From Aquimarina spinulae (GTDB lineage Bacteria > Bacteroidota > Bacteroidia > Flavobacteriales > Flavobacteriaceae), in contig NZ_CALSBP010000002.1 of NCBI RefSeq assembly GCF_943373825.1, forward strand, positions 186,001-250,000: a stretch of DNA of 64,000 nucleotides. Direction: 5' to 3'. Shown here piece after piece: positions 1 through 64,000 of the stretch; positions within the stretch are counted from its first letter, which is position 1, and every line of letters starts with the position of its first letter. The notes under the pieces are model-generated. The model was not told where the DNA came from. It was given only the letters and a program-made list of their open reading frames with translations, and did not search any database. The position numbers were made by a program, and so were the translations under genes.

Positions 1-812
1 CTAGAGAATCTAAGAAATATCTGCCCGAAACAGTGCATGAAAAAGCATTTAACTTTGAGATAAATAAGGAAGAAAGTTATGCTTATCTGAAAATAAGCCG
101 ATTTATAAAAGATGGTTTTGATGAACCCGAGAACACTTATCCTGATTTTTACAAACAATGTTTCAAAAAAATTTCTGATAAAAATATTAAGAACTTAATA
201 ATCGATTTAAGAAATAATGGAGGTGGAAAAGCTAGTAATGCAGCTTACTTGCTTCAATATTTTATTGACCAACCCATCACTCCGGCAAAAGAGATAGTGA
301 CTTTGGTAGATGATAAGTACTTTTTGGAAATAACTGGCAACTCATCTAATTTGGATGAATCTTTTGGATTAAAACGAAAAAAAGATGGCACTTTCAAGGT
401 AACAAAACATGAATCACTACGTGATTTGATGAATTATGATCCAATTGAAGAGTATCGTTATAATGGAAGGCTGATTGTTCTTATCAATGGCGGTACCACT
501 TCAGCTGCTGGTATTGCTGCAGGTTTACTAAAGGAATATACAAATGCAGACTTCGTTGGAACAGAAACCTATGGATATGCAGGTATTAGCAACGGTGTGC
601 GTCAAATTTCTATCAAAGGTAATCATACCGAAACAGCAATCTATTTACCTTTACTACATGCAAAGTATACTATAGATGAACATATCCAGAAAAGAAGCGT
701 AGTCCCAGATTATAATGTATCAAACGCTATACAAGATATTCTAGAGGATAATGATGCTGTTCTGGAATTTGCATTGAAAAAACTATTGCCGTCAACGTAT
801 AAAAATTATTAA
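1..812 (+). CDS. S41-family peptidase, C-terminal part (5' end outside window)
   Basis: The reading frame is open to the left edge, so only the last part of the gene is present; the GTG at 33 is internal. The visible part is the crotonase-fold catalytic domain of the S41 (tail-specific/tricorn-like) family. It shows the strand IDLRNNGGG, then LINGGTTSAAG containing the probable nucleophile serine, and ETYGYAGISNG. The lysine of Ser-Lys CtpA-type enzymes (KTFGKG context) is absent from that last motif, which suits the S41B-like subgroup that uses a Ser-His type site. In Bacteroidota such proteins are usually secreted or lipid-anchored, but the N-terminus is missing here, so location and any PDZ domain cannot be seen. 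The next gene starts 330 bases downstream. Confidence 0.8.
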   Translation, partial: RESKKYLPETVHEKAFNFEINKEESYAYLKISRFIKDGFDEPENTYPDFYKQCFKKISDKNIKNLIIDLRNNGGGKASNAAYLLQYFIDQPITPAKEIVTLVDDKYFLEITGNSSNLDESFGLKRKKDGTFKVTKHESLRDLMNYDPIEEYRYNGRLIVLINGGTTSAAGIAAGLLKEYTNADFVGTETYGYAGISNGVRQISIKGNHTETAIYLPLLHAKYTIDEHIQKRSVVPDYNVSNAIQDILEDNDAVLEFALKKLLPSTYKNY

Positions 813-1142
813 AACGGTTTTTAGTTACTTCTTTCTTAACATCTAAAATTGAATCTTTAAATACATACAATACACTAATCAAAATTCAATCAATCAAAAA
901 ACGGGAATGGCTCTATGATCATTACCCATGCTAAAACATTTGACAAAGGATGAACTTATTTGAAGATAAAACTAAGCCAAAAAAATATACTGTCTGGCAG
1001 CAAAGTATATAAACAATTGCTGATTTTTCATCTAAATTAATTACCTGTTTACTAAGGCTCATTTCCTGTAGAAAATTTGCACCTCCTACTAATTTTAAAA
1101 ATTTTTATACTAACCGTTAACAACAATTAATAAAAACAGATT
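813..1142. other. Intergenic region, no gene seen
   Basis: AT-rich spacer of 330 bases between two plus-strand genes. I find no convincing open frame, strong hairpin or -7 box (TAnnTTTG). The promoter of the serine hydrolase gene should lie here but I cannot place it. Confidence 0.6.
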
Positions 1143-2822
1143 ATGAAAAAATATTTATTATTATTCCTTCTTTCTTTTTCTATTTGCTCATTTGGACAGC
1201 CTAAAGAAAGCCAAGCAATAGACAACCTCTTTTCGGAATGGAATAAACCTGATGTTCCAGGGGGTGCCATAGGAATTATTAAAAATGGTAAGCTGATTTA
1301 TTCAAATGGATATGGAATTGGTGACTTAGAACACAACATAGAAATAACCCCTTCATCTGTTTTTTATATTGGTTCTATTTCTAAGCAGTTTGTAACATTC
1401 AGTATTTTACTTCTCGAAGAACAAGGGAAATTAAACTTAGATGATAGAATTCAAAAATACCTTCCTGATTTTCCAGAATACGATACTCCTTTGACTATTC
1501 GACATTTTATACATCATACGAGTGGTGTTAGAGATTATTTTACCCTTATGTATTTAAAAGGCAAAAACTATCTTGACGATACAAATGTAGATGAGATCTA
1601 TGGACTTATAAAAAAACAGGAAGAGTTAAATTTTTTGTCAGGAGAAAAACATTTATACAGCAATTCTTGCTATTTCATGTTAGCGATGATTGTAGAAAAA
1701 GTAGCTGGTCAATCCCTAAAAATATTTGCACATGAGAATATTTTCCAGCCCCTAGGAATGAAAAATACACTTTTTTACGATGATAATACTGACCTGATTA
1801 AAAATCGTGTTTTCAGTTATAATAAAAAAAATAATGGAGAGGGATTTAATAATTTAATTATGAGATTTGACCTTGTTGGTTCTGGTGGAGTATATTCAAA
1901 CATAGAAGACTTGTTTTTATGGGATCAGAATTTTTATAATAATAAACTTGGAAAAGGAGGACAAGAAATTATTGAAAGAATGCATGAAGAAGGACTTTTA
2001 AATAATGGAAAAAGTAGTGGATATGCTTTTGCATTGAATAACGGAATTTATAAGGGATTAAAAACTGTGGGTCATGGCGGGGCTCTTGCTGGTTATCAAG
2101 CACAATTAATACGATTTCCTAAACAGAAGTTTTCTGTAATTATATTAGCCAACAGAGATGACGCAAGCCCAACGCGTAAATCCTTTCAAATCACTGATAT
2201 GTTTCTTAAAGAAAATTTCATAAGTGATGAAGTTGAAAACCAAGGTAAAAAAGTCAATAATAAGCAAGGATTTGTTCATTTAAAAACTAGCGATCTTGAA
2301 AAGTTCTCTGGACATTATTGGAACGATGAAGGTTCGTATACTAGAAAGCTTTATGTAAACAATGACACTCTAAGATATTATAGGTCTGAAACCAATGAAA
2401 GTGACTTAATCCCTATCAGTAAGCATGAGTTCAAAATGATTAATGTTGGATCTGATGTACTGGTGAAATTTGACAAAAATGAACAAGGAAATTACACTAT
2501 GTTTTTTAGTGTAAATGGAGGAAAGCCGATAATTTCAAAAGAGTATCACCCCAAAAATTATACTAACGAGGAATTAATTGATTTTGTAGGTACTTATTAT
2601 AGCAAAGAATTAGATATTAATTACACATTAAAAATAAAAAATAAATTGTTAGTGCTTTATATAAATGAAATCGAAATTTCACCTCTCCATTCGATTATGG
2701 TGAACCTTTTCTCTAATGAAGAATATGGAGTTTTTCATTTTAAGACAGACGGTTATGGTAAAGTTTCAGGCTTTAGATTGAACACCGGAAGAGTAACAAA
2801 TTTGAAATTTCAAAAGAAATAA
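1143..2822 (+). CDS. Serine hydrolase, class C beta-lactamase/PBP-like, secreted
   Basis: A 559-residue protein with an N-terminal signal peptide (KKYLLLFLLSFSICSFGQ). The beta-lactamase fold follows: SISK at residues 78-81 is the SxxK motif with the nucleophile serine, YSN at 173-175 is the second catalytic motif, and HGG near residue 311 replaces KTG. After about residue 370 comes a region resembling the beta-rich tail found in many Bacteroidota homologues. Members of this family hydrolyse esters, D-amino-acid peptides or peptidoglycan stems. Beta-lactam resistance cannot be inferred from sequence alone. It acts in the periplasm or outside the cell. It appears to be a single-gene transcript ending at the hairpin at 2885. 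Confidence 0.88.
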   Translation: MKKYLLLFLLSFSICSFGQPKESQAIDNLFSEWNKPDVPGGAIGIIKNGKLIYSNGYGIGDLEHNIEITPSSVFYIGSISKQFVTFSILLLEEQGKLNLDDRIQKYLPDFPEYDTPLTIRHFIHHTSGVRDYFTLMYLKGKNYLDDTNVDEIYGLIKKQEELNFLSGEKHLYSNSCYFMLAMIVEKVAGQSLKIFAHENIFQPLGMKNTLFYDDNTDLIKNRVFSYNKKNNGEGFNNLIMRFDLVGSGGVYSNIEDLFLWDQNFYNNKLGKGGQEIIERMHEEGLLNNGKSSGYAFALNNGIYKGLKTVGHGGALAGYQAQLIRFPKQKFSVIILANRDDASPTRKSFQITDMFLKENFISDEVENQGKKVNNKQGFVHLKTSDLEKFSGHYWNDEGSYTRKLYVNNDTLRYYRSETNESDLIPISKHEFKMINVGSDVLVKFDKNEQGNYTMFFSVNGGKPIISKEYHPKNYTNEELIDFVGTYYSKELDINYTLKIKNKLLVLYINEIEISPLHSIMVNLFSNEEYGVFHFKTDGYGKVSGFRLNTGRVTNLKFQKK

Positions 2823-2884
2823 TATGCGGTAACATTGGTAATCGTTGCACAAGTCTATAATTTGTTATAAAAACAACTCGTTTT

Positions 2885-2909
2885 AAGCCTCTAGTAAGAG
2901 GCTTTTTTT
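2885..2909 (+). terminator. Rho-independent terminator of the serine hydrolase gene
   Basis: Perfect 8-bp stem AAGCCTCT/AGAGGCTT with a four-base loop, followed by a run of T. It lies 62 bases after the stop codon on the plus strand. Confidence 0.85.
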
Positions 2910-3172
2910 ATTTCTTTTCGTATTACGATAAGATTTTTATATTGAAGCAAAAGAGGTCATGAAAACCAAATTCTATAGCTTTAAAAGCTATTACAGATGC
3001 TGCTCCACCATTAACAAGAGTGTAAATATAACCGTATCTGAATACTAAAAGATTAATTTATACATTATTCAGGCAGGTTATATTTACACACTCTATATGA
3101 TAATTATCATAGAACCATCTTAATTGAAGTTATGAAGGTATTTAAATAATAAATACCCTATAGGTTAGATGG
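2910..3172. repeat. Intergenic region with a long imperfect inverted repeat
   Basis: Between convergent genes. Arms at about 3017-3046 and 3066-3095 share a perfect 13-bp core (TGTAAATATAACC and its complement). The match extends with a two-base insertion into AGAG/CTCT outside and TGAATA/TATTCA inside. There is no T run on either side typical of a terminator and no transposase. It may be a degenerate mobile or dispersed repeat. Confidence 0.5.
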
Positions 3173-3994
3173 TTAATTCCCATAAGCCCATGTGATAGCC
3201 GTTCTATCATCTCTCGACCATCCAGGTGTTGAACTAAATCTCCAATTACATGTATATATTGAACTTTTCATGACAGAACCACAATTATTACTTTGATGAT
3301 AAGCTACACCATTAGTACCAGGTATATGACCTCCATAAGTCTGATCAGAATGGTGATAACCAAGATTATGTCCTAATTCATGTATTAACAAAGCCATTGT
3401 AGATTCATCACCTGGGTGGGGTTTAGCTGTATTGACTCTCATCCAAGCGCCAACATTCCCTCTGCCATCAGGTAACAGAGCTCTTGCCCATGCCCCTTCA
3501 TTGGAGTTATACCAAGACCCTACCAAAATATCTGCACTCGATCTATTATAAGTTCTACTTATATTAATATTACGACTAGAAACACTCCAATGCCAAGCAG
3601 CCCAGGAGAGTGCGTACTCTAAATTTCTTGGATAGTTATTTTCAACATAATATCTAACATCTCTAGAGTTACTATAGTATACTCCAACTCCACCAAAAAA
3701 CCATCTGTTTTTTTCCTGAACGCTTCCTTCTTTAGGTGGATTTGCATCTTTATTACTTTTTAATGCAAAAGGAATCATCATGTCACCATGCATGAAAGCT
3801 TCATCCTTAAAATTTGGTTTAAGATCCTCTTTAGAAAACCCTTTTTCAATCAAATAGTCCAAAGTTGCTGTAGCTTCTTTAGACAATGGTCGTTCTTGAT
3901 TCAAATCTTCCTGATCTAAACCATCATTTTGACAACTAATACATAACAAAATAGTGGTCAAAAAAATACTGAGTTTGAATTTGTGTGTTAACAT
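3173..3994 (-). CDS. M57-type (dual-action HEIGH) zinc metalloprotease lipoprotein
   Basis: The ATG at 3994 is chosen because it gives a proper lipoprotein signal (LSIFLTTILLCISC, lipobox cysteine). An ATG at 4018 would add eight residues before it. The mature protein carries HELGHNLGYHH, a perfect HExxHxxGxxH zinc-binding motif of the metzincin/matrixin type, in the last third. Downstream of it lie NCGSVMKS, the likely methionine-turn region, and a C-terminal tryptophan-rich segment. The layout matches the M57 family common in Bacteroidota: signal, about 100 variable residues, then a compact catalytic domain. Likely role: surface or secreted protein degradation. It is monocistronic. Confidence 0.85.
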   Translation of the reverse strand: MLTHKFKLSIFLTTILLCISCQNDGLDQEDLNQERPLSKEATATLDYLIEKGFSKEDLKPNFKDEAFMHGDMMIPFALKSNKDANPPKEGSVQEKNRWFFGGVGVYYSNSRDVRYYVENNYPRNLEYALSWAAWHWSVSSRNINISRTYNRSSADILVGSWYNSNEGAWARALLPDGRGNVGAWMRVNTAKPHPGDESTMALLIHELGHNLGYHHSDQTYGGHIPGTNGVAYHQSNNCGSVMKSSIYTCNWRFSSTPGWSRDDRTAITWAYGN

Positions 3995-4175
3995 AATTAT
4001 ATAGTTTAAAATTACCACTGAAAATTATACAATTATTTAACTTTAAAATTGCATTATATTACCCTATAGCAATACAAAACTTGCAAATATTTCATTTTTT
4101 ATGTTAAAAATATTAATTTACAGAAACACTAATCAATACTCACTAAACAACAAAATAAAGAATACCCTGTACTTT

Positions 4176-5639
4176 TTATACTCTAGGTAAATCTCCCTCC
4201 CCTTTAAGCGGTAGATTAGAACTTCCCATTAAATAGGTGTCAATATGATATGCAGCTTGTCTACCTTCTGCAATTGCCCAAACAATTAAAGATTGTCCTC
4301 TACGAGTATCACCTGCGGCAAAAACTCCTTTTACATTGGTCGCATAATTTTGCTCACTCGCTTTAATATTAGTTCTTGCATCCATATCAATTCCTAATTG
4401 CTCTGCAATGGTAGGCTCTGACCCCGTAAACCCTAAAGCCAGCAACACTAATTCACATTTCCATTCTTTCTCTGTACCCAGAATTTCTTTTAGTGTAAAA
4501 CGACCATTTTCTTTTACCCATTCTACTTCGGTGGTGATTAAGCCCTTTAGATTTCCGTTTTTATCCCCCAAAAACTCTTTGGTAGAGATACTCCAATTAC
4601 GAGCTACTCCTTCTTGATGAGATGAGCTTGTACGCAAACGCATTGGCCAGAATGGCCAGGGTTGATGCGCAGGGCGTTCTATGGTTCCTTTGCCCATAAT
4701 CTCAAAATTAGTTACAGAAGTTGCTCCCTGACGCACAGAAGTACCAATACAATCTGATCCTGTATCTCCTCCTCCAATTACGATCACATCTTTTTCTGTA
4801 GCCAGAATTTCTTCTCCCAAATCTTCTACTCCATCTACTCTTCTATTATTCTGAGGTAAAAAATCCATTGCTTGCACTACCCCATTAAGGTTACTCCCTT
4901 TAACTGGTAAATCGCGACGAACTGTAGCTCCTGTACACAATACTACAGCATCAAAATCGGCTTTTAACTCATCTGCTTTGATCTCTTTTCCGATATGTGT
5001 ATTTGTTTTAAAAACAATACCTTCTTTTTCTAAAATAGCGACACGACGATCAATCACATATTTTTCCATCTTAAAATCAGGAATACCATAGCGCAATAGC
5101 CCACCTACTTTTTCATCTCTTTCAAAAACGGTCACCAAATGCCCTACACGGTTTAATTGTTGTGCAGTTGCTAATCCAGCGGGACCAGATCCAATCACAG
5201 CTACAGTCTTGCCTGTTCTTTCATTTGGAGGATTAGGTTTGATCCAATCATTTTTAAAAGCTTGTTCTACGATATTTTTTTCTATATTCTCTATAGCTAC
5301 CGGGTTTTCATTTATACCTAACACACAAGCTTCTTCGCATGGTGCAGGACATAACCTTCCTGTAAACTCGGGGAAATTATTGGTTGAATGCAGAATTTCT
5401 GCTGCTTTTTTCCATCTACCACGATACACAGCATCATTAAAGTCAGGAATTAGATTACCCAACGGGCATCCGCTATGACAAAATGGTATCCCACAATCCA
5501 TACAACGTGCTCCTTGATTTTTGAGTTTTCTCTCAGGCATTTCGACGGTAAATTCTTTATACCCTTTGATACGATCTTTTACCGGTTCGCATTGTTCTAT
5601 CTCTCTTTCAAATTCTAAAAATCCAGTTATCTTTCCCAT
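4176..5639 (-). CDS. gltD: Glutamate synthase small (beta) subunit
   Basis: NADPH-oxidising subunit of GOGAT, passing electrons through FAD and iron-sulfur clusters to GltB. The N-terminal cysteine region (CMDCGIPFC, CPLGNLIP, CPAPCEEAC) binds two [4Fe-4S] clusters. The first Rossmann motif VIGSGPAGLATAQQ binds FAD and the second VIGGGDTGSDC binds NADPH. Length of about 487 residues is normal. The start is set at the ATG at 5639 (MGKITGFLEFER); the frame can be opened two codons earlier only with TTG. It lies 13 bases after the gltB stop, so the two form an operon (gltB first) on the minus strand. No clear terminator is visible downstream. Confidence 0.96.
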   Translation of the reverse strand: MGKITGFLEFEREIEQCEPVKDRIKGYKEFTVEMPERKLKNQGARCMDCGIPFCHSGCPLGNLIPDFNDAVYRGRWKKAAEILHSTNNFPEFTGRLCPAPCEEACVLGINENPVAIENIEKNIVEQAFKNDWIKPNPPNERTGKTVAVIGSGPAGLATAQQLNRVGHLVTVFERDEKVGGLLRYGIPDFKMEKYVIDRRVAILEKEGIVFKTNTHIGKEIKADELKADFDAVVLCTGATVRRDLPVKGSNLNGVVQAMDFLPQNNRRVDGVEDLGEEILATEKDVIVIGGGDTGSDCIGTSVRQGATSVTNFEIMGKGTIERPAHQPWPFWPMRLRTSSSHQEGVARNWSISTKEFLGDKNGNLKGLITTEVEWVKENGRFTLKEILGTEKEWKCELVLLALGFTGSEPTIAEQLGIDMDARTNIKASEQNYATNVKGVFAAGDTRRGQSLIVWAIAEGRQAAYHIDTYLMGSSNLPLKGEGDLPRV

Positions 5640-5652
5640 GTTCAATATCGTT

Positions 5653-8600
5653 TTATACTTGTGCTAGTTTTTCTTCTTTTAATCGCTGTAATGCTTGTTT
5701 GTATTCTTCAGGGAAGATTTTGATAAACTTTGGTAATTCACTCCCCCAATTTTCCAAAATTCTTTGCGCCAAAGGACTTAAGGTAGTATTGTAATGATTC
5801 TCGATTAGTGTTTTTAACTCTTCAATATCTTTTTTCTCTACCACTGGATCCAGGTTTAGCGCCTCTTTATTGCAATGTGTTTCAAATGTCTTTTTCTCAT
5901 CATAGATATACGCTATTCCGCCAGACATCCCAGCCCCAAAATTTCTACCTACTTCTCCAAGAATTACTGCAATCCCCCCGGTCATATACTCACATCCATG
6001 ATCGCCAATACCTTCAACTACAGCTTTTGCTCCAGAGTTACGCACACAAAATCGTTCTCCTGCTTTACCATTGATATACACTTCTCCCGCTGTTGCCCCA
6101 TATAGAGTTACATTACCTGTAATCACATTATTTTCGGGAATTATAGTAGCTTCTTCGGGTACTTTAATAATGAGTTTTGCTCCCGAAAGTCCTTTTCCGA
6201 GATAATCATTAGTATTTCCATTAACCACCATAGTCAATCCTTTGGTTGCAAACGCTCCAAAGCTTTGTCCAGCTGCTCCTTTAAAGTTTAATTTCAAGGT
6301 ATTATCAGGTAATCCTTGTGCGCCATATATTTTTGATATTTCATTACTTAAGATAGCGCCTACTGCTCGATCGGTATTACAAATATCAAAATCTAAAGCT
6401 GTTTTTTCTTTACGGAAGAGTGCTGGGTGTGCTTGTTCTATGATTTCAAAATCTATAGATTTCTCCAAACCATGATCCTGACTTTCGGTATTATAGATAT
6501 CTACTCCAGAAGGTGTTTCTACTTGATGAAGAATTGGTGTAAGATCTACGCCGGCAGCTTTATAATGATCAATCGCTTTTTTATGATTCAACTTACTCAC
6601 TTGCCCTATCATTTCGTTGATAGTACGAAACCCTAGTTGTGCCATAATCTCTCGTAACTCCTGAGCTACGAAATACATATAGTTTACGACATGTTCTGGT
6701 TTTCCTTTAAATTTTTTACGTAGTTCTGGGTTTTGTGTAGCAATACCAACGGGACAGGTATTTAAGTGACATACACGCATCATTACACATCCTGATGCTA
6801 CCAAAGGTGCTGTTGCAAAACCAAATTCTTCTGCTCCCAAAAGGCATGCTATCGCAACATCCCGACCAGTTTTTAACTGTCCGTCACACTCTAGCACAAT
6901 ACGACTACGCAGGTTATTACCCACCAATGTTTGCTGTGCTTCTGCAATACCGAGTTCCCATGGGAGTCCTGCATGTTTTAACGATGTTAATGGTGATGCT
7001 CCGGTACCTCCATCAAATCCAGAAACTAGTACCACATCTGCTTTTGCTTTGGCTACTCCTGCTGCGATAGTACCTACACCAACCTCGGACACCAATTTCA
7101 CGTTTATTCTGGCATTTCTATTTGCAGATTTCAGATCATAAATTAACTGCGATAAATCTTCAATAGAATAAATATCATGATGTGGTGGTGGTGAAATTAA
7201 TCCTACATAAGGTGTAGAATTACGGGTTTTAGCTATTTCGGGATTTACTTTTGGTCCAGGTAATTGCCCTCCTTCTCCCGGTTTGGCCCCCTGAGCCATT
7301 TTAATTTGAATCTCGGCAGCATTCGTTAAATAGTTTGATGATACTCCAAACCGGCCAGAAGCTACTTGCTTAATTGCACTGTTTTTCCAATCACCATTTA
7401 CATCTTTATAGAAGCGAAGTGGATTTTCTCCTCCTTCTCCAGAGTTACTTTTCCCTCCGATACGATTCATTGCTACAGCAAGGTTTTCATGCGCCTCTTT
7501 ACTTATAGACCCATACGACATGGCTCCCGTTTTAAAACGTTTTACGATCTCTGTCCAAGGTTCTACCTCATCTATTGAAATTGGATCATAATTAGAAAAC
7601 TCCAGCATTCCTCTAATGGTCATCAGTGCTTTTGATTGTTCGTTGATTAATTTGGCATATTCTGCATATGTTTCAGAATCATTATCTCGAACTGATTTTT
7701 GTAGTTTCGCTACTGATAAAGGATTAAACTGATGTTTTTCTCCATTACGCCTCCATCGGTACTGCCCTCCTATCTCTAAGCTTAAATTGGCAGCTACTTC
7801 TTGCCCTACATAGGCTTTTTTATGGCGTTTAGAGATTTCTTTTTCGATTTCATATAACCCTATTCCTTCTATACGTGTGGCGGTATTTGGGAAGTATTGA
7901 TCAACGACTTTGGTATTAATACCTATGCATTCGAACAGTTGAGAACTTCTATAAGAGTTTAGGGTAGAAATCCCAATTTTATTCATCACTTTCAACACTC
8001 CCTTACCTACTGCTTTATTATAATTAAATATAGCGTCTTCAAAAGTGAGTCCCGAAATGTTATCTTCTTTAATTTCTTCTCCTATAATCTCATTTACCAT
8101 ATATGGATTAATGGCACTAGCCCCATACCCAAACAACAAAGCAAAGTGGTGTACTTCTCTTGGTTCTGCAGATTCAATAATAGTGCTGACTTTGGATCGT
8201 TTTCCTAGTTTTTGTAGTCCACTATTAACATAGGAGCATGCTAATAACGCAGGAATTGGCGCTCTGTGTTTAGTCACATTTCTATCAGAAAGTATAATAA
8301 TATTCGTTCCTTCGTCTATAGCTTCTGATACATTTTTGAGCAGTATCGCTAATGCATCTTCAAGACCATTTAATCCTCTATTAATGTTATACAACATCGA
8401 CACCGAAGTAGATTTAAAACCTTTACCTCTGTAGGTTTTGATCTTATCCAGATCTTCTTTTGATATTACGGGGTTTTGGATTTTTAGTTTATTACAATGC
8501 TTCTCATTAATATCAAATATATTATGATCAGACCCAAGAGTTAAACTGATATCGGTAATCAATTCTTCGCGAATACCATCTAATGGTGGATTTGTCACCT

Positions 8601-10155
8601 GTGCGAATAATTGTTTAAAATAGTTGTAGATCAATTGCGGGCGTTCAGAAAGTATTGCAATTGGTGTATCAGATCCCATAGAACCAATGGGTTCTTTACC
8701 TAATTGCCCCATAGGAGAAATAATAGTGTCTATATCTTCTTGAGTATATCCAAATATTTCTTTTCGTTTGGCAACAGTTTCTTCACCTAAAAACAAAGGG
8801 CAATCATTATAAGGTATATCTTTTAAATGTACCAGGTTATCATCCAACCATTCTCGATAGGGATGCTTTGCTGCGATTTCTTCTTTAATTTCTTCATCAT
8901 TTACAATTCTACCTTCATCCATATTAACCAAGAACATTTTTCCTGGTTCCAGTCTACCGTGATATTCGATATTATTTGGTTTAATATCCACTACTCCCGT
9001 TTCTGAAGACATGATTACATAACCGTCTTTGGTTACACTATAACGAGAGGGTCTTAATCCATTTCTATCTAACACCGCTCCTATATAATTACCATCTGTA
9101 AAAGGAATTGAAGCAGGGCCATCCCATGGTTCCATAGAACAAGAGTTATATTCATAAAATGCTTTCTTAGCCTCAGACATTTCAGGATTTTTCTCCCAGG
9201 CTTCTGGCACCATCATCATCATGACCTCTGGCAATGATCTCCCTGTCATTAATAACAACTCTACAACCATATCCATAGAAGCCGAATCTGATTTACCTTT
9301 TAATACCACTGGAAGTATTTTTTTGATATCCTCCCCAAACCAATCGCTCTCTAATAACTCTTCTCTAGATCGCATTCTGGTTACATTCCCTCTTAGGGTA
9401 TTAATCTCGCCATTATGACACATATATCGAAAAGGTTGTGCAAGATCCCAGGTTGGGAATGTATTGGTCGAGAAGCGTTGATGTACCAAAGCCAATCGGG
9501 TTACTACTTTTGGATTCAATAAATCTTTATAGTACAACTTAATATCTTCTGGCATCAATAAGCCTTTAAATATTAAAGTTTTTGTCGATAAACTAGGTAA
9601 ATAGAAAAACTTGCTTTCTGATAATTTAGATTCATATATAGTATGCTCTGTTACTTTCCGTGCTATAAATAGTTTTAGATTAAAGTCAAAATAACTTTGA
9701 TTTTCATTTTCTTTACCAATAAATATTTGTTTTATAAATGGCTCTGTCGTCGCTGCAATCTCACCAATATGAATATGATCCACAGGAACATCTCTCCAAC
9801 CCAATAAAGTAAGCCCTTGATCAATAATATTTTGTTCGAAGGTATCTATGCAAAACTGTCTTTGATTTTCTTTCTTAGGTAAGAAAACATTACTTACTGC
9901 ATATTCTCCGGCAGCTGGTAATTTGAAATCACAATGCTCGGTAAAAAAATCATGTGGTATATCAATTAGAATCCCCGCTCCATCTCCTGTCTTTCCATCT
10001 GCACTTACAGCGCCTCGATGCTCTAGTTTTTCAAGAATCTCTAATGCTTTATGAATAATGTCGTTTGATTTCTTCCCTTCTAAGCTACAAATGAATCCTG
10101 CACCACATGCGTCATGCTCAAATTCTGGTAGATACATTCCTTGTTTCTTCATCAT
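5653..10155 (-). CDS. gltB: Glutamate synthase large (alpha) subunit
   Basis: Transfers the amide of glutamine to 2-oxoglutarate to give two glutamates. The 1500 residues show all four parts: an N-terminal class II amidotransferase domain whose nucleophile is Cys17 after removal of a short propeptide (HDA|CGAGF), a central domain, the FMN-binding TIM barrel with GEGGENPLRF and GAKPGEGGQLPG, and the C-terminal beta-helix (GxxxG-rich repeats around residues 1250-1430). The cysteine set CVMMRVCHLNTC provides the [3Fe-4S] cluster. It is first in the gltB-gltD operon and divergent from glnK-amtB, an arrangement pointing to shared nitrogen control from the 445-base spacer. Confidence 0.97.
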   Translation of the reverse strand: MMKKQGMYLPEFEHDACGAGFICSLEGKKSNDIIHKALEILEKLEHRGAVSADGKTGDGAGILIDIPHDFFTEHCDFKLPAAGEYAVSNVFLPKKENQRQFCIDTFEQNIIDQGLTLLGWRDVPVDHIHIGEIAATTEPFIKQIFIGKENENQSYFDFNLKLFIARKVTEHTIYESKLSESKFFYLPSLSTKTLIFKGLLMPEDIKLYYKDLLNPKVVTRLALVHQRFSTNTFPTWDLAQPFRYMCHNGEINTLRGNVTRMRSREELLESDWFGEDIKKILPVVLKGKSDSASMDMVVELLLMTGRSLPEVMMMMVPEAWEKNPEMSEAKKAFYEYNSCSMEPWDGPASIPFTDGNYIGAVLDRNGLRPSRYSVTKDGYVIMSSETGVVDIKPNNIEYHGRLEPGKMFLVNMDEGRIVNDEEIKEEIAAKHPYREWLDDNLVHLKDIPYNDCPLFLGEETVAKRKEIFGYTQEDIDTIISPMGQLGKEPIGSMGSDTPIAILSERPQLIYNYFKQLFAQVTNPPLDGIREELITDISLTLGSDHNIFDINEKHCNKLKIQNPVISKEDLDKIKTYRGKGFKSTSVSMLYNINRGLNGLEDALAILLKNVSEAIDEGTNIIILSDRNVTKHRAPIPALLACSYVNSGLQKLGKRSKVSTIIESAEPREVHHFALLFGYGASAINPYMVNEIIGEEIKEDNISGLTFEDAIFNYNKAVGKGVLKVMNKIGISTLNSYRSSQLFECIGINTKVVDQYFPNTATRIEGIGLYEIEKEISKRHKKAYVGQEVAANLSLEIGGQYRWRRNGEKHQFNPLSVAKLQKSVRDNDSETYAEYAKLINEQSKALMTIRGMLEFSNYDPISIDEVEPWTEIVKRFKTGAMSYGSISKEAHENLAVAMNRIGGKSNSGEGGENPLRFYKDVNGDWKNSAIKQVASGRFGVSSNYLTNAAEIQIKMAQGAKPGEGGQLPGPKVNPEIAKTRNSTPYVGLISPPPHHDIYSIEDLSQLIYDLKSANRNARINVKLVSEVGVGTIAAGVAKAKADVVLVSGFDGGTGASPLTSLKHAGLPWELGIAEAQQTLVGNNLRSRIVLECDGQLKTGRDVAIACLLGAEEFGFATAPLVASGCVMMRVCHLNTCPVGIATQNPELRKKFKGKPEHVVNYMYFVAQELREIMAQLGFRTINEMIGQVSKLNHKKAIDHYKAAGVDLTPILHQVETPSGVDIYNTESQDHGLEKSIDFEIIEQAHPALFRKEKTALDFDICNTDRAVGAILSNEISKIYGAQGLPDNTLKLNFKGAAGQSFGAFATKGLTMVVNGNTNDYLGKGLSGAKLIIKVPEEATIIPENNVITGNVTLYGATAGEVYINGKAGERFCVRNSGAKAVVEGIGDHGCEYMTGGIAVILGEVGRNFGAGMSGGIAYIYDEKKTFETHCNKEALNLDPVVEKKDIEELKTLIENHYNTTLSPLAQRILENWGSELPKFIKIFPEEYKQALQRLKEEKLAQV

Positions 10156-10396
10156 ATTTTCTGATCTAAAAGTGTTTCAAGCAGATGAAATTAACAAATC
10201 ATTAAGTATAGAGAAAGAAAAAAACTGCTTTCGCAATCACTTTTCTGAGCTACATAAAAAAAGACCTTCCAGAATAAAATAATCACAAAATAAGAGCTTC
10301 TAATTATGAATTTGACAATGCGTTTTTTGACAAAAAACTTAAATAAATCAAGAATTAGAAACAAATCACAGACAACTGATTATCAACTAATTTTAA

Positions 10397-10410
10397 CGAA
10401 AACGTTTTCG
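10397..10410. promoter_or_regulatory. Perfect 14-bp palindrome, candidate operator
   Basis: CGAAAACGTTTTCG is its own reverse complement and stands out in AT-rich DNA. The centre CG and flanking A/T tracts resemble operators of LacI-family proteins, but no LacI regulator is in this window. Its position between the nitrogen operons suggests control of one or both. Confidence 0.5.
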
Positions 10411-10464
10411 ATATTATTTCGAATATTTCAAGTATTAAATTATTATTTTTTTACTTAAAAAATA

Positions 10465-10491
10465 TTTAACCCTAATTTTAATAGGGTTAAA
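10465..10491. promoter_or_regulatory. Inverted repeat upstream of glnK, candidate operator
   Basis: Perfect inverted repeat TTTAACCCTA/TAGGGTTAAA with a 7-base spacer. It sits 65 bases upstream of the candidate glnK -7 box. The two-turn geometry suits a dimeric regulator better than a terminator, because the upstream gltB gene runs the other way. A further half copy (AACCCTA) occurs at about 10521. Confidence 0.5.
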
Positions 10492-10600
10492 AAACACAAA
10501 ACAATAAAAATACACAAAACAACCCTATTTATTCAGTAGTATATATTAAAAAAATATATTTTTGAATGTAATTTAATATTAATTTTAACTTTTATTCTTT

Positions 10601-10939
10601 ATGAAGAAAATAGAAGCAATTATCAGGAGATCAAAATACCGGGTTGTAAAAGAGGCCTTACACAATAAAGGTGTTATGTTTTTCTCGTATTGGGATGTAA
10701 CCGGAGTTGGGCATGAACAAAAAGGAAGTGTCTATAGAGGAATTTCTTATAGTACTACAGATATTCAAAGAAGGTATTTATCTATTGTTGTAAATGATGA
10801 TTTTGAAGAAGTTGCAATCTCTGCAATTCTCGAGGCTGCGAAAACCGGAGAAGTTGGTGACGGAAAAATCTTTGTTTCAGATATCAAAGAAGCGTATAGA
10901 ATTCGTACTTCAGAAAAAGGTGCTGAAACATTAAACTGA
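10601..10939 (+). CDS. glnK: P-II nitrogen regulatory protein, GlnK type
   Basis: A 112-residue trimeric signal protein that senses 2-oxoglutarate/ATP/ADP and gates AmtB. Start MKKIEAII, B-loop TGEVGDGKIF and C-loop RIRTSEKG are typical. The T-loop is unusual: it is one residue shorter than in E. coli GlnB and reads GVGHEQKGSVYRG followed by ISYSTTDIQRR. A tyrosine (residue 50) corresponds to the uridylylated Tyr51. It lies 66 bases before amtB, the standard glnK-amtB pairing, and is probably cotranscribed with it. Divergent from gltBD. Confidence 0.93.
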   Translation: MKKIEAIIRRSKYRVVKEALHNKGVMFFSYWDVTGVGHEQKGSVYRGISYSTTDIQRRYLSIVVNDDFEEVAISAILEAAKTGEVGDGKIFVSDIKEAYRIRTSEKGAETLN

Positions 10940-11005
10940 TATTTCTCACTACTCGCAAAAATTAACCAATCAAAAACTAAAAACAATTTTAATAGTAATT
11001 AAACT

Positions 11006-12256
11006 ATGGAACTTTTAACCACAAATAATGTATGGATGATGGTGTGCACAGCACTTGTATTTTTCATGCACTTAGGATTCTCTTTTTTAGAAATAGGATT
11101 AACTCGTCAAAAAAACACAATTAACATATTATTCAAAAATGTATTTATCATCTGTATAGGTTTATTATTATACTACATCGGTGGTTTCAATCTTATGTAT
11201 CCGGGATTCGAGGATGGGGACATCGGTTTTTTAAAATTTGGAGGGTTTGGCATCACTGCTCCCGAGAATGGAATGACTCCAGAATATGCCAGTGGAGGGT
11301 ATACCTGGTGGACAGATTTTTTATTTCAGGGAATGTTTGCCGCTACCGCCGCTACTATAGTTTCTGGTGCGGTAGCAGAGCGTATTAAGTTAGGAGCATT
11401 TATGATATTTACTATACTATATGTAGGTTTAGTATACCCTATAGTAGGTTCCTGGCAATGGGGAAGCGGGTTTTTATCTACTTTTAAAATTGGTGAAACT
11501 GAAGGGTTTTATGACTTTGCTGGCTCTACACTTGTACACTCTGTTGGTGGATGGGCTGCTATGGTAGCGATTACCTTATTAGGTGCAAGAATAGGCAAAT
11601 ACAGTTCTGAAGGAAAACCACAAGCTATCCCCGGGCACAATATACCTATAGCCGCAGCTGGCGTACTTATTCTTTGGTTAGGATGGTTTGGTTTTAATGG
11701 TGGATCTGTACTCTCTGCAGACCCTGCTAGTACCTCATTGGTATTAGTAACTACCTGTCTTGCAGCAGCAGCAGGTGGCGTTGGGGCATTTGTACTTTCT
11801 ACCGTCTTATATAAAAATTATGATCTTACTATGTTCCTAAATGGTATTCTAGGGGGATTGGTAGGGATAACAGCCGGGGCTGATCTCATGTCCCCAAACG
11901 AAGCTGTAATTATTGGTTTGTGTGCAGGTATAATCATTGTACTTGGCGTAGCACTGGTAGATACATTTAAACTAGACGACCCTGTAGGAGCAATAGCCGT
12001 TCATTTAATCTGTGGCATCTGGGGGACTATAGCTGTAGGTATTTTTGGGGCAAAAGCTGGATTTGATCAGTTCCTGGTTCAGGGGCTTGGCGTCCTTATT
12101 GTAGGGGCTTTTTGTTCAACAACCGCTTTTATAATCATATTCATACTTAAAAAAACTATAGGAATCCGAGTTTCGGAAAAAGAAGAAATTGACGGATTAG
12201 ACAATCACGAACATGGCATGGATGCCTATCCTGATTTTAGAATTAACCAACATTAA
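11006..12256 (+). CDS. amtB: Ammonium transporter
   Basis: A 416-residue inner-membrane channel of the Amt/Rh family, about 11 membrane segments, passing ammonium/ammonia. The pore twin histidines are visible in HSVGGWAAM (residue about 177) and HLICGIWG (about 332). WFGFNGGS is the family signature. The N-terminus begins directly with a membrane helix (WMMVCTALVFFMHLGFSFLE) without a long cleavable signal. The short hydrophilic tail after ISEKEEIDGLD-like residues would face the cytoplasm where GlnK binds. It is transcribed with glnK and ends at a strong hairpin. Confidence 0.96.
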   Translation: MELLTTNNVWMMVCTALVFFMHLGFSFLEIGLTRQKNTINILFKNVFIICIGLLLYYIGGFNLMYPGFEDGDIGFLKFGGFGITAPENGMTPEYASGGYTWWTDFLFQGMFAATAATIVSGAVAERIKLGAFMIFTILYVGLVYPIVGSWQWGSGFLSTFKIGETEGFYDFAGSTLVHSVGGWAAMVAITLLGARIGKYSSEGKPQAIPGHNIPIAAAGVLILWLGWFGFNGGSVLSADPASTSLVLVTTCLAAAAGGVGAFVLSTVLYKNYDLTMFLNGILGGLVGITAGADLMSPNEAVIIGLCAGIIIVLGVALVDTFKLDDPVGAIAVHLICGIWGTIAVGIFGAKAGFDQFLVQGLGVLIVGAFCSTTAFIIIFILKKTIGIRVSEKEEIDGLDNHEHGMDAYPDFRINQH

Positions 12257-12288
12257 AAAACAATAAAGATCCAAACTGTTTTTTTATT

Positions 12289-12329
12289 AATGAGCTTTCT
12301 TATAGTATTTAGGAAGCTCATTTTTTTTT
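12289..12329 (+). terminator. Terminator of glnK-amtB
   Basis: Stem AATGAGCTTTC/GGAAGCTCATT (11 bp, one G-T pair) with a 12-base loop and a nine-base T run. It lies between convergent genes and overlaps the last codon of the downstream minus-strand kinase. Confidence 0.85.
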
Positions 12330-14553
12330 AATCTTTCTTTAAAGAAAAGGACAAGATCTTTTGAAACAAATCACTTCGTTTATATGGCTTAGTAATAATC
12401 CCATTCATCCCTGATTGATGAATCTTTGTAATCACCCTTTCTAAATCAACGGCTGTTAATGCCATAATAGTAACATCTTTATTAAACTCTCTTATTTTTT
12501 GAGTCGTTTCAAATCCATCCTGTTCTGGCATATGAATATCCATAAAAATCACATCGTAGTCATTTTTTTGTGTTAATAGTGTAGCATCAAAACCATTATC
12601 GACTGTTGTACATATCGCTCCTGCACTTTCTAAAGTTTTTTTTGTAATCATTAGATTAATCGTATTATCATCTACGACCAACATGTTATAACCATCTAGT
12701 ACGTTAGCATAATCTTTATCATTTACCATTGGTATCTTTGTATTCTTTAGGTTTCGTTCCATTTCAATCTCAAAAGAAAACGAAGTCCCCTTACCTTCTT
12801 CAGATTCTACAACTATAGAAGATTTATACAAATCTTCTATAAACCTTTTTACGATATACAACCCTAACCCAGAGCCTCCTTTGTGTTTATCTATATGATG
12901 TATCCCCTTAAATCCGTCAAACACATCTGATATCAATTCTTTTTTAATTCCAATCCCATCATCTTTTACTGTAAAACGAAGTCTAGTCATATTTTCGAAA
13001 CTTGCAATTTGTACAAGTTCTATCCAGATATTTCCGTCTGTAGTAAATTTAATGGCATTAGAAATAAGGTTGATAAAAATCTGAGAAAGCTTTAAACGGT
13101 CATCCAGAACATTTGTTTCTACATCATCTGCTATATTGACATGTAATTTTGTATTACTCTTACGTAATTGATATGAAAACGAATTACAAATATTCATTAG
13201 CATTTCATCTAAGGAAAAAGCATCTTTATTTAACCTCACATTTCCCAGGCGAAATTTAGAATATTCTAAAGCATTATTTACCAATCCTGATAAATGATTA
13301 TTCGAAAATTTTAATGTACTTAAAAATTCTTTCCTTTGTTTTTGATTCTTTGTATTTTCTATGATTTCTACCAATCCTTGTATCGTATAAATGGGCGTTC
13401 TTAATTCATGGCTCATTATAGAAAAAAATTGATTGCGTTCTTCATCAACAGTTAATAACTCGGCATTTTTACCTTTCAACTCTTCATTAATTCTATGCTT
13501 ATGATTGTTAGACCTGTATACATAGACACTAAAAATAATTGCTAACAACAACAAAAACCCTGTCAAAAAACTGATCTGAAAATAACTTTTTTGAATCTGA
13601 ATATTTTTCTCATTGATAACAGAAAGTTGTTCGATATCTTTTTTATTCTTGGCTATTTCATAAATAAAAATATCAGCGTTAGAAGCACGTCTTTTCAGTT
13701 TTTTAATATAAGATTCCTGATATTTATTTGATAACGCCTGGTAATAAGATACCGAGTCCATGTTTTTATCATACTCATAAAAATAGCGTGCTTTGTATTG
13801 TTGTATCAACCTTAAATACTCATCCCGTTCTCTTTGTACAAAAAAGAGAGAATCTCTTTCTGTTTCATTTAGCAACCGATACGATTTCTGATAATCTACA
13901 CCCTTTTCCATTAATGCCATTGCGAAATATATCTTTAGCTCGTTTCTTACAACATCATTAATGACATGTATACTTTCCTTTGACATCTTTGTAAAATCAT
14001 AATCATCAAGATCGGATAGTACCTTTCTGGAAATGGAAATCACCTGCTTAAAGTTACTTCTATTCATTTCGCTTATGATATAATCAAGGTGATGGAAAAA
14101 TATAATACCATTGTCACTCTCCTCATTATAATCAAGATACTTCTGATATAGACTATCTAACTCTTTATACCTATTTGTTTCTCTAAACAATCTTAATATA
14201 AATACTTTGATCTTTGATTCATAAGAATTACCTGGTATCCTTTTTGAAATTTCCTTAGCTTTAAATATGTAATTTGCTGCTGCATTCGGTTTTCCCGAAG
14301 TCATAAAAATCAGTCCGTAGTTATAATTATAGGACAACAAAAACTCATCATCAGGTTCTGATTTCTTATGATTAAAAATTGTATCTAAAAAAATTCTGGC
14401 CTCGACAATGCTATCATTCCTTATCAAACGATAAATAGTATTGTCAATTTCTAAAGTTGATTTTTCAATCTTTTCTTTTTTTTGAGCAACACTACAAATA
14501 CTCCAAAAAATTAACAGAATAACTACATTTATTTTAAAAATTTTCACACACAT
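12328..14553 (-). CDS. Hybrid sensor histidine kinase/response regulator with N-terminal helical repeats
   Basis: The start is set at the ATG at 14553, which gives a signal peptide-like N-terminus ending SICSVAQ; an earlier frame extension opens only with TTG. About 290 residues of TPR-like helical sequence follow, predicted periplasmic, then one membrane segment (FLTGFLLLLAIIFSVYVY). Cytoplasmic parts are HisKA with SHELRTP, HATPase_c with DDGIGIKKE and GGSGLGLYIVKRF, and a C-terminal receiver domain with VFMDIHMPEQDG as the phosphorylated aspartate. TPR-sensing hybrid kinases are common in Bacteroidota. The input signal is unknown and no output regulator is adjacent. Confidence 0.88.
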   Translation of the reverse strand: MCVKIFKINVVILLIFWSICSVAQKKEKIEKSTLEIDNTIYRLIRNDSIVEARIFLDTIFNHKKSEPDDEFLLSYNYNYGLIFMTSGKPNAAANYIFKAKEISKRIPGNSYESKIKVFILRLFRETNRYKELDSLYQKYLDYNEESDNGIIFFHHLDYIISEMNRSNFKQVISISRKVLSDLDDYDFTKMSKESIHVINDVVRNELKIYFAMALMEKGVDYQKSYRLLNETERDSLFFVQRERDEYLRLIQQYKARYFYEYDKNMDSVSYYQALSNKYQESYIKKLKRRASNADIFIYEIAKNKKDIEQLSVINEKNIQIQKSYFQISFLTGFLLLLAIIFSVYVYRSNNHKHRINEELKGKNAELLTVDEERNQFFSIMSHELRTPIYTIQGLVEIIENTKNQKQRKEFLSTLKFSNNHLSGLVNNALEYSKFRLGNVRLNKDAFSLDEMLMNICNSFSYQLRKSNTKLHVNIADDVETNVLDDRLKLSQIFINLISNAIKFTTDGNIWIELVQIASFENMTRLRFTVKDDGIGIKKELISDVFDGFKGIHHIDKHKGGSGLGLYIVKRFIEDLYKSSIVVESEEGKGTSFSFEIEMERNLKNTKIPMVNDKDYANVLDGYNMLVVDDNTINLMITKKTLESAGAICTTVDNGFDATLLTQKNDYDVIFMDIHMPEQDGFETTQKIREFNKDVTIMALTAVDLERVITKIHQSGMNGIITKPYKRSDLFQKILSFSLKKD

Positions 14554-14730
14554 ACCCCATATTATCAAAAAAACCACTACAACAATATAAAACAATATCT
14601 TCTTATTTCTATATTATTTTACGGTTTTCCAGTACAAAAACAACATTTTTTTTATCATTCACCCTCAAGAGTTTACGCTATTCTGTTACTTTTAAGGGTA
14701 TTACCATTGCTGAAGAGTAAAAAAAATCAT

Positions 14731-14758
14731 AAAAAAAAGCCTGAATAAATATTCAGGC
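14731..14758 (-). terminator. Terminator of the DUF4870 gene
   Basis: Perfect 8-bp stem GCCTGAAT/ATTCAGGC with loop AAAT at 14739-14758. Eight A on the plus strand (14731-14738) become the U run of a minus-strand transcript. It lies 53 bases past the stop of the gene at 14812. Confidence 0.85.
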
Positions 14759-14811
14759 AATCTATTGATACAATTACTAAGTACGGTATTCTAATTACTT
14801 CATATTAGCAA

Positions 14812-15150
14812 TTATTTAATGATTTGCATAGATAATGGATATGAAGGTTCTTCTCCATTATTTGCTTTTATAGCATTAATGATAGGAAATATAAAACATA
14901 ATAGTGCAATAAGAGCTAACCCTAATAATCCCAGTCCAAATAATAATATTAAAGGAACACATACGATTGCATAAATAAACATACTTATCTGAAAATTCAT
15001 AATTGATTTTCCATGCTCATCCATAGCCGAAACTCTTTCTCTCTGGGTTAACCATAATATTAAGGGTACTATAAATCCTCCAAATCCTGTGATAAGGTCT
15101 AATAATTGTGATAAATGGGTAATAACTAGTAATGATCTGTCCTGTTTCAT
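14812..15150 (-). CDS. DUF4870 domain membrane protein
   Basis: A 112-residue protein with about three membrane segments: after HLSQLLDLITG comes GFIVPLILWLTQR, then a long hydrophobic stretch and FIFPIINAIKANNGE. This order (N-terminal helix, W-L-x-x-R/K, F-N-x-Q motif seen here as NFQISMFIY, C-terminal hairpin) is that of DUF4870, a Tic20-related family of unknown function. Monocistronic with its own terminator. No function can be inferred. Confidence 0.85.
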   Translation of the reverse strand: MKQDRSLLVITHLSQLLDLITGFGGFIVPLILWLTQRERVSAMDEHGKSIMNFQISMFIYAIVCVPLILLFGLGLLGLALIALLCFIFPIINAIKANNGEEPSYPLSMQIIK

Positions 15151-15410
15151 GATTTATACGTTTTTGGTTGATGATTGATGAAATTGCTAAAAATATTAGC
15201 ATTTTGTACTTATATGACGATAAAAATAGCAATTTGTTACAGTATATGTACAAAATATGTATTGTACCTATTACTAAAATAAAGAGGTTTTCATGAAGAA
15301 AAACCTAGATATTAGCAGTTTAAAATCTTGTGTCTATATTTTTTTCTTTTAAAATAGCGTAATTTATTACTATTTTAGAAAACTTTTAATTCACCTAAAA
15401 TTTTATCTCA

Positions 15411-16718
15411 ATGCGATTATTTATATTGATATTCATAATATCTTTCTTCCAATCTTATGGTCAACTTATTATTGAAGAAGTTGCTCCACCAAAGGAAAAG
15501 GGAAAAGAAATTAAAAGCATTACAATTAATCTTATAGCATCAAAAAAAATACCCACAGATATTAATCAATATCAAATAATAAGAGTTAGTGGGTATGAGC
15601 ATTTAAGTGATGTTGATTTTAAACTTCTTCTACATGATTCTCTTGAGAGCTTAACTATTTTGGGGTTTGGAGTTAAAGCTACAACGAACTCTCTTCCTCC
15701 TGCTATAGGTCAAGCTACTAACCTTAAACGGTTAAAAATCAGAGGTAGAAAATTTAAAAAAATACCTAAAGAAATTGAAAATCTTAAAAAGCTAGAATCG
15801 TTACATATCGATAGTTCTCGTTTCCTTGAAACTCTACCTAAAGAAATTTGTCAATTAAAAAGTTTAAAATCTTTGTATGTAGGTTCTTTTGCTTTAAAAA
15901 GTATTCCTGAGGAAATCGGAAATTTATCAAATCTGGAATCACTTATACTAGATCCTGTTTCGCTAACAAATGATTTAATAGCCTTACCAGAAAGTATCAA
16001 GAACTTAAAAAAACTTAAAAAACTCAAAGTTTACTCTGGTGAATTGAATTCGATTCCTGAAGGATTATCTGAATTAACAGCTCTTGTTGATTTAAATTTA
16101 TATGGTAAATTCAGTAAGCTTCCCACTAATTTATCTAATTTGACAAACCTTAAAACCCTCCGTATTCGCAGTCCACAATTGATAGGTGTATTTCCCGGAA
16201 TAGATAAACTCAAAAAGCTAAAAAAACTTGATTTTTCCTTATCGGGTATGAAAAATAACCAATTGGACATTTCTGGTATGTCGAACTTGTCATCTATACT
16301 TATTTATCTTTACACAGATGAATCCATTAGTTTTAAAGCTAATACATCTGAAAAACTTACTAAACTATTTATCTCTGGCAATAAGTTAAAATCTATAGAA
16401 GGTTTAGATAACTTGGCAAATATCACTCATTTATCTATAGAGTACACTAGCATAAAAGATGTTCCTGCTTCAATATTTAAACTTAAAAACCTGAAATATC
16501 TCAGGATTTCCAACTCTCAAATTAAAGTATTTCCTAAAAATCTGGAGAACAATAAAGAGTTAAAAGAAATTGACCTTAATACTAACAAAATTTCTGGTAA
16601 AATCCCTTTGACTCTTTTAAAATTACCAAATTTAAAAACAGTTATAATTAATCGTGGAAATGAAGAAATATCTAATCTGAAAGAAATAAAGGAAAAGGCA
16701 AAGTTTAAGATTTATTAA
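15411..16718 (+). CDS. Secreted leucine-rich repeat protein
   Basis: A 435-residue protein with a short signal peptide (LFILIFIISFFQSYGQ). From about residue 100 there are roughly 13 leucine-rich repeats of 22-24 residues of the type LxxLxxLxLxxNxLxxIPxxI, for example LKSLYVGSFALKSIPEEIG. There is no T9SS sorting domain, membrane anchor or enzymatic domain. LRR proteins of this kind bind other proteins. Whether it is periplasmic or released cannot be told. Monocistronic. Confidence 0.85.
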   Translation: MRLFILIFIISFFQSYGQLIIEEVAPPKEKGKEIKSITINLIASKKIPTDINQYQIIRVSGYEHLSDVDFKLLLHDSLESLTILGFGVKATTNSLPPAIGQATNLKRLKIRGRKFKKIPKEIENLKKLESLHIDSSRFLETLPKEICQLKSLKSLYVGSFALKSIPEEIGNLSNLESLILDPVSLTNDLIALPESIKNLKKLKKLKVYSGELNSIPEGLSELTALVDLNLYGKFSKLPTNLSNLTNLKTLRIRSPQLIGVFPGIDKLKKLKKLDFSLSGMKNNQLDISGMSNLSSILIYLYTDESISFKANTSEKLTKLFISGNKLKSIEGLDNLANITHLSIEYTSIKDVPASIFKLKNLKYLRISNSQIKVFPKNLENNKELKEIDLNTNKISGKIPLTLLKLPNLKTVIINRGNEEISNLKEIKEKAKFKIY

Positions 16719-16874
16719 AAAATTATGTAGAAACTTAAGTTCAATAAGTTTTATAACCATCATAGCCAGTTCTATTTTTTTCACAATAATTTGCTTAAAT
16801 ATAGCATTAACAATGTATATGATTGAAAAAATGGAAATTTGTTACAATAACACATTAACACCATATATTTTAAC

Positions 16875-16908
16875 TAAAAAAACACCTCGACACAAAGCCG
16901 AGGTGTTT
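16875..16908 (-). terminator. Terminator of the secreted S1 protease gene
   Basis: Perfect 10-bp stem AAACACCTCG/CGAGGTGTTT at 16880-16908 with a 9-base loop, preceded on the plus strand by an A run that gives the U tract on the minus strand. It lies 36 bases past the stop codon. Confidence 0.85.
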
Positions 16909-16944
16909 ACTAATTACTAAATTTAATGTCTTCTATGTAAGATG

Positions 16945-19359
16945 TTAATTCACGATTAGTTTCTTGGTAGCAGATTCCCCGGTACTACTATCAAATTTAA
17001 TTAGATAAATCCCTCTACCCAATGATAGGTTTCGGGCCGAAATTGTATTGATACCTGGTTGTATACTTATTCGAGCTTTTTTACTCCCCAGAATCGTATA
17101 AATGGTTGCAGTTACATTTCCTTTTATATATTGACTTAAATGTAATGAAAAAACATCTTTTGCAGGGTTTGGCCTGATACTTAATCCTGCAAGATCACCT
17201 TCATTCTCATCTCCAAGAATTGGTGAAACTGATTCTAACTGAGCTATTAAACTTTCTGAAGTTGCTGATCGCCCACAAGAACCTTCGTATATTTTCACAT
17301 TACTAAAAATAGAGGTATTACCACTACCTGCATCATTATCATTTATAAAAACCAGTCTATCCATACTACCAGTATAGAAATTCCCTACCGGAATGACATA
17401 CTTTTTTGTACCGCTAGAATAATCATCAAAGTTAGTTACTCCATAATTTTGAGTACCATGAACTTTAAAATACCTGGTAGAGGTTAGTGTATTATCATTT
17501 TCAAAACCAACTCCGTGAATTTCTCCTTCAGAAGTACTGCTAAAATCAAATTCTATTACTGTATTAGCAGTTACTGTATAATTCATGGCAATATATTTCC
17601 ATGTATTATTTTGTAAAGAAAGTGCAGCTCCCCCGTTTTGGATTGAGGAATTACCTGCAGTATCCTGATTAGAGAATGCTGTGATTGTAAAATCATTAAA
17701 ATCTAAAGCTGTACACACAGGAGGTGTTACCGTACCATTAGATATATTTAGAGCATCGATAGTAATATCTCCTTGCCAACTGCTTCCTGTCACAACATTT
17801 AACCTTAACTGCACACTTGCATTACCGGCATATGTAGAGAGGTCTATATCGGCCGCATTCCAATCTGTTCCCTGTGCTCCTGTTTTGGTAAACACACTTG
17901 ACCAGCTTCCTGTATTATTTGTTCTGGCTTCTACAGTTAATGTTCCCACTGCACTACCTATCATATGGTATTGAAAACTTAGTTTAGGAGTTGTAAGGCT
18001 TGTAAAATTTAAACAAGGTGAATTTAAGATCGCTCTTTTAGAAGGGAATCCTGTTCCGTTTCCAGATGCTTCTACATATATATATGAACTACCATCTACA
18101 GCGCTACTTGGTCCGGTACCACTAGAAGGGGTACCATTAGAATTTACGGTCCAGTCTAAATCATCTCCACCGACTTGTTTCCAAGCTCCTATATTACCTT
18201 CAAAACTTTCACTATAAGGGAAAGAAGTAATATCACCTGTACATTCATCGGTTGGTGGATTTCCATCAAGTCCCATAGCATCCCAAAAATCGGGTATGGT
18301 TGCTCTTTCTCCAAAGTTAGAGCCTCCAGACCCCGAGCATCCACCATAGGCATGAACCCCAACTGCATTTCCTGTTGCAGCATCTATTATCGGACTTCCA
18401 GAATTTCCTCCTGTCGTATCTGTTCTATACCTCACAAACGTATTATCAACAGATGATAAAGGTCCTGTATGCGTTTGCTGAGTTTGATTATCAATACCAG
18501 TATCTGTACCAAATCCTGTTATGGTTATATTATTTCCAGGAGCACTTTGCACTACATTAAATGATTTACCCTGTGCCTGTATAGGTGTTTGACCTGTTTG
18601 CGAATTAGCACTTGCAGTAAATACAGCCCAATCAGTCTCGGGTCTCCCCCTTACAAAGTTAGTTACAAAATTACCTATTGGGTACTGATCTTCTGGTCCA
18701 GGATGTACAATGGTACGATCCGGATTAGATTTAGGTACATTAAATTCTATAAGTTCCGCTCTGGTTCCTACGCAATGCCCGGCAGTAACTAATTTACCAT
18801 TAGTAATAATCCAACCCGTACAACCGATAGGTACTATTCGTCCGATCGCATTATCGGTAGAATCAACTCTATCATCAGTCGAGCCACATTGGGATTTTGA
18901 TCCCGGATCATTTTCACCAACCCCTACTTCATGAATAGTAAAACCAATAGCCGCTTCTCCTGGTGCTACGGTTAGCTTTAGTGTTATTTTATCGCCATTA
19001 AAATAAGCTGTGCTATTCTTCCACTCTTTAATGGTCTTTGATGTTAATGTTTGGGTAGCTCCGTCTAATGCAGATGTAATGGTTAGTGTACTCTTATTTC
19101 CAAGGTTTACATCTTTAAGAAATAAACGCAACCATATAGCTCCTTTTTCTGATATGGTTTCTGTAACAATTTGTGAACTATTTTTACTTTGATTGCCATC
19201 AGGTTTTATCTCCATATTATACTTTGTATAATGTCGTGGCAGCTCATCCTGTGCAAAATTGATATAGGGTATCAACATAAAAATGATGCATAGCAGCATA
19301 CATATTCGATGTATAGGATACCTGTAAATGTGAATTGAGTTTGTGTTGTTTGAGTTCAT
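16945..19359 (-). CDS. Secreted trypsin-like (S1) serine protease with T9SS sorting domain
   Basis: An 804-residue protein. Signal peptide ends near PYINFAQ. The chymotrypsin-fold catalytic triad is visible: His in LVTAGHC, Asp in ETDWAVF and Ser in TGGNSGSPI. The arrangement is closest to glutamyl-endopeptidase-like bacterial S1 enzymes. A MAM-like beta-sandwich follows (about residues 380-545; LSFQYHMIG, LDLSTYAG-type motifs), then a second beta domain, then a C-terminal type A sorting domain (SIRPNPAKDVFSL and GIYLIKFDSSTGES with lysines before the end). That tail directs export through the type IX system. Expected at the cell surface or released, degrading proteins. Confidence 0.9.
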   Translation of the reverse strand: MNSNNTNSIHIYRYPIHRICMLLCIIFMLIPYINFAQDELPRHYTKYNMEIKPDGNQSKNSSQIVTETISEKGAIWLRLFLKDVNLGNKSTLTITSALDGATQTLTSKTIKEWKNSTAYFNGDKITLKLTVAPGEAAIGFTIHEVGVGENDPGSKSQCGSTDDRVDSTDNAIGRIVPIGCTGWIITNGKLVTAGHCVGTRAELIEFNVPKSNPDRTIVHPGPEDQYPIGNFVTNFVRGRPETDWAVFTASANSQTGQTPIQAQGKSFNVVQSAPGNNITITGFGTDTGIDNQTQQTHTGPLSSVDNTFVRYRTDTTGGNSGSPIIDAATGNAVGVHAYGGCSGSGGSNFGERATIPDFWDAMGLDGNPPTDECTGDITSFPYSESFEGNIGAWKQVGGDDLDWTVNSNGTPSSGTGPSSAVDGSSYIYVEASGNGTGFPSKRAILNSPCLNFTSLTTPKLSFQYHMIGSAVGTLTVEARTNNTGSWSSVFTKTGAQGTDWNAADIDLSTYAGNASVQLRLNVVTGSSWQGDITIDALNISNGTVTPPVCTALDFNDFTITAFSNQDTAGNSSIQNGGAALSLQNNTWKYIAMNYTVTANTVIEFDFSSTSEGEIHGVGFENDNTLTSTRYFKVHGTQNYGVTNFDDYSSGTKKYVIPVGNFYTGSMDRLVFINDNDAGSGNTSIFSNVKIYEGSCGRSATSESLIAQLESVSPILGDENEGDLAGLSIRPNPAKDVFSLHLSQYIKGNVTATIYTILGSKKARISIQPGINTISARNLSLGRGIYLIKFDSSTGESATKKLIVN

Positions 19360-19664
19360 AAGAATAAGATTAAAAAAATTATTAGATTAGACATTAAATT
19401 TAGTTAGTACAAAAACTCTTGCAGCACCTTTAATTGCTACAAAATTGTATTCCACTAACTGGTCATCCAATTTTTAATTAATCAAAAACCAGCGGTTTTT
19501 TCCTATTCTTTTTTTCCGAAGGAAATAAGTTGGTTAATACTGAAGTATTTCTTCTTCTTCCTGCTACAAGATAGAAAAGAAAATCAACTCCTCAAAAAAG
19601 TTTGGCAATCAAAATTTAAAATACATGTATTAATACCTATTTTTGCTTTTTATAGATAAAATAT
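19360..19664. other. Intergenic region between divergent protease and mnmE genes
   Basis: 305 bases with promoters for both genes presumably inside. A TATTTTTG box at 19638-19645, 19 bases before the mnmE ATG, fits the Bacteroidota -7 consensus, but I see no -33 element at the usual distance. No gene or strong hairpin is visible. Confidence 0.5.
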
Positions 19665-21056
19665 ATGATCGCACAAGATACCATAGTAGCATTAGCAACC
19701 CCCTCAGGAGCGGGGGCTATAGCGGTCATTCGCGTCTCTGGAAAAGAAGCTATTACGATCTGTTCCCCTTTATTTAGATCTGTGAGCGGAAAAGAGTTAA
19801 GTGCTCAAAAAAGTCATACTATACACCTGGGACATATTGTTGATGAACATAGAATGCTTGATGAAGTTTTGATCTCTATTTTTAAAGGCTCTAATTCGTA
19901 TACCGGAGAACCCACTATAGAGATTTCTTGTCACGGCTCTGTATATATCCAACAAGAAATTATTCAATTATTACTACGGAAAGGATGTAGAATGGCTAAT
20001 GCCGGAGAGTTTACACTACGTGCATTTATTAATGGAAAACTAGATCTTTCTCAAGCCGAAGCTGTAGCTGATCTTATTGCGTCTGATTCTGAGGCTTCTC
20101 ATCAAATCGCAATGCAACAAATGCGAGGTGGTTTTTCTAATGAGATTCAAAAACTGAGAGATGAACTCCTTAATTTTGCTTCCTTAATAGAATTAGAGTT
20201 AGATTTTGCCGAAGAAGATGTAGAATTTGCAGATCGCACGCAGTTTAAAGATCTAATTGCCAGAATTACAAACGTATTAAAACGTCTTATTGATTCTTTT
20301 GCAGTGGGTAATGTTATCAAAAACGGGATTCCTGTAGCTATTGTCGGGGAGCCTAATGTTGGAAAATCTACGTTGCTTAATGCATTACTAAACGAAGAAA
20401 GAGCTATCGTGTCTGATATTGCAGGAACGACTCGTGATACTATAGAAGATGAAATTAATATTGGTGGAATCGGTTTTAGATTTATAGACACTGCCGGGAT
20501 ACGAGAAACCAAAGATGTAGTAGAAAGTATCGGTATCCAAAAGACATTTGAAAAAATTGAACAAGCACAGGTAGTTATTTATTTAGTTGATAGTTCTCTA
20601 CTAACTGTTGATCGCATTCAAGAATTAAAAACAGAAATAGGAAAGATAAAAAACAAGTACCCGCAAAAACCACTAATTATTGTTGCTAATAAAGTAGACA
20701 AACTTGATGATGGCCAAATTTCAACTCTGACATCCGAAATTGAAAATATCCATCTGCTTTCTGCAAAACAAAATACTGGTGTTGAAACATTGCAAGCTAA
20801 ACTTCTTGAGTTTGTAAACACTGGTGCTTTACGCAATAATGAGACTATTGTTACCAACTCTCGTCACTATGATGCTTTATTAAAAGCTTTAGAAGAAATA
20901 CAAAAAGTACAATATGGATTAGATACCGGGCTTTCTGGAGATCTAATGGCTATAGATATTCGTCAGGCATTATATCATTTTGGAGAAATTACAGGAGAAA
21001 TTACCAGTGATGATTTACTCGGAAATATCTTTGCTAATTTCTGTATCGGTAAATAG
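19665..21056 (+). CDS. mnmE: tRNA modification GTPase MnmE
   Basis: With MnmG it installs the carboxymethylaminomethyl group at U34 of certain tRNAs. The N-terminal tetrahydrofolate-binding domain starts at IVALATPSGAGAIAVIRVSG. The inserted G domain shows the P-loop GEPNVGKSTLLNALL, the switch DTAGIRET and NKVD. The invariant C-terminal CIGK is the last four residues. Length 463 is normal. No mnmG neighbour. Monocistronic in this window. Confidence 0.97.
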   Translation: MIAQDTIVALATPSGAGAIAVIRVSGKEAITICSPLFRSVSGKELSAQKSHTIHLGHIVDEHRMLDEVLISIFKGSNSYTGEPTIEISCHGSVYIQQEIIQLLLRKGCRMANAGEFTLRAFINGKLDLSQAEAVADLIASDSEASHQIAMQQMRGGFSNEIQKLRDELLNFASLIELELDFAEEDVEFADRTQFKDLIARITNVLKRLIDSFAVGNVIKNGIPVAIVGEPNVGKSTLLNALLNEERAIVSDIAGTTRDTIEDEINIGGIGFRFIDTAGIRETKDVVESIGIQKTFEKIEQAQVVIYLVDSSLLTVDRIQELKTEIGKIKNKYPQKPLIIVANKVDKLDDGQISTLTSEIENIHLLSAKQNTGVETLQAKLLEFVNTGALRNNETIVTNSRHYDALLKALEEIQKVQYGLDTGLSGDLMAIDIRQALYHFGEITGEITSDDLLGNIFANFCIGK

Positions 21057-21247
21057 ATTTTCTTTTGTCAGACTTTTATAAAATAAAGTAGAAATGGAAT
21101 TCTTCCCGTTTGAACCTTCAGAAGCATTATAACTAAGTTGGGAAGGACTTTGCTTACTACAGATAATTAGCAAAAGGTAAAAAACAACAGTAAAATACAA
21201 TTTTTGTAGCTTGATAATTTTATCTTTAAGGGTAGCTTTTGAAAAAT

Positions 21248-22273
21248 ATGATAGTCAAATTATTAATAGCAATCATAAGTGGTATTGGACTTGGAATAAG
21301 TTTGTTCTTTGGAATTTATTTACTTAGACTTAAAAAAGTCCAGAGCACAATATTAGGAATATTACTTATTGTGCTAACTTTAAGGATTACCAAATCTGTT
21401 TTTTACAATTATATAGAGCTTCCTGTTTTTATTAAGAATCTAGGCTTGGCAGCCAATTTAGCAGTAGGCCCTTTACTATATATCTACGGACGTTCACTCT
21501 TCATAAAAACAAAGATTCAATTGAAGTCAATACTATTTCATTTTATCCCTAGTTCTATTTATGTAATTTTTTGCAATAGTATCCCTAATGAAATTAATAG
21601 TATTTTTTGGAAATTGAGTTATAGTTTCATCTTAGTACATTCATTTTCTTATGTAATAGCAAGTTTGTTTATCTCTCAGAAACGACAAATTACGGTTAAC
21701 AAAAAAGTGAGAGAATGGTATATTCTATTGGTTTTAGCTCTTTGTCTAGTATGGATAGTTTATGCTTTAATATTTATTAAGTTAATTCCTATCTATTCTG
21801 CTGGTGTAGTTGCATTCTCAATTCTAATGTTTATCATCCTGTTTTTAGCTTTTGACAGAAAAGGAATATTTAATAATAACTATAAAGAAAAATATCTTAA
21901 TTCTAATATTACTGAAGAAGATGGTAAATTGCAGCTAAACCGGATAAGAAAATTAATAGAGGAAGAACATCTTTATTTAGATCCTAATTTAAAATTAGCA
22001 TCTTTATCTTCCAGACTTAATTTATCTCCTAGAGATATTTCTATGGTAATAAATAAACACGCCAACAAGAATTTTTCAAGTTTTATCAATGAATATAGAA
22101 TAAAAAAGGCAAAGGAGCTCTTAAGTACCAGTCATCCGGATCCAAAAATTTTAGCTATTGCTTTAGATTCAGGTTTCAACAGCCTTTCATCTTTTAATGT
22201 AGCATTCAAGTCATTTACAAAATCTACACCATCTGAATATCGATTAAAAAGTATTACCCGAATAGTTTCCTAA
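21248..22273 (+). CDS. AraC-family regulator with membrane-embedded N-terminus
   Basis: The start is set at the ATG at 21248; three codons upstream there is only a TTG. The first about 210 residues form roughly six to seven membrane helices. A C-terminal AraC/XylS DNA-binding domain follows: LASLSSRLNLSPRDISMVIN is the first helix-turn-helix and ILAIALDSGFNSLSSFNVAF the second. The domain order (7TM-AraC) is frequent in Bacteroidota and implies that a membrane event is passed directly to DNA. The aminotransferase gene begins 87 bases downstream in the same direction and is the likely target or partner. Confidence 0.88.
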   Translation: MIVKLLIAIISGIGLGISLFFGIYLLRLKKVQSTILGILLIVLTLRITKSVFYNYIELPVFIKNLGLAANLAVGPLLYIYGRSLFIKTKIQLKSILFHFIPSSIYVIFCNSIPNEINSIFWKLSYSFILVHSFSYVIASLFISQKRQITVNKKVREWYILLVLALCLVWIVYALIFIKLIPIYSAGVVAFSILMFIILFLAFDRKGIFNNNYKEKYLNSNITEEDGKLQLNRIRKLIEEEHLYLDPNLKLASLSSRLNLSPRDISMVINKHANKNFSSFINEYRIKKAKELLSTSHPDPKILAIALDSGFNSLSSFNVAFKSFTKSTPSEYRLKSITRIVS

Positions 22274-22359
22274 TATTTAATATTAAATCTCTATTGGATT
22301 CATGAATTCGATAGACAGTATGCCTAATTTTTAGTTGATTTAGAAAAAACTTTAAAATT

Positions 22360-23511
22360 ATGAATACAATAAATAGAAGACAATGGTTAAAAAACTCTTT
22401 GGTAACATCTGCAGGTTTAAGCCTATTTCCTTTAAATGCTTTTTCTGAAAATAATGGAGATTATTATAGAAAAGATCACAATAATAACAAAAGTGATATA
22501 AGAAGATTATTATACAATGAAAATCATCTTGGTCCGAGCAAAAGTGTAGAAAATACAATTAAGCAAGTTATATTTCGTAGTAATCGATACTCAACTTTTT
22601 ATGAATATGATGCAAAAGCCTTAAAACAATTGATAGCAAAGCAAGAGGGCTTGAAGCCCGAGAATGTGCTACTGGGACATGGATCTTTTGAACCTTTAAT
22701 CTGGGCAGCAACTCATTTTGGAAGTAAAGGGGAACAAATAATTGTTCCCAGCCCAACATTTGATGTAATTGGACTTTTTGCCAGAAAGATTGGAGCAAAA
22801 GTCACACCAGTTGAAGTAGATTCTGATTTTAAAATGAATTTGACAGAAATGGAATCCAGAATTAGTTCTAAAACCAGTCTTTTAACTCTCTGCAATCCTA
22901 ATAACCCAACAGGGACTATCATAGAAACCGAAAGATTAAAATCGTTTTGCAGGCTTGTATCTGATAAGACTACCGTACTTGTTGATGAAGCATATATTCA
23001 TTTTATGAATTCCTGGCGAAACAAATCAATGGCACCTCTCATTGCAGAAGGAAAAAATGTTCTTGTTACTCGTACTTTCTCTAAGATTTACGGTTTAGCG
23101 GGGTTACGAATTGGTTTTATGTTAGGGCCAGAATCGCTTATAGCAGAAATGGAAAAAAAATTCACTTTAGGGTTTCCTGGCAATATGCCTAATTCACTTA
23201 GCGTTGCATCTGCGATTACTTCGCTAAAAGATGATGTATTCCTGGAAACATCAAAGAATAACAATATCAAAATACGAAACACATTTTACAATGAGCTTGA
23301 AAAACTTGGCTTCAATTACATTCGCAGTGAAGCTAACTTCGTATATTTTGATGTAAAAAACTTTAAAGCCTACAAAGAGCTTATGTTGAAAAATAAAATT
23401 TTACTTGCCGGGGGTTGGCCAACGAAATCGAATTGGGCACGAGTAACTATGGGCTCTGAGGATGACATAAGTTTCTTATTTGATAAAATGAAAGGAAAGA
23501 AATGGTTATAG
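22360..23511 (+). CDS. Tat-exported HisC-like PLP aminotransferase
   Basis: A 383-residue fold-type I aminotransferase closest to histidinol-phosphate aminotransferase. Motifs: NPNNPTGTI (substrate loop), DEAYIHF (Asp to the pyridine nitrogen) and TRTFSKIYGLAGLRIG with the Schiff-base lysine. The N-terminus NRRQWLKNSLVTSAGLSLF is a twin-arginine signal followed by a hydrophobic stretch and a cleavage-like site after LNAFS. The enzyme should therefore be folded with PLP in the cytoplasm and exported. That makes a role in histidine synthesis unlikely. The substrate is unknown. It is preceded by the membrane AraC regulator. Confidence 0.85.
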   Translation: MNTINRRQWLKNSLVTSAGLSLFPLNAFSENNGDYYRKDHNNNKSDIRRLLYNENHLGPSKSVENTIKQVIFRSNRYSTFYEYDAKALKQLIAKQEGLKPENVLLGHGSFEPLIWAATHFGSKGEQIIVPSPTFDVIGLFARKIGAKVTPVEVDSDFKMNLTEMESRISSKTSLLTLCNPNNPTGTIIETERLKSFCRLVSDKTTVLVDEAYIHFMNSWRNKSMAPLIAEGKNVLVTRTFSKIYGLAGLRIGFMLGPESLIAEMEKKFTLGFPGNMPNSLSVASAITSLKDDVFLETSKNNNIKIRNTFYNELEKLGFNYIRSEANFVYFDVKNFKAYKELMLKNKILLAGGWPTKSNWARVTMGSEDDISFLFDKMKGKKWL

Positions 23512-23540
23512 CCATTTCTTTCCTTTCTGATTTTGATTTT
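23491..23540 (+). terminator. Terminator overlapping the end of the aminotransferase gene
   Basis: Perfect 15-bp stem AAAGGAAAGAAATGG/CCATTTCTTTCCTTT with a six-base loop at 23491-23526, followed by T-rich sequence. The left arm encodes the last residues (KGKKW) and the loop holds the Leu codon and the stop, so hairpin and coding sequence coincide. Confidence 0.8.
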
Positions 23541-23782
23541 TTAGATAGTATCCAATATATCTGTTCTCCATATTTCTAATAATTCTAACCCAAATAACAT
23601 CACATTATAAGCACGAAAATGTTTTGGGGACTCATAAAGTTAAATAGGTGTCGTATCATTCCTTTTCGATGAGAATATCTTAAATAAGTACCATGTATCT
23701 GATTAAAGGAAATCACGATGATTTATATTACTATTTTAGCTACTAATGACGTGGATTTGATCCTCCTTTTTTAATGAGCTAC

Positions 23783-25090
23783 CTATTTACTAATCGTAAA
23801 ATAGAATGTAGTGCCCTTTCCTATTTCGCTTTCTAACCAAATTTCTCCTTTTAACACTTTAACAACCTTTTTTACTATTGATAATCCGATACCAGTAGAT
23901 TTATGGTTTTTGTGTAGGGATTGAAAGGTTTTAAAAATTTTACTAAAATACTTTTTATCAATACCAATTCCGTTATCGGCTATGGTAAATTGATGTTTAT
24001 TTCCTAAGTCCGTATGATTAATTATTATAGTACCTGCTTTTTTATCGTTATACTTTATGGCATTAGTAATTAAATTTTGAAATACTTGTTTAATTTTTGT
24101 CTGGTCGGTATAAAGTGTTTCAGGCATCTTTCCTATTTTTATTGTCATATTCGAAGGAATGCTTATTACTTTAAGAATATTACTTAATAGTCTATCCATA
24201 TTGATCATGCTTTTACTAACTACATTTTCTTCGATACTTGAGTATTTTAGCACATCATTTATAAGTTTTTCCATATGTTCTAACGACAATTCTATTTGTT
24301 GTATGTTTAGCAATGTCGTTTTATCCAATTTGTCAATATTATCTTCCTTTACCCACTCGATAAGAGTTGATATGTTTCTTAAAGGAGATTTTAAGTCATG
24401 CGAAACGATATGCGCATATTCTTCTAAATTTTTATTTTTACTTTTTAATTGATGGTTAAGTTGTTTATGTATTTTCTCGTTCTCAATTCTTTTCTCGAGT
24501 CTTACTGCATTATTTAATTGTTTTGCGATTACTCTAGAGATATTCATTAGCGTTAGCAAGTTGTCGTAGGTGTAATAGTTTTTCTCTTTATGCTCAGAAT
24601 CAATAATGCCAATTACCTGCCCATTAAGCACAACAGGCACGGTTATTTCTGAGTAGTTAAACTCTATGTCTTGCATGTATCTTTCATCTTTAGAAGTATC
24701 ATGAATCAGTTCTGGAATTCCTGTCTTAGCAACCGTTCCTACAATACCTGTTCCGATTGGGATGACGAGTTTATTGATGATTTTTTTATCATTTACTTTA
24801 TCCCCAAAAGCTGCTAGTTGCTCCATTGATTTACCATCCTCTCTAATGAGGTACATCACACAATCTTCGCTTTTGAGATAGTTAACAATATTTACAACAA
24901 CTTGCCACGCAATATCATAATAGTTAGTTTTACCTAAAATTGATTTTACTATACTGTTTATCACATAATCCTGCTCTATTTCACTTTCAGAATAGAGTTT
25001 ATAACATAACGATTTCTTCCTTAGTATTTTATGTGTCTGTACTCGAATTTGCTCCTCATCAATGATTTCATCTTTAGCTTTTTTTATCAT
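23783..25090 (-). CDS. GAF-domain sensor histidine kinase
   Basis: A 435-residue soluble kinase without membrane segments. A GAF domain lies at about residues 50-195 (VVLNGQVIGIIDSEHKEKNYYT), followed by a coiled linker (RIENEKIHKQLNHQLKSKNK). HisKA carries SHDLKSPLRNI with the phosphorylated histidine near residue 229. HATPase_c has the N box (LITNAIKYND), DNGIGIDKKYF and STGIGLSIVKKVV. The domain set resembles phytochrome-like/GAF kinases of Bacteroidota. No response regulator is adjacent, so its partner is elsewhere. The ligand of the GAF domain cannot be predicted. Confidence 0.88.
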   Translation of the reverse strand: MIKKAKDEIIDEEQIRVQTHKILRKKSLCYKLYSESEIEQDYVINSIVKSILGKTNYYDIAWQVVVNIVNYLKSEDCVMYLIREDGKSMEQLAAFGDKVNDKKIINKLVIPIGTGIVGTVAKTGIPELIHDTSKDERYMQDIEFNYSEITVPVVLNGQVIGIIDSEHKEKNYYTYDNLLTLMNISRVIAKQLNNAVRLEKRIENEKIHKQLNHQLKSKNKNLEEYAHIVSHDLKSPLRNISTLIEWVKEDNIDKLDKTTLLNIQQIELSLEHMEKLINDVLKYSSIEENVVSKSMINMDRLLSNILKVISIPSNMTIKIGKMPETLYTDQTKIKQVFQNLITNAIKYNDKKAGTIIINHTDLGNKHQFTIADNGIGIDKKYFSKIFKTFQSLHKNHKSTGIGLSIVKKVVKVLKGEIWLESEIGKGTTFYFTISK

Positions 25091-25469
25091 TCTAACCAGG
25101 GGTTTTAGGTTTTTAGTTGTTTCACAAAGTAATTGTTGATTGTGTAATCAACAGTTCATTAATTATTTCAAATTAATTTACTTTTTTGAACTTGGTTATT
25201 ACTTTCGATAAAATCGATGTATGTGTAGTCGAATGGTAATTTAATATCGACTATTTAAAAAACGAAGTAGAGTTCAGTCATCGTTTCATAAATAGAAATA
25301 CAGGATGTGGAAGGAGTTCGAAAAGGATTTTTCTAAAACTGAAAATAAAAGGAATACAAAATACTTTTTCTGGATTGATGCAGAGTTCGATAAAAGGCAA
25401 AAAAAATCGATACTTTAATTGCTTAAAGTATCGATTCTCTTTTAGATTAGTATGATCATTCTATCTATT
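25091..25469. other. Intergenic region upstream of the GAF kinase
   Basis: 379 bases. Near the kinase start there is a perfect 8-bp inverted repeat TGTTGATT-GTGT-AATCAACA at 25134-25153, a possible operator. The middle holds several scattered TCGA/TTCGA motifs without an open frame. The right end is the terminator of the gene at 25470. Confidence 0.5.
25400..25436 (-). terminator. Terminator of the secreted protein gene at 25470
   Basis: Perfect 14-bp stem AATCGATACTTTAA/TTAAAGTATCGATT with a four-base loop at 25405-25436, preceded by six A on the plus strand that give the minus-strand U run. It lies 34 bases past the stop codon. Confidence 0.85.
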
Positions 25470-26087
25470 TTACTGAAGTGCGTTGTATATATTAATCGGC
25501 AAAAAAAGATGTCTTTGCTCATTATTTTCACCATTAGATGCAGCAAATAAATCTCTAAAATATTTTACTGCACCAACAGAGTAGTTTATTTTTTCTATCC
25601 ACTTATAGAAATCTTCTTCTTTTTGATCGGTGTTAACATATTCAAATACTGTCCCTTTTAGTTTCTCTAAACCATTATCTGTAAAGACAGGACGAGAAGG
25701 CAGTTTTTTAAATTCGCCTTCTTTAACACCGAGTAAGTTTTCGATCCATTGCAAATCTGTTTGATATTGCTTAATCAATTTATTCTCTAAAGAGTGATAT
25801 AATTCATCTTCAAATACAATCCTAAGCGTACTTCTTTTACCGATCATATCCCCAGTCTTAAAAGTAAGACTATTATTAATCCCTAAATGAAATTGTCCAT
25901 CATTGTTACTTTCTTCTAAAACTATCGTAAAAGGAATACCATTAAGACTTCTTACCTCAAACTCCTGATCACTAATAGGTTGAATAGAAACAAGCTCATT
26001 TTGTGCATTCACTTGCATAAAAAAGCAAGAAACCACTAGCATAAATAATATTTTCTTTACATTTTGAAGGTTTACTCTGTAGATCAT
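25470..26087 (-). CDS. Secreted protein of unknown function
   Basis: A 205-residue protein with a signal peptide (KILFMLVVSCFFMQVNAQ). The mature part has about 80 residues of predicted beta structure (LVSIQPISDQEFEVRSLNG), then a helical region rich in charged residues. I do not recognise a family and see no catalytic motif or anchor, so it is expected in the periplasm. It lies 124 bases downstream of the gene at 26212 on the same strand and has its own strong terminator. Confidence 0.7.
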   Translation of the reverse strand: MIYRVNLQNVKKILFMLVVSCFFMQVNAQNELVSIQPISDQEFEVRSLNGIPFTIVLEESNNDGQFHLGINNSLTFKTGDMIGKRSTLRIVFEDELYHSLENKLIKQYQTDLQWIENLLGVKEGEFKKLPSRPVFTDNGLEKLKGTVFEYVNTDQKEEDFYKWIEKINYSVGAVKYFRDLFAASNGENNEQRHLFLPINIYNALQ

Positions 26088-26211
26088 AGCAATTTATTTT
26101 AGGTGTTCAAATTTATAATTTCATAAGCTGTTTTCAAAACTCTAACAATATTGATTTGTTATTATTTTAAAAATTGGCTTAATAGGGCTGCTATTTTTAA
26201 CATTACATATA

Positions 26212-26712
26212 TCATGCCACAGAATTTAAAGTGCTTTTCATAAAGAAATATAACTTCTGCATTTCCTTTTTACCTGCTTGTCTTCCCAAACGCCCCGCAA
26301 AGTAGAGTACAAACCAGGTGATAAGAAGGAAAAACATAGTGAGTATAGAAAATAAATACGATTTATCCAGGCGTATGTTAACATACATCCAGACCAGAGC
26401 ACCTATAAATAATGTTACCACTACAAAATGTAGAAACATAAAAAGTGTCCATACTGTAGGATTGGGGCCAAAAAGTCCTTTAAGTTTTGGTTGATTATCA
26501 TCAACTTCATAAATTTCGAGATGAAGTTGTGGTGACCAGAAGTGTTGTTCTTCTTTAGGAATACGAATAAAAACATGATGGTCTACCCGGCTTACTTTAA
26601 AATCCTGACAAGTCTTACCTGCTTTTTCAAAAGCTTCAAGTGCTTTTTCTGATGGCATATCTAAATCCTGAAAAAACCGGGGACGTAAAACAATATCATT
26701 TGAGACTTCCAT
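26212..26712 (-). CDS. Two-helix membrane protein of unknown function
   Basis: 166 residues. The first about 85 are soluble (VLRPRFFQDLDMPSEKALEAF and a beta-rich part ending LEIYEVDD). Two membrane segments follow (TLFMFLHFVVVTLFIGALVW and LFSILTMFFLLITWFVLYFAG) and a basic C-terminal helix with GRQAGKKEMQKL. Similar proteins occur in Flavobacteria, but I cannot name the family. It stands alone between two unrelated genes on the same strand. Confidence 0.65.
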   Translation of the reverse strand: MEVSNDIVLRPRFFQDLDMPSEKALEAFEKAGKTCQDFKVSRVDHHVFIRIPKEEQHFWSPQLHLEIYEVDDNQPKLKGLFGPNPTVWTLFMFLHFVVVTLFIGALVWMYVNIRLDKSYLFSILTMFFLLITWFVLYFAGRLGRQAGKKEMQKLYFFMKSTLNSVA

Positions 26713-26845
26713 AAATGCATTTAAGCACCAATGTTACTATATTTTTTAATTCTTATTACTGATTTTTATCAGTTTTAGAAAACTCAATATGAATCTATTA
26801 GCACTATAATATAAAATCCAAATCGTATGATTATAATATCATCGT

Positions 26846-27310
26846 TTAGGAGATTCCTTTCATAGTGAGTAATGTGGTTACCCAAACAATAACAGAAGAG
26901 AAAAATATACCCACACTATTTGCGATAAAAGCTTTTCGTTTTTTAACCTTAAATAAATATGTAGCAATACTTCCTGCATACACACCTGTACCAGGAATTG
27001 GGATCATAACAAATAAAAGAAGTCCCCAAAATTCATGTTTTTGAATTTTAGTACCTGATCCTAATTTTGCTCTTCGTGCTACATATATCGCAGCTTTTTT
27101 ATAAAACGTCCATCGAAGTAAATATGTATTCATCTTTTCCAAAAAAAACATCATCATGGGAAACACCAATACATTAGATAAAAAACATAAAACAAATACC
27201 AAGTAGATATTTAATCCACTTAGCATACCATAAGGAATCCCAACCTTAGCTTCACCAAAAGGGGAAATACTCCACAAAACAGCTATAATAATATCCTTAA
27301 TCACAAACAA
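26846..27310 (-). CDS. Small multidrug export-type membrane protein (COG2426)
   Basis: 154 residues with four to five membrane segments. The motif MIPIPGTGVYAGSIATYLF together with the N-terminal SISPFGEAKVGIPYG is the signature of the family annotated as putative small multi-drug export protein. That name rests on weak data; some relatives are DedA-like. The first motif contains the conserved proline and glutamate around a re-entrant region. Transport substrate unknown. It lies just downstream of the MoxR-block end, separated by 112 bases. Confidence 0.75.
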   Translation of the reverse strand: MFVIKDIIIAVLWSISPFGEAKVGIPYGMLSGLNIYLVFVLCFLSNVLVFPMMMFFLEKMNTYLLRWTFYKKAAIYVARRAKLGSGTKIQKHEFWGLLLFVMIPIPGTGVYAGSIATYLFKVKKRKAFIANSVGIFFSSVIVWVTTLLTMKGIS

Positions 27311-27422
27311 TTTTTCTTACAGCCTGCAAAGGTAACGTTCTAAATGGTTTGTACCATAATTTTAAATCTTAAAAAAGGTCTAAATTAGCTTTATAGCTCT
27401 AATTTTAACAATAAAGCTCTTT

Positions 27423-29186
27423 TTATGGCCTTAACAGCTTGGGTTCCAGCCATAAATATCCTACACACAATAGAAACAGAAGATAAAAACCTAAAAGAGG
27501 TATCGGTCGTATCGTATGATTCTGGATTGTTTCACTCTTCAATGATTTTTTATAATGCCTCTTATTTTCTTCAATTGTTTTATATACCATCTGAGATTTC
27601 CAATGAGAGGTATCTGCTACAAAGTACTCAAATACTTTTGTTGTATCCTGCTCTATAAATTGAGTATTCCATCCAAAATCTCTTGGATAAGCAACCCCTT
27701 TCCAAAGGTTTTTTATATCAATATCACTACGCATCGAAACACTATATTTTTTATTGGTTTTGACTATTGGCTTTGATATTGATGTTCTTACCTCAAATGT
27801 AAAAGGGTGATCTTTATACGCAATTATCGATGTTGTCTCCCATTCTATCTGTGGAGTTTCTTTACGACTTAAACTAGTAATGAGTTTAGACCATATTTGT
27901 TGATAAGCAGTGGTATGGCCATCTAATACTAGTTCATATGTATTTTCTAGCACTGTGGTTCCAACTCTACCATTTCCAATGCGTTTGTATCCAGATATGA
28001 TTTTGGTATTAGGTTTAGTATGAATATGCTGCAAAAGAAATTCGTCTTTAAAAACAAAAGCATGTTTAGAAAGTTTAGCTTTTGTCTCACTATCCAATCG
28101 GGTTTCTGTATTTTTTTCTGACACAAAATTAAAAGCCCCTAAGCCATTTGAAGCTCTGAAAAAATTAGAGTCTGGCTGGATAAAAATACCCAGGCCATTT
28201 TCTTTTACCGAATTCTCTAAAGCAATACGTGATGCTCTTCCCAGGTTTTTTAATGAATTAGCATCAATAATAACAAGATCAAAAGATTCTAAATTCTTTT
28301 TAGAGAAAGCTCCCATAGGTACTCTTTCCATATTAAAATACTCGAACTTATATCTTCCTTTGGTGATCTGACTCCTTACCAGTACTTGATGTCCCATTTC
28401 TGCCAGATAGTTTTTAAGGTACTTGGTTTCAAAAGTGGGAAAACCATTTACCACTACTATTTTTAACGGGGTAGAATCCTCTACAATTAAAGGGATAGGG
28501 TCTGTAGATAAAGTTTCCCCTAAAGTATCTTTTTCGACTAGTGAAAAGAGATAGTTTCCTTTTACATTAAGATTGGTTGTGAATTCAAATTTTTGCTGTT
28601 CTCCAACAAGTAAAGAAACAGAGTCTAAACCTGCTCCTCCCGGTCCTTCTAATATAAGTCTATTTCCTTTTTGTGGATTAGCATATAATCCTGTAAATAC
28701 CTGTCGTTTACCAACCGTATTTTTATAATCATATTTAAATCTAATTACCCCAGAGGGAGTGTTTCTTCCCAGGTAGGTAACGTTATAATTATCTAATTGC
28801 CAGAGGTCATAAGGTTGCACACCATACCCAAGTACAAAAACAGAATCCGGAGCGTCTATACCTTCAAAAATAGGATGATTAGCTTTATACTGATGTTTTT
28901 TTAGTTTTTTATGAATTCTCGTCAGGCTATCTAATTGTTCTTTATCATAGCCTTCGGTAAGCAAAACCAATTTAGTAGTTATAGTATTGGTAGTAGAAAT
29001 TGCAGGTTTTAATGCTATGATAACAAGCGAGGTAATTGCCAAAAAGGCTATTGTTATTTTTACCCAAAATCTACGTTTCCCAAACTCAGGCCATTCTTTC
29101 CATATAAAAACAAACCATAGTATTATCCCGCCAATACCAATTTGCCATATCCAGTTCTCATTCAAAAAAGTTACTTGATCAATCAT
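27423..29186 (-). CDS. Large membrane-anchored protein, last gene of the MoxR block
   Basis: 587 residues. Two membrane segments at the N-terminus (WIWQIGIGGIILWFVFIW and VKITIAFLAITSLVIIALK) and one at the C-terminus (LLGFYLLFLLCVGYLWLE) bracket a large periplasmic part. The middle has a ThuA/glutamine-amidotransferase-like Rossmann region (KIVVVNGFPTFETKYLKNYL and FDLVIIDANSL) without an obvious catalytic triad. This layout is seen in the last membrane gene of Bacteroidota MoxR/BatA clusters. The start overlaps the DUF4175 stop by eight bases, so translation is coupled. Function unknown. Confidence 0.72.
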   Translation of the reverse strand: MIDQVTFLNENWIWQIGIGGIILWFVFIWKEWPEFGKRRFWVKITIAFLAITSLVIIALKPAISTTNTITTKLVLLTEGYDKEQLDSLTRIHKKLKKHQYKANHPIFEGIDAPDSVFVLGYGVQPYDLWQLDNYNVTYLGRNTPSGVIRFKYDYKNTVGKRQVFTGLYANPQKGNRLILEGPGGAGLDSVSLLVGEQQKFEFTTNLNVKGNYLFSLVEKDTLGETLSTDPIPLIVEDSTPLKIVVVNGFPTFETKYLKNYLAEMGHQVLVRSQITKGRYKFEYFNMERVPMGAFSKKNLESFDLVIIDANSLKNLGRASRIALENSVKENGLGIFIQPDSNFFRASNGLGAFNFVSEKNTETRLDSETKAKLSKHAFVFKDEFLLQHIHTKPNTKIISGYKRIGNGRVGTTVLENTYELVLDGHTTAYQQIWSKLITSLSRKETPQIEWETTSIIAYKDHPFTFEVRTSISKPIVKTNKKYSVSMRSDIDIKNLWKGVAYPRDFGWNTQFIEQDTTKVFEYFVADTSHWKSQMVYKTIEENKRHYKKSLKSETIQNHTIRPIPLLGFYLLFLLCVGYLWLEPKLLRP

Positions 29187-31416
29187 GAATTTGAAGCTCT
29201 TTTAATAGTAATTCATTAATCTCACCTGTTAATATTTTCTTTTTAAATGGATTGGGTTGCAACTCGGGAAGCGCATAAAACAAACCTCTCTGTACTTCGA
29301 TTAAAATTGAAGGTGATATGATCCTATCTTCGGTAATCTGTTTTAACTGTTGTAAAGTTTTTAAATATTTCCCCGGGTTTTCAATAGCTTTGGTGGCCAG
29401 TTCATTTCCTGCCTGTTTAAAAAGGAGCCTATCTTCATCGGTAAGTACCGTTTTATTAGATATCAATTGCTCAAGCCTTAAAACAGTTTTATATATAGAC
29501 GGATATAGTTCTGGGAGTTGTAGTTCTTCTTTTTTTCTGAAATTAGACACTTCGTCAATTTTACCCGTAAGTCTTTTATTCTCTTTAATCGGTGGAGGAT
29601 CAAAACCAATACGGTGTACATAGACTCGGGCACTATTTTTAATTTCCTGAATCAATTTAAGTGCTTTATATTGATATGGTAAGGATTTTTCTGGAGTATA
29701 CAATCGTAAATATAACTCGGCATCCCACATTTCATTTAAAGCCTGTCGTAATTTACTTTTTAAAGATTGCGTAAAAAGCGTTGACTCTTCGGGATCATCA
29801 TGATTATGCAAGTACTCATGCAAAGGGTCATTTGCTTTTTCGTCATCCTCTTCTTCTTTGTGAGGTACCAGATTATGTTCATTTTCATGATCATGGTCAT
29901 GAGTATACGCTGCTAATGGATCTTTTTCTTTTTCATGATCTTCATCGTTATGTTCATCTTCCTCCTCAGGAATTGCCGTATTTTCCTCTGTTGCCGACCC
30001 AAATTCTGATTCGTCTCCCATAAATTCACCATACTTAAGGCGTAGTACTTTTTGATCGAACCCTAATTCATTACTTTTAAATTTGAAGTCTTTTTCTGAT
30101 AATTTTGGTTTATCCTTAATCAATTTTTCTGTATCAATAATCAACTGGCGTTGGCTTCTAAAATAATCTGGCATTAAGTCTACTCCCATTGTTCCCTCTA
30201 CGGCAAATTTATCAGAAATTGTATCTTTTATAACAGCAAAAAAGGTTTCACTCCTAGAAGTATTAGGTCTGGGTTGCTTAAGATCCAGTGCTTCAATATA
30301 AAAATAAAGTTCATCTCCCGGTTCCATATTCATTTGATCCAGATTTATATTTTTTGATAAGCTTAGGTTTTTGTATCCTCTACCTACTTTATTATCAAAA
30401 CTTAATTTTTCCTCTCTAAACTTAACAGATTCACCAGATCCTTTACTAACCGTTGCTATGATATATACTTCAGCAATACCAAAATCATCGGTAACAGAAG
30501 TTGTGAACGCTATTCTTTTGTTTTCATCATAAGAAAAGGAGGTAAATTGTTTTAAATCCGTAATTTTTATATCCGGCCTTTTATCTTTTATACCTTCAAT
30601 CGAATATAATTCAGAAGTGTATGAAGTGCCCTGCATATCTGTAAATTTGAAATTGTAGAATCCCGATGTATTTAAAATTGAAGTTCTTACATATCCATTA
30701 TCAGTCAATTTCATAGGATAGCTATTTCCCATACTTTCCATAGATACATTTTTAATTTCAGTATCAAATGTTATTTGCCACGATAATCGCGATCCTTCTA
30801 CCGCTTTTATTTCCATTTTTGAAGTTTCCATAGAAGGTTTTCTTGTATAAGCAGGGTATTGTATGGTTAACAATTGACTTTCTAGTTTAGGTTGTTGGGT
30901 AGTCGTTGTAGAATCTATGGGTTTAAAAATTATGGTATCTGGATCTACTTTCTTATGCTGTGACCATTGTAAATGATCAAGAACATGATATCTATATCCA
31001 ATAAAGCCAACCAGTGTACATAAACCCATTATTACGCAGGCTCTGAATAAATGATGAGGCGGTTTTATCGTTTTTAATTTTTCTACAAGTTCTTTTGTTA
31101 TCCTATATTGTTGCAATTTTGCCAAATCCGATAATTGTTCTTTTGGTAGTAGCAAAAGACCTGTGCTATACTCTGCAACATCGAGGTGTTGATCAATATA
31201 ACTACTCACCATTTTTAAACCAGGTTTCCAGGGTTTCACAAAAATTACAATCAATAAAGCAACCGATATCAAAGTAGCAATTGAAAAAATCAGGTTAAAG
31301 AACAAAAAATACATTAGAATAGCGGGGCCTAGTGCATAGAGCAAAACCTCTATCCAAAGCATGAGTTGCCAACGCTTTTTAAACCGAGTTAATATTTTAT
31401 CTCCAGACGCTATCAT
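29179..31416 (-). CDS. DUF4175-type membrane protein with His-rich acidic insert
   Basis: 745 residues. Two membrane helices at residues 20-60 and another at about 125-145 precede a periplasmic region of beta-sandwich type and long helices in the last 250 residues. Residues 484-545 form an insert very rich in Asp, Glu and His with two related units of about 31 residues (EKEKDPLAAYTHDHDHE and EKANDPLHEYLHNHDDPEE), which looks able to bind metal ions. The 3' end overlaps the next gene and the start overlaps the BatA-like stop by four bases, so it sits in a tightly coupled operon. Role unknown. Confidence 0.75.
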   Translation of the reverse strand: MIASGDKILTRFKKRWQLMLWIEVLLYALGPAILMYFLFFNLIFSIATLISVALLIVIFVKPWKPGLKMVSSYIDQHLDVAEYSTGLLLLPKEQLSDLAKLQQYRITKELVEKLKTIKPPHHLFRACVIMGLCTLVGFIGYRYHVLDHLQWSQHKKVDPDTIIFKPIDSTTTTQQPKLESQLLTIQYPAYTRKPSMETSKMEIKAVEGSRLSWQITFDTEIKNVSMESMGNSYPMKLTDNGYVRTSILNTSGFYNFKFTDMQGTSYTSELYSIEGIKDKRPDIKITDLKQFTSFSYDENKRIAFTTSVTDDFGIAEVYIIATVSKGSGESVKFREEKLSFDNKVGRGYKNLSLSKNINLDQMNMEPGDELYFYIEALDLKQPRPNTSRSETFFAVIKDTISDKFAVEGTMGVDLMPDYFRSQRQLIIDTEKLIKDKPKLSEKDFKFKSNELGFDQKVLRLKYGEFMGDESEFGSATEENTAIPEEEDEHNDEDHEKEKDPLAAYTHDHDHENEHNLVPHKEEEDDEKANDPLHEYLHNHDDPEESTLFTQSLKSKLRQALNEMWDAELYLRLYTPEKSLPYQYKALKLIQEIKNSARVYVHRIGFDPPPIKENKRLTGKIDEVSNFRKKEELQLPELYPSIYKTVLRLEQLISNKTVLTDEDRLLFKQAGNELATKAIENPGKYLKTLQQLKQITEDRIISPSILIEVQRGLFYALPELQPNPFKKKILTGEINELLLKELQIHD

Positions 31417-32714
31417 TGTTTTCTATATTTTGCTATGATACGCTCTGTGATGAGGAATAGTATACATAAAAACCATAACCACTTAGACAATTCTAAAGTA
31501 GTAGAATTGTCTTTATTTTTCTTAACATCTGTAGCTACTATCGGAAGTAGTTCTCCGACATGTATAACTCGTTTATCATACGATTTAATTTTTTCTTCTA
31601 GACCTTCATTACGATTAAGTATAGCCAGTAGATGCTCTGCAAAATATTCATTTACGACACGTTCTGTATTAAGAGGTTTTGTAAGATAGAAGGTTTCTTT
31701 TGAAGATCCTTTTTCTATAATATTATGAGATAAATCATCTGGTTTATACAGGAGTAGTGTTGAAGAAGTTTGCGGAGTTTCATCTTTACTTAACCATATT
31801 ACTGTATTAAAAGCATCAAGGTGTATCGTATCTATATTCTGTACGGCACGAACATTAATAGGCGTGTTAAGGTGTTTTGATATTGCGCGATAGGCAGCTT
31901 CAACATATGTCTTTTCTGCGGATAAACTATCGTCATAAAATACTAATATGCGAACAGATGGCTCGGTAATAAGAGGATGTTGCTCTTGATTTCCGTTTAC
32001 CAAAAAAACGATACTATCCTTCTCTTTATTAAATTCGATTCGATTACTACTCGTAGCAACAAGTCCTTTCTCAAAAGATACATGTTGAGCATCACTTAAT
32101 ACAGAAAGTAACTGTATTGCATCTTCTTTTTTAGTAGCACTAAGAATATTCTTAGTTGGTTTTTCGGGATCTAGAATTACCCATGATATATTTTTATGAA
32201 GCTGTGGTCTCTTCCCTTTTATACCCGATACAAATGCATTCGTTACAACAACAATACTATCGGTTTCTAATGTTTCCATTTCTCTGGCCAATTGCCAATA
32301 CCCTGGAGTTACGGTAGGGATTTCATATGTTGGATCGTTTTGATATTCTGGAAAACCAGGTTGTAAAAGTCGTATTGGTGCTTCGGTTTCTATAGTATCC
32401 AGAATTGTATTTACCTCTTCATATTCGAGTAGAGAAGGTTCTATAATATAAGTAATAGGTACGGTAGTAACTTTTCTTTTTATCTGTGGCTCTGCTATGA
32501 TCATAACAAGTGTACTAATCAATAACAATCGTAAAAGTAATAACCACAATTCATTGATTTGAACACTACTCGTTTGTTTTGAATCAGACTCATCAAGTAG
32601 CTGAATACTTCCTATCTTAATTGTTTTCCCTTCTTTTTTACTCCACAGATGTATTGCAATAGGAACAATACCTCCTAATAAAGCCCATAAATATGTGGGG
32701 GTGAGAAAAAACAT
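31413..32714 (-). CDS. BatA-like protein with N-terminal double membrane anchor
   Basis: 433 residues beginning FLTPTYLWALLGGIVPIAIHLW. This is the N-terminal two-helix region typical of BatA/aerotolerance-type proteins, with the second helix at ELWLLLLRLLLISTLVMIIAEP. The periplasmic part has no visible MIDAS motif, so the von Willebrand domain seems degenerate or absent. A final membrane helix (WLWFLCILFLITERIIAKY) lies at the C-terminus. It follows the DUF58 gene by one base and overlaps DUF4175, as in Bat/MoxR operons. Confidence 0.82.
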   Translation of the reverse strand: MFFLTPTYLWALLGGIVPIAIHLWSKKEGKTIKIGSIQLLDESDSKQTSSVQINELWLLLLRLLLISTLVMIIAEPQIKRKVTTVPITYIIEPSLLEYEEVNTILDTIETEAPIRLLQPGFPEYQNDPTYEIPTVTPGYWQLAREMETLETDSIVVVTNAFVSGIKGKRPQLHKNISWVILDPEKPTKNILSATKKEDAIQLLSVLSDAQHVSFEKGLVATSSNRIEFNKEKDSIVFLVNGNQEQHPLITEPSVRILVFYDDSLSAEKTYVEAAYRAISKHLNTPINVRAVQNIDTIHLDAFNTVIWLSKDETPQTSSTLLLYKPDDLSHNIIEKGSSKETFYLTKPLNTERVVNEYFAEHLLAILNRNEGLEEKIKSYDKRVIHVGELLPIVATDVKKNKDNSTTLELSKWLWFLCILFLITERIIAKYRKQ

Positions 32715-32715
32715 A

Positions 32716-33612
32716 CTAAATTAATCTATTTCGTTTCTTCAGAAATACCTGTAAAGCCTCTCCGATATTCTCATTTAGTTTAAACAAATGATAACCAATA
32801 TCATTAGCCAGCAGCGTATTTTTTGTGTTTTTCATCATTTCTTCTAATGCAGTGAGGTATTGCTTTTTTGCTGTCTTAGCATCTATCTTACGCCTTGCTC
32901 CTGTTTCCAAATCTTCGAATGTAATGGTACCTTTGTAGTCAAATTCCAGTTCGTTTTTACCCATCAAATGAAATACTACAACTTCATTTTTAGGTGTTTT
33001 CAACCGTTTAACGAAAGAAGTTAGCTCTTCTCTGTGTTCATACAAATCGGTAATAAAGAAAATCAATTCTTTATGGTTACGATCATGAAGGTTTTTTGAC
33101 GCTCCAGGGTCCTCTGGCCATTTTCCTTCATTCTTAATATTAATCAATTCTAATAACAGACGATTATAGTGTTTTTTCTGAATTTTGGGATATACGCTAT
33201 GTAATTGGTGATCATTAAGTGCAAAAAGACCCACAGCATCTCCTTGATTTTGGGATAAGTATGCCAATGAAGCGACCAGCACTCTGGTGTAATCCATTTT
33301 AGACAAATCTTCTTCCTTATGAAGCATAGACATACTGGCATCGACAATAAATTTTACCGCAATATTACTTTTTATCTCTGATTGCTTAATATAGTATCTA
33401 CCTGATCTGGCGAGCATTTTCCAATCCAGTAGTCTTAAATCATCACCCGGTTCATAATTACGAAATTGACTAAACTCCATCCCCGGGCCTACACTTCTGC
33501 TGTGATTATGTCCAGACAAATATCCATCAACTATTACACGTGCAATGAGTTCTAATCCAGATACATTTTTTATAAGCTCTGGTTTTAATAATTGATGATA
33601 GTCCTGTTTCAT
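32716..33612 (-). CDS. DUF58 domain protein
   Basis: 298 residues, cytoplasmic. It carries the DUF58 signature GMEFSQFRNYEPGDDLRLLD followed by WKMLARSGRYYIKQ, then a von Willebrand factor A-like core with VKFIVDASMSM (DxSxS metal-site motif) and IFFITDLYEH. DUF58 proteins are the constant partners of MoxR ATPases. The complex is thought to help assemble or activate membrane protein clients. It lies 27 bases after the MoxR gene and one base before the BatA-like gene. Confidence 0.9.
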   Translation of the reverse strand: MKQDYHQLLKPELIKNVSGLELIARVIVDGYLSGHNHSRSVGPGMEFSQFRNYEPGDDLRLLDWKMLARSGRYYIKQSEIKSNIAVKFIVDASMSMLHKEEDLSKMDYTRVLVASLAYLSQNQGDAVGLFALNDHQLHSVYPKIQKKHYNRLLLELINIKNEGKWPEDPGASKNLHDRNHKELIFFITDLYEHREELTSFVKRLKTPKNEVVVFHLMGKNELEFDYKGTITFEDLETGARRKIDAKTAKKQYLTALEEMMKNTKNTLLANDIGYHLFKLNENIGEALQVFLKKRNRLI

Positions 33613-33639
33613 ACCAATTTAACTTTAAAATATCGCATA

Positions 33640-34641
33640 TCAGCTCTTTATCGGAATAGCGTTTAACAGTTGATGAGTAACATCATCAGACGTTATACCT
33701 TCGGATTCTGCTCTAAAATTTACAATAACTCTATGTCGCAATACCGGTATAGCGACATGTTGTATATCTTCTAATGTAACCGATAAGCGTCCTTTCATCA
33801 AAGCACGAGCTTTGGCTGTTAATATCATTGCCTGGCCTGCTCTTGGGCCTGCTCCCCAATTTACCCACTCTTTTACATATGTGTTTGTAGTAGTTTCTGG
33901 CCTTGTCGCTCGTATTAGCTTACTTACAAATGTGATAAGATCATCACTTATAGGCACTTCTCTAACCAGGTTCTGCAGTCTTAATATATCGTCACCGGTA
34001 ATCACTTTATGAAGTGTTTCTTTTTTGGTACCTGTTGTATTTTTTAAAATGGTAGTCTCTTCTAATTCGCTAGGGTATCCAATTTTTATATACAACAGAA
34101 AACGATCTTGTTGTGCTTCTGGCAACATAAACGTACCCGATTGCTCAATAGGGTTTTGAGTAGCGAGAATAAAAAATGGTTTATCCAGGGTATAAGTTTT
34201 ACCAGAATATGTTACTTCAAACTCCTGCATAGCTTCTAGCAGTGCTGCCTGAGTCTTTGGTGGTGTTCGGTTAATCTCATCTGCCAATATAATATTAGCA
34301 AAGATGGGTCCTTTATTAAATTTAAAAAACTTCTTTCCGGTGCTATAATCTTCTTCAAGTATTTCGGTACCAATAATATCTGAAGGCATTAGATCGGGAG
34401 TAAATTGTATTCTTTTAAACTTTAAATCAATGGCTTGCGCTAATGTTCGTATCATTAACGTTTTTGCCAACCCGGGAACTCCTTCTAATAATGCGTGTCC
34501 ACCTGCCAGAAAAGTAATCAGTAATTGTTCTACGGTTTCCTCCTGCCCAGTAATTACTTTGCCAATTTCTTTCTTTAACTTGGTAAGTTTCTCGGTAAGT
34601 ACATTCACCTCTTGTTCAATACTTGCTAAATTTTTATCCAT
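33640..34641 (-). CDS. MoxR-family AAA+ ATPase
   Basis: 333 residues. Walker A reads LEGVPGLAKT, Walker B is IILADEINR, sensor 1 is FILATQNPIEQ, and PEAQQDRFLL is the arginine-finger region. MoxR enzymes act as chaperones for metal insertion or complex assembly with DUF58/vWA partners, here encoded directly downstream. The upstream DUF4159 gene ends 10 bases before the ATG, so it belongs to the same transcript. Confidence 0.95.
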   Translation of the reverse strand: MDKNLASIEQEVNVLTEKLTKLKKEIGKVITGQEETVEQLLITFLAGGHALLEGVPGLAKTLMIRTLAQAIDLKFKRIQFTPDLMPSDIIGTEILEEDYSTGKKFFKFNKGPIFANIILADEINRTPPKTQAALLEAMQEFEVTYSGKTYTLDKPFFILATQNPIEQSGTFMLPEAQQDRFLLYIKIGYPSELEETTILKNTTGTKKETLHKVITGDDILRLQNLVREVPISDDLITFVSKLIRATRPETTTNTYVKEWVNWGAGPRAGQAMILTAKARALMKGRLSVTLEDIQHVAIPVLRHRVIVNFRAESEGITSDDVTHQLLNAIPIKS

Positions 34642-34651
34642 ACATCTTCTT

Positions 34652-35317
34652 TTATGATGTTAAAGCATACATCACTATATTTACTCCAAAGCGAGTATTA
34701 TCTATTTTATACCATCGCTTATTTCTAAAATCATAATCCCATTCGCAACCATAATCTTTGTTGCTGAATAAAACCCCTATCCTACCATTAATTTCAATAG
34801 CTTTTAGGTAATCATGTACAATATCATCTCCCCATCCGTTAAGTTCTTGTGAGGTCGTGGGTGGGCCATCTTCAAATTCGAAGAAAACGTTATATATCTC
34901 ATGAGTATTAGGGATTTTTTTTAACTGCTGAGGGCCAAAGATATCCTCCATTTGTCGTTCAAATGATTTTGAAAACAAACCATCTATATCATGATTACAA
35001 TCATCTGCAAAGACAAAGCCTCCGTTTCTGACATATTTCTCAAAATTCTCTCTTTCTTTCTTTGTAAATTGCACTAGTTTATGCCCTGATATATAGCAAA
35101 ATGGACTTTTAAATATTTCATCGCTACTAAGGGATATAATTCTTTCTTGCGTATCTACTTTTAGGGTAGTATACTCTACTAGAGAATTTAAAAGGTTTGA
35201 AGGCATTCTTTGATCTACATCCCAATCTCCCGACTCATATTGCAATCTTGTAAAGAAAAACTTGTTACTCAATGCAGTTATTATTTTAGCTTTCAAAAAC
35301 ATATTACCCCATAACAT
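34652..35317 (-). CDS. DUF4159 domain protein, first gene of the MoxR block
   Basis: 221 residues. FFFTRLQYESGDWDVDQRMP, the central FVFADDCNHD and GVLFSNKDYGCEWDY match the DUF4159 fold, a glutamine-amidotransferase-like domain of unknown function. Most relatives have a signal peptide; here the N-terminus (MLWGNMFLKAKIITALSNK) is only weakly hydrophobic, so location is uncertain. A second ATG at 35302 is equally possible. It lies 90 bases after tldE with a terminator hairpin between, so it may start its own transcript. Confidence 0.82.
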   Translation of the reverse strand: MLWGNMFLKAKIITALSNKFFFTRLQYESGDWDVDQRMPSNLLNSLVEYTTLKVDTQERIISLSSDEIFKSPFCYISGHKLVQFTKKERENFEKYVRNGGFVFADDCNHDIDGLFSKSFERQMEDIFGPQQLKKIPNTHEIYNVFFEFEDGPPTTSQELNGWGDDIVHDYLKAIEINGRIGVLFSNKDYGCEWDYDFRNKRWYKIDNTRFGVNIVMYALTS

Positions 35318-35350
35318 CGTTACGATTAATGGTTAAAACAGTATCGAAAG

Positions 35351-35391
35351 AAAAAACTGGCCATAATGAAGCTAATCAAAATGACCAGTTT
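35351..35391 (-). terminator. Terminator between tldE and the MoxR block
   Basis: Stem AAACTGG/CCAGTTT extended by CAT/ATG after a one-base mismatch, at 35354-35391, with six A on the plus strand just before it (35351-35356) giving a U run on the minus strand. The tldDE transcript probably ends here at least in part. Confidence 0.7.
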
Positions 35392-35407
35392 ATATTATGA
35401 ATTATAT

Positions 35408-36724
35408 TTACACCGCATCAGACAAGCTGGTAAAGGTGAAATCTCTTACCTTCATATAAGGTACCAAATTACCATTTATCCTAACTTGTTTTCCGAGTGT
35501 TTCAAGATTATTAAGCATAATAATCGGACTCTCATTAAATCTAAAGTTCTTTACTGGATGTTTTATCTTTCCATTTTCGATATAGAACGTTCCATCCCGG
35601 GTAAGACCTGTATATAAGAGAGTTTGAGGATCTACATTTCTGATATACCATAATCTGGTAACCAAAATTCCTTTTTTGGTTCCTTTAATAAGGTCTTCTA
35701 AAGAGGCATCTCCTCCTTGCATAATGAAATTAGATGGAAAAGGTACTGGATCAACTCCTTTCTTCTCTGCCCAATAACGGCTATATGCTAAATTTTTTAC
35801 TACTCCATTCTCTATCCAGCTCATCTTCTTTAAAGCCTGTCCAGATCCATTCCATGTACTTGTAGGTGCATCTGGATTTAAAGGATCAGACCAAATGTTT
35901 ACACGTTCATCTACAATCTTTTCTCCTAGTTTAGTTCCTCCACCTTCTTTAGACATAAAACTTCGCCCTTCATCTGCAGTTCGTGCGCTAAGAGCACGAC
36001 CAATATTTTGTAGTAACCCAACTGACGCTGCAGGTTCAAGAATTACAGTATATTTACCCGGTTCAATAGCTTTGGCTTCTCTTGATGTCACTGCCTTATC
36101 TATCGCTATATTAGAAGCTTTTGCTGCATCAAACTTACTGATATCATTAAAATCACGAGATACCCATCCTGATCCGGTACCATCATTAGTTCTCATCGTA
36201 ACCGTGAAATTAGAACCTGTAGATTGATTGTAAGCAAAAAGACCATTAGAATTCATCATTGCACTAAACCCATAAGAATCGTTAAAAAACCCCGCAGCAG
36301 TAACATCTTTTGCTACAGCTGGCTCAATACTACTACTTGCTACAGTAGCACGATACTCTGGTGAGATATTGGCCGATGCTTTGTTATAGGTTATTGATTT
36401 ATCATAAGTTTGAGGCCCTAAAGGCCCCATAAACTCAGGGTTTTCTGGCGAAAGTTTTGCTAACTCCTCTGCTCTTTTGACTACTTTCTTTAGGGATTCA
36501 TCATCAAACTCATCAATGGTAGCCGTACCCGATTTTTTTCCGAAATTAGATTGTACTACCAGGTTTTGATTAGATCGATGACCTGCAGTAGAAACCGTAT
36601 TACGCGCATAGCGGATATTTCCGCTTTCGCTTCCACTCATATTTATTTCACAAGCATCAGCAGTAGAAAAGCTCAGTGCTTTTTCCATAATTTGCTTTGC
36701 TTCTTCTTTTGTATATATTGCCAT
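35408..36724 (-). CDS. tldE: TldE/PmbA-type metalloprotease subunit
   Basis: 438 residues of the TldD/PmbA family. In E. coli the TldD-TldE heterodimer is a zinc protease that cleaves unfolded peptides such as the microcin B17 leader; TldE shapes the chamber and lacks the metal site. Consistent with that, no HExxxH motif is present here. The N-terminus (MAIYTKEEAKQIMEKALSFS) has no signal sequence, in contrast to its partner. The C-terminal half holds PGKYTVILEPAASVGLLQNI and the glycine-rich SFMSKEGGGTKLGEKIVD. It lies 32 bases downstream of tldD on the same strand. Confidence 0.9.
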   Translation of the reverse strand: MAIYTKEEAKQIMEKALSFSTADACEINMSGSESGNIRYARNTVSTAGHRSNQNLVVQSNFGKKSGTATIDEFDDESLKKVVKRAEELAKLSPENPEFMGPLGPQTYDKSITYNKASANISPEYRATVASSSIEPAVAKDVTAAGFFNDSYGFSAMMNSNGLFAYNQSTGSNFTVTMRTNDGTGSGWVSRDFNDISKFDAAKASNIAIDKAVTSREAKAIEPGKYTVILEPAASVGLLQNIGRALSARTADEGRSFMSKEGGGTKLGEKIVDERVNIWSDPLNPDAPTSTWNGSGQALKKMSWIENGVVKNLAYSRYWAEKKGVDPVPFPSNFIMQGGDASLEDLIKGTKKGILVTRLWYIRNVDPQTLLYTGLTRDGTFYIENGKIKHPVKNFRFNESPIIMLNNLETLGKQVRINGNLVPYMKVRDFTFTSLSDAV

Positions 36725-36756
36725 GATATTTTTATTATTTGTTGGAAAAAGATGTT

Positions 36757-38397
36757 TTAAATAGTTCTACCTGTATTGATCACATTTACATTATTAAACC
36801 TGGTAGTAGAACTTCCGTGTGATACAGCACTTATCTGAGAAGGCTGTCCTTTACCATCAAAGAACGATCCGAATAACCTATAGTCATCTTTGTCGCATAT
36901 TTTGGCACAAGAATTCCAAAACTCCTGTGTATTAGATTGATAAGCAACATCATCTAACATACCCACAATCGCTCCGTTTTTAATTTCGTAGAAAGCAGTA
37001 CCGCCAAACTGGAAATTATATCGTTGCTGGTCGATAGAGTACGAACCTCTACCAGCAATATAAATTCCTTTTTCTACATCTTTTATCATGTCATTAACAT
37101 TATATTTTTCTTTACCTGGTTCTAACGAAACATTAGGCATACGTTGAAATTGTACATCGTTCCAACTCTGAGAATAGCAACAACCATGTGATTCGTTCTG
37201 ATCTATCATATGCACCTGATCTCTGATTGCCTGATAATTGGTTAATACACCATTACGTACAAGATCCCATTGTTTTGTCTTTACTCCTTCGTCGTCATAT
37301 CCAACAGCTCCTAGAGATCCTACTTGTGTTTTATCTGCTACCAGGTTAACGATATCACTACCATACTTGAAGTTTTTGGTTTTCCATTTATCAAGAGTAG
37401 CAAAACTTGTTCCTGCATAGTTGGCTTCATATCCCAGTACACGATCCAACTCGAGCGGGTGCCCTACCGATTCGTGAATAGTTAATCCCAGGTGATTTGG
37501 TTCTAATACCAAATCATACTTACCTGCTTCTACCGATTTGGCACTAAGTCTTTCTTTGGCTTGCTTGGCTGCCATAATAGCGTCTTCTACCATATCGTAG
37601 CTTCCTCTATATAATTTCATTCCTGCTGGCCCATCTAATTTTTCTGAATCCAAACCGTCCATATATTCATATCCCATTCCCATAGGAGCACTCATTGCCT
37701 GGCGTGATTTAAACTTATTATTAGCACGATCAATAGCCGTAACCGTAAATGTTGGCCATATACGGTGAACATCCTGATCTATATATGACCCATCGGTAGA
37801 TGCAAAATATTTTTGCTCATTTACCATAAAAAGACCAGAATTCACAAAATTAGCTCCATTTTTCATTGCAGCTGCATTAGCGCTAAGCAATAGATCTACT
37901 TTTTCTGAAATAGGTACTTTTTTGAAATCCTTTTTAATAGGTGTCTTCCAGGTAACTTCTCCATAAGATTTTACTGGAGCCAGTTTCACAGGTACTTTCT
38001 GAATTTTTGAATTTGCTTTTGCAATTGCAACCGCTTGTTCTGTTGCTTTTTTAATCCCTTTTTCTGTTACGTTATTGGTAGAAGCAAATCCCCAGGTTCC
38101 ATTGGTAATAACTCGTATACCAATTCCAAAAGATTCTGTATTTACCACATTCTGAACCTTGTCCTCTCTGGTAAATACATATTGATTTAGATATCTTCCT
38201 ATTCTTGCATCGGCATAAGATGCTCCCAAAGTTTTGGCAGTATTTAATGCTATGTCTGCAAGGCTTTTCTTGATTGCGACATCCATCCCAGGATTTAGCA
38301 AAGCTTCTGCAGAAATATTATTTCCCATAAGCATGGATGGCATCATTAATGCGCCAGATCCTAATCCAGCGTATTTAACAAAATCTCTTCGTTTCAT
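36757..38397 (-). CDS. tldD: TldD-type zinc metalloprotease with Tat signal
   Basis: 546 residues. The zinc site is in LGLTIHESVGHPLELDR (HExxxH), and the region with HGCCYSQSW supplies the family's conserved cysteine. The N-terminus MKRRDFVKYAGLGSGALMMP is a twin-arginine signal (RRDFVK plus hydrophobic segment), so this protein should be exported, unlike cytoplasmic E. coli TldD (about 480 residues). The ATG is preceded by an unusually good Shine-Dalgarno sequence for this phylum. First gene of the tldD-tldE pair. Likely function: trimming of peptides, possibly modified ones, outside the cytoplasm; the substrate is unknown. Confidence 0.92.
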   Translation of the reverse strand: MKRRDFVKYAGLGSGALMMPSMLMGNNISAEALLNPGMDVAIKKSLADIALNTAKTLGASYADARIGRYLNQYVFTREDKVQNVVNTESFGIGIRVITNGTWGFASTNNVTEKGIKKATEQAVAIAKANSKIQKVPVKLAPVKSYGEVTWKTPIKKDFKKVPISEKVDLLLSANAAAMKNGANFVNSGLFMVNEQKYFASTDGSYIDQDVHRIWPTFTVTAIDRANNKFKSRQAMSAPMGMGYEYMDGLDSEKLDGPAGMKLYRGSYDMVEDAIMAAKQAKERLSAKSVEAGKYDLVLEPNHLGLTIHESVGHPLELDRVLGYEANYAGTSFATLDKWKTKNFKYGSDIVNLVADKTQVGSLGAVGYDDEGVKTKQWDLVRNGVLTNYQAIRDQVHMIDQNESHGCCYSQSWNDVQFQRMPNVSLEPGKEKYNVNDMIKDVEKGIYIAGRGSYSIDQQRYNFQFGGTAFYEIKNGAIVGMLDDVAYQSNTQEFWNSCAKICDKDDYRLFGSFFDGKGQPSQISAVSHGSSTTRFNNVNVINTGRTI

Positions 38398-38402
38398 ATA
38401 AA

Positions 38403-38408
38403 CCTCCT
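38403..38408 (-). promoter_or_regulatory. Strong Shine-Dalgarno sequence of tldD
   Basis: AGGAGG on the minus strand, five bases before the ATG. Genes in this window mostly lack such a site, so strong translation of tldD is implied. Confidence 0.7.
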
Positions 38409-39007
38409 TTTTTGATTGAATGAATATTTATTTATGGTGTTTTAGTTTTTAATGTATGCTAAATCTAGAAACATAACGCTATAGTATATATCATTTTTTG
38501 TGAGGAAATATGATGATTATTATCTAAAAAAAACTTAAAAAACATACGGGTTTTTTCATTCTTTTAAGATCCCCAAAGTTAAAATCATATCATACCAAAA
38601 AGAAGCTAATTACGTCTACTTTTTATTTTTAGTACAGCACTAAAAGTAGAAAATTTATGTCAAATAACAATAGTACCCAAAAATGTTAAAAAAAGAGTAA
38701 GAATTTTCGTATACAAAAGAATACAAGTTTACAAAAAAAACACATAACTCACTGTAAAACAAATGTTTATAAAATAAAAGGTAATCTAATATACAATCAG
38801 AAAATTATCAATAAAATACCTGAATCACTAGATTTGAGTGTATTTAAAATTTTGTTAAACTTTTATATTTTTAACGCAACTGTTATCAAAATCATAAAAT
38901 ATCTTTAGCAAAATTGCTCTTTTACAACGTAAAACAGTATCTATCAACATATATAGGAAGTTATAATCTCATCCTACCTTATAGAGCAAAAAATGATCTT
39001 TGCATAT
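38409..39007. other. Intergenic region upstream of tldD and of the DUF983-crp operon
   Basis: About 600 bases of very AT-rich DNA between divergent transcripts. A minus-strand TAACTTTG box (38574-38581) could serve tldD with a leader of about 170 bases. A small inverted repeat TTTTAGT-ACAGC-ACTAAAA lies at 38627-38645. No gene is seen. An ATG at 38993 in frame with DUF983 lies upstream of that gene's operator and is not used as a start here. Confidence 0.5.
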
Positions 39008-39051
39008 GTAACCTTTGTTACTGATAAATATTTTTTGGCGCATTACTTTTA
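39008..39051 (+). promoter_or_regulatory. Crp/Fnr-type operator and promoter of DUF983-crp
   Basis: GTAAC-CTTT-GTTAC at 39008-39021, then exactly 22 bases, then TACTTTTA at 39044-39051 as -7 box. The same 44-bp layout occurs at 40103, 41897 and 43943. The ATG at 39068 lies 16 bases after the box. Because crp is second in this operon, it implies autoregulation. Confidence 0.7.
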
Positions 39052-39067
39052 TCCAAAATTCAACAAC

Positions 39068-39466
39068 ATGTTTGGTAGAGGTTCAAAATTATACAGCATA
39101 TTGTTTTTAAAATGTCCACGTTGTCATGACGGAGCATTTTTAGAAGCCAACCCATATCACCTAAAACGTTTCAATAAAGTAAGAAAAAGATGTCCCTCAT
39201 GTCGATTAAAATATAGTATAGAGCCCAGTTTTTATTATGGTTCAATATATGTTTCATATGCAGTTGGTATCGCGATAAGTGCTGCTGTTTTTACCTTAAT
39301 ACAACTGCTTGGGTTAGATTTGACCCCAATACACATCTTTATTAGTATTGTTGTTACCTTAATACTTTTAATGCCATACATTGGAGCGATTTCAAAATTG
39401 ATTTGGGCCAATTTCTTCTTTACCTACGATGCATCTATTCCCAAAGCTAAACAAGATTCTAAATGA
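39068..39466 (+). CDS. DUF983 membrane protein
   Basis: 132 residues from the ATG at 39068 (MFGRGSKLYSILFLKCPRC). An upstream in-frame ATG at 38993 is rejected because the operator and -7 box lie between the two. Two zinc-ribbon-like pairs (KCPRCHDG and RCPSCRLKY) are followed by two membrane helices, the DUF983 architecture. Function is unknown; members often neighbour cytochrome oxidase genes. The stop overlaps the ATG of the Crp-type regulator (ATGA), so the two are translationally coupled. Confidence 0.85.
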   Translation: MFGRGSKLYSILFLKCPRCHDGAFLEANPYHLKRFNKVRKRCPSCRLKYSIEPSFYYGSIYVSYAVGIAISAAVFTLIQLLGLDLTPIHIFISIVVTLILLMPYIGAISKLIWANFFFTYDASIPKAKQDSK

Positions 39467-40095
39467 TTCAGGAACTAAAAAACAGTTACGGGCGCCAGTT
39501 TGAAAATGCTTTGATAAACGACATACTACAAGTCGGAACTTTTAGAGAAGTTCCTGCTGGATATAAGTTGATTGAAATTGGAGATTATATCAAAGGAATG
39601 CCATTACTAGTATCGGGAGCAATAAAAGTATTTAGAGAAGATAAAGAAGGAGACGAATTGTTATTATATTATTTAGAACAAGGAGACACCTGTTCGATGA
39701 CAATGACTTGTTGTATTGGCCAAACTCGAAGTGAAATTAGAGCAATAGCAGAAGTAGATACAAAACTTATCATGATTCCTATTCGAAAAATGGAAGAATG
39801 GACGGCCAAGTACAAATCCTGGAGGAATTTTGTGTTTGAAAGCTATCATAACCGATTAAATGAACTTCTTATTACTTTAGATAGTATAGCTTTTGATAGA
39901 ATGGATGAACGCCTGGTGAATTACCTGAAGGAAAAAGCTCGAGTTAATAACGAATATATTATTCGTAATACACATCAGGAAATTGCACAAGAGTTACATA
40001 GTTCTAGAGTAGTGATATCTCGCTTATTAAAAAAACTCGAACAAATAGATAAAATAGAATTACATAGGAATTATATCAAAATTCTTGATTTATAA
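39463..40095 (+). CDS. Crp/Fnr-family transcription regulator
   Basis: 210 residues. Cyclic-nucleotide-binding fold at 20-120 and winged helix-turn-helix at about 165-195 (NTHQEIAQELHSSRVVISRL). The E. coli Fnr N-terminal cysteines are absent. Cys77, Cys83 and Cys84 (DTCSMTMTCC) lie in the core and are a family feature that could make it thiol-reactive. In the recognition helix the position of Crp Glu181/Fnr Glu209 is Val183, while flanking Arg182 and Arg187 are kept; this fits the non-classical half-site TGTAAC found at four promoters around it. Probable activator of the sulfide/persulfide genes and of itself. Confidence 0.9.
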   Translation: MIQELKNSYGRQFENALINDILQVGTFREVPAGYKLIEIGDYIKGMPLLVSGAIKVFREDKEGDELLLYYLEQGDTCSMTMTCCIGQTRSEIRAIAEVDTKLIMIPIRKMEEWTAKYKSWRNFVFESYHNRLNELLITLDSIAFDRMDERLVNYLKEKARVNNEYIIRNTHQEIAQELHSSRVVISRLLKKLEQIDKIELHRNYIKILDL

Positions 40096-40102
40096 AAGCT
40101 CT

Positions 40103-40146
40103 GTAACCAATGTTACTGATTATAGATTTATGTTCTACTATTTTTA
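40103..40146 (+). promoter_or_regulatory. Crp/Fnr-type operator and promoter of sulP
   Basis: GTAAC-CAAT-GTTAC at 40103-40116, then 22 bases, then TATTTTTA at 40139-40146, 19 bases before the sulP ATG. The flanks TGTAAC...GTTACTGAT match the 39008 site closely. Confidence 0.72.
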
Positions 40147-40165
40147 GTTATAAATTCACATATAC

Positions 40166-41905
40166 ATGTTAAAGCGATATTTTCCTGTTTTTCAATGGCT
40201 TCCTGATTATAAAAAAAAGTTTTTATCGGGAGACATTGCAGCAGGCTTAACTGTAGGGATAATGTTAATTCCGCAAGGAATGGCATACGCCATGATTGCA
40301 GGTCTTCCTCCTGTATTTGGGCTATATGCCGCATTGATTCCACAAGTGGTGTATGCTATTATGGGTACCTCGCGACAATTGGCAGTAGGCCCCGTAGCCA
40401 TGGATTCTCTTCTTGTAGCATCGGGATTGGGAGCACTATCACTTTCGGGTATTGAAGAATATGTAACGATGGCAATCTTTCTCTCTCTTTTCATGGGAAG
40501 TATTCAGTTTATTTTGGGGATATTAAAGATGGGATTTTTGGTAAACTTCTTATCCAAGCCAGTTATAAGTGGTTTTACGTCTGCTGCTGCAATTATCATT
40601 GGACTTAGCCAATTAAAACATGTATTAGGAGCAGAAATCGAGCGTAGTAATCAAGTCCATATCTTGTTACACAATGCATTCAAAACCATAGATCAAACTA
40701 ATTTTTTAACTCTGGGTATTGGTATTCTTGCCATTGTAGTTATCAAAATCATAAAAAAAATAAATCCAAAAATTCCTGCAGCGTTAATTGTAGTTATTCT
40801 TGGAATCGTTGGGGTTTATACTTCTGGTATAGATGATCTGGGGGTGAAAATTGTAGGTGCGATACCAAAGGGGTTACCCGAATTTGAGATACCCATTGTT
40901 GAGTATTCCAGAATTTCGGAGCTTGTGCCCATTGCTCTTACTTTGGCCCTTATTGCTTTTATGGAAGCTATTTCTGTAGCCAAAGCTGTAGAAGAAAAAC
41001 ATACAGAGTATGAGGTTGATCCTAATCAGGAATTAATAGCTTTGGGAGCGTCTAATATTATCGGTTCCTTATTTCAATCTTATCCAACAACAGGTGGCTT
41101 CTCCAGAACAGCAGTTAATGATCAGGCTGGTGCAAAAACAGGTATAGCTCCAATCATAAGTGCAGTCGTAGTTGGATTAACCTTATTATTCCTTACTCCT
41201 CTTTTTTATTTTTTGCCCAACGCGATTCTGGCAGCTATAATTATGGTAGCGGTATTTGGATTGATCGATATAAAATATCCTGTGGTACTTTTTAAAAACA
41301 GAAAAGATGAATTTGGTCTTCTCCTTCTCACCTTTTTGATTACTCTTATTATTGGTATTAAAGAAGGAATATTATCAGGAGTACTGTTTTCTTTATTGAT
41401 ATTAGTGTATAGAACTTCAAAGCCTCACATTGCAGTTTTGGGGAAAATAAAAGGAACCAATTACTTCAAAAACATTACTCGTTTTAGTAATGATATTGAA
41501 ATACAACCATATATTTTGATTATTCGTTTTGATGCTCAACTGTACTTCGGAAATAAAGATTATTTCAAAAAAGAACTCTATAAACAGGTTGATTTAAAAG
41601 GAAAAGAGCTTAATACCATTATCCTTAATGCAGAAGCCATAAATTATATCGACAGTAGTGCTGCACATGTACTCAAACAACTTGTCAAAGAGCTCAAAAA
41701 TAAAGGTATTCAGTTTATTATTGCCGGAGCCATAGGACCAACGAGGGATATTATATTTAGCAGTGGTCTTATCGATACTATAGGTACAGAAAATCTTTTT
41801 GTAAAAGTTTATGAAGCATATGATCACTGTAATAATGCAAGTAAAAAAACAGCCATACAAGAAAAGATTTCTCTTCAAACTAAAAAAACACCTTCTGTAA
41901 CATAA
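40166..41905 (+). CDS. SulP/SLC26-family anion permease with STAS domain
   Basis: 579 residues. The SulP signature LTVGIMLIPQGMAYAMIAGLPPVFGLYAA-type segment lies at residues 30-60, about 12-14 membrane segments reach to residue 420, and a C-terminal STAS domain (TIILNAEAINYIDSSAAHVL) follows. Family members move sulfate, bicarbonate or other oxyanions. The neighbours (CstB-like dioxygenase, rhodanese, SQR) make sulfite, thiosulfate or sulfate the most likely substrate, as an export route for oxidised sulfur. It has its own Crp-type promoter. Confidence 0.9.
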   Translation: MLKRYFPVFQWLPDYKKKFLSGDIAAGLTVGIMLIPQGMAYAMIAGLPPVFGLYAALIPQVVYAIMGTSRQLAVGPVAMDSLLVASGLGALSLSGIEEYVTMAIFLSLFMGSIQFILGILKMGFLVNFLSKPVISGFTSAAAIIIGLSQLKHVLGAEIERSNQVHILLHNAFKTIDQTNFLTLGIGILAIVVIKIIKKINPKIPAALIVVILGIVGVYTSGIDDLGVKIVGAIPKGLPEFEIPIVEYSRISELVPIALTLALIAFMEAISVAKAVEEKHTEYEVDPNQELIALGASNIIGSLFQSYPTTGGFSRTAVNDQAGAKTGIAPIISAVVVGLTLLFLTPLFYFLPNAILAAIIMVAVFGLIDIKYPVVLFKNRKDEFGLLLLTFLITLIIGIKEGILSGVLFSLLILVYRTSKPHIAVLGKIKGTNYFKNITRFSNDIEIQPYILIIRFDAQLYFGNKDYFKKELYKQVDLKGKELNTIILNAEAINYIDSSAAHVLKQLVKELKNKGIQFIIAGAIGPTRDIIFSSGLIDTIGTENLFVKVYEAYDHCNNASKKTAIQEKISLQTKKTPSVT

Positions 41906-41940
41906 GTAACTGTAGAAGAATAACATCCATACTATCTTTA
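41897..41940 (+). promoter_or_regulatory. Crp/Fnr-type operator and promoter of the cstB-like gene
   Basis: GTAAC-ATAA-GTAAC at 41897-41910 (right half one base off the consensus GTTAC), 22 bases, then TATCTTTA at 41933-41940. It overlaps the stop codon of sulP. The ATG is 30 bases after the box. Confidence 0.65.
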
Positions 41941-41970
41941 TACTATTAAACCTTTTAAAAGTAAATACTT

Positions 41971-43386
41971 ATGAAAATAGAACAGATTTATACGGGCTGT
42001 TTGGCCCACGCTGCTTACTATATAGAGAATAATGGAGAAGCTGCAGTTTTTGATCCTCTTAGAGAAGTACACCCCTATATCGATCGTGCAAAAGAGGATA
42101 ACGCAACAATAAAATATGTATTCGAAACCCATTTTCATGCAGATTTTGTGAGTGGGCATCTTGACTTAAGTAAAAAAACAGGAGCAGAAATTGTTTTTGG
42201 TCCCAGTGCAAAACCTGGATATCATGCTACCATTGCAGAAGATGGGCAGATTTTTGAAATTGGAGAGTATAAGATAAAAGTAATTCATACTCCGGGTCAT
42301 ACTATGGAGAGTACCACATACTTGCTTATCGATGATCAAGGAAAAGAGCATGGGATTATTACCGGAGATACATTATTTATAGGTGATGTAGGACGGCCTG
42401 ACCTAGCTCAGCATGTTGTATCTGAGTTAACTGAAGAAAAATTGGCTGGTCATTTATATGATTCTCTTCGCAATAAAATCATGCCTCTAAGTGATGACTT
42501 GATAGTGTATCCTAATCATGGGGCCGGTTCTGCCTGTGGTAAAATGATGAGCACAGAAACTATTGATACTCTCGGACATCAGAAAAAAGTGAATTATGCT
42601 TTACGCGAAGACATGACAAAAGAAGAATTTATTGATGCTTTACTTACCGGATTAACTGCTCCTCCTGGGTATTTCCCTCAAAATGTTTTAATGAATATCA
42701 AAGGGTATGATAGCCTTGATGAAGTAATGGATCGAGCAATACGACCTTTACTTCCTGATGCTTTCGAAGTAGTGGCCACCGAAACAGATGCATTAATGCT
42801 TGATACCAGAAATGCAGAAGATTTTACTAAAGGGTTCATTCCTAATAGTATTAATATAGGTCTGGAAGGAAGTTTTGCCCAATGGGTGGGAGAAATGATT
42901 CCCGATGTGAAACAAAAAACACTACTTATTACCTATCCAGGAAAGGAAAAGGAAGCAATCACCAGATTATCAAGAGTAGGATATGATAATACCATAGGGT
43001 ACCTTACTAATGGTTTTGATTCATGGAAAGATGCTAAAAAAGAGTTCGAAATTTCAAAGAGAATCACTGCCAATGAATTTGAAAAATCCTATACTAAAGA
43101 AAAGCCTTTGGTTTTTGATATTCGTAAAAAAAGTGAGTACGATTCAGAACACATTATTGATGCGATAAATATTCCCTTAAACGAAATTAATAAGCATTTG
43201 GCAAAGTTTCCCAAAGACAAACCCTTTGTACTATACTGTGCGGGAGGATACAGAAGCATGATAGCTTCCTCTATTTTAAAACAAAGAGGTTGGAATCAAT
43301 TCGTTGATGTAATCGGTGGATTTGCAGAAATTGCAAAAACTGATGTTCCAAAATCAGAATATATCTGCCCGACTACAATGCTTTAA
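41971..43386 (+). CDS. CstB-like persulfide dioxygenase-pseudorhodanese-rhodanese
   Basis: 471 residues in three domains, the same order as CstB of Staphylococcus aureus. Residues 1-210: metallo-beta-lactamase fold with THFHADF (the last His of HxHxDH is Phe, suiting a single-iron dioxygenase), GHTMEST, TGDTLFIGD and YPNHGAG. Residues about 262-355: rhodanese fold without catalytic cysteine (LITYPGKEKE). Residues about 365-465: active rhodanese with LYCAGGYRS. CstB turns persulfides into thiosulfate through sulfite. It is cytoplasmic and has its own Crp-type promoter; a hairpin at 43406 follows. Confidence 0.88.
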   Translation: MKIEQIYTGCLAHAAYYIENNGEAAVFDPLREVHPYIDRAKEDNATIKYVFETHFHADFVSGHLDLSKKTGAEIVFGPSAKPGYHATIAEDGQIFEIGEYKIKVIHTPGHTMESTTYLLIDDQGKEHGIITGDTLFIGDVGRPDLAQHVVSELTEEKLAGHLYDSLRNKIMPLSDDLIVYPNHGAGSACGKMMSTETIDTLGHQKKVNYALREDMTKEEFIDALLTGLTAPPGYFPQNVLMNIKGYDSLDEVMDRAIRPLLPDAFEVVATETDALMLDTRNAEDFTKGFIPNSINIGLEGSFAQWVGEMIPDVKQKTLLITYPGKEKEAITRLSRVGYDNTIGYLTNGFDSWKDAKKEFEISKRITANEFEKSYTKEKPLVFDIRKKSEYDSEHIIDAINIPLNEINKHLAKFPKDKPFVLYCAGGYRSMIASSILKQRGWNQFVDVIGGFAEIAKTDVPKSEYICPTTML

Positions 43387-43405
43387 TGTATAGAAGTTAG
43401 AAGTA

Positions 43406-43448
43406 AAACATCTGAATTTAAAATAAACAGATTCGGATGTTTACTTTT
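43406..43448 (+). terminator. Terminator after the cstB-like gene
   Basis: Stem AAACATCTGAAT/ATTCGGATGTTT (12 bp with one G-T pair, 13-base loop) at 43406-43442, followed by ACTTTTT. Confidence 0.75.
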
Positions 43449-43528
43449 TAATGTATTGTTCTAATTTAAGTTACTATCCATATAAAACAAAAGTTATTAT
43501 AAAATGACTACTTTAATATACTCCAGCT

Positions 43529-43891
43529 ATGATGTCAATTCTTAAGACTCTTTTCAAAACACAAAATCGACAAACGGATGCCATCACCAAAATTGACGCC
43601 CTTGATTTCAAAAAAGTTATCTCAGGGAAAAAGGATCTACAATTAGTAGACGTAAGAACATCGTATGAATATAACATCAAACATATTAATGGTGCTATCA
43701 ATATTGACTTTTTTAAACAAACAACATTCAAATCTTCGTTCAATGAATTTGATAAAGATGAGTCTTTATATGTATACTGCCGAAGTGGAAATCGAAGTAA
43801 GAAAGCAGCAATACTATTAGCCAAAACAGGGTTTAAAAATATTATAGACCTAAAAGGTGGGTATATCGCTTGGGAAAAATGCAAAAACTAA
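43529..43891 (+). CDS. Single-domain rhodanese
   Basis: 120 residues. Sulfurtransferase with LVDVRTSYEYNIKHINGA and the active-site loop VYCRSGNRSKK (catalytic Cys); ends GGYIAWEKC. No signal peptide, so it is a cytoplasmic persulfide carrier between SQR and the dioxygenase. The start could also be the next codon (ATG at 43532). Only a degenerate half of the Crp-type site is found upstream (CTAAT-TTAA-GTTAC near 43461) without the -7 box at the right distance, so it may rely on read-through. Confidence 0.9.
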   Translation: MMSILKTLFKTQNRQTDAITKIDALDFKKVISGKKDLQLVDVRTSYEYNIKHINGAINIDFFKQTTFKSSFNEFDKDESLYVYCRSGNRSKKAAILLAKTGFKNIIDLKGGYIAWEKCKN

Positions 43892-43942
43892 CACACCAAA
43901 ACGTTGATTTAATAGCATAAAACCATCGATTTTTTTGTTTGT

Positions 43943-43986
43943 GTAACCAAAGTTACCATAATAATAAATTATTGAAAGTACTTTTA
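43943..43986 (+). promoter_or_regulatory. Crp/Fnr-type operator and promoter of sqr
   Basis: GTAAC-CAAA-GTTAC at 43943-43956, 22 bases, then TACTTTTA at 43979-43986, 25 bases before the ATG. Spacing is identical to the other three sites of the locus. Confidence 0.72.
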
Positions 43987-44011
43987 ATATCCTAATACAA
44001 AGAAGACATAA

Positions 44012-45274
44012 ATGAAATCACATTATCAAATTGTCATTATAGGAGGCGGTACTGCAGGAATTATGACCGCTGCTCGTTTACTCAAAAAAGATAGTCGATT
44101 AGATATTGCAATTATAGAACCCGCAGATACACATTACTATCAACCCGCCTGGACTTTGGTAGGTGCAGGGGCGTATTCATATAAAAAAACTGCAAAGTCT
44201 ATGGTATCTGTAATGCCTAAGAAGGTAAACTGGATTAAGGATTTTGCTTCTTCTTTTGATCCAGAAAATAATGCTGTATCTACACAATCCAATGGAAATA
44301 TAACATATGATTATTTGGTAGTTGCTCCTGGATTAGTAATGGAACCATCGATGATAGAAGGGCTTCAGGAGGCATTAGACAAAGGTGTTGTTTGTAGTAA
44401 TTATACGAATCCTAAACACACCTGGGAAGTTCTTAAAAATTTTAAAGGAGGGAATGCTATTTTTACTCAACCAACAACTCCTATTAAATGTGGAGGTGCT
44501 CCTCAAAAAATTGCTTACCTGGCAGCAGATTATTTTAGAAAAAAGAGGCTTGCACATACATCAAATGTAATTTTTGCGACTCCTGGTTCTGTTATTTTTG
44601 GAGTAAAACCAATTCGTGAGACCTTAATGAAAGTTATAGGTAGATATGGTATTCATTTTAAACCTTTCTATGCTCCTCATAAAATAGATGCTGAAAATAA
44701 GTTTATCTATTTCAGACATGTAGCTCCAGAAGAAAACAAATGTGTTATTAATGAAGATACTACAATTGGAGAAGTTTCTACAGATGATAATATCATTAAA
44801 CTTCCGTTTGATATGTTACATATTGCTCCTCCACAAGCTGCACCAAAATTTGTAAGAACCTCTTCTTTGGTTAATGATGCTGGATGGCTTGATGTAGATC
44901 ATCATTCTCTACAACATAATACATATCCTAACATATTTGGATTAGGAGATGTGGCTGCACTTCCTACGGCAAAAACTGGTGCCGCCATACGAAAACAAGC
45001 ACCAGTTGTAGTGGATAATATTTTAAAACTAATTAAACACCAAGAAGCCAATAATAAAACATATAACGGGTACTCTTCTTGTCCTTTGGTTACAGGATAT
45101 GGAAAAATGACATTAGCAGAGTTTGATTACGATAGTAATTTTACTCCTGATCCCAAATTAAAACGAATGCTGGTCTTTAATAGTGCTAAAGAACACTTGA
45201 GGTTATATATATTCAAAAAAGTCATGTTACCCTATCTCTATTGGAATAAGATGATGAAAGGAAAAGATGTATAA
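44012..45274 (+). CDS. sqr: Sulfide:quinone oxidoreductase
   Basis: 420 residues. FAD-dependent oxidation of sulfide to a persulfide with electrons passed to quinone. N-terminal dinucleotide motif VIIGGGTAGIMTAARLL, DTHYYQPAWTLVGAG, redox cysteines in TPIKCGGAPQKI and SSCPLVTGYGK, and FGLGDVAALPTAKTGAA near the C-terminal FAD contact. The pattern is that of the SQR group including human SQOR, which hands persulfide to an acceptor for a dioxygenase. The YIFKKVMLPYLYWNKMMKG tail is the membrane-associating amphipathic end. Convergent with the channel gene 10 bases away. Confidence 0.92.
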   Translation: MKSHYQIVIIGGGTAGIMTAARLLKKDSRLDIAIIEPADTHYYQPAWTLVGAGAYSYKKTAKSMVSVMPKKVNWIKDFASSFDPENNAVSTQSNGNITYDYLVVAPGLVMEPSMIEGLQEALDKGVVCSNYTNPKHTWEVLKNFKGGNAIFTQPTTPIKCGGAPQKIAYLAADYFRKKRLAHTSNVIFATPGSVIFGVKPIRETLMKVIGRYGIHFKPFYAPHKIDAENKFIYFRHVAPEENKCVINEDTTIGEVSTDDNIIKLPFDMLHIAPPQAAPKFVRTSSLVNDAGWLDVDHHSLQHNTYPNIFGLGDVAALPTAKTGAAIRKQAPVVVDNILKLIKHQEANNKTYNGYSSCPLVTGYGKMTLAEFDYDSNFTPDPKLKRMLVFNSAKEHLRLYIFKKVMLPYLYWNKMMKGKDV

Positions 45275-45284
45275 GCTGTATCAA

Positions 45285-45959
45285 CTAGTTCTTTTTACGG
45301 TGCAACTGGTTGATATATTTTCCTACAACGATAGCAGTAACAATCACCAAATAAAATTGCCCGATTAACCCAATAAGTATAGCTGCTTTTTTAGATAAAC
45401 TCGTTACCGGAACTATATCCCCATAACCAATAGTTAACATCGTGATATAACTGTAATACATTAGTTCTTCTGTGATCATCTCTGGATTGGCACTACTAAT
45501 CATCAACCCTTTAAACGAACCATGATCTGCCATTTCTATACTTATGCAAATAAAAAAACCAATAAGTCCTAATGAAACATAACCGCTTATCAGACCTAAG
45601 ATCACATTTTTATTGACAAATTCGGCTTTCCAAACTTGTTTTATAATTTCAAAGGTAACCACCACATAAAACAAAAAATAAGTGATCATTCTTATAAAAT
45701 TGAAAAACTTCTCACTCCTGTTTTCCAATAGGCTCGAACCAAAAACAACACCAGAAACAAGCAATAACACAACAAAAAACCACATCAGGTTTTTCTTTGT
45801 CGACAGTAACAAAATACCAGCCAAAAGGTTAATCAAAAACAAAATAGGAGATACAATATTCTCGAATAAAACAGATGGAACTATTAATGATCCAAAAAGA
45901 ATTGTAACCTGACTAAAAAAGAAAATCTCAAAACGATATGGGTATAACTTTTCTATCAT
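45285..45959 (-). CDS. Potassium channel-like membrane protein
   Basis: 224 residues, about six membrane segments with a pore loop SYITMLTIGYGDIVPVT; TIGYGD is the K+ selectivity filter. No RCK/TrkA-N regulatory domain is present. It is the last gene of the RND operon, three bases after the permease stop, which is an unusual partner for an efflux system. Its flux could balance charge or set membrane potential, but this is only inferred from position. Confidence 0.88.
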   Translation of the reverse strand: MIEKLYPYRFEIFFFSQVTILFGSLIVPSVLFENIVSPILFLINLLAGILLLSTKKNLMWFFVVLLLVSGVVFGSSLLENRSEKFFNFIRMITYFLFYVVVTFEIIKQVWKAEFVNKNVILGLISGYVSLGLIGFFICISIEMADHGSFKGLMISSANPEMITEELMYYSYITMLTIGYGDIVPVTSLSKKAAILIGLIGQFYLVIVTAIVVGKYINQLHRKKN

Positions 45960-45962
45960 ACT

Positions 45963-48900
45963 TTATTTAAGAAGTTCTTCATTAAAAGTATACTCTTTAT
46001 ACTCTATCTTATACAACACACTATAAAACGCAGGAATAAATAACAATGTGATTATTGTACCAAATAGCAATCCTATCATAATGGTAACTGCCATAGGTTC
46101 CCACATCTCTCCTCCTCCCAGGTATAGTGGTATCAACCCTAATACTGTTGTAAATGTTGCTAGCAAAATTGGTCTAAAACGTTGTAAACATGCTGCTATG
46201 ATGGCATCTTGTGGCTTTCGGCGAAGTTCATTTTCTTCAATCTCTATCCTATCAATCAATACGATTGCATTATTGATTACTATTCCGGCCAATGATATTA
46301 CACCCAGGAATGCCATAAATCCAAAAGGAACACCAAATATCAATAACCCTATCACCATACCGATCACTCCTAAAGGAATTGTTGTAACAATCATTGTCAT
46401 TTTTCTAAAAGAATTGAACTGTATAATTAGCAGCATTACAATAATGAATGCAGATAGTGGTAAATAATTGGCTACAGCTCCCATATTCTCTGCACTATTC
46501 TCGGCATCACCACCTAGTTTATATGTATATTCCTCTCCCCACTTTGATTGTTCCTCAGCAAGCCAGGGTTTCATAATTTTAGTAATCTCAGAAGCATTTC
46601 CATCTTCTGTTAATTCACTAGATACGTTAATAGTACGGGTGAGATCTAATCTCTTGATTTTAGAATATTGCCATTGCGGAATAATATTAGCTACCTGTAA
46701 TAAAGGAACACTTTTTCCCGAGTTTTGTCCGTATATATTTAATGTTTCTAAAGAAGCCAGTGATTGCTGTTTTCCTTGATTACTGGTCATTATTATAGGA
46801 ATAGACTTATCATTCTCTCTAAACTCTCCTGCCCGAAAACCATCTAAAACGGTTTGTAATGATACAGCCACATCCTGATTTGTAATTCCTGCTGCTTGTG
46901 CCTTATTTTGATCGATATCAATTACAAACTTCTTGCCCTTTGGGCCCCAATCATCTTTGATATTTTTGGTTCCCGTAATGCTAAACAGTTTGATTTTTAT
47001 CTCTTCTGATATACTAGCCAGTTTATCCGGATTATCACCAGATACTTTTATTTCAATTGGAGTGCCTCCTCCTCCTGATCCTAAGAATCCTACTTTAATA
47101 TCGGCATTAGGAAAGGTATCGAAACAAAATGCATCAATTTGTTTTACCATATCAGAATTCACTAAAAAAGATGAGGTATTCACCAGGATATGAGCATAAT
47201 TCGAGTTAGGTTCATCTGCATTATATCCAAGATCATAGGATGATGGGCCTTCGCCAATATAGGATGACCAATCAACGATCCCCTCTGGCCTTTCTGAAGT
47301 TACTTTTAATGCTTTGGTTATATAATTCTCGATGGCCAATACTGTTGCTGTAGTGCTTTCGATTTTAGTTCCTTGAGGTAAATTGATATCAATCGTAATC
47401 ATATTACGATCACTATCGGGGAAAAATACGAATGCTAGTTTTGTAAACCCATAAATCGATAAAAAGAATAAAGCTACTATACCAATTAAAACGGATTTTT
47501 TCCAGGATAATGCTAATAAAATAAGGTCTTTATATTTAGCTTTTAAACTATTGATCATTCTGTCTAAAAATCCAGCTTTTCCATCCTCTCTCTTTTTGAT
47601 TTTAAGAAAGAATACACAAAACAAAGTGATGATACTTAATGAGATTATCCATGAGGATAATAATGCAATGGTGATAACTACGAAAATAGGTCCCATAATA
47701 TCCCCCATTACAGATTCTGCCATAAAGAAAGCAAGAAATGCAGCCGACGTTGTTAATGTAGAAATTAGTAGTGGCATAAATAGTTCTGCACAAGAATCAA
47801 TAGCAGCTTTTTTTACATCGATACCATCTTCCATTTTTACCATAATGGATTCTGCAACCACAATAGCATTATCGACCATCATACCTAATGCCATAATTAA
47901 GGCTGCCAGGGTAATTTGGTTAAGTCCTACATCGATAAGCCCCATGACCATTAAAGTGGTAATGGTTACAATAGGAATCAAACTGGCAATCACCATCCCA
48001 GTACGGAACCCTAAAAAGATTAACATCACTGCCAATACTATTGCAATAGATTGTAATAGGTTCCCGAGAAAATCATTGATTTTAAGATCAATATACTGAT
48101 CTATTGATGCCAACCTGGCTACTTCTAATCCTACAGGAAGTTTTTCTTGCCATTTGGACAACAGTACATCTATTTCTTCTCCTAGTTTGATGATATTTCT
48201 TCCTTCTTTTAAAGATATATGAAGAGAAACTGCATCTTTACCATTAATACGTACTTTTTGTTTTGGAGGATTGATATATCCTTTTTCTATAGTCGTGATA
48301 TCTCCTAAAGTAACCACCTGACCATTTTGACCAATAGGAATCAGCATATTTCGGATATCTGCAATAGCATTAAAATTACCTGTGGGTTCTAATATAATAC
48401 GCTCTTCTTCGATATTAACTTCTCCTCCAGAATTTAAAATATTAGTGCTACTTATAATCCCTTGTAAACTGCTAGAAGTTAGTCCATATGCTTTAAGTTT
48501 TGCATTGTCAAATTTGACAAAAACACGTTCTTCCTGGGCTCCATTAATTTCTACTTTTGCAGCATCTTCGAGTTTGATCAAATCATCACGAAGATCGTCT
48601 GCTTTTTCTTTCATCGCCGCATACGAATATCCATCACTGGTAATCCCAACCGCAATCCCAAATACCTCTCCTATTCCATCATCATTGAGTTGTGGAATGA
48701 CATTATTAGGCAATCCCTGAATAGCGTCTAATTTTCGGCGTAATCTATCCCAAACAGGTTGTAACTCTTCTGGGGTGACTTCCATTTTTAGTTCTACATT
48801 CACTACAGATAATCCTGTACGAGAAGTACTTGTCACCTTTTTTAGTTCTGGTAATTCCTGAGCTATTTTTTCAACTTTATCAGTGACCAGCTCTTCTACA

Positions 48901-49073
48901 CGTTCTGGACTCGCTCCTGGAAATGAGGAAACAATAGAGGCTACTCGTATGGTATAGGGAGGCATACTATCCCGAGAAAGAGAAGCATAAAATACCATCC
49001 CCATAATCATCACTACTGCAAGAATACTTAACGCAACCCGGTTTTTCTCTATAGAAAATTTAGCAAAATTCAT
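45963..49073 (-). CDS. RND efflux permease (AcrB/HAE1-like)
   Basis: 1036 residues, normal for the family: first helix near residues 10-30 (NRVALSILAVVMIMGMVFYA), periplasmic porter domains rich in GxxxG, second six-helix set from about residue 850. The central TM4 region has ALIMALGMMVDNAIVVAESI with the paired aspartate of proton relay. It exports a hydrophobic or amphipathic compound from periplasm or membrane; the substrate is unknown. It sits between the adaptor gene (22 bases upstream) and the channel gene. Confidence 0.94.
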   Translation of the reverse strand: MNFAKFSIEKNRVALSILAVVMIMGMVFYASLSRDSMPPYTIRVASIVSSFPGASPERVEELVTDKVEKIAQELPELKKVTSTSRTGLSVVNVELKMEVTPEELQPVWDRLRRKLDAIQGLPNNVIPQLNDDGIGEVFGIAVGITSDGYSYAAMKEKADDLRDDLIKLEDAAKVEINGAQEERVFVKFDNAKLKAYGLTSSSLQGIISSTNILNSGGEVNIEEERIILEPTGNFNAIADIRNMLIPIGQNGQVVTLGDITTIEKGYINPPKQKVRINGKDAVSLHISLKEGRNIIKLGEEIDVLLSKWQEKLPVGLEVARLASIDQYIDLKINDFLGNLLQSIAIVLAVMLIFLGFRTGMVIASLIPIVTITTLMVMGLIDVGLNQITLAALIMALGMMVDNAIVVAESIMVKMEDGIDVKKAAIDSCAELFMPLLISTLTTSAAFLAFFMAESVMGDIMGPIFVVITIALLSSWIISLSIITLFCVFFLKIKKREDGKAGFLDRMINSLKAKYKDLILLALSWKKSVLIGIVALFFLSIYGFTKLAFVFFPDSDRNMITIDINLPQGTKIESTTATVLAIENYITKALKVTSERPEGIVDWSSYIGEGPSSYDLGYNADEPNSNYAHILVNTSSFLVNSDMVKQIDAFCFDTFPNADIKVGFLGSGGGGTPIEIKVSGDNPDKLASISEEIKIKLFSITGTKNIKDDWGPKGKKFVIDIDQNKAQAAGITNQDVAVSLQTVLDGFRAGEFRENDKSIPIIMTSNQGKQQSLASLETLNIYGQNSGKSVPLLQVANIIPQWQYSKIKRLDLTRTINVSSELTEDGNASEITKIMKPWLAEEQSKWGEEYTYKLGGDAENSAENMGAVANYLPLSAFIIVMLLIIQFNSFRKMTMIVTTIPLGVIGMVIGLLIFGVPFGFMAFLGVISLAGIVINNAIVLIDRIEIEENELRRKPQDAIIAACLQRFRPILLATFTTVLGLIPLYLGGGEMWEPMAVTIMIGLLFGTIITLLFIPAFYSVLYKIEYKEYTFNEELLK

Positions 49074-49094
49074 AGTTGATTCTTTTGATATCGA

Positions 49095-50186
49095 TTATTG
49101 TAATTTTACCTTTTGACCATCCAACAAGGTTTGTAGTCCTGCTGTAGCTATTTTTTGCCCTTCAGTAAGTCCGCTTTTAATTTTAAAACCACCAGTTGTA
49201 AGTTCCCCTATTTCTATACGATGTTTCTTTGCAATTCCTGTGGTTCCATCTTCAGATTCGATAAGGAATACAAAATTACCGTCGCCATCTTCACCTACAG
49301 ATTTTACAGGAATAACAAGTGCTGTATCATTTTTGGTTTGAGTATCTACAAAATTAAAAGTCACATTTGCTGTCATCCCGGGTTTAATATCTTCTGTTGC
49401 ATCAGCAATATCAATTTTCACAGGATATGTTGCAGAGCCCTCATTTACAATAGGTGAAATTTCGATAATAGTGCCTTTAAATTTTTTTCCTGTTAAAGCA
49501 GAGAAAGAAATCTCTGGATTCATTCCTAATTGTACTTTATTAATTACATTTTCGGGTAACCCAACTTCTATATTGGTTTGATCTCCTGCATTTAATATCG
49601 CAATCACCTGTCCTGCACTTACATTTTCATTAAGTTGACTATTCTTTGCGGCAATAATACCTGCTTTAGGAGCTTTGATATATCCGTAACTAATCTGTGA
49701 TTGCTGTATACTTTTATTACGTTTTGCAGACTCATATTGATCCAATGCGTTTTGATATGAATTTTTTGCTGCTTCATAATCACTCAAAGAATTGCTTCCT
49801 TTTTCATACAAAGACTTGATACGGTCTAAACTAGATTTTGCGGTATTCATTGCAGACTTCGCACTGTTTAGTGCAGAGATCGATTGTTCATACGCCAGAT
49901 TAGCCTGTACATTGTCTAGTTTCGCAATAAGATCTCCTTTATTTACCTTCTGCCCAACTTTGATATTTAGTGCCGTAATTATCCCATTACTCCTAAAACT
50001 TAATTCAATCTCATCACCTGCTTTGGCAATACCACTAAAAGTTCTGATTTTCTGGGCATCAGAACTACCTACAACTTGAAATTGTACAGGGCGCAGTATT
50101 TCTTTTTTTACTACTTCTTTATCTTTGCAGGCATTTAACATCAAAGATGTAAGTACTGCTAGTATTATGTATTTAGTGAGTTTCAT
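49095..50186 (-). CDS. RND periplasmic adaptor lipoprotein
   Basis: 363 residues. Lipoprotein signal (ILAVLTSLMLNACKDK, lipobox LNAC). Biotinyl-lipoyl-like halves (NVKVGQKVNKGDLIAKLDN and KAGIIAAKNSQLNENVSAGQ) flank an alpha-hairpin of about 70 residues; a beta-barrel and membrane-proximal domain follow. It bridges permease and outer-membrane channel. Spacing to the next gene upstream is 35 bases, so it is in the same operon. Confidence 0.93.
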   Translation of the reverse strand: MKLTKYIILAVLTSLMLNACKDKEVVKKEILRPVQFQVVGSSDAQKIRTFSGIAKAGDEIELSFRSNGIITALNIKVGQKVNKGDLIAKLDNVQANLAYEQSISALNSAKSAMNTAKSSLDRIKSLYEKGSNSLSDYEAAKNSYQNALDQYESAKRNKSIQQSQISYGYIKAPKAGIIAAKNSQLNENVSAGQVIAILNAGDQTNIEVGLPENVINKVQLGMNPEISFSALTGKKFKGTIIEISPIVNEGSATYPVKIDIADATEDIKPGMTANVTFNFVDTQTKNDTALVIPVKSVGEDGDGNFVFLIESEDGTTGIAKKHRIEIGELTTGGFKIKSGLTEGQKIATAGLQTLLDGQKVKLQ

Positions 50187-50221
50187 TCTTGATGGTGTAT
50201 TAGTCTGTTATCGTTTTATAA

Positions 50222-52564
50222 TTAGTCCCTACTTAATATAAATTCATTTACTCTTCGAATAAAATCCTGATTACTCGCCTCTGTATTCATTAAAAAGAAA
50301 TAACCAATAGCTCTTTCTAACTGCATAGAAGTTAATAAATAATTGTAATTAGCGGTTGCACTAGCTAATTGTGTTTGTAAGTAATTGGTTTGTGCGTCAA
50401 TCAATTGAATAAGGGGTACAGCTCCTTCTGCATATGCATTTTGTGTGAGATCCAGGCTCTCTCTTGCAGCTTCTTCTGAAACCTTGGATATTTCGATATT
50501 GGCAATTTGATTGATCATATCTAATAAAATATCATTTACGTTTTTTTCAATAGTAAGCTCCACATTTCCTTTTTGTATCAGTAACTGATCTTCCTGAATC
50601 CTTGCAGTTTGCCTATTGATATTTCGTTGGTTTTGTTTAAAAATAGGTAGTGATACATTTACCCCTACGTTGTATGTACCGTCAGGTACAGTAGGGATTC
50701 CTGCAGGTACTGTAGATCCTTTACCTGATTCTGAAATAGCGAGGCTATATTTACCTTGCAATGCCACTGTAGGAATAAATCGTCCTGTATTGTTTAATCT
50801 ATAGTTTCTTTGGGTGGCTTCAACATTATAATTGATGTTTTTTAATTCGGGAGCGTTCTTCTTTGCTTCTTCAACCAAAAAGTCAATCAATGCTGGCCTC
50901 AGTTTTGGATCATCAAGAATCTCTAAAAAGTCTTCATATTTATAATTCTTAAATAGCCCCTGCGATATTTCTGCATCATCAATATCAATTTCTGTTGAAA
51001 TGGAATTATTCATTAATTGGTTTATGGTATTAAACGCCTGTTGCATTTGATTACCTGCATCAATCAAACTCTGAGTGTTTTGTGCTAACTGACTTTTAAA
51101 ACGTAATACATCTGATTTTCCTGACTCACCTGCCGTAAAGTTTTGATCTGCCAGTTCCAGGTTCTTTTTGGTGACTTGCAGGTTTTGATTCTGAATCTGT
51201 AAATTAGTTTTCAGAATTAAAGCATTAAAATATGCTACCGCAGCATTAAGAATTGCATCTAATTCGGCCGCATTATAGGTTTCTTGCTGTGCTTTTTGCA
51301 AATTCTCCTGAATCGTAATATTCGCCCCTGCACTTTCAGAATAAATCACTTGCTCCAGAGCTATATTTCCGGAGGTTGAAAATTCTGGGTTCGAACCATT
51401 AGAAATTTCTGCTACTTTAGGATCGAGATATACACCGGTAGCATTGGCAGTTATATTTGGCAAATAACTGCTTTTTGCCGTTTTTACATCCTGCGTGCTT
51501 AACTCAATATTTTTTCGTTCTGCATCAAGTGAAAGATTCTTCTCTACCACTCCTTTCATGATATCAAGAATCGAATAGGAAATATCTGATGTTACTCCTT
51601 TTTCTTCTCCTATAAAATCTGCTTTTCCTATAAGACTATAACGCAACGGGAATCCAATTTGTTTTGCGGTATTTGTATTTATCGAAAGTTTATTTTTGTA
51701 CTCTACATACATCGGTAACTTAGATGGGTTTGTACCATTTATTATTGCTTCTACATTAAGAGCAATACGTCTAAAAAACTGATCTATATTGGTTTCGGGC
51801 TGATTAGAAGCCAAAATTCCTTTCTCAACATCTTCTTGGTTATAGGCAGAGAAAGATGGTAGTTTTTTTGAATTAACTGTAGTAATTAATTTAGAGAACT
51901 CATTATCACTTAAATAAAATCCTGCAGCTATATATACAGCATCTACACCATCTAAATCTGCTTCTATACTTCCTTTATCTTTAAGTGGAATTAATGAGTA
52001 AGAAGATTCCTTTTTAGAAAAAAAATCATCAAACAATGCTTTAACAGGTAATATATTTGTAATTACCTCATCGATTACAATACCCACTTTTTTATAGTCA
52101 TATAGTGATTGAAAGACATCCAGATCTTTGGTATAAGAAAAAGGAGTAATGAGATAGGTAATATTATCGATCTCAGAAGTTTGCTGTCCTTCTGGTAAGT
52201 CATAGAAATCACCATTTACAGATCCAAAAACAATGGTAGGTTTTGGGTAGTTTTTTTCTTGATATAGCACAATAGTATTAACAACTCCAAAAGCCAGAAT
52301 AATATCGGTATCGGTATCCAGGAGTGTTTGATAGTTTGTTTTTGCAGTGGCAACATTAAATCCATTTTCTAACACCTCTTTAAAAACAACAGTTGCATCA
52401 CGTCCTACTACTGATTTAATTTCACTCTGTAGTTTTACTAATAAAGGTTGGGTTTCTTCTGATGACTTATCGGCAAGAATACCAATAGTTACTGTTTTCG
52501 AGATTTGCGAATACCCCAATAGGTTTATGAAAACAAGTAGAAATACTAACTTTAGTTTTTTCAC
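50222..52564 (-). CDS. Fusion of a periplasmic binding-protein-like domain with a TolC-type channel
   Basis: 780 residues, nearly twice a normal TolC. After a signal peptide (LKLVFLLVFINLLGYSQ), residues about 20-325 resemble the ABC_sub_bind periplasmic binding fold (TVTIGILADKSS, DIILAFGVVNTIVLYQE, PTIVFGSVNGDF, VGIVIDEV). Residues about 340-780 are an outer-membrane efflux protein with two long coiled-coil hairpins (NLELADQNFTAGESGKSDVL and AYAEGAVPLIQLIDAQTNYL, the repeated TolC signature). No break or frameshift is visible, so it is a real fusion. The binding domain may present substrate to the tunnel or gate it. First gene of the operon. Confidence 0.85.
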   Translation of the reverse strand: MKKLKLVFLLVFINLLGYSQISKTVTIGILADKSSEETQPLLVKLQSEIKSVVGRDATVVFKEVLENGFNVATAKTNYQTLLDTDTDIILAFGVVNTIVLYQEKNYPKPTIVFGSVNGDFYDLPEGQQTSEIDNITYLITPFSYTKDLDVFQSLYDYKKVGIVIDEVITNILPVKALFDDFFSKKESSYSLIPLKDKGSIEADLDGVDAVYIAAGFYLSDNEFSKLITTVNSKKLPSFSAYNQEDVEKGILASNQPETNIDQFFRRIALNVEAIINGTNPSKLPMYVEYKNKLSINTNTAKQIGFPLRYSLIGKADFIGEEKGVTSDISYSILDIMKGVVEKNLSLDAERKNIELSTQDVKTAKSSYLPNITANATGVYLDPKVAEISNGSNPEFSTSGNIALEQVIYSESAGANITIQENLQKAQQETYNAAELDAILNAAVAYFNALILKTNLQIQNQNLQVTKKNLELADQNFTAGESGKSDVLRFKSQLAQNTQSLIDAGNQMQQAFNTINQLMNNSISTEIDIDDAEISQGLFKNYKYEDFLEILDDPKLRPALIDFLVEEAKKNAPELKNINYNVEATQRNYRLNNTGRFIPTVALQGKYSLAISESGKGSTVPAGIPTVPDGTYNVGVNVSLPIFKQNQRNINRQTARIQEDQLLIQKGNVELTIEKNVNDILLDMINQIANIEISKVSEEAARESLDLTQNAYAEGAVPLIQLIDAQTNYLQTQLASATANYNYLLTSMQLERAIGYFFLMNTEASNQDFIRRVNEFILSRD

Positions 52565-52760
52565 ACGTTTAAATTTTAGTAATTATTTGATAATAAATTA
52601 ATTATAAAACTGAGAACCTGTGTAACCACTACGTTCTCTCATTAAAAATTTTAAACATATCATGAAAATATTTTTAAATTTTTTAATGTTCGTTTCATAT
52701 ACATAAGATGATGTGTAATTATAATTGACATAAGCTCATATTTACAAGCTTAGTGTATTC

Positions 52761-53171
52761 TTATTTCCAGCCTTTTCTGTTATATACGCTAGTGATGATT
52801 TTTCCATAGTTTTCTTTATGTATTTGGTATTGCTCCTTGGTCAGGATTTCTTTAACCTCATCATTTAACTGGATTACCATAGCATCAAATTTTGTTTTTT
52901 TCTCTGCTTCGGTATATCCTTTATCCTTATTTCCTATACGCCCCATTTTATTAGAATAATACAGGATAATACCATAATAGTCATTGCTTAAATCTTCTGA
53001 AAGCTTCATTTTATCTACTTGTTCTTTAAAAAAGAATTGCAGATTGTCTTTTTCACCAGAGGTAAATAGTTCTGTTTTATTTTTTTCTCCTGCTTGCTCT
53101 TTCTCTTTTTGTGTTTGTGCAGATACAGATATAAACATTAATAAAAGTATTGCAGTGATGGTAATTCTCAT
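52761..53171 (-). CDS. Small secreted helical protein
   Basis: 136 residues with signal peptide (ITITAILLLMFISVSAQT). The rest is helical and charged, with repeated heptad-like spacing (LQFFFKEQVDKMKLSEDLSN and AMVIQLNDEVKEILTKEQY). The LTKEQY ending resembles Spy/CpxP-type chaperone-like proteins, but LTxxQ motifs are incomplete. Periplasmic; function unknown. Monocistronic. Confidence 0.7.
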   Translation of the reverse strand: MRITITAILLLMFISVSAQTQKEKEQAGEKNKTELFTSGEKDNLQFFFKEQVDKMKLSEDLSNDYYGIILYYSNKMGRIGNKDKGYTEAEKKTKFDAMVIQLNDEVKEILTKEQYQIHKENYGKIITSVYNRKGWK

Positions 53172-53370
53172 GATTTGTATTTTATTGGTTAATGTTATAT
53201 TCTCTGAAAAAAGATTTTCAGGTTTATAAATTTAGGTTTTTTTAAGAACTATTCTAATGAATACGGCAATGTTTTGATTTTGGGGTTCGATAGCGCTAAA
53301 GCAGGTGTTTCTATTATAATTTCGTTTCTTATTTATAAATTTTGATTTAAAAGAATCTCTGGTTTTATAA

Positions 53371-54132
53371 CTATGAGTTTACCCATTTCTTAAACTCTGT
53401 GGCTTTGGCTTTACTTACAACTATACGTTCTTTTGATACTGGGTTTATATTTATAATCAATTTTCCGTTGAAATAATGCTTAATATTAGAGATTGCATTT
53501 TTTTGAATTATAAATTGACGATTAACTCTATTAAAATTTTCAGGGTTTAATTCCTCTTCTATATCCTCAAGTTTCTTGTCTATAATATACATCTTATTTT
53601 CGGTAGTGACTGCTTTAACTACTCCTGTATCAATATAAAAATAGGCTATCCCTTCGGTATTAACGGGTATTAATTCATCTCTTTGATGCACCAAATATGT
53701 AGTTTTATATGATTTTGTTTTTGCCTGGAGTAATTGTAACATTCCACTCATTTGAGCATTCATAGCATCATTTTCTCCGGATTTAGTTTTAAACTTTTTC
53801 AACGCTTCTGCTAATTCTTCCTCATCTATAGGTTTAAGCAAATAGTCTATACTATTTACTTTAAATGCTTTGATAGCATATTGATCATAAGCTGTTGTAA
53901 AAATGATGGGGATTTTTATATCTATTTCATCAAAAATTTCAAAAGAAATTCCGTCTGCCAAGTGAATATCCATAAAAACTAATTCTGCCTGATTAGGGTC
54001 AGAAAAATAGTCAATTACAGATTTTACAGAGTCTAAAACTTTTAAAATCTCAATATCAGGATTAATAGAGTTGAGCAAAAAAGTAAGGTGCTCACTTGCT
54101 GCTATTTCGTCTTCTACTAGTACTACTTTCAT
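53371..54132 (-). CDS. LytTR-type response regulator
   Basis: 253 residues. Receiver domain with VLVEDE, phospho-acceptor Asp in LVFMDIHLADG (about residue 57) and LLKPIDEEEL; C-terminal LytTR DNA-binding domain (residues about 145-250) with NFNRVNRQFIIQKNAISNI. LytTR proteins bind pairs of 9-10-bp direct repeats at about 21-bp period. Such repeats, three at a time, are present upstream of three nearby operons (56829, 57305, 59260). It is cotranscribed with the kinase, five bases after its stop. Confidence 0.93.
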   Translation of the reverse strand: MKVVLVEDEIAASEHLTFLLNSINPDIEILKVLDSVKSVIDYFSDPNQAELVFMDIHLADGISFEIFDEIDIKIPIIFTTAYDQYAIKAFKVNSIDYLLKPIDEEELAEALKKFKTKSGENDAMNAQMSGMLQLLQAKTKSYKTTYLVHQRDELIPVNTEGIAYFYIDTGVVKAVTTENKMYIIDKKLEDIEEELNPENFNRVNRQFIIQKNAISNIKHYFNGKLIININPVSKERIVVSKAKATEFKKWVNS

Positions 54133-54137
54133 ATGGT

Positions 54138-55244
54138 TTAGCTTAAAGGTAGTGTTACACTAAATGTATTATTAGCATTACTAATACTAATGTGTTGTTT
54201 TTTCAGTAAAAAATATCGCTTATCTAAATTCATTAGTCCGTTACCGGTACTATCTACAAAAGAGGTTCTTGGTCTTATTATATTTTCGACACAAATCGCT
54301 TCTTCTTTACAAAAAACCCTGATTTCCAAAGGATTATCCTCTGAAATCTCATTGTGTTTTACTGCATTCTCTACTAATAATTGTAATGCTAATGGAGGCA
54401 CCTCTTGTTGCAAATACATATCATCTATAGCAATATCAATTATAAATCGATCTCTATACCTGGCTTTTATTAAATGAATATAACTATTCAAAAATTTCAA
54501 CTCTTCTTTTAAGGAAACTAAATCCTTATCCCCACTTTGCAAAATATATCTGTACATAAAAGATAGCTTGTTTACAAAGGTTGTGGCCTCTTTATTATCC
54601 CGAATAATTGAGTTTAAAGAATTTAAAGAGTTAAAAAGAAAATGAGGGTTGATTTGATTTTTTAATGCTGTTAATTCCTTTTGAAGATTTTGTTGTTTTA
54701 GTCTTTCATTTTCTAAAAGATCTTCTTGATGAAGGATCTGATATCTAAGAATTCTAGCGATAAAAAGAGTTATTAATAAAACAACAAAATAAATAAAATA
54801 GATCAACCCTTTCTCGGGTTCAGATAATGATTCTCTTACGAATAAAGGGTATACAATAAAAAATAATTGAACAACTCCTAAAAAAACAACTGCGTTAAGA
54901 ACTATTGTTATACTACTTCTTAATAGGATAGAATACTCTGCATACTTATTTTTCCAATTGGCATTTAATTGAAGTATTAAAAACGAAAGTATGAAAATAA
55001 AAAGTACACGTATAATGATGTCTTTTATAGATACCTCGGCAAAAGATTCTATTAATTTATCTGTTAACTCAAATAATGACAACGTCCTTGGTAGGTTAAC
55101 AAGTACAGAGACAAGCAGTGCTATCTTTAAAATTACAGTGTGTTTAACTTTTTTTAAGCCCAAGATGAATAGTAAAGTTCCTAATTTTTGATTTTTAAAT
55201 TTACGGAAAATTAAGCTGAAAGGATATTCTAATTTCTGAAACAT
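54138..55244 (-). CDS. LytS-type (His_kinase) sensor kinase
   Basis: 368 residues. About four membrane segments in the first 180 residues, without an obvious extracellular sensor loop. The cytoplasmic kinase has NPHFLFNSLNSLNSII with the phosphorylated histidine, and a minimal ATPase domain with LALQLLVENAVKHNE (N box). This is the class paired with LytTR regulators, here the next gene. The signal is unknown; membrane stress is a possibility given the targets. No clear promoter was identified. Confidence 0.92.
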   Translation of the reverse strand: MFQKLEYPFSLIFRKFKNQKLGTLLFILGLKKVKHTVILKIALLVSVLVNLPRTLSLFELTDKLIESFAEVSIKDIIIRVLFIFILSFLILQLNANWKNKYAEYSILLRSSITIVLNAVVFLGVVQLFFIVYPLFVRESLSEPEKGLIYFIYFVVLLITLFIARILRYQILHQEDLLENERLKQQNLQKELTALKNQINPHFLFNSLNSLNSIIRDNKEATTFVNKLSFMYRYILQSGDKDLVSLKEELKFLNSYIHLIKARYRDRFIIDIAIDDMYLQQEVPPLALQLLVENAVKHNEISEDNPLEIRVFCKEEAICVENIIRPRTSFVDSTGNGLMNLDKRYFLLKKQHISISNANNTFSVTLPLS

Positions 55245-55268
55245 AATATTTAGTTCTCAATAGTTAAA

Positions 55269-55303
55269 GAAGAAGCCTCTGTATGGGAATTAGAGGCTTC
55301 TTC
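55269..55303 (-). terminator. Terminator between the secreted-protein operon and the kinase gene
   Basis: Perfect 12-bp stem GAAGAAGCCTCT/AGAGGCTTCTTC with an 11-base loop. On the minus strand it follows the stop of the gene at 55329 and is followed by TTTAAC. It separates that operon from the kinase-regulator pair. Confidence 0.7.
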
Positions 55304-55328
55304 GAACGAAGTGAAGGTCTGGGGGTGA

Positions 55329-55658
55329 TTAACTACTATACAGATCAAAACCCTGAGGTATATATGCCTTCACTTCTATATCATAGATAATCACTTCTTC
55401 CTCTCCTACATCGTGTATATCGATGGGTTCTATTAGCTTTTCTTTGGTTGTCCCAAACACATCTTCAAAACTCATCACCGGTTCTAGCTCTTTTTTTATC
55501 AATTCGTCGATTTCTTTGTTTAATTCCTCTTCAAGGATAGTTTCTGTTTTAATTTCTTTACTAAAAGATATATAGCTTTCTACTTTTTCTTTTCCAGAGG
55601 TTAATATCATTAATCCTCCTATAAGCATGGCTATTGTTATTATGTTGGATACTTTCAT
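55329..55658 (-). CDS. Small acidic exported protein
   Basis: 109 residues. An N-terminal hydrophobic segment (SNIITIAMLIGGLMILTSG) acts as signal or anchor, followed by an acidic helical stretch with repeated E-E-L-N-K-E-I and a C-terminal beta part. No family recognised. It is the last gene of the four-gene operon starting at 56736, 22 bases after the lipoprotein gene. Confidence 0.68.
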   Translation of the reverse strand: MKVSNIITIAMLIGGLMILTSGKEKVESYISFSKEIKTETILEEELNKEIDELIKKELEPVMSFEDVFGTTKEKLIEPIDIHDVGEEEVIIYDIEVKAYIPQGFDLYSS

Positions 55659-55680
55659 TTCTATTGTTTTTAATTATTAC

Positions 55681-56337
55681 TTATTGAATAAGCTCTTTTA
55701 CTATTTTTTTAGAAAAATCCTCAGATGTGGTACTCAAGGTTTCTGGGTTATCTAAAACGGTGGTAATCACAGAAAGTAATTGTTTTTCTTCGGGTAGAGA
55801 AAGGTCATACACCACTGTTTCTAGTATGTACTTTTTTCCTAAAGAGGTCACTGTTGTAATTGGATCTGATTGTATATATACAGTACCATAATATCTATAG
55901 AACCCTCCGTAATATCCTCGTCTATAAAATGTTGGGTAAGTATTTAATTGATATGTAGTACCCGTTGTAATGGTTTCTGTGTATTCCTGGCAATCTCTTA
56001 ATACGGTCATTATTACCACATCTATTCCACTTTTCTTTAACTTTTCTTTTATTTCTTTTACTTGATCTTTACTCATTTCTTTTGTAGATATAGACTCAGG
56101 AAAAACCACAAAGCTTTCTACAGATTGATACCCTTTATGATTGAGAGTCGATACCATATCTTTTTCAAATCTGGTTCTTACAACTTCATTATCTGTTTTA
56201 CTAACTACCATAATTTTTTTTTCTTTGATACCTGATGTTTTTACATCTTTCCATGAGTCTGTAACTTTCACAGCAGAACAACTAAACAAGAGTGTCATTC
56301 CCATCGTGATCCCTAATATTTTATTTATTATTTTCAT
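55681..56337 (-). CDS. Lipoprotein, DUF4136-like
   Basis: 218 residues. Signal with lipobox (ITMGMTLLFSCSAVKVTDSW: L-F-S-C). The fold after it (KKIMVVSKTDNEVVRTRFEKD and a conserved VIMTVLRDC) resembles DUF4136 lipoproteins. The middle has a tyrosine/glycine-rich loop (YRRGYYGGFYRYYG). Envelope protein of unknown function, in the LytTR-linked operon. Confidence 0.75.
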   Translation of the reverse strand: MKIINKILGITMGMTLLFSCSAVKVTDSWKDVKTSGIKEKKIMVVSKTDNEVVRTRFEKDMVSTLNHKGYQSVESFVVFPESISTKEMSKDQVKEIKEKLKKSGIDVVIMTVLRDCQEYTETITTGTTYQLNTYPTFYRRGYYGGFYRYYGTVYIQSDPITTVTSLGKKYILETVVYDLSLPEEKQLLSVITTVLDNPETLSTTSEDFSKKIVKELIQ

Positions 56338-56365
56338 GATTTATAAATTTTATGTTTCTATTTTA

Positions 56366-56503
56366 TTAAATGAATAAAAAGGTGCTTTCATCATTCTCAT
56401 AGCTGGAGATAAAATCTTTATGATTTTTATACCCTTCATTTTGTAAAATGCTATTCCAAATCTTTTTTGAAATGTTTCCTAAAATTGATTGTATTGTTTT
56501 CAT
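56366..56503 (-). CDS. Candidate small protein, 45 residues
   Basis: Open frame ATG at 56503 to TAA at 56366, beginning MKTIQSILGNISKKIWNSI and ending with a hydrophobic FLFI. It lies 44 bases after the stop of the gene at 56548 and 28 before the lipoprotein ATG, on the same strand, in an otherwise closely packed operon. The MKTI start and AT-rich leader look like real translation starts nearby. No family recognised. Confidence is limited by size. Confidence 0.5.
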   Translation of the reverse strand: MKTIQSILGNISKKIWNSILQNEGYKNHKDFISSYENDESTFLFI

Positions 56504-56547
56504 CTTTTATATTTTATTATTCTATTATTAATCTTTTTCTGGTTTGT

Positions 56548-56736
56548 TTAATTTCTAATTGCCATACCTGCAGCAGTACCATATTCTTCTAGTGTATTAT
56601 ACATACTCTTTACCCATACTTTATATCTCTTGGCAAGTACAATCAAAAAATGAATGGTTCTATTCCTATTTGTTATTGTGTTTGCTGTATATCCACTTCT
56701 ATGATTGTATACTACTCTTAGATTTGTTGTCTCCAT
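56548..56736 (-). CDS. Small protein, 62 residues, first gene of LytTR-linked operon
   Basis: Begins METTNLRVVYNHRSGYTANT, basic and rich in Asn/Arg/Tyr, with a short hydrophobic patch (TIHFLIVLAKRYKVWV) too short and charged for a firm membrane helix. No signal peptide. The ATG is 53 bases after a -7 box with the three-repeat operator, which supports it as a real gene. No family recognised. Confidence 0.55.
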   Translation of the reverse strand: METTNLRVVYNHRSGYTANTITNRNRTIHFLIVLAKRYKVWVKSMYNTLEEYGTAAGMAIRN

Positions 56737-56788
56737 GATTATCTTTTTTATTTTGTTTATAATTAGAGTTTTTCTTTATTTTCTTATA

Positions 56789-56879
56789 CAAATGTACCTC
56801 GGGATCAGAGCAGAATTATTGACTTTTTAGGTGAAGCATCCAAAATCGAAAGTGAAATAACCCAATAGTACAGTGAGGT
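56789..56879 (-). promoter_or_regulatory. Promoter with three-repeat LytTR-like operator (56736 operon)
   Basis: On the plus strand: CAAATGTA (minus-strand -7 box TACATTTG) at 56789-56796, 32 bases, then AGGTGAAGC at 56829, AAGTGAAAT at 56850 and CAGTGAGGT at 56871, period exactly 21. No -33 TTTG at the usual place, so activator dependence is likely. The same 91-bp layout is found at 57265 and 59220. Confidence 0.7.
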
Positions 56880-56950
56880 GTTTTTAAGTTGAAGACAAGG
56901 TTATTGCGTTTCTTTTTACCATATGATTTTAATATATCTATCCAATAAAA

Positions 56951-56979
56951 AAGATCCTTAACAGCTAGTTAAGGATCTT
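56951..56979 (-). terminator. Terminator of the gene at 57001
   Basis: Perfect 12-bp stem AAGATCCTTAAC/GTTAAGGATCTT with a five-base loop. A on the plus strand just before it gives the U run. It separates the 57225 gene from the 56736 operon. Confidence 0.85.
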
Positions 56980-57000
56980 ACACATAAGGAATACATTTTT

Positions 57001-57225
57001 TTACTTTTCTTCAGTTTTAAAATCATTTTCATTAGTGATCGATGATATCTGAACACCTATATCGGGTTCTGTATACATATTATCATTTGTATCATTTACT
57101 ATTGCTTCATACGCACCAGTTGTTACTTCAAAATGAGTATATGTTTCTAAATCATCTTTTATACTTGTTCTTAAAAAAAAGCTTATTAAAATACCGGTTA
57201 TAATGTATGCGCTTATTATTCTCAT
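57001..57225 (-). CDS. Small membrane-anchored or exported protein
   Basis: 74 residues: one hydrophobic helix (IISAYIITGILISFFL) then an acidic hydrophilic tail (NDTNDNMYTEPDIGVQISS). The tail would face the periplasm. No family recognised. Single gene with its own three-repeat promoter (57265) and its own terminator, good evidence for a real gene. Confidence 0.6.
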   Translation of the reverse strand: MRIISAYIITGILISFFLRTSIKDDLETYTHFEVTTGAYEAIVNDTNDNMYTEPDIGVQISSITNENDFKTEEK

Positions 57226-57264
57226 ATTTTCTAAGTTTTAGATTATCAATTCGGGTTATACGAT

Positions 57265-57355
57265 CAAAACTAATGCGTATTTCAAGTCTTTACCTGCTGT
57301 TTATAAGTGAAGTAACTATAATCAACAATGAAGCCTCTATATTCCTATTTGAAGT
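57265..57355 (-). promoter_or_regulatory. Promoter with three-repeat LytTR-like operator (57225 gene)
   Basis: -7 box TAGTTTTG (plus strand CAAAACTA, 57265-57272), 32 bases, then AAGTGAAGT at 57305, CAATGAAGC at 57326 and ATTTGAAGT at 57347, period 21. The ATG lies 40 bases past the box. Confidence 0.65.
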
Positions 57356-57703
57356 ATTTATGAAAATAGAGAACTCCTCAAAATCTATGATCTCTATTTG
57401 TGATCAAAAACTACTTTTTTAACCTAAATCATGGTTAAGAGGTCATCGAATGATAACTAGGAACGTAAGTTCGATGTAAGTCTGGAGGGCTATAAAAACC
57501 GTCAAATCGAGTGATTTTTCGAAATGCAATGAAGAAAAATTGTATCGAGCTTAGATTTTTGTTGGAAAACAGCTTGTTCTCGATACTTTTTCTTGTCTTA
57601 GCAAGCCAAGAAAATACTCGAACTGACGGGCATTTTACTACTTCGAACTCAGGTCAGAATTAAAAATTACAGATACTACATCGGTATATAATACATGTCA
57701 TAC
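57356..57703. repeat. Dispersed-type imperfect palindrome in intergenic DNA
   Basis: Within this gene-free stretch, 57499-57630 forms a large imperfect inverted repeat. The outer arms are CCGTCAAATCGAGTGATTTT and, on the other strand, CCGTCAGTTCGAGTATTTT; the inner arms are GTATCGAGC and GTATCGAGA. Sequences with these GTCAGTTCGAGT/TATCGAGAA cores are, as I recall, common intergenic repeats in Flavobacteriaceae. No coding potential. Confidence 0.6.
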
Positions 57704-57744
57704 AAAACACCCTTTGTTGATTTCAACAAAGGGTGTTTTTAATA
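57704..57744 (-). terminator. Terminator of the 59179-57765 operon
   Basis: Stem AAAACACCCTTTGTTGA/TCAACAAAGGGTGTTTT, 17 bp with minimal loop, at 57704-57739; a T run follows on the plus strand and a short one on the minus strand. It is placed just past the stop of the gene at 57765. Confidence 0.8.
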
Positions 57745-57764
57745 AAAAACTATACCTAAACCTC

Positions 57765-58499
57765 TTACCTCAACCGTCTTTTCTTACTAAGATCATATTC
57801 GTTACGTTCGTTTCTATCGTCATAACGCTCTCTTCTATCCTCTCGTCTTTCACGATTATCTTCTGCTAGTTCTCTTTTTGTTGCCATAATATCTTCATTA
57901 AGAGATTGTACAAATTCTTGGATCAGTTTTTTATTCGCAATTGATTTCTCTATCATTTCGGGATCAAATGAAAAGTTAAATGTTTTTAGTTTTTTCAGTA
58001 ATGATGCCTGATATTCTGCCCGTGCAATTTGTGCCTTAAAATCTCGGATATCATCCCTCCTATCTCTTTTATCATCTCGTTTATTGGCTTGATCCCTCGC
58101 CAAATCTTTTTGATCATCACGTCGATCATATCTACCTCTGTTGCTGTCATCTCTATCTTTTCTAATCTCTCTTCTATCTGATCTAATTTCTGCCGAGCTT
58201 TGAGCAATCTCTATTCTTGCTTGTTTTGCTTTGGCCTCACTCTGCTTTACCTCCCTTATCATATCGGTAATAACATCTTGTTTCAGCATATTAGTTTTTG
58301 ATAGATCATGGATATCAAACGCTTTTTTAAATGCTACTATTTTTAGCTGTAAAGCTTTCAATTCTTTAATATCTCTTTCCAGGTTTCTTTTTCCTTCAGC
58401 AATCTGTCTTGTATTTTGGATAGCTTCTTTTGCGTTCTGCGCATTCACACTACTACTTACAAGTAATAGGACTAGTATTAGATTGTTAATCGTTTTCAT
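57765..58499 (-). CDS. Secreted, highly charged coiled-coil protein (RDD-rich)
   Basis: 244 residues with a signal peptide (NLILVLLLVSSSVNAQ). Residues about 20-100 are coiled coil; the middle and the end are extremely rich in Arg and Asp (RSDRREIRKDRDDSNRGRYD and RREDRRERYDDRNERNEYD), likely disordered or helical polyampholyte. No enzyme motif. It lies 27 bases after the DUF6515 gene and shares its promoter. Periplasmic; role unknown. Confidence 0.75.
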   Translation of the reverse strand: MKTINNLILVLLLVSSSVNAQNAKEAIQNTRQIAEGKRNLERDIKELKALQLKIVAFKKAFDIHDLSKTNMLKQDVITDMIREVKQSEAKAKQARIEIAQSSAEIRSDRREIRKDRDDSNRGRYDRRDDQKDLARDQANKRDDKRDRRDDIRDFKAQIARAEYQASLLKKLKTFNFSFDPEMIEKSIANKKLIQEFVQSLNEDIMATKRELAEDNRERREDRRERYDDRNERNEYDLSKKRRLR

Positions 58500-58525
58500 C
58501 GGTTTTATAAGATTTAAAGTTGTAT

Positions 58526-59179
58526 TTATTTATTTTCTTTATGTACATGAACCACCTCATAAGCTGTATTACCATCAAAGGTGGATACTCTTTTGTATAA
58601 AATATTATTGTAGTCATAGAATATTTTACCATCGATTACTACTTCTTCTGCATCTTTATGAATAGTTGTCAAAAGTGTTCCTACAGGAGGCTGGGTTACT
58701 TCATATTTTTGTTCTTCAGAAGAAGACTCATTAGTATCTACATAATATACTCCGGAGTGATAGTAATATATCGATGGTCCTACCATCACTTGTGTATAAC
58801 CTGTAGGTAAAACAGTTATTCTAAACCCAACCGGAGGCAATACTGTTACATATGCATCATTATACACTGTATAGTAGATACCAGCATAATAGAAATATGG
58901 CAAACCACGATATACTACACGAACATGGTGTCTGGGTAATGTTCTGATAACTCTATGGTGTCTTGGATACCTGTAATGTGGACTCCTGTGAATGGGTTGT
59001 GTTCTGTATCGATCTCCTCTGTAATGATTCGTTCCTACAGATCGTTTGGTATTATAATTACGATGCGTATTAGTCCCTCTGTTCCTTTGACCTTCATTTC
59101 TTTGTGCCTGAATCGTATCTGTACCGAGAAATGAAACAAGGATCAAAATAATTCCTGTAATTCTGTATATAGTTTTCAT
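58526..59179 (-). CDS. DUF6515-type secreted protein
   Basis: 217 residues from the ATG at 59179 (MKTIYRITGIILILVSFLGT). An in-frame ATG at 59239 lies upstream of the -7 box and is not used. Signal peptide, then an Arg/His/Asn/Tyr-rich low-complexity region (RYRTQPIHRSPHYRYPRHHR), then repeated YYY.G.YYV units (FYYAGIYYTVYND, YYYHSGVYYVDTN) with a valine/proline-rich PPVGFRITVLPTGYTQV, the DUF6515 pattern. Envelope or secreted protein of unknown role; first gene of a two-gene operon. Confidence 0.85.
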   Translation of the reverse strand: MKTIYRITGIILILVSFLGTDTIQAQRNEGQRNRGTNTHRNYNTKRSVGTNHYRGDRYRTQPIHRSPHYRYPRHHRVIRTLPRHHVRVVYRGLPYFYYAGIYYTVYNDAYVTVLPPVGFRITVLPTGYTQVMVGPSIYYYHSGVYYVDTNESSSEEQKYEVTQPPVGTLLTTIHKDAEEVVIDGKIFYDYNNILYKRVSTFDGNTAYEVVHVHKENK

Positions 59180-59219
59180 ATGATTTGTTTTTATAGTTAA
59201 TCTCTTGGATTTCTTTGTA

Positions 59220-59310
59220 CAAATGTATCTGCAATCCATACGGTTTTATACCGATTATATATTGAAACGGGTAAATTTGAAGGTGAAACGAACTAATCCT
59301 GAAGTGAACT
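59220..59310 (-). promoter_or_regulatory. Promoter with three-repeat LytTR-like operator (59179 operon)
   Basis: -7 box TACATTTG (plus strand CAAATGTA, 59220-59227), 32 bases, then TATTGAAAC at 59260, AGGTGAAAC at 59281 and AAGTGAACT at 59302, period 21. The ATG at 59179 is 41 bases past the box. The divergent cyclase gene starts 66 bases on the other side. Confidence 0.72.
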
Positions 59311-59375
59311 TTATAGTACTAAAAATTATACCTAATCTTTTTGTATTTTCGTGACACTATCAAAATAGTATATGA

Positions 59376-60452
59376 ATGAATCCTAAATGGCTAAACACAG
59401 TCTCTACATTTACATTAGGATGGATTATTTCTTCACTTATTTGGGAGATCATAAGAGGATTTAGTATTAAATCGCATCTTAGACTATTAGATATTGAGTT
59501 TCCTATATTAACTATATTACCAATACTATTATTTATCTCGTTGTTTGCTGGTGTTACCTTTGGTAGTGTACAATATATTAATGAGCATTCTTTTAGAAAA
59601 AAAATGTCTTTTCGTGGGATACTTTTTAGAACCTTGATTAGTCATATTTTAATAATGCTGGTTATCTATTTACTGGTCTATATATCTTTAAGAATAACAG
59701 GATTTGATCCTAATCTATTATTTATTGATTTTTTAAAAAATCCACTTATCATTATTAATCTATTTTATTCGATATTAACCAATAGTATTATTGTAATTAC
59801 TATACAAATCAATACAATATTAGGGAACGGAAATTTACTAAAATTAGTTACGGGTAAATTCCATAAACCACGAGAGGAATTTAGAGTTTTTATGTTTCTG
59901 GATCTAAAATCATCTACCTCTATTGCCGAAAAATTAGGTCATATAAAATACAGTAGATTTATACAGGATTGCTTTTTTGATCTATCGGTTATCGAAAAAT
60001 ATAAAGCCGAAGTATACCAATACGTAGGTGATGAGGTAGTCTTGACCTGGAAAATAAAAAAGAATCATTCTATTGATCACTGCCTGGATGCTTTCTTCGC
60101 ATTTACCAATCAATTAAAAATAAGATCTGATTATTATCAATCTACCTATAATTGCGTTCCTTTTTTTAAAGCAGGAATGGATCTAGGTATGGTAACTGTG
60201 GTCGAGGTGGGTACATTAAAAAGAGAAATAGCATATCATGGGGATACGCTAAATACTGCTGCCAGAATCCAGGAACAATGCAAAGTCTTTGATAAAGCAA
60301 TTTTAATTTCTGGTGCTATTCATGAATATGTACATCAAATACCGAAGTACAAATATGAAAAGATGAAAGAAACCACATTAAGAGGCAAAGAGAATTCGAC
60401 TTCTATTTTTAGTGTATCAAAAAAAGGAAAAACAAATAAAATTAAACTATAA
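59376..60452 (+). CDS. Membrane-bound class III nucleotide cyclase
   Basis: 358 residues. Four membrane segments in the first 160 residues; the C-terminal class III cyclase domain has MFLDLKSSTSIAEKLG with the first metal Asp, YVGDEVVLTW with the second, and HGDTLNTAARIQEQ with the Asn and Arg that stabilise the transition state. The substrate (ATP or GTP) cannot be decided. It would produce cyclic nucleotide close to the membrane. Divergent from the DUF6515 operon, so the LytTR-like site may affect it too. Confidence 0.88.
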   Translation: MNPKWLNTVSTFTLGWIISSLIWEIIRGFSIKSHLRLLDIEFPILTILPILLFISLFAGVTFGSVQYINEHSFRKKMSFRGILFRTLISHILIMLVIYLLVYISLRITGFDPNLLFIDFLKNPLIIINLFYSILTNSIIVITIQINTILGNGNLLKLVTGKFHKPREEFRVFMFLDLKSSTSIAEKLGHIKYSRFIQDCFFDLSVIEKYKAEVYQYVGDEVVLTWKIKKNHSIDHCLDAFFAFTNQLKIRSDYYQSTYNCVPFFKAGMDLGMVTVVEVGTLKREIAYHGDTLNTAARIQEQCKVFDKAILISGAIHEYVHQIPKYKYEKMKETTLRGKENSTSIFSVSKKGKTNKIKL

Positions 60453-60597
60453 CTGATGTTCTCTTTTTAGAGTATGCTACCCTGTCATTAATCATTTATG
60501 CTGCTGTTTTTTTGCAAATATCTTTGAAGCAGATTTACAGCTTTGGTTGCTATCTCAGCCTCTTCATTTTTGTTATATTTACTTATAAAACAATATT

Positions 60598-61605
60598 ATG
60601 AAACCTATAACCATCATTACACTCTTCTTTACCATCATAAGCACTGCACAAGATCTTTCTAAGCTCTATGAAACAGTAAACCCGGCAGTAGTTGTAATTT
60701 TTACTCAAGAAGCAAAATTAGAATCAATCGGTAGTATCACCAAAACTGTTACTTCAGAGGGATTAGGTTCTGGCTTTATGATTTCAGAAACCGATATCAT
60801 TACTGCTGCACATGTGGTTGATGCTGCAGAACAATTGAGAGTTAGATTTCTGGATGGTCAAATCATAGCTGCAAAAGTGATTTCTACATTCAAATCGGCA
60901 GATGTCGCTTTAATCAAATTAGATACTCCCAAAAGAAATGCTGTTACCGTAACTTTTGGAGATTCTGATCAAGTAAAAATAGGAGAACAGGTGTTTATTG
61001 TAGGGGCTCCTTTTGGATACGGCCATTCTCTATCTTCTGGTTATGTAAGCGGAATTATAAAAAATAAATTAGGTACCAATCCATTTACCAGTTCAGAATT
61101 TATTCAAACCGATGCGGCTATTAATACTGGTAATTCTGGTGGCCCTATGTTTAATATGAAAGGTGAGGTTATCGGTGTTGTAAGTCAGATACTAACCAAA
61201 TCTGGTGGTTTTGAAGGTATTGGATTTGCGGCAACTGCCAATATTACCAAAAACCTAATGATGAATAATAAAACTCCCTGGTTGGGATTAGATGCATATC
61301 CTTTAACAGGAAAAACAAAACGATTACTAAATGTCCCTCAAAATAGTGGGTTACTAGTACAACGGGTTGTGTTTGGGTCTATACTATACAAAATGGGTTT
61401 ACAGGGTGGTGATACAGAAGTTAGTATAGATGGTCAAAAATTAATTATTGGGGGAGATATTATTTTAGCATTTGATACTATAGAATTTGATCTTACCGAT
61501 GAGGCTTTGGTTAGGCTTGGAGAGTTTGCCAAAAATCTAGCACCCGACAGCTCTTTTACGTTAAAAGTATTACGAAACGGAAAGATTATAGAATTAAAAA
61601 GGTAA
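60598..61605 (+). CDS. HtrA/DegP-like periplasmic serine protease with PDZ domain
   Basis: 335 residues. Signal peptide (ITIITLFFTIISTAQ). S1C triad: His in ITAAHVVDA, Asp in SADVALIKL, Ser in NTGNSGGPMF. One PDZ-like domain at about residues 225-335 (SGLLVQRVVFGSILYKMGLQ and GGDIILAFDTIEF). It is shorter than DegP, which has two PDZ domains. Role: quality control of periplasmic proteins. Confidence 0.9.
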   Translation: MKPITIITLFFTIISTAQDLSKLYETVNPAVVVIFTQEAKLESIGSITKTVTSEGLGSGFMISETDIITAAHVVDAAEQLRVRFLDGQIIAAKVISTFKSADVALIKLDTPKRNAVTVTFGDSDQVKIGEQVFIVGAPFGYGHSLSSGYVSGIIKNKLGTNPFTSSEFIQTDAAINTGNSGGPMFNMKGEVIGVVSQILTKSGGFEGIGFAATANITKNLMMNNKTPWLGLDAYPLTGKTKRLLNVPQNSGLLVQRVVFGSILYKMGLQGGDTEVSIDGQKLIIGGDIILAFDTIEFDLTDEALVRLGEFAKNLAPDSSFTLKVLRNGKIIELKR

Positions 61606-61736
61606 TTGCAGTGTTCTATTTATTATCTACCCATAGTAGCATAAGTTCACTCAAGAAATCTATCTAGTTAGATTATTTGATTGTTGCATCATAAAACGAA
61701 TAAACAATAATGAAGTTAAATTACTATTCATTATTT

Positions 61737-62048
61737 TTAACCTAAAGGTGCATTATTAATTTTACTTAAGTCTTCTAACACATCAAAGATATGATCTGTT
61801 ATTTCGGTGATACCAATTCTATTAAGTCTTTTAATATGCATTTCTCTATACTTCATTAGATACTCTTTATTTTTGAATAAATAAGTAGAGCCAAAATGTG
61901 GTGTTCCTTCTTCATGAGTCCATATTTTCCAAATAACACCTTCTTCTTCAGCAATACTTTTTGCTAAACTTGCATTACCTTCCATAAACTCCTGTGTTAC
62001 AGGGCCATCATATTTTAAATGGAGATCCCAAATCTTTAGTATACTCAT
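61737..62048 (-). CDS. YdhR-like putative monooxygenase
   Basis: 103 residues, a ferredoxin-like fold as in the YdhR family (ILKIWDLHLKYDGPVTQEFM, GVIWKIWTHEEGTPHFGSTY, YLFKNKEYLMKYREMH). The family has a heme-degrading/quinol-monooxygenase-like fold, but activity is not established. It follows the membrane protein gene by 24 bases and is divergent from an HxlR regulator, which suggests induction by an electrophile or quinone. Confidence 0.75.
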   Translation of the reverse strand: MSILKIWDLHLKYDGPVTQEFMEGNASLAKSIAEEEGVIWKIWTHEEGTPHFGSTYLFKNKEYLMKYREMHIKRLNRIGITEITDHIFDVLEDLSKINNAPLG

Positions 62049-62072
62049 TGTTCCTATATTTTAATTATTATT

Positions 62073-62450
62073 TTATTGATTATGCTTCAACTTTATATAG
62101 CTTAGTATAGATAGTAAAGCAAAAAATACTGGATCAGACCAACCAAAACCGTAGAAAATACCAGTATAAATTGCATAAAGTGTTATAATTACTCCCAATA
62201 TATTTGTCCATAATAAACTCGTTAAGATTTTTCTGGCATACACACTTTTTTCTTCTACATCTCTAAATAAAAGGCTAATAATTGCAATTCCTCCCAGAAA
62301 AATAGTAGTGTGTTGTGATAAAAAAACTGAGTATTTATCGTTCAATTCAAGTCCGTAATTTGGCCACAATAGGTTCGGAATAAAGAATAACCCCAGTCCA
62401 AAGATGGTATAAACTACGCCGTGAATGATTAAAAATGTTTTAGTACTCAT
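62073..62450 (-). CDS. Small four-helix membrane protein
   Basis: 125 residues, four membrane segments (FLIIHGVVYTIFGLGLFFI, FLGGIAIISLLF, LLWTNILGVIITLYAIYTG, FFALLSILSYIKL). The topology is DoxX/DUF-like but no signature is certain. First gene of a two-gene unit with the YdhR-like gene, opposite the HxlR gene. Confidence 0.7.
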   Translation of the reverse strand: MSTKTFLIIHGVVYTIFGLGLFFIPNLLWPNYGLELNDKYSVFLSQHTTIFLGGIAIISLLFRDVEEKSVYARKILTSLLWTNILGVIITLYAIYTGIFYGFGWSDPVFFALLSILSYIKLKHNQ

Positions 62451-62482
62451 ATGGTATTTTTTTGTTTTACACTACAAAATTA

Positions 62483-62541
62483 AAGTATATAGTTTACTTT
62501 TGATACTTATTTACAAAAAGATACTAATTTCCTTTAGGAAA
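62483..62541. promoter_or_regulatory. Divergent promoter and candidate HxlR operator
   Basis: Inverted repeat AAGTAT-N14-ATACTT at 62483-62508 surrounds a plus-strand -7 box TACTTTTG (62495-62502). A second inverted repeat TTTCC-TTTA-GGAAA lies at 62528-62541. Both are in the 109 bases between hxlR-type and membrane protein genes; YodB/HypR-like regulators bind such TACT-AGTA repeats. Confidence 0.5.
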
Positions 62542-62559
62542 CTATTAAATTATTTGACA

Positions 62560-62919
62560 ATGAAAATACAGCAGGAAGAACCATTATCAAAAGAATGTAT
62601 ACAACAATTAAGAGCTATTAAAGACACTATGGAATTACTGTCTGGCAAATGGAAAATACAAATAATGGGTACATTACTTCGAGGCGGAACCATGCGATTT
62701 ATGGAGTTAAAAAGGACCTTAAATGGAATAGCTCCAAAAAAATTATCAAATGATTTACAAGAACTCGAATTAAATAAGCTAATCACCCGAACAGTAAAAG
62801 ATACTAAACCAATTACTGTTGAATACTCCTTAACAGAACACGGGAAAACGTTAGATAATTTAATAGTCGAAATTATAGACTGGGGGCTTAATCACAGAAA
62901 AGAGATTATCAAAAAATAG
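62560..62919 (+). CDS. HxlR-family transcription regulator
   Basis: 119 residues from the ATG at 62560 (MKIQQEEPLSKECIQQL); an upstream in-frame start would add a hydrophobic stretch and run into the divergent promoter. Winged helix with LLSGKWKIQIMGTLLRGGTM, KRTLNGIAPKKLSNDLQEL and the C-terminal YSLTEHGKTLDNLI. One cysteine (KEC) near the N-terminus is typical of redox/electrophile sensors of this family (YodB, HypR). Likely represses the divergent pair. Confidence 0.9.
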   Translation: MKIQQEEPLSKECIQQLRAIKDTMELLSGKWKIQIMGTLLRGGTMRFMELKRTLNGIAPKKLSNDLQELELNKLITRTVKDTKPITVEYSLTEHGKTLDNLIVEIIDWGLNHRKEIIKK

Positions 62920-62978
62920 AATATTTAGTAGTCACAATATGTACTATTGTATTAATTCATTTTGGTTCACTATATTTT

Positions 62979-63057
62979 ATTTAAATTTAATCTAAATAAA
63001 CTTGCTTACTTAATTTCTAACATTTAGATTTGTCTTCTATTTATAATTAGTCTAAAT
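62979..63057 (+). promoter_or_regulatory. Imelysin promoter flanked by two Fur-like boxes
   Basis: Two copies of ATTTA-N9-TAAAT at 62979-62997 and 63039-63057 (both end ...TCTAAAT). Between them lie TTG at 63002-63004 and TAGATTTG at 63025-63032, 20 bases apart, a good Bacteroidota promoter. The boxes lie just upstream of the -33 element and over the transcription start, ideal for repression. The cognate regulator is inferred to be Fur. Confidence 0.6.
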
Positions 63058-63066
63058 TAACGTGAA

Positions 63067-64000
63067 ATGAAAATGAATGTTCAAGTGATAGCTTTAATGA
63101 CAGGTGCTATCCTAAGTATTGTAAGTTGTAGTAGTGATGATGATGCTCCAGCTAACGAAACTGTATCAAAATCTGCTGTAATAAAAAACTATGCTGATAT
63201 CGTATATCAATCTTATAAAGATTCATACGACAAAGCTTTAGAAATGCAAACCGCTATTAATGCTTTTGCAGATAACCCCACAGAGAATGGATTTCAGGCT
63301 GCCAAAAACGCTTGGCTTGCAGCTAGAGAACCTTATGGTCAAACTGAAGCCTATCGAGAGTCAAACGGGCCAATAGATGAAGGAAAAACTGAAGGCCAAC
63401 TTAACGCATGGCCTCTTGATGAAAATTACATAGACTATGTTCGTGATAATTCTGGAGGTGTTACCTCAGAAGGGCTTATCAACAATCCTTCTATAACAAT
63501 AGATGAAACTGCACTAATTGGTTTAAATGAAGGAGCCGGTGGTAATGGTGTGCTTGATAAAAATATCAGTACCGGTTATCATGCTATAGAATTTTTACTT
63601 TGGGGTCAGGATTTTGCAGATCCATCTAACGGGTTACCTGGACAAAGAGCCTATACCGATTATGTAACCGGTAGTTCTGGTACGAATCAAAATCAAGACC
63701 GAAGAGGTACTTACCTTAAAGTAGTGACAAGTATTTTGGTTAAAGATCTTAAATCTCTTGTTGATACATGGGTAGAAGGCGGTGCATATAGAAATACGTT
63801 CCTGGCATTACCAGAAGATGAAGCCTTAAAAAATATGATGGCTGGTATCTTTTTTATGACAGGAGAAGAATTATCTACAGAAAGAATGGCTGTTGCTGTA
63901 GAACAAAATCAAGAAGATGAACACTCTTGCTTTTCTGATAATACACATAGAGATATCTATACCAATGCCAAAGGCGTAAACAATGTGCTTTTTGGAGAAT
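63067..64000 (+). CDS. Imelysin (M75/EfeO-like) lipoprotein, 3' end outside window
   Basis: 311 codons visible, open to the right edge. ATG at 63067 with a lipobox (GAILSIVSCSSDDD). The imelysin fold shows GYHAIEFLLWGQD with the GxHxxE motif, and AWPLDENYIDYV. Imelysin family proteins act in iron uptake (EfeO, ICMP). The two Fur-like boxes support iron control. It was called by reading the sequence directly, because the gene runs past the window end. Confidence 0.88.
   Translation, partial: MKMNVQVIALMTGAILSIVSCSSDDDAPANETVSKSAVIKNYADIVYQSYKDSYDKALEMQTAINAFADNPTENGFQAAKNAWLAAREPYGQTEAYRESNGPIDEGKTEGQLNAWPLDENYIDYVRDNSGGVTSEGLINNPSITIDETALIGLNEGAGGNGVLDKNISTGYHAIEFLLWGQDFADPSNGLPGQRAYTDYVTGSSGTNQNQDRRGTYLKVVTSILVKDLKSLVDTWVEGGAYRNTFLALPEDEALKNMMAGIFFMTGEELSTERMAVAVEQNQEDEHSCFSDNTHRDIYTNAKGVNNVLFGE

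Follow-up and report, generated by a model that had tools for sequence, protein, structure and literature searches.

LytTR regulators bind direct repeats of 9-11 bp separated by spacers of 11-13 bp (PMC4847170). RcoM and CoxC are one-component CO regulators that bind three direct repeats of the TTCNNGCA type through a LytTR domain, the short repeats lying about two helical turns apart, and RcoM activates from upstream of the -35 region (PMC11347149). In Escherichia coli, YpdA/YpdB pairs a LytS-type kinase with a LytTR regulator that recognises tandem GGCATTTCAT sites, two in number, at a single target, yhjX (PMC4847170). The LytTR regulatory systems (LRS), exemplified in Bacteroides by TCCGGTATTCA-11-ACCGGAAATCA, have two direct repeats just upstream of an autoregulated promoter and combine the regulator with a membrane inhibitor and no histidine kinase (PMC6193735); in the Bacteroides examples the distance from repeat to TATCTTTG is 34 bp by our own sum (11+4+19). 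LytTR regulators are numerous in the group studied here, 20 being listed for F. johnsoniae UW101 (PMC5395568), and LytTR and kinase mutants of that species appear in PMC10197871. In open-licence PMC papers, our searches brought up no operator mapped for a kinase/LytTR pair of this kind in the Flavobacteriaceae. PMC5399024, on an OmpR-type regulator, was set aside.

The window, the whole 64,000-nucleotide stretch analysed, contains three promoters with a common triple-repeat element near a kinase/LytTR pair. These elements are very probably the operators of that pair, which, judging from sequence, would activate three operons including its own. The arrangement shares with RcoM and CoxC three repeats about 21 bp apart, and 9-mer repeats with 12-bp spacers fall within the published LytTR range; repeat length, spacing and placement all agree with described sites (PMC6193735, PMC4847170, PMC11347149). 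It differs from RcoM and CoxC in having a TTCAC core instead of the TTCNNGCA consensus, a receiver domain with a separate kinase instead of a one-component sensor, and a spacing to a Bacteroidota -7 box that is rigid at 35 bp. As in YpdA/YpdB, a LytS-type kinase accompanies the regulator, which is encoded together with its putative target, and the GG...TTCA lettering of the YpdB sites is similar, but three repeats and three operons, the pair's own among them, replace two sites and one target. What it shares with LRS is the position of direct repeats immediately 5' of the promoter, and probably autoregulation; a kinase and a third repeat set it apart. The sequence-only reading could not match the locus to a described system; this holds for the regulon and operator, for which no description was found in open-licence PMC papers, but not for three-repeat LytTR operators as such, which are already known from RcoM and CoxC.

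Layout and genomic rarity of the probable operators

The three promoters follow one minus-strand pattern, YTCA-N17-TTCA-N17-TTCA-N35-TAnnTTTG:

56789..56879, minus strand, P1: -7 box TACATTTG at 56789-56796; cores TTCA 56832-56835 (proximal), TTCA 56853-56856 (middle) and CTCA 56874-56877 (distal); matrix 100.2, sequence model E 5.1e-20; predicted to drive o62, a 45-aa ORF, lipo218, o109 and, through a hairpin, the kinase (HK) and response regulator (RR) genes
57265..57355, minus strand, P2: box TAGTTTTG at 57265-57272; TTCA cores starting at 57308, 57329 and 57350; matrix 48.6, sequence model E 7.0e-11; predicted to drive o74
59220..59310, minus strand, P3: box TACATTTG at 59220-59227; TTCA cores starting at 59263, 59284 and 59305; matrix 68.1, sequence model E 8.2e-15; predicted to drive the DUF6515 gene and o244

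On recheck, the coordinates, TAnnTTTG boxes, 32-base gap, 21-base period and 91-bp length first reported for these elements were all exact. The 9-mer repeats were also confirmed, but the RRGTGAAxx form proposed for them needs correction, the common core being TTCAC-like with the consensus TTCAC YT. Of the nine repeats, only the middle and proximal ones of P1 and of P2 have an RG dinucleotide six bases 5' of the core; it is absent from all repeats of P3 and from every distal repeat. The matrix ranks P2 lowest of the three.

Since no more than 2.5 kb separates the three promoters, chance or recent duplication of one promoter might be invoked, but the sequence between the cores is divergent among the three, the element is conserved in other genera, and shuffled sequence does not reproduce it: the strict pattern occurs three times in the window vs 0.0 on average over 300 dinucleotide-shuffled copies, and a loose form (TCA three times, any gap of 25-45) three times vs 0.017. 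The 6.24-Mb genome holds three exact matches, none with one mismatch and seven with two, the latter with matrix scores of -14.1 or below against 48.6 to 100.2 for P1-P3. These genome-wide matches, the shuffles and the divergent inter-core sequence led us to reject chance and duplication, to which we assign a negligible probability. Little beyond the cores is conserved, which is why identity-based repeat finding missed the triple element.

The genome-wide search proposed earlier thus returned P1, P2 and P3 as the only exact matches, and the sequence model also recovers these three alone (E 5e-20 to 7e-11, next 0.03). The regulon, which had been called complete and self-contained, appears complete with three promoters at the sensitivity of the sequence model, but it is not always self-contained, because in genome G010 the DUF6515 operators and the pair are separated by about 3.5 Mb of contig, or about 1.8 Mb if the contig is circular. 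Three phased TTCA cores alone occur at 18 places in our genome vs 4 for the reversed pattern, P2 and P3 being among the 18; the remaining 16 were ruled out as operators by matrix scores of -18.2 or below, so that operators account for only two of the 18.

Conservation with the orthologous regulator

A blind exact-pattern scan of 397 Flavobacteriaceae genomes matched 24. The pattern was present in 18 of the 36 genomes with an orthologous regulator vs 6 of the 361 without it (Fisher p 1e-16; 17/35 and p 1e-15 with our own genome excluded), statistics that are inflated by the relatedness of the genomes; the six matches without the regulator had matrix scores at chance level. In 15 of the 23 matched genomes other than our own, the regulator lay inside the fetched stretch around the match. 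Held-out regulator loci, certain of them from the same genus as training genomes, carried the operator in 15 of 20 cases (reversed-strand control 0/40), and named loci with RR identity of at least 60% in 10 of 12.

Pattern-selected sites were used to train both the matrix and the model, and many of these sites come from loci that also enter the counts of genus, upstream position and distance given here. Within Aquimarina the operator is present in 28 of 66 genomes, and one of the matches in this genus (G067, C50) was dismissed as chance with a matrix score of -21.1. The operator lay less than 3 kb upstream of the kinase on the same strand at 54 of 62 loci, vs 4 of 62 for the opposite strand; it was missing upstream at 8 of the 62, two of these at contig edges. 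The interval from TTCA to TAnnTTTG, which puts the repeats immediately 5' of the -35/-33 region, was 35 bp in 80 cases, 34 in 10 and 56 in 1, redundant loci being counted among these 91. At 29 held-out sites, at least three of the four core bases were retained by 28 distal, 27 middle and 27 proximal repeats, and a fourth repeat was exact at none and had three of four bases at 3; the list for these per-site counts omits L265 and the hitless L268, with the counts unaffected. The spacing, which the first reading needed at orthologous promoters, recurs across many genera beside the orthologous pair, in support of that reading. In the phylum scan, many model matches outside the genus, five genomes of a second genus in the family among them, had neither RR nor HK matched within the 1.5-kb flanks that were fetched.

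The genome contains at least 35 scored kinase relatives, so that crosstalk is possible, and paralogous pairs in G004 and G029 likewise adjoin such operators. The repeats might hence be bound by a paralogous LytTR regulator of the same genome, with the pair merely a co-regulated target. We consider this unlikely because the operator tracks this orthologue: it is present in 15 of 15 Aquimarina genomes with a kinase match of E < 1e-60 vs 1 of 18 otherwise (a cut-off chosen after inspection of the list; E 1e-100 gives 13/13 vs 3/20), and at 7 of 9 named loci, after removal of three contigs shared with the training set, vs 2 of 68 loci whose LytTR regulator is less closely related. That an unrelated non-LytTR activator acts on the repeats and is only a neighbour of the pair is highly improbable, given the family-wide linkage of operator and pair and the similar repeats that an operator-only matrix finds just after the RR gene, within about 70 bp, at 7 of the 68 less related LytTR loci.

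Proposed regulation

The pair and the hairpin that precedes it are:

53371..54132, minus strand, RR: PF00072 receiver and PF04397 LytTR domain; proposed activator
54138..55244, minus strand, HK: PF06580, LytS-type membrane histidine kinase with four hydrophobic stretches
55269..55303, minus strand, hairpin between o109 and HK: -20.1 kcal/mol, z -4.85

RR residue D55 is invariant in 12 aligned sequences, and the regulator falls below the NCBIfam equivalog cut-offs for LytR (101.6 vs 375 bits) and BtsR (88.6 vs 246 bits). Pfam recognises no sensor domain in HK. The pair had been placed beside the promoters; it is indeed near them, but "beside" is incomplete, as it sits downstream within the P1 transcription unit. 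The hairpin is strong and a possible attenuator or partial terminator, and it is absent from a terminator list restricted to loops of 3-8.

According to its domains, the kinase could sense a condition, probably of the envelope, and phosphorylate the regulator, whose protomers would bind the three TTCAC-like sites, spaced by 21 bp, on one DNA face. From the end of the proximal core to TAnnTTTG there are 35 bp, which leaves about 10 bp between that core and the -33 region. The claimed lack of a -33 element was borne out, none being conserved in 34 non-redundant sites, which fits activator dependence; contact with RNA polymerase may stand in for this element and switch on the three operons. Since the HK and RR genes lie within the P1 operon, downstream of the hairpin, such activation would imply positive feedback. 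The three-repeat CoxC is a repressor, and the regulator might likewise shut these promoters, but CoxC sites overlap the -35 (PMC11347149), whereas the repeats here stop short of the -33, and the lack of a conserved -33 resembles activator-type LytTR promoters (PMC6193735), so that repression seems very unlikely.

With the pair as probable activator, an exact candidate site and a small defined regulon could offer a route to assigning regulons to other LytTR pairs, and a second setting besides RcoM/CoxC for asking why a third repeat is used by some LytTR proteins when others have two. A broader and doubtful proposal is that Bacteroidota LytTR response regulators generally activate through triple phased LytTR sites at a fixed distance from the -7 box, and that in many marine genera the kinase is tuned by a co-transcribed secreted acidic repeat protein. 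If true, the resulting self-amplifying envelope or peptide-feedback circuit would be of an undescribed kind.

Products of the three operons

The remaining features are:

55329..55658, minus strand, o109: small, acidic, with an N-terminal hydrophobic stretch
55681..56337, minus strand, lipo218: lipoprotein-like
56366..56503, minus strand, 45-aa ORF: C-terminus ENDESTFLFI kept in relatives
56548..56736, minus strand, o62: 62 aa, conserved C-terminus LE..G.AAG.AIRN
56951..56979, minus strand, terminator-like hairpin with T tail, after o74
57001..57225, minus strand, o74: 74 aa, with an N-terminal hydrophobic stretch
57765..58499, minus strand, o244: highly charged
58526..59179, minus strand, DUF6515 protein: PF20125, E 4e-28, above the Pfam cut-off

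Consistent with the small secreted or membrane products expected from the first reading, the operons encode lipoproteins and secreted or small proteins. The structure model of lipo218 resembles PelC, GNA1162, CsgG and LptE folds, and its sequence weakly matches the MXAN_6521/LA_1396 lipoproteins (TIGR04455; 23.9, under the NCBIfam cut-off of 60). The acidic repeat protein carries the motif LGFDTxxYLPxGFNxY. Its repeat is tandem in other genera and present as a single C-terminal copy in o109. A strict-motif repeat protein lies upstream of the kinase at 23 of 62 loci, a count that passes over degenerate copies, o109 in L109 and L111 for example; at other loci lipo218 precedes the kinase, so that these counts do not establish the repeat protein as universal. 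Its structure model is of low confidence (pLDDT 55.7).

The Pfam entry for DUF6515 gives no known function; a start at 59239 was rejected as upstream of the promoter box, and 59179 was taken. The start of o244 looks signal-peptide-like by eye and was not flagged by the hydropathy scan. Orthologues of o74 occur in G001, G026 and G088.

A putative three-repeat operator at three promoters

Three minus-strand promoters share one element, and an inspection of both strands bore out every coordinate that the sequence-only reading gave for it. The features are:

53371-54132, minus strand, RR, LytTR response regulator
54138-55244, minus strand, HK, LytS-type kinase
55269-55303, strong hairpin between o109 and HK (z -4.85)
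56789-56879, minus strand, P1
56951-56979, terminator-like hairpin with T tail, 3′ of o74
57265-57355, minus strand, P2, preceding o74
59220-59310, minus strand, P3, preceding a DUF6515 gene and o244

In promoter orientation, all three read YTCA-N17-TTCA-N17-TTCA-N35-TAnnTTTG, with the first start codon 52 nt (P1), 39 nt (P2) and 40 nt (P3) after the element. The strict form occurs three times in the window against a mean of 0.0 in 300 dinucleotide shuffles of it, and a pattern scan of the own genome (6,239,435 bases) returned three zero-mismatch, no one-mismatch and seven two-mismatch sites. A weight matrix of operators scored P1 at 100.2, P3 at 68.1 and P2 at 48.6, and the seven two-mismatch loci at -14.1 or below. 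R1, a sequence model that was built from an alignment of 40 operators, P1, P2 and P3 among them, and then calibrated, recovered the same promoters (E 5.1e-20, 8.2e-15 and 7.0e-11; next place E 0.03; 150 of 5,997 first-look candidates scored). In this genome, the operator is confined to these three promoters.

Linkage of the operator to the regulator and kinase

The expectation that the spaced pattern recurs at orthologous loci held in a gene-blind scan of 397 family genomes with the exact pattern alone. It matched 24 genomes (reversed control, read from the table: four, G097, G293, G335 and G413), and 18 of these are among the 36 carrying an RR orthologue at E <= 1e-85 (Fisher p 1.5e-16, a value that relatedness among the genomes makes less secure). 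The remaining six (G203, G327, G375, G412, G432, G482) have matrix scores of -9.6 to -28.7 and look like chance matches. The 18 remaining RR-positive genomes, together with two more contigs, made up 20 held-out loci and were scored with a matrix whose 34 non-redundant training sites came from elsewhere. Fifteen loci exceeded 12 bits, against a maximum of -12.5 over 40 reversed strands, and no operator above 12 bits was found in L247, L253, L257, L259 or contig-edge L260. Taking the two tests together, the operator is therefore present in 32 of the 36 RR-positive family genomes.

The matrix was also run on the best 80 LytTR loci of a named collection, the closest of which bear names such as Aquimarina, Kordia, Maribacter, Arenibacter, Winogradskyella and Poritiphilus. 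It matched 10 of the 12 loci at an RR identity of 60% or more versus 2 of the 68 below that level (reversed control, 0/80). Both misses in the former group, L266 and L268, are Maribacter, and leaving out L262, L263 and L272, whose contigs are as long as training contigs, gives 7/9 (p 5e-7).

HK was searched in 56 relatives, and the stretches around its orthologues held zero-mismatch operators in G001, G026, G029, G031, G015, G016, G028, G013, G017 and G010, one-mismatch operators in G004, G007 and the HK locus of G010, and none in L123, L125, L126, L128 or contig-edge L118. On its 5.35 Mb contig, G010 has the HK locus at 4.38 Mb and DUF6515 operators at 0.86 Mb, about 3.5 Mb apart (about 1.8 Mb if circular). 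The exact pattern matched 18 of 66 genus genomes, one of them (G067) with a chance-level matrix score, and its reverse matched none; R1 matched 28. Among the 33 genus genomes from the HK search, own included, the R1 operator was found in 15/15 with HK at E < 1e-60, a cut chosen after the list was seen, versus 1/18 (G019) without; at 1e-100, the figures are 13/13 versus 3/20.

These results show the operator's sequence and spacing, its conservation and its linkage to the RR/HK pair; we infer that RR would be phosphorylated, bind the operator and activate the promoters, with envelope stress as the probable signal.

Operator anatomy

Of the 29 held-out sites scoring over 12 bits, 28 keep three or more of the four core bases in the distal repeat, 27 do so in the middle repeat and 27 in the proximal one (exact TTCA in 16, 23 and 19), and none has an exact fourth repeat. 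The repeats are not equivalent, because an RG dinucleotide six bases 5′ of the core is found in 26 middle and 22 proximal repeats and in only one distal repeat; P3 of the window lacks it in every repeat. The box fits TAnnTTTG in 23 sites. With the operator matrix alone, the TTCA-to-box distance is 35 in 80 cases, 34 in 10 and 56 (35+21) in one, a count including training and near-identical loci. Taking the box as -12 to -5 (PMC9723704) places the cores arithmetically at about -51/-48, -72/-69 and -93/-90. Between the A-tract end and the box, no column of the 34 non-redundant sites exceeds 0.55 bits, so that no -33 element is conserved, in agreement with the sequence-only reading.

Earlier work describes LytTR sites as two repeats, each of 9-11 nt, that are separated by 11-13 nt (PMC4847170). 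Repeats of LytTR regulatory systems (LRS) mostly have 12-bp spacers and sit some 10 bp further upstream than -35 (PMC6193735), and three-repeat LytTR operators have been published for RcoM1 and CoxC (PMC11347149). The geometry here agrees with these; the differences are the kinase-regulator pair, the TTCAC core and the Bacteroidota promoter.

More distant LytTR loci

The operator-only matrix exceeded the reversed-control maximum (5.6) at 11 of 68 less related LytTR loci, and in seven the match begins no more than about 70 bp from where RR ends: L317, L341 and L310 (Alistipes), L320 (Tidjanibacter), L332, and the Aquimarina paralogues L275 and L277. The 21-bp-phased repeats just 3′ of RR in Alistipes and Tidjanibacter hint at a wider operator class. 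Operators of the same class as P1 to P3 also lie directly 3′ of the RR gene in paralogous LytTR pairs (RR 47-49% identical) of G029 (L127:11359-11462, preceding a DcuA/B transporter) and, more weakly, G004 (L124:10926-11014).

R1 matched 20 of 296 phylum genomes at E <= 0.001. A second family of the order has matches adjoining RR or HK genes in G731, G678 and G036 and not in G049; the fetched flanks held no RR/HK match in non-Aquimarina members of the own family (G215, G404, G690, G674, G644, G120) or in nine genomes outside the order. Since many matches are of this kind, phylum-wide reach is only a lead. In G197, a tandem run of three or four operator-like elements falls within about 1 kb close to the edge of a contig (L204:8560-9570), and the stretch fetched around it gave neither an RR nor an HK match.

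Genes behind the operator

RR carries PF00072 and PF04397, HK carries PF06580 with four hydrophobic stretches, and the P3 gene carries PF20125 (DUF6515). The hydropathy scan found an N-terminal hydrophobic stretch in o109, lipo218, o74 and the DUF6515 protein and none in o62 or o244. The predicted lipo218 model (pLDDT 72.4, from 20 sequences) matched PelC of Geobacter (E 1.7e-7), LptE, GNA1162, DUF4136 and CsgG chains, which we take to be outer-membrane-associated lipoproteins or their relatives, at modest query TM-scores of 0.30 to 0.48 (chains with E up to 3e-4). Two tiny proteins, 56366-56503 (conserved C-terminus ..FLFI) and 56548-56736 (LE..G.AAG.AIRN), recur 5′ of lipo218 in several relatives. 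A nucleotide cyclase (59376-60452; PF00211, hydrophobic N-terminal stretches) reads away from P3 and remains a neighbour in several relatives.

The gene order is P1, o62, 45-aa ORF, lipo218, o109, hairpin, HK, RR, an arrangement that would allow autoregulation, and the strong hairpin may weaken transcription from P1 into the regulator genes. An operator lies less than 3 kb 5′ of HK orthologues on the same strand at 54 of 62 loci and on the opposite strand at four, some loci being near-identical and many having supplied training sites. The first gene mostly starts 20-55 nt past the box, and G031 has o109-HK-RR with its own operator. For LytS-type kinases, the own genome gave 35 or more matches, with 35 scored out of 69 first-look candidates.

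At other loci, genes with an operator-like site ahead of them include DUF6515-o244, o62-45aa-lipo218, those for DUF4251 proteins, for an outer-membrane protein resembling LpxR, for a DcuA/B transporter together with a lyase of the fumarase/aspartase type, for a CitMHS transporter and for a protein resembling lipocalins; several of these are leads only, through weak sites or greedy operon chaining. Many genera encode, between the operator and HK, a secreted acidic protein in which LGFDTxxYLPxGFNxY is repeated in tandem (e.g., L255:7820-8341), and o109 (55329-55658) holds one such repeat. The protein has 625 homologues; in the list of 120, 'hypothetical protein' is the name given, and three entries have a T9SS sorting domain (PF18962). 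Its structure model is of low confidence, and the protein could be a propeptide or kinase partner.
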